From the NCBI RefSeq assembly GCF_947166415.1, contig NZ_CAMVEE010000017.1, positions 1 to 42,843 on the forward strand: DNA of 42,843 bases. Reading direction: 5' to 3'. The notes beneath the pieces are model-generated. The model did no database searches. It saw only the letters and a program-made list of their open reading frames with translations, and had not been told where the DNA came from. This document shows, in pieces, positions 1 to 42,843 of the stretch. Source of the stretch: an uncultured Methanobrevibacter sp. Its GTDB lineage: Archaea > Methanobacteriota > Methanobacteria > Methanobacteriales > Methanobacteriaceae. The position numbers were made by a program, and so were the translations under genes. Numbering within the stretch: the first letter of the stretch is position 1; each line of letters opens with the position of its first letter.

Positions 1-359
1 TCTGGGACAACGTCAGGAGCAACTAAGAAGTGGTGAATTGCTGCACTGTTAATACTGTGTGCTGCTGCGACAGCTTTTCTTAACAATTTACCTGCTTTAG
101 GAATTTCGATTCCTAATGCCATGTCCATAGCTTCAGCTGATGCTAAAGTATGTGGAATTGGACATACTCCACAGATTCTTTGACATAAAACAGGAGCGGT
201 TTCAGGAGCTTTGTTAAGAACCATCTTTTCTAAACCCCTTACAGGAGTTATACTAAAATACATCCCTTTTGTAACAATCCCTTCATCGTCGACTTCCATG
301 ACTAATTCGGCATGGCCTTCTTGACGAGTTGTTGGGGATATAACTACTCTATCTTTCAA
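1..359 (-). CDS. frhA: Coenzyme F420-reducing hydrogenase, alpha subunit (5' part only)
   Basis: This is the N-terminal 119 residues of the large NiFe subunit of F420-reducing hydrogenase, which transfers electrons from H2 to coenzyme F420 in methanogenesis. The rest lies beyond the left edge. Near the N-terminus are RQEGH (residues 12-16) and the proximal nickel-ligand motif RICGVCP with Cys63 and Cys66, followed by PHTLAS. The start is a TTG at 359, preceded by a GAGGTGA ribosome binding site about 6 nt away; no ATG fits. The nickel-binding C-terminal CxxC cannot be seen. The motif and flanking sequence fit FrhA better than the methyl-viologen hydrogenase MvhA. It is transcribed divergently from the secreted protein at 519. 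Confidence 0.93.
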
Positions 360-518
360 ATTTGTCACCTCAATTTTATAACTTAGAAACTAACATTAAT
401 ACTATATGTATTAAATTACTTATAAATTAATAGGATAATTATAGATAGAAACATATATAAAATATGAAAAAGTATACTAATACTATTCTATATTATAGAA
501 TTTTATGGAGGGAAAATC
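360..518. promoter_or_regulatory. Divergent promoter region with 17-bp palindrome
   Basis: This AT-rich region separates frhA (minus) from the secreted-protein gene (plus). A TATA-like ATTTATAAG at about 416-424 is placed for frhA. ATATATAAAA at about 453-462 is placed for the plus gene and predicts a transcript start near 480-485. At 485-501 lies a perfect inverted repeat, ATTCTATA-T-TATAGAAT, just upstream of the GGAGGG ribosome binding site at 507-512. It would therefore sit at the extreme 5' end of the mRNA as a hairpin, or act as an operator over the start site. Confidence 0.55.
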
Positions 519-1037
519 TTGGAAAAAGAAAATATTATAATATCCATAATTATTGTATTATGTATTGCAGCAGCAGTTGCAGCATATGGAATAACTAACA
601 GTGATGGCCCAATATTTTCAGATTTATCCAGTATGTCTGCTTCAGATAATAAGAATCCCGGACATGGAATTGGAAATAGTACCGCTGTGATTAACGGAAG
701 CGGTTCCTCTGCATCAACAGGTACCAGTGACGGGGGTAGTGGAGGCTCCGGATCAGGTTCTGGTAGTGGATCAGGTTCAGGAACAGGCGACGGCAGTGGA
801 TCAAACTCCGGATCAAATGATAACGGAGGAGGCTCACAAAATTCACAATCAAGTACTGTATTATCATACTCTGAAGCACAAAGTATTGCTGATAGTGCTG
901 TTGGTGAACCAGGATGTTATGCTGGATCTGTAAGTTATTCAGATGGATACTGGTATGCTACAATCTATGATGAAAATGGTACTGCTGTAGACAGTATCGG
1001 TATTAACGATGCAACCGGTAGTGTAAGCAGAATGTAA
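519..1037 (+). CDS. Small secreted Gly/Ser-rich protein with PepSY-like C-terminus
   Basis: A 172-residue protein starting at TTG (519), with a strong GGAGGG ribosome binding site at 507-512. A hydrophobic N-terminal segment (about residues 5-23) is a signal peptide or membrane anchor. Then comes a low-complexity linker of about 60 residues made mostly of Gly, Ser, Asn and Asp. The last 55 or so residues (SYSEAQSIADSAVG onward) alternate like a PepSY-type domain: an Ala-rich helix, a Tyr-rich strand, then a DENGTAVDSIGIN strand and a TGSVSRM end. I infer a cell-surface protein whose small globular domain is held away from the membrane by the linker. The biochemical role is unknown. A hairpin terminator follows at once. 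Confidence 0.8.
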   Translation: MEKENIIISIIIVLCIAAAVAAYGITNSDGPIFSDLSSMSASDNKNPGHGIGNSTAVINGSGSSASTGTSDGGSGGSGSGSGSGSGSGTGDGSGSNSGSNDNGGGSQNSQSSTVLSYSEAQSIADSAVGEPGCYAGSVSYSDGYWYATIYDENGTAVDSIGINDATGSVSRM

Positions 1038-1040
1038 AAA

Positions 1041-1071
1041 AAGATTATTTTTTAATCTTCTTTTTATTTTT
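1041..1071 (+). terminator. Hairpin with T-rich tail
   Basis: AAGATTA (1041-1047) pairs with TAATCTT (1053-1059) across a 5-nt T loop, followed by CTTTTTATTTTTT. It starts 4 nt after the stop codon of the secreted-protein gene and separates that gene from the tRNA genes. Confidence 0.65.
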
Positions 1072-1130
1072 TCATTTAATAGATAAATATATATAACAAA
1101 AAAAATAAATTAATTATTGTTGTACTTAAA

Positions 1131-1204
1131 GGGCCCGTAGCCTAGCTGGATAGGGCGTCGGACTTCTAATCCGAAGACCCCGGGTTCAAATCCCGGCGGG
1201 TCCG
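1131..1204 (+). tRNA. tRNA-Arg (anticodon TCT)
   Basis: A 74-nt tRNA folds fully. The acceptor GGGCCCG pairs with CGGGTCC (one G-T pair), with discriminator G. The anticodon stem TCGGA/TCCGA encloses the loop CTTCTAA, giving anticodon TCT at 1165-1167 (reads AGA). The T arm is CCGGG-TTCAAAT-CCCGG. CCA is not encoded and there is no intron. A TATA-like AAATATATATAA lies about 40 nt upstream (1084-1095). Confidence 0.97.
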
Positions 1205-1260
1205 CTCTCATTACAATCAGCTTTTTTTAAAGACAATTTCACGGATTTAAATATTTTTAT

Positions 1261-1334
1261 GGGCTTGTAGCCTAGTCTGGAAGGGCGTAAGACTCCTAAT
1301 CTTAAGATCGAGGGTTCAAATCCCTCCAAGTCCG
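1261..1334 (+). tRNA. tRNA-Arg (anticodon CCT)
   Basis: A 74-nt tRNA. The acceptor GGGCTTG pairs with CAAGTCC, discriminator G. The anticodon stem TAAGA/TCTTA encloses CTCCTAA, giving anticodon CCT (reads AGG). The T arm is GAGGG-TTCAAAT-CCCTC. It lies 56 nt after tRNA-Arg(TCT), probably on the same transcript, and is similar to it in sequence, which suggests tandem duplication. CCA is not encoded. Its 3' end is only 3 nt from the convergent stop of the EndoQ-like gene. Confidence 0.97.
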
Positions 1335-1337
1335 TTT

Positions 1338-2525
1338 TTAAAAATCATCCAAAGTGATTGGTTTAGCTTCTTTTTTTGGTTCTGGAGTTTCATCAAACAG
1401 AATCTGACCATACTTTCCGCCACCACCAGGAATCACATTTATAGTGCCCTTTCTAAATGATTCTATGGCGGGAGCGATTTTAGAATCAATATTCATTATT
1501 TCACAAATAGGTGAATTAATCAAAACATCAATTTCAGTTCCGAAACTATCAACCAGCTTTTGCCATATTCCCTGAACTGTTTTTGTAGTGACCCCCTTGT
1601 CATAAACGGTTGAAATCAACTCTGCCAAAGGCATCAAATGAACATATTTCGGCCTGAAGTCAGGGTGTTTTGGTTCAGCATAATCAGCAATTTCTGAAAT
1701 CCTGTAATCGACACCTTTTTTAACTCTTCCGCCACAGCCACATTTCATTTTATTTTCCTTTGCAACTAACGGATCGATTAATTTATAGCATTTGATGCAT
1801 GCAGTCATGTGATACTTTCCAAGATTCGGGACCAACCCATAATTTGCTTTAATCTTGTTGTGTTTAATCGCATACTTTATTGAAGAAAATGAAATATCTT
1901 CCATCTCCAATGCATTAAATTCCCTACCTAATCTGTGAGGCCATGGGGAATGTGCATCTGAATTTGTCAAAAACGGAAAATCCTTAAGTTCACTGACTCT
2001 GTCTGCCATGAACGTATCTGCGGACAAGCCCAACTCCACAAAATCTACCTTTTTTTCATAGCAATCATAAATGCTGTCGTATGACTTGTACATGCCTGTC
2101 CATGGGGTGAATGCATGTGCCGGACCAATCAAACAGTCATATTCCCTTACCAATTCCAATAATTCCGCTCCGGAATAATTTGTTCTTGGCCTGCCGTCAA
2201 CAAGCTTGTTTTTAGACACCAGCTTATCAGATAATTCGCGGGCAATTTCAATGTTTGGAATAATGATTACATGATGAATCCTATGTTTTCCTTCCACTTC
2301 AGTTGTCAAAACAAAATCCATGCCGTCAGCCCCATATATTCCGTCGCCCAAGTAGGTTGTGCTTTCTTCAATAATGTCCAACCAACCAGGATGAAACGCA
2401 TCGCCTGTACCCAAAAGCTGCAAGCCTTTCAGCTTTGCTTTTGGAGCCATATTCTTAATCAGCATGTCCTTTGATGATGCGGACGAAAAACAGCTATGAA
2501 TGTGAAAATCAGCATTTACCAACAT
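1338..2525 (-). CDS. EndoQ-like PHP-domain DNA repair endonuclease with PCNA-binding-like tail
   Basis: A 395-residue protein of the TIGR00375 family, which includes endonuclease Q. EndoQ cuts DNA 5' of deaminated bases (uracil, hypoxanthine) and abasic sites. The PHP-type metal site is visible as HIH (His8, His10), Asp42, Glu76, His84-85, His137 and NSDAH (Asp190, His192). A zinc ribbon follows with CIKC (243, 246) and CGC (262, 264), then a C-terminal helical region with GGGGKYG. The chain ends in PITLDDF, which resembles an archaeal PCNA-interacting peptide with Pro in place of the usual Gln. The gene is last in the run that includes PCNA and GINS. Family assignment is strong; substrate range and PCNA contact are inference. 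Confidence 0.85.
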   Translation of the reverse strand: MLVNADFHIHSCFSSASSKDMLIKNMAPKAKLKGLQLLGTGDAFHPGWLDIIEESTTYLGDGIYGADGMDFVLTTEVEGKHRIHHVIIIPNIEIARELSDKLVSKNKLVDGRPRTNYSGAELLELVREYDCLIGPAHAFTPWTGMYKSYDSIYDCYEKKVDFVELGLSADTFMADRVSELKDFPFLTNSDAHSPWPHRLGREFNALEMEDISFSSIKYAIKHNKIKANYGLVPNLGKYHMTACIKCYKLIDPLVAKENKMKCGCGGRVKKGVDYRISEIADYAEPKHPDFRPKYVHLMPLAELISTVYDKGVTTKTVQGIWQKLVDSFGTEIDVLINSPICEIMNIDSKIAPAIESFRKGTINVIPGGGGKYGQILFDETPEPKKEAKPITLDDF

Positions 2526-2547
2526 ATATAAAAATTACCATCTTATA

Positions 2548-3105
2548 TTATATTAAATTATTTAATATCTTCTTTATATCATTGACAGGATATTTTTCCT
2601 TTTTTACGTATAAATCAGTATTTAAATTGTCATCATTAACAATTCCGGAATTCTCATTCAAATTTCCTAAAAATAAATTGGTTTTATCGATTAAATTAAT
2701 TATTTGGCCTTGAGTTGTGGGATATGCAAGCTTTAATGTTGGAATGTTCAAATCGCAAACCATCTTAACTGCCAGGCTATGGAAATTATTGCAAGAGTTT
2801 CCACCAAATAAAATCAGATCATTCAATGCATTGTATATTTTTTGATAATTTTTAGGGCGTCTTCCAATAATTATGGCCGCATCAGCTTCATTTAAAACAT
2901 TGGCCAATAAAAACAACCTTCCCTTCACACCTGAAGGAATTTCACTTGAAGAATAATTGTTCAAAAAATCAAAAGAGAAGTTTCCCTCGCAAATGTCCAT
3001 ATTATCATATTTGGAAAAATTAGATGGAGATAAATAAGTGTGTCCATTCTTTTCAATCAATGGAATGACAATCATTGAAGTATCTGGTATGACTAGAATA
3101 TTCAT
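2548..3105 (-). CDS. Conserved-looking protein of unknown function
   Basis: A 185-residue soluble protein I do not recognise. It starts MNILVIPDTSMIVIPL, like the first strand of an alpha/beta fold, and contains further strand-helix units: AAIIIGRRPKNYQKI, then LILFGGNSCNNFHSLAVKMVCDLNIPTL, then a likely nucleotide- or ligand-loop region AYPTTQGQII. The C-terminal 40 residues are Asn/Lys-rich. There is no signal peptide or membrane segment. It sits 30 nt after the PAC2 gene and 22 nt before the EndoQ-like gene on the same strand, so it is probably co-transcribed with both. The context suggests housekeeping or repair, but no function is assigned. Confidence 0.75.
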   Translation of the reverse strand: MNILVIPDTSMIVIPLIEKNGHTYLSPSNFSKYDNMDICEGNFSFDFLNNYSSSEIPSGVKGRLFLLANVLNEADAAIIIGRRPKNYQKIYNALNDLILFGGNSCNNFHSLAVKMVCDLNIPTLKLAYPTTQGQIINLIDKTNLFLGNLNENSGIVNDDNLNTDLYVKKEKYPVNDIKKILNNLI

Positions 3106-3135
3106 GTTAAAAAAAAGTTAAAAATGATATATTGT

Positions 3136-3906
3136 TTAACCAATATATCTTAAATCATCTGCTGTTCCCGCATTAGCCTTATTAATTAAATCTTGTTCCA
3201 TTTGTTGAGCACGAGCAATCATTTGTCTGGTTTCTTCAGCCCTTTCCTCTAATTTATCCACGTTGATTTCAAAATTGAGTAAAAATGATAACTTATCCAA
3301 TATTGCTTCAGCGGATTCTGCATCAATGAAATAACCTGGAGTTTCACCCATAAGGCAGGATCCATGAATTCCTTGACGAACAGCGAGGCCCAAGAACAAT
3401 CCGGAAGCTCCAACAATGCCCCCATCATTAGACCTTATCTCAATGTCAGCTTCTTTTAACAGTTCCACATCTTCTGCATGAGTAGCCGCTCCAAGAACTT
3501 TAGGATTTTCTATTGGTTGACCGGTAGCCATTCCGCCTAATGTAAAAATTCTGCTAATTCCGTATTGCTTAACGAATTCCAGGATTTCTTTACATGCTAA
3601 GTATTGGCCTTCCGGAGATAAGGATTGGGTATTACCCACTAGGATAATCAAATCCAAATTATCTTCACCAATATCCTTCAAGTAATATAATTCATTAATC
3701 ATGTTTCCAATAACTCCCTCATCCTTTACAAGAACTTGAGGAGGGAAAGTTGGAGAATAGATTTCAGCAAATTTAGTTGCTTCGAATTCATCAATCATAT
3801 GATCGGCAGCCAATTTACCAACATGACCAATGCCCGGTAATGCTTCAATGAAAATAGGGTTGTCTAATTCAATTTCTTCTAAAACAGTGATTTCTGTAGC
3901 ATTCAT
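3136..3906 (-). CDS. PAC2-family protein (proteasome assembly chaperone type)
   Basis: A 256-residue PAC2-family protein, related to the archaeal proteasome-assembly factors PbaA/PbaB and to ATP-grasp-partner proteins. Characteristic pieces are the N-terminal [58 protein letters not shown], and the late [10 protein letters not shown] and [13 protein letters not shown] segments. The C-terminal 45 residues are charged and likely a helical tail. It starts at ATG 3906, three bases after the stop of nop10, in the translation gene run. Its role in proteasome assembly here is inferred from family membership. Confidence 0.88.
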
Positions 3907-3909
3907 TAC

Positions 3910-4080
3910 CTATAACTCCTTCATTGATTCTTTTTTCAATATACGACGATATTTTCCATATTTATCCTCAACAGAAAATTTTGGAGGATAAATCACTTTA
4001 AGTTTACTGCCACATTTTGGGCAAGCGTCTTTTAAAGTATAAATCCCGCATTCGGGACATTTATTCATTTTCATATTCAT
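3910..4080 (-). CDS. nop10: RNA-protein complex protein Nop10
   Basis: A 56-residue protein, the usual size of archaeal Nop10, part of the H/ACA ribonucleoprotein that guides pseudouridylation of rRNA. The zinc ribbon is CPEC (Cys8, Cys11) and CPKC (Cys20, Cys23), followed by the diagnostic PPKFSVEDKYGKYRR segment. It starts at ATG 4080, although in-frame ATG codons at 4074 and 4068 are possible. Six bases separate it from the aIF2-alpha stop codon, and three bases separate its own stop from the PAC2 start. The aIF2-alpha/Nop10/PAC2 order is a common archaeal arrangement. Confidence 0.95.
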   Translation of the reverse strand: MNMKMNKCPECGIYTLKDACPKCGSKLKVIYPPKFSVEDKYGKYRRILKKESMKEL

Positions 4081-4086
4081 AAGAAT

Positions 4087-4884
4087 CTAATTATCTAACT
4101 CTCTTAAGAAAGAACCATTTCCTTCAGATTCTTCAACAACAGCAATGCATCTATCAGCCGCAGCCTTAAGAGCTTTTTCAGCCAATAAATAATCAGTGGA
4201 TTTTACTGTAATCCTATATCTTGGTGCCCCAACACATTGGACCTTAATCTCTTCTTCATCATCACCATTGTCTTCAGCGGCTTTAAGAGCAGCAACAATA
4301 ATTTCCACACCGTTAGGCACAAAAGTTTCAATATCAACATAACCACTAATGTGAACTTCAGGAGGAGTAATGTTCTTTTTAGCTACTTCAGTAATAGCAT
4401 TAGCCCATTCTTCTGGAATTCCTTCTTCAGTAAGTGATTCTGCACCTTCATCTGAAGCGGTTTCAAAAGCACCGTAAACATCACCAAAGATGTCCATAAG
4501 TTCGTAACCTACTTCATCGTAAGCTTCATCTAAACTTTTATCTAAAGATTTAGCAGATAATTCTAAAAATTTTTCAGCTTTTTGTTCAATTTTCCAATGT
4601 TGGATTTTTTTAGTTCTTTGATCTTCACGGATTCTTTTTAAAGAAGCATCAACATGCCCTTTTTTAGGATTAACTCTGAGAACACGACAGACGATTTTTT
4701 GGTTTTCTCTTACGTGGTCCCTGATATTTTTTACCCAACCAGAAGATACTTCAGAAATATGAATAAAAGCTTCTTTGCCCTGATATTCTTCTAATTTAGC
4801 AAAAGCCCCATAATTAAGAACTTTGTAAACTGTACCTACAATAAGTTCTCCTTCATCAGGCCATTCTTGACTTTTTCTTACCAT
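4087..4884 (-). CDS. eif2a: Translation initiation factor aIF2, alpha subunit
   Basis: A 265-residue subunit of the heterotrimeric aIF2 that brings initiator tRNA to the small ribosomal subunit. The N-terminal S1/OB domain (about residues 10-85) shows [34 protein letters not shown] and [16 protein letters not shown] central helical domain follows, then a C-terminal alpha/beta domain (about 175-255) with [23 protein letters not shown]. The start ATG at 4884 has a GGTGAG site just upstream. It follows S27e by about 60 nt in the same run. The length matches the family. Confidence 0.97.
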
Positions 4885-4947
4885 ACTCTCACCAACATTA
4901 ATAAAAATTATAAAAAATAGTAAAAAATTAAGTTAAAAACTAGAAAT

Positions 4948-5127
4948 CTAGTTTAAAACTTTTTCAATGTGTGCAGTGATTTTAGCTTTAGCACCGCGAG
5001 ATTTGACAAGGGTTTTACCACAAATAATACATTTTACATCGGATGCTGCACGATCAAATATTACTTGTTCATTGTCACAATCTAAACATTTAACTTTTAA
5101 AAAGTTTCCTCTACCTTTACTAACCAT
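4948..5127 (-). CDS. rps27e: 30S ribosomal protein S27e
   Basis: A 59-residue zinc-ribbon ribosomal protein. The Cys pairs CLDC and CIIC are visible, with the family's VKCLDCDNEQVIFDRAAS stretch. I place the start at ATG 5127 (MVSKGRGNF) because an AGGTGAT site ends exactly 4 nt upstream. A GTG nine bases earlier overlaps that site and is less likely. The gene begins 9 nt after the L44e stop codon, so the two are co-transcribed. Confidence 0.95.
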   Translation of the reverse strand: MVSKGRGNFLKVKCLDCDNEQVIFDRAASDVKCIICGKTLVKSRGAKAKITAHIEKVLN

Positions 5128-5136
5128 GTTAATCAC

Positions 5137-5415
5137 CTATTTAGCTACAAATTCAGGTTTTCCTGTTCTGAAAGATTGTTTGATGTGAGATTTACCACAT
5201 TCTTTACATTTAAGTCTTAAGTCTAATTTTTTAACAGGTTTATTTCCAGCAGGTAAAGGCCTTGGATAACCTCTGTAACCAGCAGTTACACGTCTGAATT
5301 GTCTTTGTCCCCAAGTTAACTCACTAGCTTTTCTCCTTTTAGCAGTGTGAACTTCGTGCATTGTATGTCTTTTACAATGAGGACAGTATGTTCTTTTTTC
5401 TTTTGGTATTTTCAT
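5137..5415 (-). CDS. rpl44e: 50S ribosomal protein L44e
   Basis: A 92-residue zinc-binding ribosomal protein. It starts [22 protein letters not shown], with the first CxxC near residue 11 and a second, CKECGK, near residue 70. Basic residues are plentiful, as expected for an rRNA-binding protein. ATG 5415 is chosen because a GGTGA motif lies just upstream; the GTG inside that motif would add three residues. It leads the short run L44e, S27e, aIF2-alpha, Nop10, PAC2, and a 220-bp gap separates it from GINS. Confidence 0.95.
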
Positions 5416-5635
5416 ATTTTTCACCGTAATTAATAAGTCATTATAAATCTATCAGTGAATTTATCTAAACTCAGTTTATGCTAAAAAACGTTAGAGATTA
5501 AAACTGCATTGTAACGCATCAAGTCTACAGACAGCAAAAATCCAAATTATATAAAAAAATATAATTTTTTATTATCACAAATAGATACGGTTAGTATATC
5601 TATCTATCAAGTTATTTAAAGTTAATGGCAATGAC
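5416..5635 (-). promoter_or_regulatory. Intergenic region between GINS and L44e, with hairpin
   Basis: This 220-bp gap has no gene I can support. An inverted repeat AAATTATAT (5544-5552) with ATATAATTT (5559-5567) and a 6-nt A/T loop could end the PCNA-GINS transcript, although its downstream tail is only partly T-rich. Nearer the L44e start, ATTTATAAT at about 5434-5442 is a TATA-box candidate. The stretch between looks unstructured. I searched it for C/D-box motifs and found none that are convincing. Confidence 0.4.
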
Positions 5636-6448
5636 CTAAATTTTAACCTGTCTGCCCTTGCGATTTTTGAAAAATACTTTCGCATTTATTAAAGGCAAAG
5701 TCACTAAGTCTTGGGGTCTGAATGGACCGTAGATTTTTTCGTCAACGCCTATAATTTGGCCTACTTCATCAAAAACCAACATGGTGACAAGTTCTGTGTC
5801 CTTAGCAATTCTTTTGGACTCAAAATCATAAAATTCTTCGTTTTCATCAAAAGCGTTAGGATTTTCTTCAAGGCTTTTTTGTACCTTAGGAGCAGGTTTT
5901 TGAGGTTGCTTTACAGGCTCCGGTTTTTTATCGACAACAGGTTTTGGAACTGCAACATCAGGTTCTGATTTAATAGGCTCTTCAGAAATCAGAGTGTTTG
6001 ACTGAGTCTCCTTCGGTTTGATAATTTGAGGCTCTTCAATCTCCTCATCATCATCAGACAACTTTTCCAGTGAAATGTTTCCCCGGTGATTCTTCAATGT
6101 GTCAATCAACGAAAAATAGAATTTCTCCTCTTCAGGTGTTAAGTTCAATGGAGTTGTATCAACCAAATCAAACTGAGGTTTGCCTGTAAATAGATGATAT
6201 GACCTGTGGATGTTTACAACAGCTGCATTTGTGATTTTATGCTCTCTTCTCTCACAGATTTCTGTTGCTATCCTCTGAGCTTCATGTAAAATTTGAGGAA
6301 CGTTGGAAAATGGATCGCTGATAGCTTCCTTTTTTAGCTCATCTAAATAATCATGAATATCATTATAGAATGTCTCTTCTACACGAGCTAAAGTACCATT
6401 ATTACGCTCTTTTTTTTGAATTTCACGCAGTTTTCGATATAGATCCAC
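5636..6448 (-). CDS. Archaeal GINS complex subunit (Gins51/Sld5-Psf1 type)
   Basis: A 270-residue subunit of GINS, which joins MCM helicase to other replisome proteins. The N-terminal helical A domain (about residues 1-120) starts MDLYRKLREIQKKERNN and carries the ITNAAVVNIHRSYHLFTGKP segment typical of this family. A charged, Pro/Lys-rich linker (about 125-200) separates it from a small C-terminal beta domain (about 215-270) with VTMLVFDEVGQIIG and LVTLPLINAKVFFKNRKGR. A-then-B order with a long linker is the Gins51 layout. It starts at GTG 6448, about 60 nt after the PCNA gene. Confidence 0.88.
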   Translation of the reverse strand: MDLYRKLREIQKKERNNGTLARVEETFYNDIHDYLDELKKEAISDPFSNVPQILHEAQRIATEICERREHKITNAAVVNIHRSYHLFTGKPQFDLVDTTPLNLTPEEEKFYFSLIDTLKNHRGNISLEKLSDDDEEIEEPQIIKPKETQSNTLISEEPIKSEPDVAVPKPVVDKKPEPVKQPQKPAPKVQKSLEENPNAFDENEEFYDFESKRIAKDTELVTMLVFDEVGQIIGVDEKIYGPFRPQDLVTLPLINAKVFFKNRKGRQVKI

Positions 6449-6506
6449 TTAATACCATCTCTAAAAAAATAACTTTTAAAAAATAAAAAAAGTAGAACAA
6501 ATGAAA

Positions 6507-7241
6507 TTATTCATCTGTTTCTAATCTAGGAGCAAGCAAGAAACTAAGTTTACCATCGCCTGTAACCATAGTAAGGGTTAAGCTTAACGGCATGTCAGTA
6601 CCTAAACTAATTTCAGCTTCCTCTGAAAATTTATCCGCCTTAAGCATTTCTCTAATTTTATCTAATGAGAATAAAGCTTTTGCATGTTCTGAAATATTTT
6701 CACCGTGAAGATACTTGATACTTGCATCACCGAATTCGCCGTCTGCAGATGCAATGAAGTAGTCTTCATCCACTTGAAGTGCAATTTTATCTGAAAATAT
6801 ATCAATATCGTTAATACAATCTTTTAAGATAGAGAAACGAACTTTGAAGTTAGTTGGATGCTCGATATTAGGTGGAACAGGGTTATCATATTCCATATCG
6901 ATTAATCTTATTTTGAATGTTCTTGTTGCATCGCCTTCAAAAGTAATGATAAAATTACCTTCATCAACAGACATTAGAACTCTATCCTGTGATTTTGCAC
7001 GTTTGAGAACTCTCATGAATTCGTCAGTATCTATGTTGATTTTTTCTGGAACATCACAAATATACTCATCAAATAAGCTTGATTTGAGCTCTAAATGTAC
7101 AAAAGTTATGTGACTACGGTCTAAGGCATCTAATCTCATGCCTTCACTATCAGTTTGAATTTGTACTTCATCAACAATAGATGAAATAGCATCAAAACTT
7201 GTTTTCAATATACTAGAATCGCTTAATTCTGCTTTAAACAT
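6507..7241 (-). CDS. pcn: DNA polymerase sliding clamp (PCNA)
   Basis: A 244-residue sliding clamp, normal length for archaeal PCNA, which forms a ring tethering polymerase, FEN1 and ligase to DNA. Family segments include [22 protein letters not shown], the [18 protein letters not shown] strand with the conserved Dx[19 protein letters not shown], and the C-terminal [13 protein letters not shown]. The ATG at 7241 is preceded by an AGAGGATT site. It is the first gene of the replication/translation run; GINS follows at 59 nt, and a PIP-tailed EndoQ-like gene lies further down the same strand. Confidence 0.97.
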
Positions 7242-7333
7242 AAATAATCCTCTAAGTTTAATGTTTAAAATTTATAAATTATACATATATTTTTGTTGGA
7301 ACTATTTATATAAATTTTTTCATTATAGTAATA
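7242..7333 (-). promoter_or_regulatory. Promoter region of PCNA gene
   Basis: The 92-bp gap between the trpA stop and the PCNA start is almost entirely A/T. A good TATA-like TTTATATAAATA lies at about 7300-7311, predicting a transcript start near 7280 and a leader of about 40 nt that carries AGAGGATT. No hairpin terminator for the trp operon is evident. Confidence 0.5.
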
Positions 7334-8107
7334 TTATTCATTTGAAGCCTTTTTCATGCTTGAAACATAATCCTTTAATGCTTCTGTAGCATTTTCCCCA
7401 TTTTCTTCAATGATTTTGACAATTGCACTTCCAACAATGACTCCATCGGCAATATTGCCAATTTCTCTAGCTTGATCAGGAGTATTGATTCCAAAACCGA
7501 CCGCTACAGGTATATCGGTAACATCACGAATGTCTGAAATTATTGCACCCAAATCAGTTTTAATTTCACTGCGCATTCCTGTAACTCCCAATGAAGAAAC
7601 GACATATATGAAACCGCTTGCTTCTCCAGCAATCATTTGAATCCTTTCCTTTGAAGTCGGTGCTATCAATGAGATTACATCAACATCATTCTTTTTGGCG
7701 ATTTCTGCAATTTCACCTTTCTCTTCATAAGGCAAATCCGGAGAAATGATTCCATCAATTCCCAACTCATTGCATCTTTTAAAGAATTTTTCATATCCGT
7801 AAAAGAATACCGGATTGATATAAGTTAAAAATACCAAAGGAACATCAGTTTGCAGACGTACTCTCCTTACGATATCAAAGACATCATCGGTTGTAGTGTT
7901 ATGCTTCAATGCACGTACATTGGCATCCTGTATCACAACACCTTCAGCCATAGGATCAGAAAAAGGAATTCCTATTTCTATCAAGTCACAGCCGGCCTCT
8001 TCCATAGCCAATATGTATTCAACTGTCTTGTCAATTGTAGGATCTCCCGCAGTTAAAAAACCTATGAATGCTTTGCCATTTTGAAATGCATTAGCAATTT
8101 TACTCAT
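7334..8107 (-). CDS. trpA: Tryptophan synthase alpha subunit
   Basis: A 257-residue TIM-barrel enzyme that cleaves indole-3-glycerol phosphate to indole for the beta subunit. Signatures are [11 protein letters not shown], the [15 protein letters not shown] motif with catalytic Glu and Asp, YINPVFFYG, the [12 protein letters not shown] loop, and [10 protein letters not shown] with [10 protein letters not shown] for phosphate binding. It is the last gene of the operon and overlaps the trpB stop by 8 nt, so translation is probably coupled. The length is slightly short of bacterial TrpA but normal for archaea. Confidence 0.97.
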
Positions 8108-9284
8108 TTAAATCAACTCCCCTATATTCTGCAATGGATCGGACATCCTTGTCTCCCCTTCCTGACAGGCAAACCATGATTATTTCATCCTTATCCATAG
8201 TCGGAGCCAATTGCATTGCATATGCAACGGCATGGGCACTTTCAATAGCTGGAATGATACCTTCCATTCTTGATAAGTATTCAAAAGCGTTGACTGCTTC
8301 CTCATCAGTGATAGGGACATATTCGGCTCTGCCCGTATCTCTCAAGTAAGCATGTTCCGGACCTACTCCGGGATAGTCCAGTCCCGCAGATACTGAATAA
8401 ACAGGTGCGATTTGACCATAGTCTCCCTGGTTGAAAATGGACTTCATTCCATGAAATATTCCAATTTTTCCATTGGTCAATGCAGCAGCATTGTATGGTG
8501 TATCGATACCCTTTCCACCGGCTTCACATCCTATCAATTTCACGTCCTCATCCTCAATGAAATTATAGAATGCACCCATAGCATTGCTTCCGCCACCTAC
8601 ACATGCAATTACTGCATCAGGAAGCCTACCTTCTTTTTCTAAAAACTGTTCACGTGCTTCCGCACTGATTACAGCTTGGAAATCCCTAACTATCATTGGA
8701 AATGGATGAGGCCCCATTGTAGAACCGATTACATAATTTGTATCATGGACACGTGCAATCCAATCTCTGAACGCATCATTTACAGCATCTTTTAAAGTTT
8801 TAGTTCCTGATTTAACTGAATGGACCTTCGCTCCCAGCAATTCCATTCTGTAAACGTTTAATGCTTGCCTTTTTGTGTCAACTTCTCCCATGAATACTTC
8901 ACATTCCATATCAAGCAATGCAGCTGCAGTTGCGGTTGCCACACCATGCTGCCCTGCACCGGTTTCAGCAATTACTCTTGTCTTTCCCATTTTTTTAGCA
9001 AGCAAAACCTGACCTAGAACATTGTTGATTTTATGAGCTCCAGTGTGGTTCAGGTCTTCACGCTTCAAATATATTTTAGCCCCTCCAAGGTCTTCAGTCA
9101 TTCTTTCAGCATAATACAGTAAAGAAGGTCTACCAGCATATTCCTTTAAAAGGGTGTTGAGCTCTTCTACAAAATCAGGATCATTCATATAATGATTATA
9201 TTGCTCTTCCAAGTAAAGCAATTCGTTCATTAACGTTTCAGATATGTACTGTCCCCCATATTCACCATATCTCCCTTTACTCAA
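8100..9284 (-). CDS. trpB: Tryptophan synthase beta subunit
   Basis: A 394-residue PLP enzyme that condenses indole with serine. The PLP lysine lies in [13 protein letters not shown], the catalytic loop is [13 protein letters not shown], the phosphate loop is [10 protein letters not shown], and the C-terminal CLSGRGDKD is present. Size and the [16 protein letters not shown]-terminus mark it as the TrpB1 type that pairs with TrpA. It starts at TTG 9284, whose last bases form the trpF stop (a 4-nt overlap). It overlaps trpA by 8 nt downstream. Confidence 0.97.
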
Positions 9285-9880
9285 TTTATAACCTCCATAA
9301 TTTCTCTAACTTTATTTTCATCTTTAATCCCATTAGTTTCAAGACTTGAACTTAAATCAATTGCATAAGGATTGAATTCTTCAATGGCTTTCCTAACATT
9401 GGAAATGTCAATACCTCCAGCCAAAAAGAATTCTTTTCTTAAATCTTTTCTTATCAAACGCCAATCGAAAGTCTTTCCGCTTCCTTTTCCACTGTCAAGC
9501 AACAAATAATCTGCAAACGAATTATCATATTCCAACAAATTTTTTTCGCCAGACATTTCAATTGCATTAATAATTATCAGTTCATCATTAGTATTTTCTT
9601 TTAATTTCTTAATATAGTATTCACTTTCATTGCCATGAAGCTGTGCAATGTCAATTACACCACCCTCATATAAATCAATAATCTCATCAATGTCCGCATC
9701 AACAAAAACACCAACAGAAAGTATGTCCGGACTCAAATTATTTTTCATTTCCAAAGCAAAATCATGAGACACTTTCCTTTTAGAATCAGCAAATACAAAA
9801 CCTACATAATCGGGTTTATATTTATTTGCTATCTCAATATCTTCCAATCTCTTAAGTCCACAAATTTTGATTTTAACCAT
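9281..9880 (-). CDS. trpF: Phosphoribosylanthranilate isomerase
   Basis: A 199-residue TIM barrel that performs the Amadori rearrangement of phosphoribosylanthranilate. KIKICGLKR near the N-terminus carries the catalytic Cys (Cys7), and the [30 protein letters not shown] and [13 protein letters not shown] segments follow. The last contains the catalytic Asp of the GSGKTFDW loop. [12 protein letters not shown] binds phosphate. ATG 9880 overlaps the end of trpC by 8 nt, and the gene overlaps trpB by 4 nt. The length is normal. Confidence 0.96.
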
Positions 9881-10649
9881 TCTTCAACTCCGAAATCAAA
9901 GATTTTTTATCATCACTTTTCATTAAAGTTTCACCAATTAAAACAGCATCAACATTATTTTCTTTTAATTTGGTAACATCTTCCTTTGTTTTGATGCCAC
10001 TTTCTGAAATAAATATCATATTGTCACTTACACATCTACGTAAGTTAATACTATTTTCAATATCTACAGTAAAATCCTTTAGGTTTCGGTTGTTCACACC
10101 GATGATTTCTGCACCGACATTCATTGCAGTTCTTATTTCATCACCGTCATGAGTTTCAACAATTGCAGATAAACCCAATTCATGAGCCAAGTCCAAATAT
10201 TTCTTTAGCTGAACATTGTCCAATATTGAAACTATTAAAAGAATACATGAAGCACCCAATAACTTTGCTTCCCAAATCATGTACTCATCAATGACAAAAT
10301 CCTTCCTCAAAAGAGGGATTGAAACGTTTTGTGAAATTTCCTTTAGATAACGATTGGACCCTTTGAAAAAATAAGGTTCTGTTAAGACTGAAATGGCCGA
10401 AGCGCCGGCACTTTCATACTCCTGTGCAATTGCAACATAATCAAAATCTTCAGCAATCATGCCTTTTGAAGGAGAAGCCCTTTTGACTTCAGCGATGATT
10501 GCGATTTCAGGATCATTTAATGCTTCTTTAAAAGGAAAGTTATGGGAAATTTCCATTTTTAAAACTTCATTTTTTAAATCTTCCAAAGGTTTTTCCCTTT
10601 TGGCCTCAATCAGTCTCTCTTCGGTTTTGGCAACGATTTTTTCCAACAT
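9873..10649 (-). CDS. trpC: Indole-3-glycerol phosphate synthase
   Basis: A 258-residue TIM barrel that closes the indole ring. Hallmarks are IAEVKRASPSKGMI with the catalytic Lys, SAISVLTEPYFFKGS, LLRKDFVIDEYMIWEA with the second catalytic Lys, IGVNNRNLKDF, and FISESGIKT. I use ATG 10649 (MLEKIVAKT), 4 nt after the trpD stop. A TTG at 10685 would add 12 residues with no better ribosome site and would overlap trpD. It overlaps trpF by 8 nt. Confidence 0.96.
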   Translation of the reverse strand: MLEKIVAKTEERLIEAKREKPLEDLKNEVLKMEISHNFPFKEALNDPEIAIIAEVKRASPSKGMIAEDFDYVAIAQEYESAGASAISVLTEPYFFKGSNRYLKEISQNVSIPLLRKDFVIDEYMIWEAKLLGASCILLIVSILDNVQLKKYLDLAHELGLSAIVETHDGDEIRTAMNVGAEIIGVNNRNLKDFTVDIENSINLRRCVSDNMIFISESGIKTKEDVTKLKENNVDAVLIGETLMKSDDKKSLISELKNG

Positions 10650-10653
10650 AATA

Positions 10654-11661
10654 TCATCTGTTTGTAACTTCAATGAACTTTTCAAGTTGCTTTAAAGCCT
10701 TTCCGGAATCTATTATCTCTTCAGCTAACTTGACTCCTTCCCTTAAGGAGTTTACTTTGCCTGCAACATATAATCCTGCGGCAGAATTCAATAAGACAGC
10801 ATCTCTTCTAGGTCCTTTCTCACCGTTTAAAATTGACAATGTGATTTTTGCATTTTCTTTTGCATCTCCCCCTACAAGGTCATCTTTAGATGAGAATTCC
10901 ATATCAAAATATTCCGGTGAGATTTCATAAGACATTGTTTTTCCGTTTTTGATTTCGCAAACGGCAGTTTTGGCGCTTGTTGAAATTTCATCCATTACAT
11001 CCAAACCGTAGACAACCATTGCGGATTTAACTCCCAGATTGTTTAAAACTTCTGTCAGAGGCTCAATTAAATCCTTTTCATAAACGCCCAATACCTGCAT
11101 TGAAGCTCCAGCAGGATTGGTCAATGGACCTAAAATATTGAAAATTGTCCTTATTGAAAGTTCCTTACGCACACCTGCAACATATTTCATTGACAAATGA
11201 TAATTCTGAGCAAACAGGAAACATAAATTGATCTCTTTCAAGCACTGCAAACTTTTTTCAGGAGTTATATGAATGTTGACTCCCAATTCCTCTAAAACAT
11301 CGGCAGCACCACATTTGCTTGATGCAGACCTGTTTCCATGTTTTGCAACAGAAACGCCTGCTGCAGAAATTACAATTGAAGATGTGGTTGAAATATTGAA
11401 TGTATTGGAACCATCACCACCGGTTCCAACGATTTCCAAAACCTCTTCGTCATTCAATAACCTTACACAATGGTCCCTCATAGCCTTAGCGGAAGCGGTA
11501 ATTTCCTCAATGGTTTCGCCTTTCATCGACATTGCTGTTAAATAAGCACTCATTTGAACTTCACTGGCTTCACCACTCATGATTTCATCCATGGTCTGGT
11601 ATGCTTCATCATAAGTTAAATCTTGATGTTTATATACTTTTAAAATTGCTTCTTTAATCAT
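10654..11661 (-). CDS. trpD: Anthranilate phosphoribosyltransferase
   Basis: A 335-residue enzyme that adds phosphoribosyl from PRPP to anthranilate. The PRPP loop VGTGGDGSNTFNIST, KHGNRSASSKCGAADVLEELG, and the metal-site VYGLDVMDEIST are all present. Its position is notable: between trpG and trpC. From memory, Methanothermobacter has trpD last in its operon. The start ATG 11661 overlaps the trpG stop by 4 nt (ATGA). Confidence 0.97.
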   Translation of the reverse strand: MIKEAILKVYKHQDLTYDEAYQTMDEIMSGEASEVQMSAYLTAMSMKGETIEEITASAKAMRDHCVRLLNDEEVLEIVGTGGDGSNTFNISTTSSIVISAAGVSVAKHGNRSASSKCGAADVLEELGVNIHITPEKSLQCLKEINLCFLFAQNYHLSMKYVAGVRKELSIRTIFNILGPLTNPAGASMQVLGVYEKDLIEPLTEVLNNLGVKSAMVVYGLDVMDEISTSAKTAVCEIKNGKTMSYEISPEYFDMEFSSKDDLVGGDAKENAKITLSILNGEKGPRRDAVLLNSAAGLYVAGKVNSLREGVKLAEEIIDSGKALKQLEKFIEVTNR

Positions 11662-12242
11662 AAAATCCCTTTTTCAACTTTTTCTAAAAAATTTTCTATA
11701 ATTGTTAAACCGTCAGGCGTCAATATTGATTCAGGATGGAACTGAAGTCCATAAACGTTGAAATCCTTATGTTTTACTGCCATGACTTCACCATCATCCC
11801 TTGATTTTGATATGATTTCCAAACAAGATGGAAGTGTATCTTCTGCCAAACTCAAAGAATGATATCTTCCAACACTGATTTCTGTAGGCAACCCTTTGAA
11901 TATGAAATCATAGTCAAGAGAAATTTTTGAGGATTTGCCGTGCATCAGCCTTTTAGCATAAGAAATCCTGCCGCCGAATGCAGCACAAATTGATTGATGG
12001 CCCAGACAGACTCCCAAAATTGGAATCCTATCATGGAATTCCTTGACTATGTCAATGCAGATTCCTGCATTTTCAGGTTTTCCAGGTCCTGGAGATAAAA
12101 TAATGGCTTCAGGATTCAAATTTTTAATCTCCTCAATGGTTATCTTATCGTTTCTATATACTGAAATGTCAGAGTTGAGCTCACCAACCAATTGAAACAA
12201 GTTATATGAAAAACTATCGTAATTGTCAATTAAAAGAATCAT
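11658..12242 (-). CDS. trpG: Anthranilate synthase glutaminase component
   Basis: A 194-residue class I glutamine amidotransferase that supplies ammonia to TrpE. LIDNYDSFSYN marks the N-terminus, LSPGPGKPENAG the oxyanion region, GVCLGHQ the nucleophile (Cys79), and FHPES the catalytic His-Glu. An identical fold recurs in hisH at 26825, but the DNYDSF and HSLS motifs identify this as TrpG. It overlaps trpE and trpD by 4 nt each. Confidence 0.97.
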   Translation of the reverse strand: MILLIDNYDSFSYNLFQLVGELNSDISVYRNDKITIEEIKNLNPEAIILSPGPGKPENAGICIDIVKEFHDRIPILGVCLGHQSICAAFGGRISYAKRLMHGKSSKISLDYDFIFKGLPTEISVGRYHSLSLAEDTLPSCLEIISKSRDDGEVMAVKHKDFNVYGLQFHPESILTPDGLTIIENFLEKVEKGIL

Positions 12243-13735
12243 TCTAATCCCCCATCAGCAATTTTCAATGCATTAATGACTGCAGCGGCTTTATTCAAGC
12301 ATTCATCATACTCCTTATCAGGAACACTGTCTGCAACAATTCCCGCACCGGAACGTATGAAAACCTTATTGTTTCTTGCAAATGCGATTCTGATTGAAAT
12401 GCATGTGTCAACGTTTCCGCTCAAATCCACATAGCCAATAGCTCCGCCGTAAATTCCTCTTTTGTTGTTTTCAAGTTCGTTGATTATCTCACAAGCCCTT
12501 ATTTTTGGAGCGCCGGACAATGTTCCTGCAGGCAAAATTGAGTCGATTGCCACAAGAGAATCCAAATCGCCTCTTAATGTTCCTGTTACAGTGGAACCGA
12601 TGTGCATCACATGTGAAAATCTCTCGATTGACAGGTATTTTTCCACTTTTACAGAACCTATTTCAGAAATCCTTCCGATGTCATTTCTGCCCAAATCAAC
12701 AAGCATGTTATGTTCTGCCAACTCTTTTTCATCACTGAGCAATTCCTGCTCCAACTCCAAATCCTCTTTTTCCGTTTTTCCGCGGGGTCTTGTTCCCGCA
12801 AGAGGGAAAGTATATAATTTGCGGTCATTGAGTTTAACTAGAGTTTCCGGAGATGCTCCGGCTATCTCTATGTCATTGCTTGAAAAGTAAAACATGTATG
12901 GGGACGGATTTGTTGTCCTCAAAACCCTGTATGTATCGAACAAACTTCCTGAAATTTCGGCCTCTATCCTATTTGACAAAACTACCTGGAAAATGTCGCC
13001 TTCCTTAATGTAATCTTTCGCTTTATCAACCATGTCACAATATTTTTCACGTGAAAATGCGGGAACAAAATCGGACTTCAATCTTAAAGGTTCAATTTCT
13101 GTTTTTTTACCGTTCTTAATTAAGTTGGCTATTGATTTTAAATCATCACAGGCCTTCTTGTAGTTCCTTTCCAAATCATCTGTTTTCATATTGACCATGA
13201 TGATTATCTTCTGTTTAAAATTATCAAATGCTATGACCTTATCGAATAACATCAAATCAATGTCCTTGAACTTATCCTGATTTTCAGCATCCAGATTAAG
13301 TGAAGGCTCTGAATACTTTATATAGTCATAGGCGAAATAACCTACAAATCCTCCAGTGAAAGGAGGCAAATTTTCTAATTTTGGAGATTTGTTCTTTAAA
13401 ACCAATTCTTTTATGATTTCGCTGGGATTTTCTGTTTTGATTTCAATCAAATCATCATTAAACTCCTTAAAATCCGCATCACCTTTAATCTGGACTAATC
13501 CGTTTTGACATGTAAATTCAAGAAGAGGATCAAAACCTAAAAAACTGTACCTTCCCCACTTTTGTGAATCCTCTATGCTTTCCAGCATGTAACAATGATT
13601 GCTGATGCCTTTCAATATTCTTAAAACTTCGATTGGAGTCGCAATATCTGAAAATAATTCATAGGATATTGGAATGCGCTTATAGTCGCAACCTCCACAT
13701 AATTCTTTTACTTCTTCTAAACTTGGGGAATACAT
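12239..13735 (-). CDS. trpE: Anthranilate synthase component I
   Basis: A 498-residue chorismate-utilising enzyme that makes anthranilate with TrpG. The N-terminal half has the ESIEDSQKWGRYSFLG region that forms the tryptophan feedback site in this family. The catalytic half carries FQVVLSNRIEAE, NPSPYMFYF, GASPETLVKL, PLAGTRPRGK, HNMLVDLGRNDIGR, HVMHIGSTVTG, and LPAGTLSGAPK. First gene of the operon; ATG 13735 follows a GAGTGAT site at 4 nt. It overlaps trpG by 4 nt. TRP-box-like operators lie directly upstream. Confidence 0.97.
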   Translation of the reverse strand: MYSPSLEEVKELCGGCDYKRIPISYELFSDIATPIEVLRILKGISNHCYMLESIEDSQKWGRYSFLGFDPLLEFTCQNGLVQIKGDADFKEFNDDLIEIKTENPSEIIKELVLKNKSPKLENLPPFTGGFVGYFAYDYIKYSEPSLNLDAENQDKFKDIDLMLFDKVIAFDNFKQKIIIMVNMKTDDLERNYKKACDDLKSIANLIKNGKKTEIEPLRLKSDFVPAFSREKYCDMVDKAKDYIKEGDIFQVVLSNRIEAEISGSLFDTYRVLRTTNPSPYMFYFSSNDIEIAGASPETLVKLNDRKLYTFPLAGTRPRGKTEKEDLELEQELLSDEKELAEHNMLVDLGRNDIGRISEIGSVKVEKYLSIERFSHVMHIGSTVTGTLRGDLDSLVAIDSILPAGTLSGAPKIRACEIINELENNKRGIYGGAIGYVDLSGNVDTCISIRIAFARNNKVFIRSGAGIVADSVPDKEYDECLNKAAAVINALKIADGGLE

Positions 13736-13823
13736 TCTATCACTCTATAATATAATAAGTACAATGTACTATTTAAAACCTTGTTGTAACTTTTTGTACA
13801 TTATAAAATTTTTAAAAAAAAAT
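13736..13823 (-). promoter_or_regulatory. trp operon promoter with TRP-box-like operators
   Basis: Reading on the minus strand, a TATA-like TTTAAATA lies at 13771-13778. Directly downstream is the perfect inverted repeat AGTACA-T-TGTACT (13758-13770), close to the expected transcript start. A second exact TGTACA lies at 13795-13800, upstream of the TATA box. TGTACA is the known TRP-box core bound by the tryptophan-sensing repressor TrpY of Methanothermobacter. I infer TrpY-type repression here, although no TrpY gene is adjacent. Confidence 0.65.
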
Positions 13824-14225
13824 TTAAATTAGTTTGTCCTGTTCACGGCTGAATTCGATGACTATCTTTTTTATTTCCCTGCTTTCCAAATAAGGAAGTT
13901 TTTCTGTAAGTTCCCTTTCCAAATCGCTGTTCAACTGCATCCTTTTTTGAACATATTCATCACCATCATATTGAGAACGGTACTCCTTATTTAAGTTTGA
14001 ATATTTGGTAATCATCGGCTGAAGGATGGTTTCGATATCCTTGTCAAGCTTATCATTGATGATTTTCCTTTTGCGGATTTCGATAACAAAACCGACAACT
14101 GTGAGGAAAAATCCTAAAACTGTAACTGTTAACGCAGGGACAAAAATTTTATCATCGCCTATGAAAACTACAGTCAAAACAATTCCAATGAAAATTAGAG
14201 CAATCCCGATTTTTTTCAAATCCAT
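13824..14225 (-). CDS. Small two-helix membrane protein with charged tail
   Basis: A 133-residue protein of unknown function. Two membrane helices (about residues 6-22 and 29-49, rich in Ile, Val and Phe) are separated by a short loop, followed by a highly charged, probably coiled-coil cytoplasmic region (about 52-133) with many Glu, Lys and Arg residues. ATG 14225 has an AGGTG site. It lies 18 nt after the CPBP protease gene on the same strand, so the two may be co-transcribed. Confidence 0.7.
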   Translation of the reverse strand: MDLKKIGIALIFIGIVLTVVFIGDDKIFVPALTVTVLGFFLTVVGFVIEIRKRKIINDKLDKDIETILQPMITKYSNLNKEYRSQYDGDEYVQKRMQLNSDLERELTEKLPYLESREIKKIVIEFSREQDKLI

Positions 14226-14243
14226 GATTAAACACCTTTAAAA

Positions 14244-14990
14244 TTAGTTTATTTTTGAATTATTTAAATTATTCCATGATGAAATTATGTATTTAACAAT
14301 CAAAATAAATGAAATGACAGCCAAAACAGACATAATCGCCATGACCAGGTCATTTGAAAATAATATCTTTTGGGAATCAGCATAAAAGATCGATTCACCA
14401 ATCAGGTTATTTAAAAAATGTGTGAAAATTGCAACTAGAATATTTTCCGTCTTCAAATATAAAATTGAAATGCAAACTCCGAATATGAATGCTGAAAAGA
14501 TGCTTCCGAAAGCGTGAAGGGAGGCAAACAATAAAGAGGAAATCGATACTGCAAACAATGTGGGAACGACCAATTGCAATTTATTTAGAAAAACACCCCT
14601 GAAAATCAATTCTTCTACAATAGGGGATATCACTACAATTGAAAACAAAGTGCCCCCACCAACAAGGGTCAGGCTTTTGATTGATAAAATACTGCCCCCA
14701 ACTCTTGCCAAGTACAACATTCCATAAGAAAAGAAGATATTCAAAAAAACAATGCCTAGAATTTCCTTAAATGAGACTTTTGAGAAAATATTTTTCACAT
14801 CATGTTTAAATTCCTCAAAACAGTCTCTCAGCCTAAAAACAAAATAAAAGATTAATATTAAATAAAAATACTTTTCATTTATGTCAATGCCGAAAAACAT
14901 TAACGTATATATGAAAATGCATGAAAAAATTATCAAAATCAATATTTCCTTAATGGATATGCTTTTAATTTTATCGTTGAATGCAGACAT
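14244..14990 (-). CDS. CPBP-family intramembrane metalloprotease
   Basis: A 248-residue integral membrane protein of the CPBP (Abi/CAAX protease-like) family. All three signature elements are present: EELIFR (Glu126, Glu127, Arg131), FASLH (Phe155, His159) and HFLNN (His191, Asn194). I count about eight hydrophobic segments. Members process prenylated proteins or peptides, or act in self-immunity, but the substrate cannot be told from sequence. The neighbours are a small membrane protein and an XRE regulator, with no bacteriocin-like gene in sight. Confidence 0.87.
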   Translation of the reverse strand: MSAFNDKIKSISIKEILILIIFSCIFIYTLMFFGIDINEKYFYLILIFYFVFRLRDCFEEFKHDVKNIFSKVSFKEILGIVFLNIFFSYGMLYLARVGGSILSIKSLTLVGGGTLFSIVVISPIVEELIFRGVFLNKLQLVVPTLFAVSISSLLFASLHAFGSIFSAFIFGVCISILYLKTENILVAIFTHFLNNLIGESIFYADSQKILFSNDLVMAIMSVLAVISFILIVKYIISSWNNLNNSKIN

Positions 14991-15129
14991 ATTATCAAAC
15001 AGACAATTATAATTTAAAGATACGCATTGCTAATATAAACTAGGACAAGCAGAATTACGAGTGAATTCATTCGCTAAATTAGTATTATTATAAATAACAT
15101 GACTAAGGACGTGATTGTTATAATTGAAT

Positions 15130-15327
15130 TTAGTCGTCAAAGATAAAAATATCTTCTATATACTTTTTTCCCAATGTCTTAGTGATATTATGTGCTAACA
15201 ATAAGGAAGGGTTATAGCGTGCATTTTCTAAAGCGTTTACTGTTTGACGAGTCACACCAACTAAATCGGCAAGTTCTTGTTGCGTCATGCCCAATTTTTG
15301 GCGGAACTGTCTTATTTTAGTTTCCAT
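15130..15327 (-). CDS. Small XRE-family transcriptional regulator
   Basis: A 65-residue stand-alone helix-turn-helix protein. [42 protein letters not shown] is a full Cro/C1-type HTH (about residues 4-58), and no sensor domain follows. Proteins of this short type are often autoregulatory. The start is ATG 15327 with a GTGATGG site. A 10-bp palindrome TACAATTGTA (15341-15350) sits beside the TATA-like box upstream. The 140-bp gap before the CPBP gene suggests that they form separate transcripts. Confidence 0.9.
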
Positions 15328-15588
15328 ACCATCACATATTTACAATTGTATAAATATTGATAATATTTTTTTTAATAAACTATATAAACTTGTTGTTTTT
15401 TATGAATTAATAATAACTATTTTTTAATTTTTTTTGAATTTTAACTAAATTTGTTTAAGTACTATGAAACAAAATCGCCCCAATAAATTTCACATCCCAT
15501 GAATCAGCCGGCAGTTTGAACAAAATATAAAAATATCGATTGACAAAATAGTAATGTATTATAAATTGATTATAATTGAGATGATAAT
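15328..15588. promoter_or_regulatory. Divergent intergenic region: XRE and purB promoters
   Basis: For the XRE gene (minus), ATATTTATA at about 15350-15358 is a TATA candidate, with the palindrome TACAATTGTA (15341-15350) abutting it as a likely operator. For purB (plus), TATTATAAATTG at about 15557-15568 is the best TATA candidate. Between them, 15455-15523 is noticeably richer in G and C than the rest and reads on the minus strand as a short open stretch without a start. No RNA gene is recognised. Confidence 0.45.
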
Positions 15589-16938
15589 ATGGCTATACAC
15601 CCTATTGAATTTAGATACGGTACCCCCGAAATGAAGAGAATATGGGAAGAAGAAAATAAACTACAAAGAATGTTAGATGTTGAATCTGCATTGGCACAAG
15701 CAGAAGGCAAACTCGGAATAATTCCTCAGGAAGTTGCAGATGAAATAGCTGCAAAGGCTACAACAGAATTTGTCAAACTGGAAAGAGTGAAAGCTATTGA
15801 AGCAGAAACTAACCACGATATTGCAGCATTGTCAAAAGGAATTACCGAAGTATGCGAAAACGGTGCCGGCGAATATGTTCACTTTGGTGCCACATCTAAT
15901 GATATCGTAGACAGTTCAAACTCATTGCTTATTAAAGATTCAATTGACGTATTGAAAGAAAAACTGGAAAGATTAACAAAAATCATGCTCAAACTTGCTG
16001 AAGAAAATAAAATGAAAGTGTGCATTGGACGTACACACGGTCAGCATGCGCTTCCAACAACCTATGGAATGAAATTCGGTATTTTGGCAGATGAACTTCA
16101 CAGACAGTACGTTAGATTAGAAAATGCGGAAGCTAACGTGTGTGTTGGAATGATGGATGGAGCAGTCGGAACCACTGCTGCTTTAGGCGAACAAGGCTGG
16201 GAAATACACAAGGCAGTAGCTGAAATCTTAGGTCTTCCCGCAGCTACAATTACAAACCAAGTCGTTCAAAGAGACAACCATGTTGAATTTATTAGCGTGT
16301 TAGCTAATATAGCAAGTACCCTGGACAAAATCGGCCTGGAAATCAGAAGCCTGCAAAGAACTGAACTTATGGAAGTCGGCGAATACTTCGACCCTGAAAA
16401 ACAAGTTGGAAGCAGCACCATGCCTCATAAAATGAATCCAATCACAGCAGAAAGAATCTGTGGAGTTGCTAGAATCATTAAATCATATGTAAACGCCGCT
16501 TTGGACAACAACCCTCTTTGGCATGAAAGAGACCTGACCAACTCCTCATGTGAAAGAATAATGTTTCCGGAAAGCTGCATCTTAACTGATTATATCTTAA
16601 ACCTGACAATCAAGTTAATGAGCAATTTGGTATTCTATGATGAAAACATTGAAAGAAACCTAAATCTCACAAACGGATTAATCATGGCTGAAAGATTGAT
16701 GGCTGAACTTACCCGTGCAGGAATGGGAAAACAGACTGCATATGGAATCGTGAGGAAAAATGCAATCAAGGCCAACAAAGAAAAATTATTGCTTGGAGAA
16801 TTGATTTTAGAGGATGAAGACGCTAAAAAATTCTTGACTGAAGAAGATGTCGAAAAGATTATGGATCCTCACACATACATCGGTTCAGTTCCAAAAATTA
16901 TTGACGAATTGCTTGAAAAATCCGAAGAATGGTTCTAG
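15589..16938 (+). CDS. purB: Adenylosuccinate lyase
   Basis: A 449-residue fumarase-superfamily enzyme acting twice in purine synthesis: it releases fumarate from SAICAR and from adenylosuccinate. It carries VHFGATSNDIVDSS, the GRTHGQHALPTTYG catalytic-His region, and the flexible signature loop GSSTMPHKMNP with the catalytic Ser. ATG 15589 starts MAIHPIEFRYG, as in archaeal and Bacillus PurB. The length is normal. The stop lies 8 nt before the likely start of the next membrane-protein gene, suggesting one transcript. Confidence 0.97.
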   Translation: MAIHPIEFRYGTPEMKRIWEEENKLQRMLDVESALAQAEGKLGIIPQEVADEIAAKATTEFVKLERVKAIEAETNHDIAALSKGITEVCENGAGEYVHFGATSNDIVDSSNSLLIKDSIDVLKEKLERLTKIMLKLAEENKMKVCIGRTHGQHALPTTYGMKFGILADELHRQYVRLENAEANVCVGMMDGAVGTTAALGEQGWEIHKAVAEILGLPAATITNQVVQRDNHVEFISVLANIASTLDKIGLEIRSLQRTELMEVGEYFDPEKQVGSSTMPHKMNPITAERICGVARIIKSYVNAALDNNPLWHERDLTNSSCERIMFPESCILTDYILNLTIKLMSNLVFYDENIERNLNLTNGLIMAERLMAELTRAGMGKQTAYGIVRKNAIKANKEKLLLGELILEDEDAKKFLTEEDVEKIMDPHTYIGSVPKIIDELLEKSEEWF

Positions 16939-16946
16939 GTGTAACA

Positions 16947-17792
16947 ATGAGCATTGTAAAAGAGATAAAATCGATTGATTTGAGTTCATACACTTTAATC
17001 ATGACTGGAATAGCAGTGCTATTCTCAATTTTATCCGCTTTAGTCCTAACAATCGGCATAGGAATAATATCTCCAGGAAATATCGGAATAGCTGTTTTCA
17101 TCATACCAACAATAATAGTTGGCACATTCATGTATACAATATACAACAGTTTTTCACAAGGATTATTCTACAATCTTTTATCCACAAAATTAAATGCAAT
17201 TAAATTTACATTGGACGAAAACCAGATTGTCAAAATCTCACCTAACGAAACTGCAACCATGCTTGCAGTTATTGCTACAATACAGGTATTATTGCTCTAT
17301 TTAGTTACCGTATTCATTTTACCATTAGTACTTAATGCTACAATTCAAACCTTAATGTTTGGTGGACAGGAATTATTAGCCTATGAGATTTATCAATTTT
17401 TAATACTTATAAATCAGCCAATGACAATCATATTATTCATTTTTGGTACATTTGTTATAACATTCGTTTTTACTTTGATTGGAGCATACATCTACAATAT
17501 TCTTGCAAAAAAAGGGAAAGCAATTACTGTAGAATTATCTAATGAAAATGAAATGACTGCTTTGGATTCAATAGATTTGATGAGCCTTGCCATTGCTGTT
17601 GCAATAATAAACGGAATATTGACCCTGATATTTGCAATAATCATGTTAATTAGCGGAGGAAACATAGCAACACTTCTAACAAATGTAATCAGTTCCGTCA
17701 TAACTGGATTCATAGAAGCGGCACTATTTGCAATATTCTATAACTTCCTAGCACCAAAAATCGGAAAATTAAAATTAGAATTAATTGATTAA
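16947..17792 (+). CDS. Membrane protein built of three repeated units
   Basis: A 281-residue integral membrane protein of unknown function. I start it at ATG 16947 because an AGGTG site is placed correctly for it; a codon at 16929 would overlap purB. Three units are visible, each ending in a Tyr-Asn motif and an amphipathic strand: YNLLSTKLNAIKFTLDEN, YNILAKKGKAITVELSNEN, and YNFLAPKIGKLKLELID. The first and last also share an SIDL-S opening. Each unit supplies about two membrane helices. Position after purB suggests shared expression, not function. Confidence 0.75.
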   Translation: MSIVKEIKSIDLSSYTLIMTGIAVLFSILSALVLTIGIGIISPGNIGIAVFIIPTIIVGTFMYTIYNSFSQGLFYNLLSTKLNAIKFTLDENQIVKISPNETATMLAVIATIQVLLLYLVTVFILPLVLNATIQTLMFGGQELLAYEIYQFLILINQPMTIILFIFGTFVITFVFTLIGAYIYNILAKKGKAITVELSNENEMTALDSIDLMSLAIAVAIINGILTLIFAIIMLISGGNIATLLTNVISSVITGFIEAALFAIFYNFLAPKIGKLKLELID

Positions 17793-17804
17793 TGAATCAA
17801 TTAA
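17781..17804. terminator. Bidirectional hairpin terminator
   Basis: A perfect 10-bp stem, TTAATTGATT (17781-17790) with AATCAATTAA (17795-17804), closes a 4-nt AATG loop. It covers the stop codon of the three-unit membrane protein and ends 2 nt from the convergent stop of the copper ATPase gene. T-rich sequence follows on the plus strand (TTTACTTTCTTTTT), so it can serve both convergent genes. Confidence 0.7.
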
Positions 17805-17805
17805 T

Positions 17806-20289
17806 TTACTTTCTTTTTATTTCAGGAACATACCTTTTAAGCATTAATGACAGGGAAATAACTGTCACTGAACTTAAAGCCATTGCCAGACCAGCTAAAG
17901 CAGGTTCAAATGTTATTCCAAAGGCGGGATATAAAACTCCTGCAGCAATAGGAATTAAAATTGTATTGTAAGCGAAAGCCCAAAAAATGTTTTCCTTGAT
18001 TCTTCTCATTACTTTTTTAGAGAATTGCACTGCTGCAACGACATTTTCCAAATCGCCTTCCATAACAACAATATCCCCACTCTCCATAGCTATATCAGTA
18101 CCGTTTCCCATAGCCACACCAATGTCAGCTTGGGTAAGGGCAGGAGCATCATTGATACCGTCTCCAACGAATAAAACCTTTTTAGTATTACTGGATTGGA
18201 TTTCTTTTACTATATTCAGTTTGTTTTCAGGAAGAATACCTGCTTTAACATTGTCAATTCCGACATCCTTGGCGACAGTGAGTGCTGTAGCTTCATTGTC
18301 TCCTGTCAACATGTAAGTTTCAACACCCATCTTGTGGAGTTCATCTATTGTTCTTTTGGAATTGGCTTTAACTTTATCTGAAAGACTTAAAATTCCCTTA
18401 ACTGATTTATCTTGAGCTAAAAATATTATTGTTTTGCTTGAACTTTCAAGTTCTCTGTATTTGGACATCAAATCATTAGAAACATCAACACCATAAGCTT
18501 CCATTAAAGCGAGATTTCCCGCCAATACTTCACTTGAGTTAAGTTCCGCTCTTAATCCTTTACCGGTTACATTTTCAAAACCAGAAATCTGATTAAGCTC
18601 AATATCCAATTCCTTGGCCTTGTTTACAATAGCTTTAGCAATCGGATGGTTTGAATTCTGTTCTACGGATGCTGCGAGCATTATCAGATCCTCATCGGAA
18701 ATTCCATAAGCAATCACATCATCTACCTCAGGCTTTCCTTCTGTTATGGTCCCTGTCTTATCGAAAGCTGCAACATCAATCTGGCCAGCATTTTCCAAGG
18801 TATCCCCATTTTTAATTAGAATACCATATTCCGCCGCCCTTCCAACACCAACTGTAACTGCTGTTGGAGTAGCAAGACCCAATGCGCAAGGACATGCTAC
18901 GACCAATATTGAAATCAAACATGTTAAAGAGAATAACAGAGACTCTCCTAAAACTAAATACCATATTAAAAATACTACAATGGCTATTGTTAGAATAACC
19001 GGAATAAAGTATGAAACAATAGTATTTGCAAACTTTTGAACTGGCGGCCTTGAACTTTGAGCTTTTTCAACCAAACGGATGATATTTGACAATACTGTTT
19101 CCTTACCAATCTTTTTAGCTTTTATATACAAAACACCATCCTGGTTTATTGTACCTGCAAAGACCTCTTCACCATCTTTTTTCACTTTAGGTATCGGCTC
19201 TCCATTAATCATTGATTCATCAACATAGGACTCACCTCCGACAACATCACCATCCACAGGGATTTTTTCGCCGGGTTTGACCAGCAGCAAATCGTCAACG
19301 ACTATATCAGCTATGGAAACCTCTTTTTGAGATATAATTTCGCCGGATTCATCAACTTCAACTGCAGTTGCAACAGTTGGCTGAAGTCCTATCAATTCGC
19401 GTATGGAATCTGAAGTTCTTTTTTTAGCCCTAGCCTCAAGATACCTTCCAATCATTAAAAATGACGGAAGCATCACTGCTGAGTCATAAAACATGAATGA
19501 ATGGTCCAGAACTATTGCAAATGTTCCCAAAATACTTGAAATATATGCAACCAAAATACCCATTGAATACATTACATCCATATTCAGGTTTTTATGCATT
19601 AATCCATTGATTCCTGCTTTTAAAATTGGTAAAGACACATAAAGAAACGGTGCGATACTGACAATTAGTGATAACAATCCCATTGAAGATATGTTTAAAC
19701 CTGTTGATTGATTGAAAGAGTGTACAATGCCCATCAACGGATCCCATCCGCTGAACATTAAAATCATTAAAATTACTGAGAAGAATAAACCGACAATGAT
19801 TCTATTGCGTTTTTCCCTTAAATCCTGTTGATATATTGCTTCCTCATCGATTTCCGTTTGACCTTCTACACCTAAAAGTTCAAAACCCAGAGAAGTGATT
19901 ACCTCTTCGATTTCATCCAATGTGACTTTGGAGGAATCATATCTTATTTTTGCAGATTGAGATGTTAAATCCGCCTTTACATCAAAGATTCCATCCAGCC
20001 TAATTAGAAAATTTTCAACATTCATGGTGCAGGAAGCGCAATGCATTCCTTGGATTCTTAGAGTCATTTCATCAGTGTGAAGCTCAAAACCCAAGTTTTT
20101 GACCAGCCTTTCCATTTCCTCATAAGAGATTTTTTTAGTGTCTACAGTAATATGCAATTTATTTGCTGACAGGTCCGCATCAACTTCTTCTACGCCTTCA
20201 ACTTTACCGAAAGTCTTGTTTACGCTTAAAACGCAAGAGGCGCAATGCATCCCTTCAATTGGCAAATCCATATGTTTATGCTTTACCAT
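17806..20289 (-). CDS. copA: Copper(I)-exporting P-type ATPase
   Basis: An 827-residue P1B-1 ATPase that exports Cu(I) from the cytoplasm. Two N-terminal metal-binding domains each have GMHCASC (Cys16/Cys19 in the first). The membrane metal site shows CPC in VACPCALG, the AYNTILIP segment of the next helix, and MALSS in the last. Catalytic motifs are DKTGT with the phosphorylated Asp, SNHPIA, MLTGDNEAT and GDGINDAPAL; the actuator motif is INGE rather than the usual TGE. I use ATG 20289, 4 nt after GTGAT; GTG 20298 is the alternative. It lies 68 nt after the ferredoxin-nitroreductase gene. Confidence 0.95.
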   Translation of the reverse strand: MVKHKHMDLPIEGMHCASCVLSVNKTFGKVEGVEEVDADLSANKLHITVDTKKISYEEMERLVKNLGFELHTDEMTLRIQGMHCASCTMNVENFLIRLDGIFDVKADLTSQSAKIRYDSSKVTLDEIEEVITSLGFELLGVEGQTEIDEEAIYQQDLREKRNRIIVGLFFSVILMILMFSGWDPLMGIVHSFNQSTGLNISSMGLLSLIVSIAPFLYVSLPILKAGINGLMHKNLNMDVMYSMGILVAYISSILGTFAIVLDHSFMFYDSAVMLPSFLMIGRYLEARAKKRTSDSIRELIGLQPTVATAVEVDESGEIISQKEVSIADIVVDDLLLVKPGEKIPVDGDVVGGESYVDESMINGEPIPKVKKDGEEVFAGTINQDGVLYIKAKKIGKETVLSNIIRLVEKAQSSRPPVQKFANTIVSYFIPVILTIAIVVFLIWYLVLGESLLFSLTCLISILVVACPCALGLATPTAVTVGVGRAAEYGILIKNGDTLENAGQIDVAAFDKTGTITEGKPEVDDVIAYGISDEDLIMLAASVEQNSNHPIAKAIVNKAKELDIELNQISGFENVTGKGLRAELNSSEVLAGNLALMEAYGVDVSNDLMSKYRELESSSKTIIFLAQDKSVKGILSLSDKVKANSKRTIDELHKMGVETYMLTGDNEATALTVAKDVGIDNVKAGILPENKLNIVKEIQSSNTKKVLFVGDGINDAPALTQADIGVAMGNGTDIAMESGDIVVMEGDLENVVAAVQFSKKVMRRIKENIFWAFAYNTILIPIAAGVLYPAFGITFEPALAGLAMALSSVTVISLSLMLKRYVPEIKRK

Positions 20290-20357
20290 AACTATCACAA
20301 CCGTCTAATGTATAAAAAAACATTTGACTTTTAAATGATATAAAAGTTTAGGTAACA
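20290..20357 (-). promoter_or_regulatory. Candidate internal promoter of copA
   Basis: The gap upstream of copA contains CTTTTATATC at about 20333-20342 as a TATA candidate. It also contains the short inverted repeat CATTT-N7-AAATG, which could hold a copper-responsive operator. No known archaeal copper operator is recognised here. The gap suggests copA can be transcribed independently of the ferredoxin-nitroreductase gene. Confidence 0.35.
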
Positions 20358-21149
20358 CTAAAAATAAGTAACTTTTATGTCCTTGTGGGGAATTGTCCTT
20401 CTAAATCTTTTCTTAGGGTATCCTATAATGAAAGTGGAGTACATATGCTTATTCTTATCAATGTCAGGGAAAAATTCCATCAGCCTATCATGATCTATCT
20501 CATCAGCTTTCAGTATGAACAATGAATAGAAACCTCCTAAGCCTAAAGAATATGCCAGCAATTCCAGACGGGCATTTGCAATGACCGCACTTGTCTTATC
20601 TGTTGAAAATGTTAAAATAAGTTGTTTTCCCTCCCACAATAGGGGATGGAATTCTTTTGTAGAGTTGTCCTTTAAGTAATCGCCGAATTCCTTAATTCTG
20701 AAAAATTCATCTTCCTCTACTTTAATGATATCATAAACAAGGCCCATGAACTCGTCCAGTCTATCATCCAAGACTACGAATTCAACATCCTGCTCATTTT
20801 GAGCTGATGGTGAGTAATATGCCCCTTCAAATAATTTATCAAAAGTTTCGTTATCGATTTTCTTATTTTTAAACCAGCGAATGGATCTTCTTTGTTTTAA
20901 AAATTGAAGCAAATCATCATACCCCACCGGCAATTCGCGAGGATTGTAATCCTGAATTCTATCTTCCTTTCCTTCATAAGATTTAAGTGTGATTGCTTTC
21001 TGTTTACATATAGCCATACAATGACCGCATTCGAAGCAATTGCTGCCTGTTTCAACAGCAAAATCATCTACAATAATGTTGTCACGAATGCAAACCTGCA
21101 TGCATTGCTTACATGCAGTACATAACTCTTCATCAATTATCAGTTTCAT
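20358..21149 (-). CDS. Ferredoxin-nitroreductase fusion protein
   Basis: A 263-residue fusion. The N-terminal 2[4Fe-4S] ferredoxin domain has two full Cys motifs: Cys10, 13, 16, 20 (CTACKQCMQVC) and Cys38, 41, 44, 48 (CFECGHCMAIC). The remainder is a flavin nitroreductase-fold domain beginning near FLKQRRSIRWFKNKKID, with SPSAQNEQDVEFVVLDD for FMN binding and the late LGLGGFYSLFIL segment. The fused ferredoxin suggests it draws electrons from an iron-sulfur donor rather than NAD(P)H (inference). Substrate unknown. It overlaps the amidohydrolase stop by 4 nt (ATGA). Confidence 0.9.
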   Translation of the reverse strand: MKLIIDEELCTACKQCMQVCIRDNIIVDDFAVETGSNCFECGHCMAICKQKAITLKSYEGKEDRIQDYNPRELPVGYDDLLQFLKQRRSIRWFKNKKIDNETFDKLFEGAYYSPSAQNEQDVEFVVLDDRLDEFMGLVYDIIKVEEDEFFRIKEFGDYLKDNSTKEFHPLLWEGKQLILTFSTDKTSAVIANARLELLAYSLGLGGFYSLFILKADEIDHDRLMEFFPDIDKNKHMYSTFIIGYPKKRFRRTIPHKDIKVTYF

Positions 21150-22360
21150 TTAACCACGACTCCGTCTTGCAAAACAGTTAAAATATTATCATTATCGCTT
21201 AAAATAGAAATGTCTTCCAAAGGATTGGCATTTGTCAATATCAAATCAGCACAATAATTTTCCTTTACAAGACCCAGATTATCCTTTCCTAAAAATTCTG
21301 CTGCCCTGATGGTTCCGCTAGCTATCGCTTCATCTTCGCTCATGCCAATATCAGTTAGATGAATTAACTCTTCCAGATTATGCCCATGAGGAATGACTCC
21401 ACTGTCAGTTCCCATCAAAATATTAACTCCTTCTTCATAAGCAACCGAAATGTTTTCCTTGTGGACTTTAACAATTTCTTTTAGCTTTTCAGTCTTTTCG
21501 TCAGCATAATTGTCCCATGCAGGAAAACCGTTTTTATATAAAAATTGATGAACCAGAAGTGTTGGAACTAAACTGACATCCTTTTTAACCATTTTTTGAG
21601 CTGTTTTTCTGTCAATGAATGTTCCATGCTCAATTGATGAAAATCCTGCATCAATGCAATTGTTCATTCCTTTTAAACTGTGACAATGAGCTGAAACTTT
21701 CATATCATTTGCACTAGCTTCGCAAACAATGGTTTTGAGCTCTTTTTTATTGAATTGAGCAAACTCCGGTGAACTATTTGTTGTCAATACTCCTCCGCTT
21801 GCCATCACTTTTATGAAATCTGCCCCTGCCCTTTTTACTTCACGGGTCTTTTTTAACACTTCTTCAATGCCATCGCATCTTCCTTTAGGAAAACCGGGAT
21901 AGATTATCTCCATGTCCCAACCTGAAGGCAGAAACAAATCAAAATGCCCTCCAGTCATGACTAAAGGAGTGATTGATAAGTGAACTTTAGGAGCTATGAA
22001 TAGCTTTCTTTGTTGAGCGAGCTTGAAACTTAAATCGGCAGAACCGCAATCCCTAATTGTTGTAACACCGGCATTTATTGTTTGAGTGGCATGAGGAACA
22101 GCATTATAAAAATGAATTCCTAAAGGATTTGCCATGTTTTCTTCTTTGTGAAAACCCTTTGCAAAAATATGGGTGTGACAATCAATAAAACCGGAAAGTA
22201 AATAATTATCATCCCCATCAATCACATCTGCATCCTGTTTAGTGGAAATCTTTGATGAAGAAATCTCCCTGATGATATTATCTTCAATTAAAACATTTTT
22301 ATGGGTTTCAACTTCTTCAAACGGATTGACAATGTTTACATTTTCAATTAGAGTTTGCAT
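21146..22360 (-). CDS. Amidohydrolase-family metal-dependent hydrolase
   Basis: A 404-residue amidohydrolase of the imidazolonepropionase/prolidase-like group. GFIDCHTHIF carries the first metal-binding HxH, KVMASGG the probable bridging Lys, VSAHCHS a metal His, SIEHGTFID another, and MGTDSGVIPHG the catalytic Asp. The beta-sandwich at both ends is complete, ending LEDISILSDNDNILTVLQDG. Family members cleave dipeptides or cyclic amides; the substrate is not determinable. It lies 9 nt after the phosphomevalonate dehydratase subunit gene and overlaps the ferredoxin-nitroreductase gene. Confidence 0.88.
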   Translation of the reverse strand: MQTLIENVNIVNPFEEVETHKNVLIEDNIIREISSSKISTKQDADVIDGDDNYLLSGFIDCHTHIFAKGFHKEENMANPLGIHFYNAVPHATQTINAGVTTIRDCGSADLSFKLAQQRKLFIAPKVHLSITPLVMTGGHFDLFLPSGWDMEIIYPGFPKGRCDGIEEVLKKTREVKRAGADFIKVMASGGVLTTNSSPEFAQFNKKELKTIVCEASANDMKVSAHCHSLKGMNNCIDAGFSSIEHGTFIDRKTAQKMVKKDVSLVPTLLVHQFLYKNGFPAWDNYADEKTEKLKEIVKVHKENISVAYEEGVNILMGTDSGVIPHGHNLEELIHLTDIGMSEDEAIASGTIRAAEFLGKDNLGLVKENYCADLILTNANPLEDISILSDNDNILTVLQDGVVVK

Positions 22361-22369
22361 TTTATCACT

Positions 22370-22759
22370 TTATAATATTTCTATAGTTCCATTATCCCCA
22401 TCAACTTCAACTAAAGTTCCTGTTGTTAATTCTTGGGTGTTTTCAGGTGAATCCACCATCGGAATATCGGACATGATAGCTCCAGTAGCTATAATCGGCT
22501 CAGCATTGAGACAGATAATTGCTTTAGGAGCAGTATTGTTTTTCATCATTTGGAAAATTACATATGATCCTACTGTGGAACCTTTTCCTCCGGGAATGAA
22601 CAATACCTTATCCTTGATTATTTCCCCTTTTAACTCATGAGTAGGGTCAATAATTTCTCCATTTTCAGGATTTACTCCACCTAAAAAGCTAATTGGTTCA
22701 GATGAAACTATCAATTCACCTTTACCTTTACCTTTTGCAATATTTCTACATTTAATCAT
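22370..22759 (-). CDS. Phosphomevalonate dehydratase small subunit (AcnX/DUF126)
   Basis: A 129-residue swivelling domain of the AcnX aconitase group. In archaea it forms the small subunit of phosphomevalonate dehydratase, which makes trans-anhydromevalonate phosphate on the way to isoprenoid lipids. Motifs are [56 protein letters not shown] and IPMVDS. ATG 22759 is chosen (GTGAT just upstream); an earlier alternative would overlap the previous gene. The large subunit is not in this window, so the two halves are encoded apart or lie beyond it. Confidence 0.9.
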
Positions 22760-22769
22760 AAAATCACGT

Positions 22770-23519
22770 TTAGAATAATTTATCCTCAACAAATTCCCCT
22801 TTGTTAATAGATTCTGTTGCTTTAATAGAATCGATTAATGCCCAAAGCCATACAATTACTATTAAAACGAATCCAATTACTAAGAATACAAGAATGGCTG
22901 AAACAATGTAAGCGACAATAAATGAAATTCCTTTCTTATTTAAACCAAGGTATAAATGACCTAAACCAGGGAATAACAAGCTTAAAATCGCAGATAAAAG
23001 AACATTTTTCTCTTCAGAAGAACGCATAATGTTAGCCACCCTGACACCGCAGTACGGACAGATTTCAGAATTGATATCAATTTTTTTACCGCAGGATTGG
23101 CAGAATTTGGTTTGAGGTTGTTCTTCTTGAATTAATCTGAATCCGCATTGAGGGCAGAAGGCTGTACTCATATCAACTTGAGTTCCGCAATTGGAACAGA
23201 ATTTTGTCTTTTTAGCGCTATCGGCTTCTTCAGCAGCAGGTTCTTCCTCAACTGCATCGTCGACAGCTTCTTCAGTTGACTCTTCCTCAACAACTTCTTC
23301 AGGAGTTTCTTGGACTTCTTCAGATGCATCCTCTTCAACAACTTCCTCATCAACAGCTTCTTCAACTCCATCTTCAGATGATTCTTCAAAAGCTGCATCA
23401 ATAGTAGTTTCCTCAACTTCTTCAGATACTATTTCTTCAGCTTTGGGAAGAAGAGCTCCACAATTTGAGCAAAATTTTGCTTCTTTTACATCTTTTCCAC
23501 ATTCTGGGCAAGTCACCAT
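22770..23519 (-). CDS. Triple zinc-ribbon membrane protein with acidic linker
   Basis: A 249-residue protein. It begins with a zinc ribbon (Cys4, 7, 17, 20), followed by a strongly acidic low-complexity linker of about 75 residues made mainly of Glu, Val, Asp and Ala. Two more zinc ribbons follow, beginning [10 protein letters not shown] and [10 protein letters not shown]. The C-terminal part has two or three membrane helices around [11 protein letters not shown], resembling a TM2-type domain. ATG 23519 follows GGTGT; a TTG at 23537 is the alternative. I infer a membrane-anchored interaction or metal-binding protein of unknown role. Ten bases separate it from the DUF126 gene. Confidence 0.82.
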
Positions 23520-23561
23520 ATTAACACCATATATCAATTTATTAATTACAATATAAAAAAC

Positions 23562-24824
23562 TTAAACTACATCCTTTTTCATGATTTCTCTAAGCACTGC
23601 AGTTGCATATGAACCTTTATTGATTGAAAATTCACATAAAACCCCATCATCCATAGCAGTTGCTGATGCATCCCACACCTGGAAACGCATGGCCCGCCTA
23701 AGGCCATGACTACCCAGACGAGGCATTTTTGGAACTTCAAAATCAGATTTTTCCAAATTATAACTTTTCAATACATTCTCTTCCATCGCCCCCACTTCAC
23801 CACCAGCATAAGGAACCTTTGTACCATACAACGGACAAGTTGGATTAGCCTGAAAATTATCAATCAATTCCTGAAATTCTTCAGGAGTCTTATCACGAAC
23901 AATATGCTCCTCTGTGTCGATTACAATATCTCCTTCGATATATTTGTTAATTCCCATATTAACCCTGTTGCTAACTGCTTCATTGAACAGATAGGATTGA
24001 TAAGCGTGAACAAACATTCTCTGGAGCGGTTTTGGAAGTGCATGAAGGGCGTTCATGTATGATTTGTCAGTTAATTCACCTTTTTTAGAATCCCTAATCA
24101 ATTCCTTAATCATCATCTTTTCATATCTCATTCCCTTACCCATTAACTTAAGAGATTCTTCCAGATTTCCATCATCATAGGCCTGTCTTGCCATCTGATT
24201 TTCCTCGCTTTCATCTTCTGAAGGGTTTCCGATGTAGATTCCAACGGCTTTTTCCAAATCGTTTTCAACAAGAGCTTCACCAACCAAATGAGTATTGGTC
24301 CTTGGCTTTCCGAATCTTTGCCATCCGAAATAATTAGGAACTCCTGTAATTTCAAGCTGCTTTAAAACTTCATTGGCAACATCTGCACTTTTTTCAATGT
24401 CATCCAAATCCTTGATTAATATTCTGAATTTATTGCCTTTGAGTTGGCCCATTCTGAGCTTTTTTCGTCCTCTGACAATTTTCAAAAAATCAGTTTTATA
24501 GATATTCCCATCCAGTGCCTTGACTTGTTGCAGCTGTTCTTCAGAATCCATATTCGCAATGCAAATCCATTGGCGTGTCAAAGCCTTTTTATCCTTCATT
24601 CCGGCAAAGCCCATTCTTTTTCTGGAAATGTGCAAATCACGGGCAATATCCAAAACAACATCCAGTGTGGTCCTTCCCAATTTTTCAATCCAAATGTAAA
24701 CGTTTGGGCCTTCACCTTCAGGAATGATTTCAGGAATTTCTTCTACATAAAAATCTTCATATCGGTTTCTAATAGTTCCACCAATACCTTCTTGGTCAGT
24801 AACATAAGAATTAGCATTTAACAT
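23562..24824 (-). CDS. truD: tRNA pseudouridine synthase D
   Basis: A 420-residue TruD enzyme that isomerises U13 of tRNA. The N-terminal IGGTIRNRYEDFYVEEIPE and the catalytic loop GFAGMKDKKALTRQ with its Asp are clear. The internal TRUD-specific domain follows (VPNYFGWQRFGKPRTNTH and later AYQSYLFNEAVSNR). The C-terminal GSHGLRRAMRF and LCEFSINKGSYAT segments complete it. Real start ATG 24824 has GTGAT 4 nt upstream. The reading frame runs further back, but only through the tRNA gene upstream, so that extension is not coding. Confidence 0.96.
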   Translation of the reverse strand: MLNANSYVTDQEGIGGTIRNRYEDFYVEEIPEIIPEGEGPNVYIWIEKLGRTTLDVVLDIARDLHISRKRMGFAGMKDKKALTRQWICIANMDSEEQLQQVKALDGNIYKTDFLKIVRGRKKLRMGQLKGNKFRILIKDLDDIEKSADVANEVLKQLEITGVPNYFGWQRFGKPRTNTHLVGEALVENDLEKAVGIYIGNPSEDESEENQMARQAYDDGNLEESLKLMGKGMRYEKMMIKELIRDSKKGELTDKSYMNALHALPKPLQRMFVHAYQSYLFNEAVSNRVNMGINKYIEGDIVIDTEEHIVRDKTPEEFQELIDNFQANPTCPLYGTKVPYAGGEVGAMEENVLKSYNLEKSDFEVPKMPRLGSHGLRRAMRFQVWDASATAMDDGVLCEFSINKGSYATAVLREIMKKDVV

Positions 24825-24843
24825 AATAATCACGATAAATAAA

Positions 24844-24917
24844 TGCCCCGACCGGGATTTGAACCCGGGGAATGGGATCCGCAGTCCCATGTGTTATCCA
24901 AACTACACCATCGGGGC
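24844..24917 (-). tRNA. tRNA-Arg (anticodon GCG)
   Basis: A 74-nt tRNA on the minus strand. The acceptor GCCCCGA pairs with TCGGGGC, discriminator A. The anticodon stem TGGGA/TCCCA encloses CTGCGGA, giving anticodon GCG (reads CGC and CGT). The T arm is CCGGG-TTCAAAT-CCCGG. No intron or encoded CCA. It lies 19 nt upstream of truD on the same strand and may share its transcript. Confidence 0.96.
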
Positions 24918-24920
24918 AAA

Positions 24921-24948
24921 ACAAAATAAGATAACATTTAATGTTATC
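24921..24948 (-). terminator. Hairpin between pilin-like gene and tRNA-Arg
   Basis: A perfect 9-1-9 inverted repeat, GATAACATT-T-AATGTTATC at 24930-24948, is followed on the minus strand by TTATTTTGTTTT. It stands 20 nt after the pilin-like gene stop, so it is likely its terminator. An operator for the tRNA/truD transcript is an alternative. Confidence 0.55.
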
Positions 24949-24968
24949 GATTTCATAGTATTTAATAA

Positions 24969-25406
24969 TTACCATACAGACAATGTGTAAGAATAATCGC
25001 CATAATCCCTTGAAGCAACAGATATGTCCTTTGCTTTTGAGTAATCTCCATCACTGGCCAACGTTTTCCCATCAAGGAGATTGTTTTCACTGAATCTATA
25101 ATTTTGAAGTTTGAAAGTTTTAAATTTCTCATCACACAACTGGGAAACTTCCTGAATGGATTCCTTTGAATTTTTCTTTTCTTTCAAAATAGCTGAAATA
25201 TCACCTAAAAAACTTTGGTCTGTGAAATTGATTTTGCCATCCAAAACTTCCATGATTTCCTGAGCGGACATGGAATTTTTTATATCTGAAGAATAATCTG
25301 AATTTTGGAATAAAATTAGGGAATTAAAAGCTAAAATTACAATCAAAAGCAAAATTATTGCTAAAATTGCCTCTATAATAAAAAAATTTCCCTTTTCATC
25401 TAACAT
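24969..25406 (-). CDS. Small pilin-like secreted or membrane-anchored protein
   Basis: A 145-residue protein with a short charged N-terminus (MLDEKG) followed by a single long hydrophobic helix (about residues 7-31, FFIIEAILAIILLLIVIL). A Gly before a hydrophobic stretch that contains Glu resembles type IV prepilin leaders, with cleavage after Gly6; Glu falls at position +6 instead of the usual +5. The rest is hydrophilic with mixed Ser, Asp and Lys, and a Tyr-rich end (SRDYGDYSYTLSVW). I infer a pseudopilin-type surface protein, but an ordinary membrane anchor is possible. Confidence 0.65.
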   Translation of the reverse strand: MLDEKGNFFIIEAILAIILLLIVILAFNSLILFQNSDYSSDIKNSMSAQEIMEVLDGKINFTDQSFLGDISAILKEKKNSKESIQEVSQLCDEKFKTFKLQNYRFSENNLLDGKTLASDGDYSKAKDISVASRDYGDYSYTLSVW

Positions 25407-25422
25407 GAATTAAAATTGTAGA

Positions 25423-25468
25423 TTAAAATAAATAAAAAGAGTTGAAGTGTGCAAAAATTAATTTGCAC
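25423..25468 (-). terminator. Hairpin terminator after the PurM-like gene
   Basis: GTGCAAA (25449-25455) pairs with TTTGCAC (25462-25468) around a 6-nt loop that contains the stop codon of the PurM-like gene. On the minus strand it is followed by CTCTTTTTATTTATTTT. It closes the cfbD-hisH-PurM-like unit. Confidence 0.6.
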
Positions 25469-26822
25469 GAATGTGATTAATCACTTTATCTTTTTTAGCG
25501 ATAGCTGCGTCTGAAGCTTCCTGAACTTTCCTTTTCATTTCTTCAAAGTCTTCAGGAGTTGTTTCACCAACTAACTTTTTAATTTTAGTGTATGCAGCCT
25601 CCCTAAATAATGGAACTAATTTTTCATTTGAACCATCCTCTTTAATTAAAATCGGTTCTCCGGAATTGTTCACTTCACCAATTTCGGAAATTGCCACATC
25701 GTATTTACCGACTGCCTTTTTAATATCTGTGACAATTTCAGGAGGTGCAATCAACATCAATGAATCGGTTGAAACTCCTAATGGGTCAATGTTCAATGTT
25801 TCAAGCATGTTCAACACATTTGGAGCTACCATTTGCCTGATTTCTTTTTCATAAAACTCTAAACCAACGCCAGTTGTGTTGGATATTTCATGAGCATCTC
25901 CTCTAAGACCTCCATTTGTAACGTCAGTCATTGCATGAATGTCTTTGACAAGATCAACTTCAAACAAAGCATGTGAAGCCTGAACAAAGTTCACGTTCAT
26001 TGTATCCCACACAACGTCAAAGAATCCGTTGTAAAGTGCGGTTGTTGTAATTGTTCCTCCCCCGGATCCTTCAGTTAAAAGGATAACATCACCTTCTGTC
26101 GCTCCTTTTCTTGCAGTCGGAGGATATGGGGAAACACCGACACTTCCAACAGCTGAAACGAACCTATCTCCTAAAACCATGTCTCCGCCGACACGCAGTG
26201 TGCTTCCTGCTACAATCGGAACATCTACAAGTTCTGAAACTGCGGCAACTCCTGCTGTGAAGTCAAATATTTTAGCAACATCCCCATCATCTGCAAGGTG
26301 GACATCGCTTAGAATTGCAACAGGGTCTGCACCCATTACGCATACATCCCTAAGTGTTGCTCTTGTTACATGAAAACCGCCTAAAAATGGATATTCACTT
26401 AAACGTGAGTGTATTCCATCAACAGCTGTTGTGATATAAACTTCATCATTTTTAACTGGAGCTTTGACAACCCCTCCGTCGTCCTGTTCTGACGGATTTA
26501 CAAGTGAAGCTGTATTTGTTGATGATACGATTTCAGCTATTTTCCTGTGAACAAAGAAATCGCCCGCTCCACGAGATCCTACACCCATCTCTCCCATGAG
26601 CACATCAGCCTTATTAACAGATGCAATCTCTTTTAGAAATTCGTCATCGCTATCATTCAACTTTAAGGTAGTAGCTACTTCATCAATTACCGCTTTAGCC
26701 ATTTCTATAGAGTTTTCTTCATTGATATTTTTATATTCTCTAATCCTAATAGCCAACATGTCAGCTAAATCATCGTAATCATAATTATCGATTCTTTTTC
26801 TTACAAATCCTTCAATATCCAT
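25458..26822 (-). CDS. AIR synthase (PurM)/SelD/HypE-like ATP-binding protein
   Basis: A 454-residue member of the PurM-like ATP-dependent superfamily, longer than PurM, SelD or HypE because of an extra N-terminal helical region of about 85 residues. Family segments include MGVGSRGAGDFFVHR, TTAVDGIHSR, the ATLRDVCVMGADPVAIL motif typical of the superfamily, VAGSTLRVGGDM, LTEGSGGGTITTTALYNGF and AMTDVTNGGLRGDA. The C-terminal tail is charged. The substrate is unknown. It lies 2 nt after hisH and in one unit with cfbD, and a hairpin terminator follows. GGAG before ATG 26822 supports the start. Confidence 0.85.
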   Translation of the reverse strand: MDIEGFVRKRIDNYDYDDLADMLAIRIREYKNINEENSIEMAKAVIDEVATTLKLNDSDDEFLKEIASVNKADVLMGEMGVGSRGAGDFFVHRKIAEIVSSTNTASLVNPSEQDDGGVVKAPVKNDEVYITTAVDGIHSRLSEYPFLGGFHVTRATLRDVCVMGADPVAILSDVHLADDGDVAKIFDFTAGVAAVSELVDVPIVAGSTLRVGGDMVLGDRFVSAVGSVGVSPYPPTARKGATEGDVILLTEGSGGGTITTTALYNGFFDVVWDTMNVNFVQASHALFEVDLVKDIHAMTDVTNGGLRGDAHEISNTTGVGLEFYEKEIRQMVAPNVLNMLETLNIDPLGVSTDSLMLIAPPEIVTDIKKAVGKYDVAISEIGEVNNSGEPILIKEDGSNEKLVPLFREAAYTKIKKLVGETTPEDFEEMKRKVQEASDAAIAKKDKVINHIRAN

Positions 26823-26824
26823 AG

Positions 26825-27421
26825 TTATATCTCCAAATTAGTGAAATTCTTTAAAATTTTAAGTCCTGCAATACCGCTCTTTTCTGGATGGAATTGTGTT
26901 GAAAATAAATTGTTTTGGCTTAATGACGCTACAACATCTCCACCATAATCACAAGTTCCTGCTATGATGCCTTCATCATCCGGAACAACATGATAAGAAT
27001 GAACAAAGTAAAAGTATTCTTTATCAATTCCCTCTAAGATAGGTGAATCATTACAAACTTTCAGTTGATTCCAACCCATATGAGGAATTTTCACATCTCC
27101 CTTTAATAATTCGACATGACCCTTGAATAGGTCCAGGCCTTTAACGCCAGGAGATTCTTCACTTGAACTCATAAGCACCTGTTGGCCAAGACAGATTCCT
27201 AAAAACGGCTTGTCATCTGAAACATGCTCATGAATAACATCTTCAAAAGGCTTTAAATTTTCCATGGCGCTTCCAAAAGCTCCAACACCTGGCAAAACCA
27301 AATAATCGCTATCTGCAATGATTTGGGCATCATCGGTTATCTGGAAGTCAACACCTATTTTTTTAAACCCGTTTGAGATACTTTTCAAGTTTCCACTTTT
27401 ATAATCAATTATCGTTATCAT
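26825..27421 (-). CDS. hisH: Imidazole glycerol phosphate synthase, glutaminase subunit
   Basis: A 198-residue class I glutamine amidotransferase that feeds ammonia to HisF in histidine synthesis. It begins [15 protein letters not shown], has VLPGVGAFG for the oxyanion region, GICLGQQ with the nucleophile Cys77, and [10 protein letters not shown] with the catalytic His. ATG 27421 overlaps the cfbD stop by 4 nt, giving translational coupling; codons further upstream would overlap cfbD more. The partner hisF is not in the window. Its place inside an F430-biosynthesis unit is unexpected for a histidine gene. Confidence 0.95.
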
Positions 27422-28503
27422 TCGTCCAACCACCCGATTGCTGACCTGATCATGCCACCAAAGTCAGAAAATACTATTTCATCAGTTCCTAAAGTTTTTG
27501 AATGTGCATCAAGCTCTGCAACAACGTGAGTATAACCCAATTCCTTTAGAGGTTCCACCAAACGAGGCCCATCGGTTACTGCAACTGATTCAACTTCAAA
27601 ATCTTCTATTGGAAATGCATGAGGAACACCGAACACTACAATTAAATCCAAATCCTTATCATTCAGGTATTCTGCAGCTTTATCGGCTGTTATAGGATAC
27701 TCATCAAGTCCTCCAGTAATAAAATCAGGTTCAATATCCAGCTGGCTTCTAATGTTTATCGCATGCTGCCTGATTCTTGGAAGTCCAATATTCTCATCCA
27801 AATTGGCTACAAAAATCGGCTTATTTTCTGGGTTGATTTCTGTGTAGTCAAAATCGATGATATCTGCAAATAAATATGATGTTTCTTTTTTAACATTAAG
27901 TACGAAAGCCACTTTTTTATTATCTTTCAATGCTTTTACAACAGTTTTAGCAACTTTTTCTTTAGAATCTCCAAAATTAGGTTTAATGTACTTGCCTTGA
28001 GCCATTCCTCGAGTTTTTTCAACTTCGGTTGCTTTTTCAAGCATTTCAATTTGTCTGTCGGCCTCTTGCCTGGAAATGACTCCACATTCGACTGCCGCAT
28101 CTAAAACCATTATTGCCCCTACAGTATTGTCCCCTTCACCGGATCCACCATGGGATTCAACCGGAATAACAGTACATGGCAAATCGGCAGTTGCTATTGC
28201 TTCCTTCAAATCTTCACCAATTATCATACTTGCGCAAGTTCCTGCAATGCCCATCAGTTTTGGATGGAATGCATCATAAGCTTCAACCAATGTATCGGCT
28301 AATTTTTCACCAGCACCCAATATGAAATCATTTTCGGACATTCCTGTAGTTACAACACGTACTCCATCACCCTCTAAAAGTCTAGCTGTCCTAAAACAGC
28401 ATCCTGTAGGCCCATGCATGACAATAACATCGACATTCATGTCCCTTAAGGTATAAAGAGTAGCAGCAATCGGACTCGGTCTTGGATGTATAATTTTTAT
28501 CAC
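27418..28503 (-). CDS. cfbD: Ni-sirohydrochlorin a,c-diamide reductive cyclase, catalytic subunit
   Basis: A 361-residue NifD-like protein of the F430 pathway. With the NifH-like CfbC it reduces and cyclises Ni-sirohydrochlorin a,c-diamide to 15,17-seco-F430-17-acid, the precursor of the methyl-coenzyme M reductase cofactor. The N-terminus [18 protein letters not shown] is typical, as is [16 protein letters not shown] with Cys35 and Cys36, and [10 protein letters not shown] with Cys90, candidates for the iron-sulfur site. The start is uncertain: GTG 28503 overlaps the ribosome binding site AGGTGAT, which points to an ATT at 28494 instead. cfbC is not in this window. Confidence 0.94.
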
Positions 28504-28579
28504 CTAATAAACTTTTAACAAATAACTATTTTTAATTCTTAATTAATATAATTAATTAACAAATCCAGGAGATTGCATT
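28504..28579. promoter_or_regulatory. Divergent promoter region of cfbD and C_GCAxxG gene
   Basis: Seventy-six A/T-rich bases. For cfbD, TTAAAAATA at about 28527-28535 is a TATA candidate that would put the transcript start at about 28505, nearly leaderless for a GTG start. For the plus gene, the AGGAGA ribosome binding site at about 28567-28572 is clear. No operator is recognised. Confidence 0.4.
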
Positions 28580-28978
28580 ATGAAACTCGACAAACAAATT
28601 TTAGAGGAAAAAATTAGAGAATACAGAGAATTCAAAAGCTGTTCTGAATCAACATTGATGGGGCTTTGCGAAACCGCAGAATATCCCATTACACAACCAG
28701 AAATGGTGAAATTGGGATGTGGATTTGCAGGAGGAATAGGCGGAACCTTCGATGAAGGAACCTGCGGTGCAGTTACTGGTGCAATAATTGCAAACGGACT
28801 AGTTATAGACGACCCGTCAAAAATTAAGGCAAATGCAAAAGAAATATTTAATACATTTAAAGAGGAATACGGAAGTGTATGTTGCGGTACAATAACCAAC
28901 AACGGTAAAGACAAATCCCCATGCGTTGACTGCTGTGTTTTCATTGCAAATAAAGTGGCTGATTTGTGGGATGAATAG
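28580..28978 (+). CDS. C_GCAxxG_C_C-family redox-type protein
   Basis: A 132-residue soluble protein of the C_GCAxxG_C_C family (TIGR01909). Eight cysteines are in the expected pattern: SCSESTL, LCETAEYP, LGCGFAGGIGG, GTCGAVTGA, VCCGTI and CVDCCVF. The family is thought to bind metal or work in redox chemistry, but activity is not established. AGGAGA lies upstream of ATG 28580. It is divergent from cfbD and convergent with the next zinc-ribbon gene, with a perfect hairpin terminator between. Confidence 0.87.
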   Translation: MKLDKQILEEKIREYREFKSCSESTLMGLCETAEYPITQPEMVKLGCGFAGGIGGTFDEGTCGAVTGAIIANGLVIDDPSKIKANAKEIFNTFKEEYGSVCCGTITNNGKDKSPCVDCCVFIANKVADLWDE

Positions 28979-29018
28979 TAACAATTAAGAAATCCCGTTC
29001 AAAAAAAATAGGAAAAAT

Positions 29019-29052
29019 TACTAACAATATCATTCATAAAATATTGTTAGTA
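29019..29052. terminator. Bidirectional hairpin between convergent genes
   Basis: ACTAACAATAT (29020-29030) pairs perfectly with ATATTGTTAGT (29041-29051) around a 10-nt loop, with one more A-T pair at the base. It lies between the C_GCAxxG gene (plus, ends 28978) and a zinc-ribbon membrane protein gene (minus, ends 29074), and is the likely terminator for both. Confidence 0.65.
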
Positions 29053-29073
29053 GTTTAAATTCTAAAATTAAAC

Positions 29074-30150
29074 TCAATTATAATCCTTTACTGATTTTAT
29101 TAGATTTTCCATATCACCGATTAGATTATCCACATCATGGTCATCTGAAGAATCCATTGCCAGAACCAACTCATTGGACAAATCATCGATTTTTTGAATA
29201 ATAGACTTTAAAACTTCAATTTTTGATTTTATTTCAGCTTCAATTTTAGGAGAATTTTCATCGCCCAACCTAATTAAATTCATGGCAGAATCATATTCGC
29301 GATTAAATAACTCCTCTGATTTGTCCACAACAGCAATGAATCTAGTATAGGTTAATTGAGGAGGCTCAAAACGTTGTTTAATTAATTTTCTAGCATTTTT
29401 ATCTTTTGAATTGAATTGTTTGTGCAAATCTTCAACCTGTGATTTGTATTGGCCAAATTTTTCACTTTTCTGTGAAGATTTTTCAAGAATTTTTGGTTTT
29501 TTAATCTTGATTTGTGGTTTGGACTTATTTTCAATTTTCTTTTGAACGATTTTCCCTTCAGGGTTTGAATTTGTCAGCAAATGAATTCCACAACCCACTA
29601 CAAACAGCGGTGCTGTAAAAATTACTCCTGCAAGAACAACTGCAAGGACATTCGGTGGATTGAACATGCAAGACACTACTACAATCAATAGAAATAGCAA
29701 AACTGAAATTGATTTGGTTTTTGAAAATGCATATGCTCCGGTTTTTTTGTTTTGCCAATAGAATAATAAATGCTTCAAGTCGGTAATTATCCCATAATCA
29801 TTGTATTTCAATAAAATCTCTGATTTATTCTCACGACCTAATATTTTATGAAATCCTAATCCTAAAAGGAATGTAATCATCGCTAAAATTAAAGCGACTA
29901 AGATCATGCCCCCCACCAGTTGTGAAGAGAATGCTGTTAGGAAAAATACCACGAATACAGATACTGAAATTAATTTGGACTTTGATAAAACATATCCCCC
30001 ATCATGCTCCCAATAGAGCAAATTATATTTAATTCCATCTTGATTAGGAGTTATTACTTCTCCAACCGGCCGAAATGAATTTGATTTGCAGTGCGGGCAA
30101 AAGTTTGATTTGTCTTCAACCCTTTCACCACATTGATTACATATTTTCAT
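29074..30150 (-). CDS. Zinc-ribbon membrane protein with duplicated two-helix module
   Basis: A 358-residue protein. The N-terminal zinc ribbon has CNQC and CPHC (Cys4, 7, 18, 21). It is followed by two copies of a module starting YWEHDGGYVLSKSK and YWQNKKTGAYAFSKTK, each leading into a pair of membrane helices (about residues 56-102 and 145-190). The C-terminal 150 residues are hydrophilic, very rich in Lys and Glu, and probably coiled-coil. The function is unknown. It is divergent from a second zinc-ribbon gene at 30328, and both leaders share an AACTATC-GGATTA element. Confidence 0.8.
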   Translation of the reverse strand: MKICNQCGERVEDKSNFCPHCKSNSFRPVGEVITPNQDGIKYNLLYWEHDGGYVLSKSKLISVSVFVVFFLTAFSSQLVGGMILVALILAMITFLLGLGFHKILGRENKSEILLKYNDYGIITDLKHLLFYWQNKKTGAYAFSKTKSISVLLFLLIVVVSCMFNPPNVLAVVLAGVIFTAPLFVVGCGIHLLTNSNPEGKIVQKKIENKSKPQIKIKKPKILEKSSQKSEKFGQYKSQVEDLHKQFNSKDKNARKLIKQRFEPPQLTYTRFIAVVDKSEELFNREYDSAMNLIRLGDENSPKIEAEIKSKIEVLKSIIQKIDDLSNELVLAMDSSDDHDVDNLIGDMENLIKSVKDYN

Positions 30151-30176
30151 TGTTATTCCTCACAAAAATATCGGTT

Positions 30177-30192
30177 TAATCCGTTGATAGTT
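30177..30192 (-). promoter_or_regulatory. Shared 5' element, minus-strand copy
   Basis: Reads AACTATCAACGGATTA on the minus strand, 27 nt upstream of the zinc-ribbon membrane gene start at 30150. The copy before the divergent gene differs only by a 3-base insertion here. A common regulator or RNA element is possible. Confidence 0.35.
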
Positions 30193-30296
30193 TGAATGAA
30201 GTTACTTAAAAACTTATGCATAAAAGGAAATATTTAATTGTTAATTGATATGATAACTTAATTCAAAGAATGAAATAAAATATCTTAAATCCACAT

Positions 30297-30309
30297 AACT
30301 ATCGGATTA
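30297..30309 (+). promoter_or_regulatory. Shared 5' element, plus-strand copy
   Basis: Reads AACTATCGGATTA, 19 nt upstream of ATG 30328. It matches the element at 30177-30192 after removing three bases, in the same orientation relative to its own gene. Confidence 0.35.
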
Positions 30310-30327
30310 GCATGATTGAGGTCAAAA

Positions 30328-30864
30328 ATGGTAAAATATTGTAGAAAATGCGGTGTTGAACTTAAAGAAGAAGCCATATTCTGCCCTAATTGCGGTGAAA
30401 AGGCCATTGCACCAAATAAAAACTTTTTTGAAAAATTTAAAATTCCATTAATAATCGGAGGAATTATAATCATCACTTTAATCGCATTTGCCCTTTTGAC
30501 TCCCCAAACCCAAATTGTTGAAGTAGATAATGTTGAATTTGAAATTCCTGCAGACTATGTAAGTGAACCTTCAAGGACTGAAGTCAGTTATGACGGCAAT
30601 GTCAAATCAAGCGCCATGGGCTGGAGCAATGATGAAAGCTATATAGAAATCGGTATAACCAGAACACCGGGTTCGGGAATTAACGGTAATGAAGTTGCGG
30701 CAACTGTAGGCGGTTCTCCAACTAAAATGCTAGGCCATTCAGGATATTACCAAAAATACGACAATGAAGGCTATTCCTTTGTATTTGGAATGAAAGACAA
30801 GGTATGCATGATTTATGTATCCGACTATGATGCATTTAATGATATCAAGGTTCTTGATGAATAG
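30328..30864 (+). CDS. Zinc-ribbon, single-pass membrane protein with extracytoplasmic domain
   Basis: A 178-residue protein with an N-terminal zinc ribbon (CRKC and CPNC), one membrane helix (about residues 33-52, IPLIIGGIIIITLIAFALL), then about 120 residues predicted outside the cytoplasm with alternating strands (VDNVEFEIPADYV, SYIEIGITRTPG, YSFVFGMKDKVCMIYV). ATG 30328 is chosen because GAGGT lies about 5 nt upstream; a TTG at 30316 is the alternative. The fold resembles small proteins common in methanogenic archaea, but the function is unknown. It is divergent from the zinc-ribbon gene at 29074. Confidence 0.78.
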   Translation: MVKYCRKCGVELKEEAIFCPNCGEKAIAPNKNFFEKFKIPLIIGGIIIITLIAFALLTPQTQIVEVDNVEFEIPADYVSEPSRTEVSYDGNVKSSAMGWSNDESYIEIGITRTPGSGINGNEVAATVGGSPTKMLGHSGYYQKYDNEGYSFVFGMKDKVCMIYVSDYDAFNDIKVLDE

Positions 30865-30894
30865 TGAAAATATCGACAGCACTACAGCAAACCA

Positions 30895-31911
30895 TTATTT
30901 AACAATCATATAAAGGCTTATTAAAATAGCCAACAAGATTACATTTAAAACTGTAAATACAATAAAATATCTGATTTTGAATTCATTATATTCGCGAACA
31001 ATAATCTTATAAGATATAAGGTTTGCCATAGATGCTATGAGCGTTCCAAAACCTCCAATGTTAATTCCAACAATAATTGCTTCATAATTAGTGCTGAAAC
31101 CGCTAAGTAGCATTGCCGCAGGCACATTCGAAATTACTTGAGATGCTATAATTCCCCACAAAACCTCATTTCCAATGATCCATTTTTTGAAAAACAAATT
31201 GAAAACCGAAATATTCTCCAAATTACCAATCAAGATAAAAAGAGCTATGAAAGTTAAAAGCAGGTAATAATCAACACCTAAAAAAACCCTTTTAACGAAA
31301 TTTTTTTTATCTACTCCTATTTTGCTCATTTTAGGCAGTGAAATCTTGTCTTTTGGAACGAATAACATACATATTGCCAAAAATACAACAGATACAATTA
31401 TATACGGTAGGAGCAATAAGAAAAATGACTCGAAAGGAATATTAGAGACGGTATACATTACGATATTGTGAGGAGCCCCAATAGGAAGGACCATACACCC
31501 TACATTTGCAGCGATTGTCTGTAAAGAAACTGTGATTATTGTTAAATCGATTCTGTCAACTTTTTTTAAAGCCAATATGGAAAATGGAACAAAAATAATC
31601 AATGAAACATCATTCGTGATGAAAATGGAACTTAAAAAGCAAGTAAAAACCAAAACTAAAATCAGCTCTCTTGCATTCCCAATTTTGACCAATAGCTTAC
31701 GGACCAAAATCTCAAAAACAGCTAAATTTTTTAAAACCTCAACAACGACCATGATGACTAAAAGCAAGATGATCGTGTCCCAATTAATATAATTCAAATA
31801 GTTGATATTGGGATGGACAAAAAAGCAGGAAATAATGGCCAATATTAATGATACTGAAAAAATAATCTCTTCTTTAATGAAACTAAAACTCTTATCAATT
31901 AATTCAGCCAT
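30895..31911 (-). CDS. ArsB/NhaD-type ion transporter permease
   Basis: A 338-residue polytopic membrane protein of the IT (ArsB/NhaD/SLC13) superfamily, with roughly nine or ten helices. Features are the FITNDVSLIIFVPFSILAL segment with the conserved Asn-Asp, and GAPHNIVMYTVSN and NVPAAMLLSGF in the helix hairpins. It could move arsenite, sodium/protons or an organic anion; sequence does not decide. It is shorter than ArsB (about 430). Convergent with the zinc-ribbon gene (30-nt gap, no hairpin seen) and 32 nt after the TIGR04076 gene. Confidence 0.82.
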   Translation of the reverse strand: MAELIDKSFSFIKEEIIFSVSLILAIISCFFVHPNINYLNYINWDTIILLLVIMVVVEVLKNLAVFEILVRKLLVKIGNARELILVLVFTCFLSSIFITNDVSLIIFVPFSILALKKVDRIDLTIITVSLQTIAANVGCMVLPIGAPHNIVMYTVSNIPFESFFLLLLPYIIVSVVFLAICMLFVPKDKISLPKMSKIGVDKKNFVKRVFLGVDYYLLLTFIALFILIGNLENISVFNLFFKKWIIGNEVLWGIIASQVISNVPAAMLLSGFSTNYEAIIVGINIGGFGTLIASMANLISYKIIVREYNEFKIRYFIVFTVLNVILLAILISLYMIVK

Positions 31912-31943
31912 GGTATTTGTTTTATTTAAATTATTATAATAAC

Positions 31944-32258
31944 TTAATCGGCATCCTCGTCAAGGGTTTCCAAAAGAAAGCTTACTGGCCTGAATCCATC
32001 ATTGCAGGATATCATTGCGGACCTTTTGTTCTTCATCCAGCCGTCATAAAAATCGCTTGCCCCATTTGCTAAAGCTAGAACGAATGGTGAAAGACTTTCC
32101 CATGCACTATCACAGAAATTATCAGGTTTCAGCCACCCATTAGCTATGAAAACATCCCCCTCTTCGACATCACATTCATGCTCCAGCGGATTTTCATATT
32201 TCTCTATCAAATCATCGTGCCTGACTTTTCTCATGACGGTAATCTTTACCTTTTTCAT
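31944..32258 (-). CDS. TIGR04076-family protein
   Basis: A 104-residue protein with the pattern of the TIGR04076 family: KKVKITVMRKV at the start, EHECDVEEGDVFIANGWLKPDNFC, then DSAWESLSPFVLALANGA and the late SCNDGFRPVSFLLETL. Cys residues in the ECD, NFC and SCND positions are typical. The function is not known, although family members are common in anaerobes. It starts at ATG 32258, overlapping the stop of the SAP-domain gene by 4 nt, so the two are probably translationally coupled. Confidence 0.85.
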   Translation of the reverse strand: MKKVKITVMRKVRHDDLIEKYENPLEHECDVEEGDVFIANGWLKPDNFCDSAWESLSPFVLALANGASDFYDGWMKNKRSAMISCNDGFRPVSFLLETLDEDAD

Positions 32259-32815
32259 AATAATGCCTCCAAATCACTTTTTTCATATCTGTTATGGCCT
32301 TTAAGACTCTTTTTATATTTCCAACATTTTATTGCATCATCCAATGACCTATTTTCATTGTCTTCAAAGAAATCTCTTATATACTGATTATATTGAAATT
32401 GCTTATCAATCTTAGTTTTTTCGCCTGAATTTTGAATCTCATAATATGCTTCAACGGCGTCCCTATAAGTTTTTTCAGGATTTGATTTTAACCATTTTTG
32501 GAATTTAACCTTAAATTTAAAACTGCTGCCGATTTCTTTTTCAAAAAATGCCCTCTTATCTTCACTGCATTTAAAATTATCACCTAATTTGGAATCCAGA
32601 CTAATTTCAGATAAGTTATTGCTAGGATATTGCCTAATGGGATTCTCCTTTAACTCCTCACCGGTAGACAAATAGTGGATTATCCTATTTTCCAAATCTT
32701 CCTTGCTACCGCTTATTTTCAAACCTTCCAATCGGCAAAAATCCTTTAATTCTTCCTTTAAAAAATAATACTCCCTGAATTCGTCAGGACTTATATTTTT
32801 AGTTAATTTTGGCAT
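32255..32815 (-). CDS. SAP-domain protein with DUF6434-like region
   Basis: A 186-residue protein. The first 55 residues form a SAP-like helix-extended-helix motif (EELKDFCRLEGLKISGSKEDLENRI), a fold that often binds DNA. The remainder (about 75-186) looks like a DUF6434 unit: SFKFKVKFQKWLKSNPEKTYRDAVEAY, then DNENRSLDDAIKCWKYKK. There are no catalytic motifs. The start ATG 32815 lies 31 nt after the YchF stop on the same strand. Its partner is the 4-nt-overlapping TIGR04076 gene. The domain pair is known from bacteria, but its role is unknown. Confidence 0.8.
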   Translation of the reverse strand: MPKLTKNISPDEFREYYFLKEELKDFCRLEGLKISGSKEDLENRIIHYLSTGEELKENPIRQYPSNNLSEISLDSKLGDNFKCSEDKRAFFEKEIGSSFKFKVKFQKWLKSNPEKTYRDAVEAYYEIQNSGEKTKIDKQFQYNQYIRDFFEDNENRSLDDAIKCWKYKKSLKGHNRYEKSDLEALL

Positions 32816-32846
32816 GAAAATCTTTAAAATAAAAAAAGTAGAGGGT

Positions 32847-34037
32847 TTAACCTCTAGTCACGATGCTGACAATGTCACCATCTTTCAGTTCATAATCACT
32901 GGCTATGCGCATATGTGTCCTTGCATCTACTGCATGCATGAACTTATCACCAATATCTGTGTGAACAATGTAAGCCAATTCACGTGGAGTGGAGCCTTTT
33001 GGAACCAAAAATCCATCAGGCAATACATTTCCTTTTTGATCTGTGTATTTGTGTTCATCCTGAACAGGATAAACGACAATTCTATCCAACAAGTCAAAAA
33101 TGCCGTAATTTAAAGCATCCTGAACACCAGTGCTGCCATATTTATCTAAAATATTTGTTTGAATATATTCTAAAGCTTTGATTTGATTTGGATTTAATTC
33201 ATCACCTTTCAATATTTCGAAGTGGTCATCACCTGAAACATATGAAATCAAACCGGCTTCTGCCGCCCTTACAAGTGCGATTTCAGATTCAGCGGATGTT
33301 GGAATTACATTAGGATACTTTTCCTTGATTCTTTCTATATTGGCTGCAGATGTTGGCAAGTCTGCCTTATTTGCAATAATCATCATAGGTTTTGCAATAT
33401 GTAAAATATTTCTAGTAAGCTCAATCAAATCTTCCTCTTCCCACTTGTTATAGTCCGGTTCGATAGTCCTTTTTGCTTCAATAATGTCCTCAATAGATAT
33501 TCCTGTACCAGACAATTGGTCAAACAATACTTTTGAAATGTCCAGATGCTCAGCACCGACTTTTCTTATGAGCCTTACCCAATTTTTAGACAATATTCCA
33601 TACATCCACATCACAATCTCGTTTTCCAAAAATTCCAAATCTTCAAGTGGATCATGGCTTCCAGCATCGACAGGGTTTCCTTCCAAATCTGTAGAACCAG
33701 AAGCGTCAATAACATTGATGAATACTTTAGCTTGCATTAAATCATCTAAAAACTTATTACCTAATCCTTTTCCTTCATGTGCTCCAGGAACTAATCCTGC
33801 AACATCTATTAATTCAATCGGAAGCAATCTTTTTCCATCAACACATATTGAATTGTGTGGATTGCATGTAACGCCCAGTTCTTTACATGGGCAATCTTTA
33901 ATTACATGAGCAACAGCCTTATTTGCATCAATAGTTGTAAATGGATAATTAGCCATTTCTACACTAGATGCAGTTGCTGAATTGAAAAAAGATGATTTTC
34001 CAACATTCGGTTTTCCACAAACTGCAATTTGAAGCAT
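32847..34037 (-). CDS. ychF: OBG-type GTPase/ATPase YchF
   Basis: A 396-residue P-loop NTPase of the OBG/YchF group with a C-terminal TGS domain. The G1 motif is [10 protein letters not shown] (about residues 7-16), G3 is [20 protein letters not shown], and G4 is NKAD. The archaeal insertion [17 protein letters not shown] has four Cys. The last 75 residues form the TGS domain ([26 protein letters not shown]). It is linked to ribosomes and stress. ATG 34037 with GTGAT at 4 nt is chosen; GTG 34046 is the alternative. Divergent from the phosphoesterase at 34116. Confidence 0.94.
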
Positions 34038-34080
34038 AATAATCACTTAATACTTAATAACAACTAAATGTATGTTTTTA

Positions 34081-34115
34081 AAATTATAAATAGTTTCAGA
34101 ATTAATTAATATTTA
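34081..34115 (+). promoter_or_regulatory. Promoter for a leaderless transcript
   Basis: ATTATAAATAG at about 34084-34094 is a good TATA box about 26-28 nt before ATG 34116. No ribosome binding site precedes the ATG, so the transcript of the metallophosphoesterase is likely leaderless. Confidence 0.5.
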
Positions 34116-34985
34116 ATGAAAGATGAAGATGTTGAAAGACCTCAGGCTATGAAAATCAGACAGGAAATTCAAGATGTGATGACCAATTCTCTTCCCGAAA
34201 AAAAGTTTGATGTTGAAGATATCGACTTGGTTGAAATAGACATTGAACTTGAGAATTTAGGTTGGAACTTTCACAATTTAAGGATTTTAAACCTGACCGA
34301 TATCCATCTGGGCCAATGGATTAATCCGAAATACCTATCAGACCTTGTCGATTATGTAAATACCCTGAACATAGATTTGATAACATTAACAGGGGATTAC
34401 TTCTCATATGTCATTGACGGGTATGAAAAATCATTGGAAGAATCGTTCAAGAAGCTGAATGCAAAATACGGAAAATTCGGAGTCCTGGGAAATCATGACC
34501 ATTGGATGGATGCCAATAAAATCAGGAGAATATTTGAAAACGCGCATGTTACCGATTTGAGCAATGACGTCTGCACAATTAAAATAGGTGAAGAAAGATT
34601 GAATATCTGCGGTGTTGACAGCTCTACAGTGTGTGCGGATAATTTGGACAAGGTAATAGCCAAAATGCCAAAACATGTTCCAAGCATTTTGCTCGCCCAT
34701 GAACCTGATTTTGCGGATGAATCTTCACAAACCAATCTGTTTGACCTTCAAATTTCTGGACACTCCCACGGAGGGCAATTCATAATCCCCAAATTTGAAA
34801 CAACACCATTCAGAGGCCCTGATTCCAGAAGATATCCTGTTGGACTTTACAAGGTCAGGAATATGATTCAATATACAAGCAAGGGTCTCGGCACAAATTC
34901 GTTTAGAATAAGAATAAATTGTAAACCAGAAATTACAATAATAACATTAAAAACATCAAAAAAACAAAAGATTAAGATAGAATGA
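34116..34985 (+). CDS. Calcineurin-like metallophosphoesterase
   Basis: A 289-residue phosphoesterase. The complete metal-binding series is present: TDIHLGQW (Asp, His), LTGDYF (Asp), VLGNHDHW (Asn, His), LAHEPDF (His) and SGHSHGG (His-His). The N-terminal 50 residues are charged, without a membrane helix. Relatives of the YkuE type cleave phospholipid or nucleotide esters, but the substrate is unknown. It overlaps the next gene by 4 nt (ATGA), so the two products probably act together. The transcript appears leaderless. Confidence 0.92.
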   Translation: MKDEDVERPQAMKIRQEIQDVMTNSLPEKKFDVEDIDLVEIDIELENLGWNFHNLRILNLTDIHLGQWINPKYLSDLVDYVNTLNIDLITLTGDYFSYVIDGYEKSLEESFKKLNAKYGKFGVLGNHDHWMDANKIRRIFENAHVTDLSNDVCTIKIGEERLNICGVDSSTVCADNLDKVIAKMPKHVPSILLAHEPDFADESSQTNLFDLQISGHSHGGQFIIPKFETTPFRGPDSRRYPVGLYKVRNMIQYTSKGLGTNSFRIRINCKPEITIITLKTSKKQKIKIE

Positions 34986-37105
34986 TTAAAAATAGATTAA
35001 TTTCATCACTTCGAACAATAATAACTACATTATTATTAGTTGCATCCAACATTATTGCAATATATATCCTAGATTACATCAGCGCCGATTTCACAGTCGG
35101 CCCATGGTACAATGCGATAATTATAGTAATAGCCGTAGCTATCGCAAATGCTGCGCTATGGCCAATATTCAGAAGATTCTTTATGAAATTAATCATATTC
35201 ACTTTTGGGATAGGATCATTATTCATAAATTCGTTTATATTTTATATAGCATCACTTTTTGTTCCTGGAGTTTCAGCAGGCATCTATGGAGTTCTGCAAT
35301 TTCCAATTGTAATGGCAATAGCTACAACTTTCACCACAAATATTACAAACACCAATTACTACGACAGCTATATCAAGAAGATACTGAAATATGCTCTGGA
35401 ACAAAAAACCCCTTATAATAAAAGATATCCCGGATTGATAATGGTTGAAATAGACGGATTATCAATAAATACATTGAAAAAAGCCATTGAAAAAGGTGTG
35501 ATGCCAAACATCAAAAAGTATCTTGATGAAAAAACACATACCCTGAAAGGATGGGAAACTAATCTGTCATCACAGACCGGAGCGAGCCAAGCGGGAATCC
35601 TGCATGGAAATAATAAGGACATTGTAGCGTATAGATGGGTTGAAAAAGAAAATGACAATAGAATTGTAGTTTCAGGAAAATTAAGCGATGCTCCCGAAAT
35701 AGAAGAAAAAATCAGTGATGGGCACGGTTTGCTTGTTGATGGAATCAGCATTGCAAACATGTTTTCAGGAGACAGCAAAATCCCCACATTAACCTCATCC
35801 AAATTAGGAGGATTGAGCAAGTTATATAATAAGACATTGAACGCTACATTCTTGGATTCATATAACTTCCAAAGATTATTTATACTCTTTTTATGGGACA
35901 TCATTCTTGAATTGAAATCCCAAATTGTTCATAGATTAAAAAATATAAAGCCTCGCCTTAGACGAACCATTGTTTATGCTGCAGTTAGAGCTGGAGCTAA
36001 TGTGGCGCTTAGGGAAGTTACAACAGACGTCTTGACAAATGAAATATTGACTGGAAACATTGATACTGCGTATTCCACTTATATGGGCTACGATGAAATA
36101 GCTCACCATTCCGGAGTGCAGGACGAAGACGTCTGGGGCGCATTGAAAATGATAGACTCACAATTCTCAAAGATAACTTCCGCAATCGAAATGAGCGACA
36201 GAGACTACAAATTAGTGGTTTTATCTGACCACGGCCAATCAAACGGGGCAACATTCAAGCAAAGATATGGAATTTCATTAGGAAACTATGTAAGACGATT
36301 CCTTCCTGACGATTTGAAAATGTTTGGAAATGCTTATAATATTGACCACTTCAGAGATGCAGTTATTCCAGAAAATAAACAAATAAGAACCCTTAAAAAC
36401 AGATTTGGAGATATACATGACGATTTGTTTGAAGAGGGAGAACCTCTGCAAAACATTAGGGAAGAACTTAGAAACAAAAAGCCAAAAATTATTTTTGAGA
36501 ATAAAACATATGTCAATTTGCGTAAAAGATACACAAATAGCTTAGATTATATCAAAGGTTACGAAACAGTTGAACACAGCGCTAAAAAGGCAGAAGATTC
36601 TGAACTTATCGTTTTGGGATCTGGAAACCTTGGCTTGATTTATTTGACCCAATGGAAACAACGCCTAAGCTATGAAGAACTAGTATTGCTGTTTCCAGAT
36701 TTAATTCCTGGCCTTGTTAACCATCCTGGAATCGGATTTATCCTTGTAAACTCTATGACAAACGGAGGAATGGTGATAGGCAAGGATGGAATCTATTACT
36801 TGGAAAGCGACAAAATTGTAGGTGAAAACCCTCTTGAAGGTTTTGGAAAAAATGCTGCCAGACACTTAAAGCATCAAAATTCATTTAAAAATATGCCAGA
36901 TATTCTTGTAAACAGTTTTTATGATGAAATAAATGATGAGGTATGTGCTTTTGAGGAATTGATTGGTTCCCACGGAGGACTTGGAGGAGACCAGACAAAG
37001 CCGTTTATATTATACCCTTCAGAATGGAAAGACCCTGGAGAACTGGTGGGTGCACCATCCATCTATAAATTCCTAAAACATGAACTAGAAGATTTAAAGT
37101 CTTGA
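34982..37105 (+). CDS. Membrane-anchored alkaline-phosphatase-superfamily protein
   Basis: A 707-residue protein. The first 120 residues hold about four membrane helices like a small phage-holin-type module (residues 10-115), followed by a soluble alkaline-phosphatase-superfamily domain. Likely metal and catalytic residues are Asp158 (VEIDG), the nucleophile Thr199 in SQTGASQAG, YDEIAHHSG (Asp and His), LSDHGQSNG (Asp-His) and GSHGGLGG (His). Members hydrolyse phosphodiesters or transfer phosphoethanolamine-type groups. The orientation and substrate are unknown. Its stop lies inside the last codons of the convergent sirtuin gene (12-bp overlap). Confidence 0.9.
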   Translation: MIKNRLISSLRTIITTLLLVASNIIAIYILDYISADFTVGPWYNAIIIVIAVAIANAALWPIFRRFFMKLIIFTFGIGSLFINSFIFYIASLFVPGVSAGIYGVLQFPIVMAIATTFTTNITNTNYYDSYIKKILKYALEQKTPYNKRYPGLIMVEIDGLSINTLKKAIEKGVMPNIKKYLDEKTHTLKGWETNLSSQTGASQAGILHGNNKDIVAYRWVEKENDNRIVVSGKLSDAPEIEEKISDGHGLLVDGISIANMFSGDSKIPTLTSSKLGGLSKLYNKTLNATFLDSYNFQRLFILFLWDIILELKSQIVHRLKNIKPRLRRTIVYAAVRAGANVALREVTTDVLTNEILTGNIDTAYSTYMGYDEIAHHSGVQDEDVWGALKMIDSQFSKITSAIEMSDRDYKLVVLSDHGQSNGATFKQRYGISLGNYVRRFLPDDLKMFGNAYNIDHFRDAVIPENKQIRTLKNRFGDIHDDLFEEGEPLQNIREELRNKKPKIIFENKTYVNLRKRYTNSLDYIKGYETVEHSAKKAEDSELIVLGSGNLGLIYLTQWKQRLSYEELVLLFPDLIPGLVNHPGIGFILVNSMTNGGMVIGKDGIYYLESDKIVGENPLEGFGKNAARHLKHQNSFKNMPDILVNSFYDEINDEVCAFEELIGSHGGLGGDQTKPFILYPSEWKDPGELVGAPSIYKFLKHELEDLKS

Positions 37106-37945
37106 AAGCCAATAATCAAAAATTTCAGAAATGTTTTCGTCAAAGCTGATTGTCTTATCGATATTTTCAGGAATTGCCTCCGCATGACTACGGTTCAATC
37201 TAATCAATGTTGCGTTAGGACAATTATAAGTCATCTGCTCAAAGGGATATCTTATAATGACTGGAGTGTTGAATCCGACACCCAATTCCAGAAATACTAT
37301 GTTTTTATTTTCATCGACATGCTCCAGAAATCTAGAATAATTATCATGCATCTCATGCCATTTTTCATCCTCAACGAAGAAATTATCTTTTCTTAAGTTT
37401 AAATCCATTTCTCCACCGCAAACTGGACAAATTGGAACCAATTCAGTTGGAATTTTACAGTCTTCAGTTTTTTCCAACCATTCAAAAACCTGGTCATAAT
37501 TCTGATATAACTTATTGTGGCAAGCTTTTTCGCATTGCAACAGCCCATAATCCCCTTGAGTGGCAAATATTCGCTCGTCTTCAAAACCGTTAATCCAGAA
37601 TTGGGATTCAACATTGGTTGTGAGGACAAAATAATCCTTATTTTCCACTAATTTCAATAACTTCTGATAAAGATCTGTTTTGCCGACATCAAACCGGTTT
37701 GCAAAAATATGCCTTGCCCAATATGCCCATTTTTCTTCTGAAGTTTCAAAAGGGTAAAATCCTGAAGAGTACATGTCAGTGAAATGATATTTTTCAATGA
37801 AATCTTCAAAATACCTTTCAAATCTTTCACCAACATATTCTATTCCTGCAGCTGCAGAAAATCCTGCACCTGCACCAATGATTATGTAATCAGCATCATC
37901 AATAGCTTTTATCGCTTTATCCAATCTTAAAACAAATTTATCCAT
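37094..37945 (-). CDS. Class M sirtuin, predicted protein ADP-ribosyltransferase (SirTM-like)
   Basis: A 283-residue Sir2-fold protein of the class M type. The NAD loop is GAGAGFS (24-30), followed by AAGIEY. The catalytic region has TTNVES with Asn111, and FATQGDYG with Gln130 where deacetylase sirtuins have His, a change that characterises the ADP-ribosylating SirTM group. Zinc ligands are probably Cys138, Cys142, Cys173 and Cys176 (CPVC). In bacteria SirTM modifies the lipoylated carrier GcvH-L with help from LplA2. Neither is present here. Its start overlaps the macrodomain stop by 1 nt (TAATG), so the pair is coupled. Substrate unknown. Confidence 0.92.
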   Translation of the reverse strand: MDKFVLRLDKAIKAIDDADYIIIGAGAGFSAAAGIEYVGERFERYFEDFIEKYHFTDMYSSGFYPFETSEEKWAYWARHIFANRFDVGKTDLYQKLLKLVENKDYFVLTTNVESQFWINGFEDERIFATQGDYGLLQCEKACHNKLYQNYDQVFEWLEKTEDCKIPTELVPICPVCGGEMDLNLRKDNFFVEDEKWHEMHDNYSRFLEHVDENKNIVFLELGVGFNTPVIIRYPFEQMTYNCPNATLIRLNRSHAEAIPENIDKTISFDENISEIFDYWLSRL

Positions 37946-38730
37946 TACTTTTCACCAAACAATAACTTCTTATAGGTCAAATAACTGTTGTTCGAAAATA
38001 CATTGAAAACGATGCATTTCAATGTAGTTTCATTTGAATTCAAATAATCTGTGACTGTATCGATGGCAATTTCTGCAGCAAGTTCTTGAGGAAAATTGAA
38101 TACACCTGTTGAAATGGAACAAAATGCAATGGATTCCAATTTGTTAGAATCAGCAATGTCCAAACAGGACTTATAGCAACTCGCCAATTTTTTGCAATCA
38201 TCATCAGAAGGCAAAGTCCCTTGAGGAATTGCAGGCCCTACGGTATGAATTACATGTTTGGAAGGTAAATTGTAAGCTCCTGTAATTTTTGCCTGTCCTA
38301 TTTCCTCATCCGCACCCTGTGTTTTCATTATGGCATTGCATTCCTCCCTCAGTTGAATGCCCGCTGCAGAATGGATTGCATTATCTATGCAGTTATGCAT
38401 TGGAATAAAGCAACCCAATAATTTGGAATTGGCTGCATTTACTATTGCATCGACTTTTAAAGTTGTAATATCGCCCTGCCATAAAGCAATTTTTCCCTTA
38501 ACTTCATCAATGTCACTTAAAGATGTTAATTTTTTATTCAATGTTTCACTGGTCAAATATTCGTCCTGAATATTTAAAAATTCGTCAGATACCTCACCCG
38601 GCATTCTGATGTTCATTAAAGAGCGGAACAATACTTTTTTGTCATGGAAATTATCGGGAATTTCGATTAAATCATCACGCTCATCAATCAAGTATTTAAT
38701 TAAAAAATCTAATTGTTCCTGACTGTTAAT
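37945..38730 (-). CDS. Zinc-type macrodomain ADP-ribosyl hydrolase; probable AUU start
   Basis: A 261-residue macrodomain protein, the usual partner of SirTM and predicted to remove ADP-ribose. Numbered from 38730: QGDI (Asp87), VNAANSK (98-101), the zinc motif [15 protein letters not shown] with Cys107, His112 and Cys114, and STGVF (207-211). The start is the notable point. TTG 38691 has no ribosome site, yet the frame continues back through [13 protein letters not shown], the helix expected in the family, to an ATT at 38730 placed 6 nt after GGAGGG (38742-38737) and directly after an in-frame stop. I infer AUU initiation. Confidence 0.9.
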
Positions 38731-38859
38731 TTAAATCCCTCCGATAATAATTATAATATCAATCTAACTATTTAAATGATTTAGTAACTAAAAAGGAACC
38801 TTGTTACTTGAAAGTAACCATAAGAAAATATTTTTAAGGATACAAATAGAACTATTATT
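38731..38859. promoter_or_regulatory. Divergent promoter and operator region of macrodomain/sirtuin and HxlR genes
   Basis: Two inverted repeats share the half-site AGTAAC or TAGT. The first is TTAGT-A-ACTAA (38781-38791), the second the perfect 7-2-7 GTTACTT-GA-AAGTAAC (38803-38818). For the macrodomain gene, CATTTAAATAG at about 38770-38780 is the TATA candidate, with a transcript start near 38748. For hxlR (plus), AAATATTTTTAA at 38826-38837 predicts a start near 38857, almost leaderless. The palindromes flank both core promoters, as expected for a divergent regulator. Confidence 0.6.
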
Positions 38860-39237
38860 ATGGATACAGAGAAAATTGTTTGCCCAGTTGACAGGACACT
38901 TAATCTGATTAACAAAAAATGGAGCATACAAATCATCAGAGATATGTTCTTTGGTAAAAAACGTTTCAAGGAGTTTAAGGAAGATAAGCCCGATTTAAGC
39001 AATAAGGTATTATCCAATTGTTTAAAAGAATTGGAAGAAAACGGATTGATTAGGAAAGAGGTTCTGAACACAACCCCTGTCACTACAGAATACTATCTTA
39101 CTGAATATGGAAAATCCATGAACAAAATCGTTTATGAGCTTGCAATGTTTACTCTGAAAAATGAAAATGCATACACAGACGAAATTCGCGATAACTTAAA
39201 AGACACATTTAGACAAACTTTAGAGATTGATGATTAA
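38860..39237 (+). CDS. HxlR-family winged-helix regulator
   Basis: A 125-residue winged-helix protein of the HxlR/DUF24 family. It starts with an N-terminal Cys8 (IVCPVDRTL), then the helix-turn-helix with NKKWSIQIIRD, FGKKRFKEFKEDKPDLSNKVLSNCLKELEENGLI, and the wing with TEYYLTEYGKSM. Several family members (YodB, HypR, CatR in Bacillus) sense oxidants or electrophiles through a Cys near this position. It is divergent from the macrodomain-sirtuin pair with palindromes between, so it likely regulates itself and them. cbiE follows at 1 nt. Confidence 0.9.
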   Translation: MDTEKIVCPVDRTLNLINKKWSIQIIRDMFFGKKRFKEFKEDKPDLSNKVLSNCLKELEENGLIRKEVLNTTPVTTEYYLTEYGKSMNKIVYELAMFTLKNENAYTDEIRDNLKDTFRQTLEIDD

Positions 39238-39238
39238 A

Positions 39239-39877
39239 ATGACCGGAAAAATTTATATTGTTGGAATTGGACCTGGTTCAAGCGAATATTTAACAAAAAA
39301 AGCTGTTGATACCGTTAAAGCCAGTGATTATACCGTGGGAAGTACACGCGCTATCGAATTATTCGATGATGTCAACAACAAAATCGCATTCAACGTTAAG
39401 GAATTGCTTGACAAACTCGAAGAGGGAGTTCAACTGGCCTGTGAAGGAAATAGCGTTTCAATATTATCAACAGGAGATCCTGGCTTTTCAGGAGTATTGA
39501 ACACAGTTTTAAGGATTTCATCCGAAAAGGGATTTGACAAGGGAAACATTGAAGTGATACCTGGAATCAGTTCCCTTCAGCTTGCTGCCGCAAAGAACCA
39601 TATCCAATGGGACAATGCAAACGTTATGACATTCCACGGCCGAGAGAATATTGAAGACATTATGCCTGTCATCAACAATGGAAAAACAACCATTGCACTT
39701 CCTTCAAGAAAAGTAAAGGACATGGCTCAATTTTTACTGGACAATGGTGTTGAAGAGACAAGGAAAGTTGTGGTCTGTGAACGCCTAAGTTATCCTGACG
39801 AAAGAATTGTTGCATCCACTTTAAAGAAAATTGCAGACAGTGAATTTACTTATATGTGTATTATGATAATATACTAG
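39239..39877 (+). CDS. cbiE: Cobalt-precorrin-7 C5-methyltransferase (CbiE)
   Basis: A 212-residue SAM-dependent methyltransferase of the anaerobic cobalamin route, acting on the corrin ring. It has the family's IYIVGIGPGSSEYLT, SVSILSTGDPGFSG, IEVIPGISSLQLAAA, and MTFHGRE segments. The decarboxylating partner CbiT is not in the window. I use ATG 39239, one base after the HxlR stop; ATG 39230 would overlap the regulator's end. Being downstream of a regulator of ADP-ribosylation genes is unusual and may be a chance join. The C-terminus is complete. Confidence 0.93.
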   Translation: MTGKIYIVGIGPGSSEYLTKKAVDTVKASDYTVGSTRAIELFDDVNNKIAFNVKELLDKLEEGVQLACEGNSVSILSTGDPGFSGVLNTVLRISSEKGFDKGNIEVIPGISSLQLAAAKNHIQWDNANVMTFHGRENIEDIMPVINNGKTTIALPSRKVKDMAQFLLDNGVEETRKVVVCERLSYPDERIVASTLKKIADSEFTYMCIMIIY

Positions 39878-40004
39878 GACAATTAGGTTTAAAAATTCAT
39901 TTTAATAAATATTTACTATTTAAATTTAAAATTAAAGAATATATAAACCGATTATCATAGTTTAATTGTTAATTTGATGAAAAAATTAACAGAAGGTTAA
40001 TACT
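39878..40004 (+). promoter_or_regulatory. Promoter and 5' hairpin of the adhesin-like gene
   Basis: ATATATAAA at about 39939-39947 is a strong TATA box, predicting a transcript start near 39968. Exactly there lies GTTAATTT (39968-39975) with AAATTAAC (39983-39990) around a 7-nt loop. The AGAAGGTTAA leader, with the ribosome binding site, follows before ATG 40005. The secreted-protein gene at 519 has the same arrangement. Confidence 0.5.
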
Positions 40005-42843
40005 ATGAATCGGAAAATAAACACCATATGTTTCATTTTCTTATTTTTCTTTTTAATCTGTGCAGTATCTGCAGCGGAATGTGAAAATGAAACCCAAAAA
40101 ACCATTTATCGGGCATGCACTGATGAAAATCAGGACATATGCCAGGCCCCCAACGAATATGTGAAACTTGAAAGTGAAAGCTTAAAGACTAATGAAGTAA
40201 TAACGGCTACACAAAAAGCAACAAAACAGAAAGTCGTTCTAAATGCCCCCAATGTAAACATGTACTACAAAGACGGACATAAATTCAGCGTTACTTTGAA
40301 AGATGAAAGCAAAAAAGCCATCAGCAAAGCTAAAGTAAAAATTTCGATTAATGGAGCTACTTATAACAAGATAACCGACTCAAAAGGGACTGCTTCGATT
40401 AATCTGAATTTGAAAAGTGGAAATTATATTGTCCTCACTACCTTTGAAGGGGATGGAAAATATGCAAAACAAAGTGAGAAAAGCACTGTAAACATCAAAA
40501 GCACCATAAAATGCTATGATCTTACAAAATTTTATAAGAATCCAAAGGAATATTCATCCAAATTCTATGATACAAAAGGGAATCTATTGAAAAACACCGC
40601 AGTCAAATTTAAATTGAACGGCAAGACATATTCTGCAAAAACAGATAATCTGGGTGTTGCCAAACTAAAAATTAATTTGAAACCTGGATCCTACAGGATA
40701 TCCTCAATTAATCCAAAAACAGCAGAAACCATCATAAAAACAATCACCATCAATTCCTTGATTAAAACAACTGATTTGACAATGACCTATAAAGACAAAA
40801 GCAAATTTAACGTGAAAATCCTTAACTGTTACGGCAAGCCGTCTCCCAATAAGAAAATCACCATAAAGGTAAATAAAAAAACATATGCCAAAACGACCGA
40901 TAAAAACGGAATGGCAAGTTTGTCGATTGATTTGGAAGCTGGAACATACACTATAACAACAGAATTCGACGGACTTAAGAAAACAAATAAGATAACTGTA
41001 AAACCGTTGATAAAACACAGCCTGTTCAGCCACATAACCTTGATTCCCAGTTATGTCAACGTTTCGAACCAATATGTCTTTCATAATTCCGCGTATGTGG
41101 TAAAAACAGGGCCAAATGGAATAATCAGAATGCCAAAAAATGAGATATTCACAATTCTGATTAACGGAAAGGAATACATGTTTTCACGTTCAGCTATTTC
41201 CGGCATTGATACAAGAATTATCGGGTCAGAAAGTCATTTGGTGCCTTTTGATGGAAGTGAAATCACAAGTGACATTGACAAATCGAAATTGAAAGGGACC
41301 GGCATCATCATTTCAGCAAGCCCCGATTTTACAGAAATCGAGTACAGAAATACATGTAAGAACAATACTGAAATGTTTGGAGCCTATGCAGACAAAGGAT
41401 TTGAAAACAGCGAAACAATCACCTATGTGCAAAATGACAAAATCAAAGCCAAAATAAACTTCTATACCGTGAATTATGATGAATATGGCATCAAATACAA
41501 TCTGGCCAAGCTGTATGGAAAAAATCTCAGAGAATATTATTACAAAAGTTATGATGACCTGACAAATAACCAGAGCAATTTAATAAAATTTGCAAATACA
41601 TGGCAGCCCGTAACACTGAGCTATTTTGGAAAATATATTGTGGGTTATCCGTCAAGGGAAGACATCATAACCAAATTTGTAATTGATGGAGAAGAAGAGC
41701 TTGAAAAATGTGAAACAATAAGCTATGGACTTGGAGAAAAATACCGGTACACTTTCGGCTTTGAAGTCCTGCAAAGCTATGCGATAATCAATGAAAAGAT
41801 TACTACGAAAATCGTTGAAAATTGGCTTTCGGCAGGCCCGGGTTACCTCAATAAATTTGGAGTGATGAACGTTTACGGAATGTTCATGGCATCCCTTGAG
41901 ACTGCATGGATTGCAGACAAGCTGGCCAACAATTACACCAAGGAATATGATGTGGAATGGAGACGGGACAAAAGTTTGACAATACTTGGCGGAATAAATC
42001 TAGATGATACATACCTACATGTTTTGAATTCGGATATGGGAATGGTAGTCAAAGGAAATGAAAAGAACGTTGCATTATTCAGGTTAATAAATTCCTTAAA
42101 CCTACCAAACATTGAAGACTATTCACTTTCCTTGGTTGCAAAAAGATTCCTACACAACGCTTCAAATTCTCAAGCCAATGTGTTTTCATCAATAGCTAAT
42201 GGCAATTACAGCATTACCCAGTTCAGTGACTTAATATATCTATTTGGTGAAAATAACAGCGCTATTATCCTGAATACTACAAGTGGAGTATGCAATGTAG
42301 TTTTATCCCATAATGATGCGGTTTATAAAGGATCTCAAATTGCAACATCAGAAGATTGCTGCGGAGTGACAATCATACCCAAGGACATCCTTGCGGGAAT
42401 AAGGGAAACCATAAAAATTACATCACCAGGATTATACCAACTGACCGACAAATTGAACAAGATTCATCCCGTGAGCGTTTTGGCTCAAAAAGCCCTTAGC
42501 TTCATATTGAGCAAGACATTGACTGGTGCATCATCAGCCGCAATCGGATTATATACTGCGATGATTTTAATACAGGATGGAGGCGTCAAATACAGGGATG
42601 GAATGATAGATGAAAAGGACTGGCATTCGGCAATGGACACATATACATTCACTCGCCCAGGATATCTGCAGGGAAAGAAAGTATACAACATTCCAAATGA
42701 AAATGGAGGATACGACTATCTTGAAGTCAAAATAAACGATGACTTGACCCTGGACAGGAATAATGTAACATATATTTGTAGTGGAAAAACAAAACACTTA
42801 AGCAAGGAGGAGACATACCAATACTTCTGCGAAGACTATTGGA
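40005..42843 (+). CDS. Large secreted adhesin-like protein with three repeats (3' end outside window)
   Basis: At least 946 residues, open at the right edge. The signal peptide (MNRKINTICFIFLFFFLICA, then VSAAE) is clear. Three beta-sandwich repeats of about 83 residues follow (about 86-168, 169-253, 254-336), with lines such as NGKTYSAKTDNLGVAKL and INLKPGSYRI, typical of archaeal adhesin-like or Ig-like surface repeats. A unique, mixed-composition region of more than 600 residues follows, containing a Cys pair (ATSEDCCGV), a helical span LSFILSKTLTGASSAAIGLYTAMIL (here split: LSFILSKTLT and GASSAAIGLYTAMIL), and many aromatic residues. Its fold and function are unknown. Confidence 0.88.
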   Translation, partial: MNRKINTICFIFLFFFLICAVSAAECENETQKTIYRACTDENQDICQAPNEYVKLESESLKTNEVITATQKATKQKVVLNAPNVNMYYKDGHKFSVTLKDESKKAISKAKVKISINGATYNKITDSKGTASINLNLKSGNYIVLTTFEGDGKYAKQSEKSTVNIKSTIKCYDLTKFYKNPKEYSSKFYDTKGNLLKNTAVKFKLNGKTYSAKTDNLGVAKLKINLKPGSYRISSINPKTAETIIKTITINSLIKTTDLTMTYKDKSKFNVKILNCYGKPSPNKKITIKVNKKTYAKTTDKNGMASLSIDLEAGTYTITTEFDGLKKTNKITVKPLIKHSLFSHITLIPSYVNVSNQYVFHNSAYVVKTGPNGIIRMPKNEIFTILINGKEYMFSRSAISGIDTRIIGSESHLVPFDGSEITSDIDKSKLKGTGIIISASPDFTEIEYRNTCKNNTEMFGAYADKGFENSETITYVQNDKIKAKINFYTVNYDEYGIKYNLAKLYGKNLREYYYKSYDDLTNNQSNLIKFANTWQPVTLSYFGKYIVGYPSREDIITKFVIDGEEELEKCETISYGLGEKYRYTFGFEVLQSYAIINEKITTKIVENWLSAGPGYLNKFGVMNVYGMFMASLETAWIADKLANNYTKEYDVEWRRDKSLTILGGINLDDTYLHVLNSDMGMVVKGNEKNVALFRLINSLNLPNIEDYSLSLVAKRFLHNASNSQANVFSSIANGNYSITQFSDLIYLFGENNSAIILNTTSGVCNVVLSHNDAVYKGSQIATSEDCCGVTIIPKDILAGIRETIKITSPGLYQLTDKLNKIHPVSVLAQKALSFILSKTLTGASSAAIGLYTAMILIQDGGVKYRDGMIDEKDWHSAMDTYTFTRPGYLQGKKVYNIPNENGGYDYLEVKINDDLTLDRNNVTYICSGKTKHLSKEETYQYFCEDYW
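40260..41012 (+). repeat. Three tandem adhesin-type repeats
   Basis: Three units of 83-85 residues within the adhesin-like gene. Shared positions are Tyr and Lys near the start, a central INGxxY, KxTDxxGxA, a LxLxxGxYxI strand and a closing TxxxxxLI. The units differ widely at the DNA level, so they are old rather than recently expanded. Confidence 0.75.

Follow-up and report, generated by a model that had tools for sequence, protein, structure and literature searches.

The trp operon of an uncultured Methanobrevibacter, bacterial in type to judge by its gene order and the grouping of its TrpE, is most likely repressed by TrpY, a resident regulator encoded on another contig, which would read in trans an operator placed before trpE and would also repress trpB2 and its own gene. 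The operon lies within a stretch of 42,843 nucleotides, hereafter the window. The TrpY/TRP-box system itself is already known; in the type system trpY and trpE are divergent neighbors, an arrangement that the mechanism does not need.

Results

The operator before trpE

The gap between trpE, whose ATG occupies 13735-13733 on the minus strand, and the ORF preceding it spans exactly 13736-13823 in the window's ORF list. That ORF (13824..14225, minus strand, as are all features below) encodes 133 amino acids with a hydrophobic N-terminus and no Pfam match, in keeping with the small same-strand neighbor of the original prediction. Read along the minus strand, the first element is box 1, TGTACA (13800-13795), which lies 5' of the TATA box and is conserved in the promoters of 47 genomes of the genus and 26 of other genera. 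After four bases comes a degenerate box 2, GTTACA (13785..13790), starting 10 bp past box 1 at a place where the operator of trpB2 has TGTACA, and then ACAAGG (13779..13784), which is conserved in the promoter consensus and probably holds the position of a TFB-recognition-like element. The TATA box, TTTTAAATA (13778-13770), is evident from the sequence and from the consensus. Its end is overlapped by AGTACATTGTACT (13770-13758), the palindrome AGTACA-T-TGTACT, whose left half is box 3 (AGTACA, 13765..13770), 30 bp from box 1, and whose right half is TGTACT (13758..13763). GAGTGAT (13739..13745), a putative Shine-Dalgarno-like stretch, directly precedes the ATG in this order. TRP boxes read TGTACA, and boxes of this type flank the trpE TATA box, as in the TrpY/TRP-box system.

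The upstream TGTACA and the downstream palindrome are therefore both present as had been claimed, but the right half of the palindrome is not conserved. At its place, 1 of 47 promoters of the genus has TGTACT (the window alone), 12 have TATACT, and 15 come within one mismatch, while AGTACATT is present in 41 of the 47. The perfect palindrome (1/47) is the single peculiarity of the window among trpE promoters of its genus. Mean information within the genus is 1.66 bits per base in the operator, against 0.69 upstream and 0.63 downstream.

Distribution of the operator

Isolated boxes are uninformative. In the window TGTACA by itself shows no enrichment (4 occurrences against a mean of 7.61 in shuffles), nor does AGTACANTGTACT with at most three mismatches (20 against 14.6), and GTACANTGTAC and its reversed control have one genomic occurrence each. 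Counts of single TGTACA and the loose palindrome, both at chance level, were accordingly dropped as evidence. TGTACA-N24-AGTACA gives 2 exact sites among 142 with at most two mismatches in the organism's genome (237 for the reversed pattern). The composite TGTACA-N18-TTWWATAGTAC, sought in the 1.72-Mb assembly, gives 2 exact sites, none with one mismatch, 2 with two, and 30 with three (67 sites with at most three mismatches for the reversed composite). The composite pattern is far above chance. Its two exact sites lie before trpE and before trpB2, so that the search for other TGTACA pairs proposed in the original prediction did turn up a second exact pair. The gene behind it, on contig C4, encodes a 433-aa TrpB2-type protein (NF009057, 691 bits, cut-off 366), and its boxes, too, are those of the TrpY/TRP-box system.

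Across 138 genomes of the family, the composite with at most one mismatch matches 223 times and the reversed pattern 46 times. Among 150 of the 223 matches, listed from 78 genomes, 63 lie within 500 bp upstream of trpE, 62 within 500 bp upstream of trpB2, and 25 elsewhere; of the exact matches in that list, 91 of 94 lie within 500 bp upstream of one or the other gene. The 25 others include three trpE genes or remnants (G022, G071, G074), two sites that fall in repeats containing the trp promoter (G084, G094), six sites preceding a pyridoxamine-kinase-like gene, and one preceding a permease-like gene. This last site is operator-like (L382, G009:C20:47851-47885), and the permease is of NCS1 type by look only. 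In G084 (L288/L378) and G094 (L294/L379), trp-promoter stretches of 208 and 419 bp, respectively, recur at the ends of two contigs, the G084 copy before a TrkH-like gene; these are either repeated promoter segments or assembly overlaps.

The operator was also scored, out of 17, in trpE promoters of both kinds. Bacterial-type promoters score at least 15 in 73 of the 78 cases examined, 57 of them reaching 17, while five score just 12 (G074, G090, G095, G150, G153). The archaeal-type promoters in the same table all score 16 or 17 (9/9).

The pyridoxamine-kinase-like gene is found in 81 of the 138 genomes. A score of at least 15 is attained by 14 of the 50 promoters examined, all 14 in the window's genus, and by 1 of 1000 base-shuffled windows. 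Outside the 50, G110 has another such gene with the operator. Loci of this kind are L373-L377, L380, and nine more. The protein of G025 reaches 223.4 bits against the pyridoxamine kinase family NF005491, just below the cut-off of 231, over 250 residues of a longer frame. The organism's own pyridoxamine-kinase-like gene was rejected as a target; its best score, 13, is at the level of shuffled sequence.

TrpY in the genome and its relatives

The regulator had been predicted to be encoded elsewhere or to be different. It is elsewhere: a search of the genome for a TrpY homologue, whose absence would have told against the proposal, found one, at G000:C16:13253-13741, on a contig other than that of trpE. 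It scores 211.2 bits against NF053754 (cut-off 180), is 60, 54, 61, and 50% identical to the TrpY proteins of four relatives in which the gene is divergent from trpE, and in alignment with these four retains W2 and VDRR. Relatives in families f2, f3, and f4 encode a 167-aa protein divergently from trpE; the two that were tested are members of NF053754.

TrpY is present in all 37 genomes of the genus in a first set and in 66 of 67 in a wider one; the exception, G101, has the operator and trpE and an assembly contamination of 8%. In the family, 134 of 138 genomes have a match at an E-value of 0.001, 128 of them over the cut-off. Five genomes of 92-99% completeness (G002, G004, G097, G114, G123) have no match to trpE yet keep TrpY. 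All but G004 have an operator match, which in G002, G097, and G114 is upstream of trpB2.

In 30 of 31 loci of the genus, that of the organism included, the trpY leader has TGTACA at -30 or -31 relative to the TGG codon of TrpY; at this place G123 reads TGGACA. Eight loci from other genera vary: two have TGTACA there, one has TGTACT one base nearer, one has GTAC at -35, and four have no GTAC nearby. A box thus stands at the presumed start of trpY in the organism's genome, as autorepression would have it.

A bacterial-type operon apart from trpY

The window's operon runs trpEGDCFBA: trpE (12239..13735), trpG (GATase, 11658..12242), trpD (10654..11661), trpC (IGPS, 9873..10685), trpF (PRAI, 9281..9880), trpB (8100..9284), and trpA (7334..8107), those after trpE assigned by Pfam and trpB also by exceeding the TIGR00263 cut-off. 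Other bacterial-type loci long enough to show the order have the same one, and archaeal-type loci have E-G-C-F-B-A-D, with trpF not found in some. The window's TrpE scores 529.8 against TIGR00564 (trpE_most, cut-off 517.7) and 456.2 against TIGR01820 (TrpE-arch), below the cut-off of 512.05. It is 61-69% identical to the bacterial TrpEs retained and 43-46% to full-length TrpEs of f2 and f3. In a quick tree of 121 sequences, built from TrpE alone, the 34 rows of bacterial-type Methanobacteriaceae sequences make up a single clade (SH-aLRT 98) within a group of 101 that contains 65 bacterial rows from several phyla and 2 Methanomassiliicoccaceae rows; 16 archaeal-type rows form a separate clade (99). 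Because similarity to the window guided the choice of bacterial rows and the root was placed at the midpoint for drawing, the tree cannot name a donor. By gene order and TrpE grouping, the operon is of bacterial type.

In the organism, trpY and trpE are on different contigs rather than divergent neighbors. A survey of 119 trpE places in 117 genomes, with bacterial type defined as at least 60% identity, puts none of 91 bacterial-type places within 1 kb of trpY (78 lie on a contig separate from it, 9 share its contig at a distance of at least 156 kb, and 4 are in genomes with no TrpY among the matches listed), although draft assemblies could hide some linkage. Of 27 archaeal-type places, one of them truncated, 25 have trpY within 1 kb; the exceptions are G066 and G069. 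One place, G141:C144 (54%), was set aside from both classes.

Around trpY, L311 has lpd, hypC, trpY and then, in the divergent direction, trpEGCFBAD, tRNA-Ile, mip18, and arcS; L309 has the same order from mip18 to lpd, and L310 has lpd, hypC, trpY, the operon, and tRNA-Ile. In the window's genus, all 11 loci examined have arcS, mip18, trpY, hypC, and lpd, in that order. A scan of two of these 11 (L190, L194) placed a tRNA-Ile gene between mip18 and trpY in both, and four loci from other genera (L383, L387, L390, L391) have it there too. Here hypC and mip18 were assigned by Pfam, and arcS and lpd are what we take the neighboring genes to be. Compared by sequence, the neighborhood of trpY is preserved in the genus, and the trp operon is absent from between tRNA-Ile and trpY. 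The ancestral order rests on L309, L310, and L311, because genus g26 is rearranged around trpY (L307, L308, L312) and G079 has hypC moved. Within one genus, G066 and G069 (L304, L305) have an archaeal-type operon unlinked to trpY, and G067 and G068 (L276, L277) have the bacterial type. The TrpEs of G066 and G069 group with those of g26, and trp operons may therefore have moved more than once.

To look for signs that an operon had been replaced in situ under a standing promoter, the ORFs that precede trpE were compared among 25 loci and the window. None is common with G069; some are common within the genus (one also with g17) and within g23.

A leader ORF in relatives

An ORF that follows a Shine-Dalgarno-like stretch of four or more bases overlaps the start of trpE, in another frame, at 36 of the 40 archaeal-type loci examined; it is lacking in L124, L304, L305, and the truncated L490. 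The 36 loci (L112-L123, L306-L312, L473-L489) follow the pattern ATG-N6-AGT-GAA-TGT-TTT-TGG. All have trpE in the +1 frame relative to the leader and GAA, TTT, and TGG as leader codons 5, 7, and 8, and the leader stops 0 to 18 codons past TGG. The tabulated TGG is partly so by construction, because loci were selected for the codon tabulation by a motif ending in TTTTGG; the count of 36 leader ORFs did not use that motif. The overlap, read in the trpE frame as V-N-V-F-G, is 100, 100, 78, 100, and 100% identical, while the next 25 columns are 25-64% identical, values that are underrated because the alignment is ungapped.

The leader is a candidate for control by a +1 frameshift on tryptophan starvation, or for leader control of another sort. 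A plain GTG start of trpE is possible instead: it is feasible in all 36 loci, the loci are related, and a TTT-GGN reading in trpE by itself produces the TGG, though the GTG has a Shine-Dalgarno match of three bases or fewer. No such leader precedes the window's trpE, whose ATG comes directly after GAGTGAT. A literature search for a leader-peptide frameshift at an archaeal trpE found no paper; in the portions available, a 2021 review of archaeal recoding mentions neither tryptophan nor trpE (PMC8211752), and a 2016 review mentions neither trpE nor methanogens (PMC5009743).

Discussion

With tryptophan plentiful, TrpY, whose gene is on a separate contig, would occupy the two boxes that flank the TATA box of trpE, TGTACA and AGTACA. 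These boxes, 1 and 3, lie 30 bp apart, about three helical turns, and TrpY sitting on them with tryptophan bound would exclude TBP and TFB from the promoter. An operator of the same kind would bring trpB2 under the same regulator, and a single TGTACA near its own transcription start would allow TrpY to control itself. The gene trpY would lie apart from its proposed target because the archaeal trpEGCFBAD operon, which some relatives keep between tRNA-Ile and trpY, is absent there and the bacterial-type trpEGDCFBA operon, which now carries the operator, is sited elsewhere.

The closest precedent is Methanothermobacter thermautotrophicus, with its TrpY and trpEGCFBAD. The present system resembles it in its TrpY-family regulator and in the TGTACA-type boxes that surround the TATA box of trpE at the 30-bp spacing also found in relatives from f2 and f3. 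It differs in that trpY is unlinked, the operon is of the bacterial type EGDCFBA, box 2 is degenerate, and trpE has no overlapping leader. TrpY reportedly controls trpB2 in M. thermautotrophicus as well (work of Karr in 2008), and the operator of the same make before trpB2 matches this, with no difference known from the present data. According to a paper that summarizes Xie and Reeve 2005 (PMC6737238), TrpY binds TRP boxes in the overlapping trpY and trpE promoters and represses trpY and trpE with tryptophan and trpY alone without it. The same source compares lineages. Like the organism's TrpY, Tar (TK0271) of Thermococcus kodakarensis is an archaeal trp regulator encoded outside the trp operon; unlike it, Tar is an activator and is encoded in the aro operon, and the TrpY homologue of T. 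kodakarensis does not regulate trp (PMC6737238), which counts against our explanation. A search of the open-licence literature found nothing on a TrpY operator in Methanobrevibacter or on the unlinked arrangement.

Perhaps some other regulator reads the boxes and TrpY has been kept for a different role. TrpY homologues do vary in role by lineage (PMC6737238), and TrpY persists in highly complete genomes that lack trpE. Yet those trpE-less genomes, apart from G004, also keep an operator match, in three of them upstream of trpB2, and the same operator that stands between trpY and trpE in linked relatives stands again before trpB2. We therefore consider this improbable. That the motif, as TFB site, TATA box, and start region, makes up a strong basal promoter rather than an operator seems less probable still. 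The motif is in part a TATA box, and lone TGTACA hexamers are at chance level, but a basal promoter would not account for TGTACA being kept together with AGTAC 30 bp away, nor for exact composites falling nearly always, among the matches listed, at trpE and trpB2.

History might also have run the other way: EGDCFBA may be ancestral in these archaea, bacteria having acquired the operon from them, with the operator there from the start. The operator does precede both types of operon, and the tree, with its drawn root and similarity-picked bacterial rows, leaves room for such a course. However, the 34 Methanobacteriaceae rows are a single clade nested with 65 bacterial rows in the 101-row group, and it is the archaeal type that adjoins trpY among the family's other genera and in f2, f3, and f4. 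We give this reversal very little credence; transfer from bacteria would be the direction more in accord with both observations. TrpY acting in trans on a foreign operon is thus the reading retained here.

A further reading, less likely than not, is that the operator outlived the genes it first served. The ancestral archaeal operon would have had two layers of feedback, the TrpY operator and a sensor acting in translation: ribosomes starved for Trp-tRNA would pause at TTT TGG in a leader of 8-26 codons and enter trpE by a +1 slip. Its replacement by a bacterial operon in the window's lineage would have cost the sensor, with only the operator carried over, to be read in trans. Some species would later have brought a pyridoxamine-kinase-like gene under the operator, and the kinase-like product may provide PLP for TrpB. 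If the leader is indeed a frameshift sensor, then the ribosome would read amino acid starvation directly to control an archaeal biosynthetic gene, a case for which our literature search found no example.

In the arrangement proposed here, an archaeal repressor already resident would control an operon of foreign origin, the structural genes having been swapped while the regulator gene stayed at its old site. It predicts a small TrpY regulon in Methanobrevibacter-like methanogens, consisting of trpE, trpB2, trpY, and, in some species, the pyridoxamine-kinase-like gene. Since the operator is found on both types of operon across many genera, these archaea may offer a natural series in which to follow how regulatory sites are kept or regained after the genes they control have been replaced.
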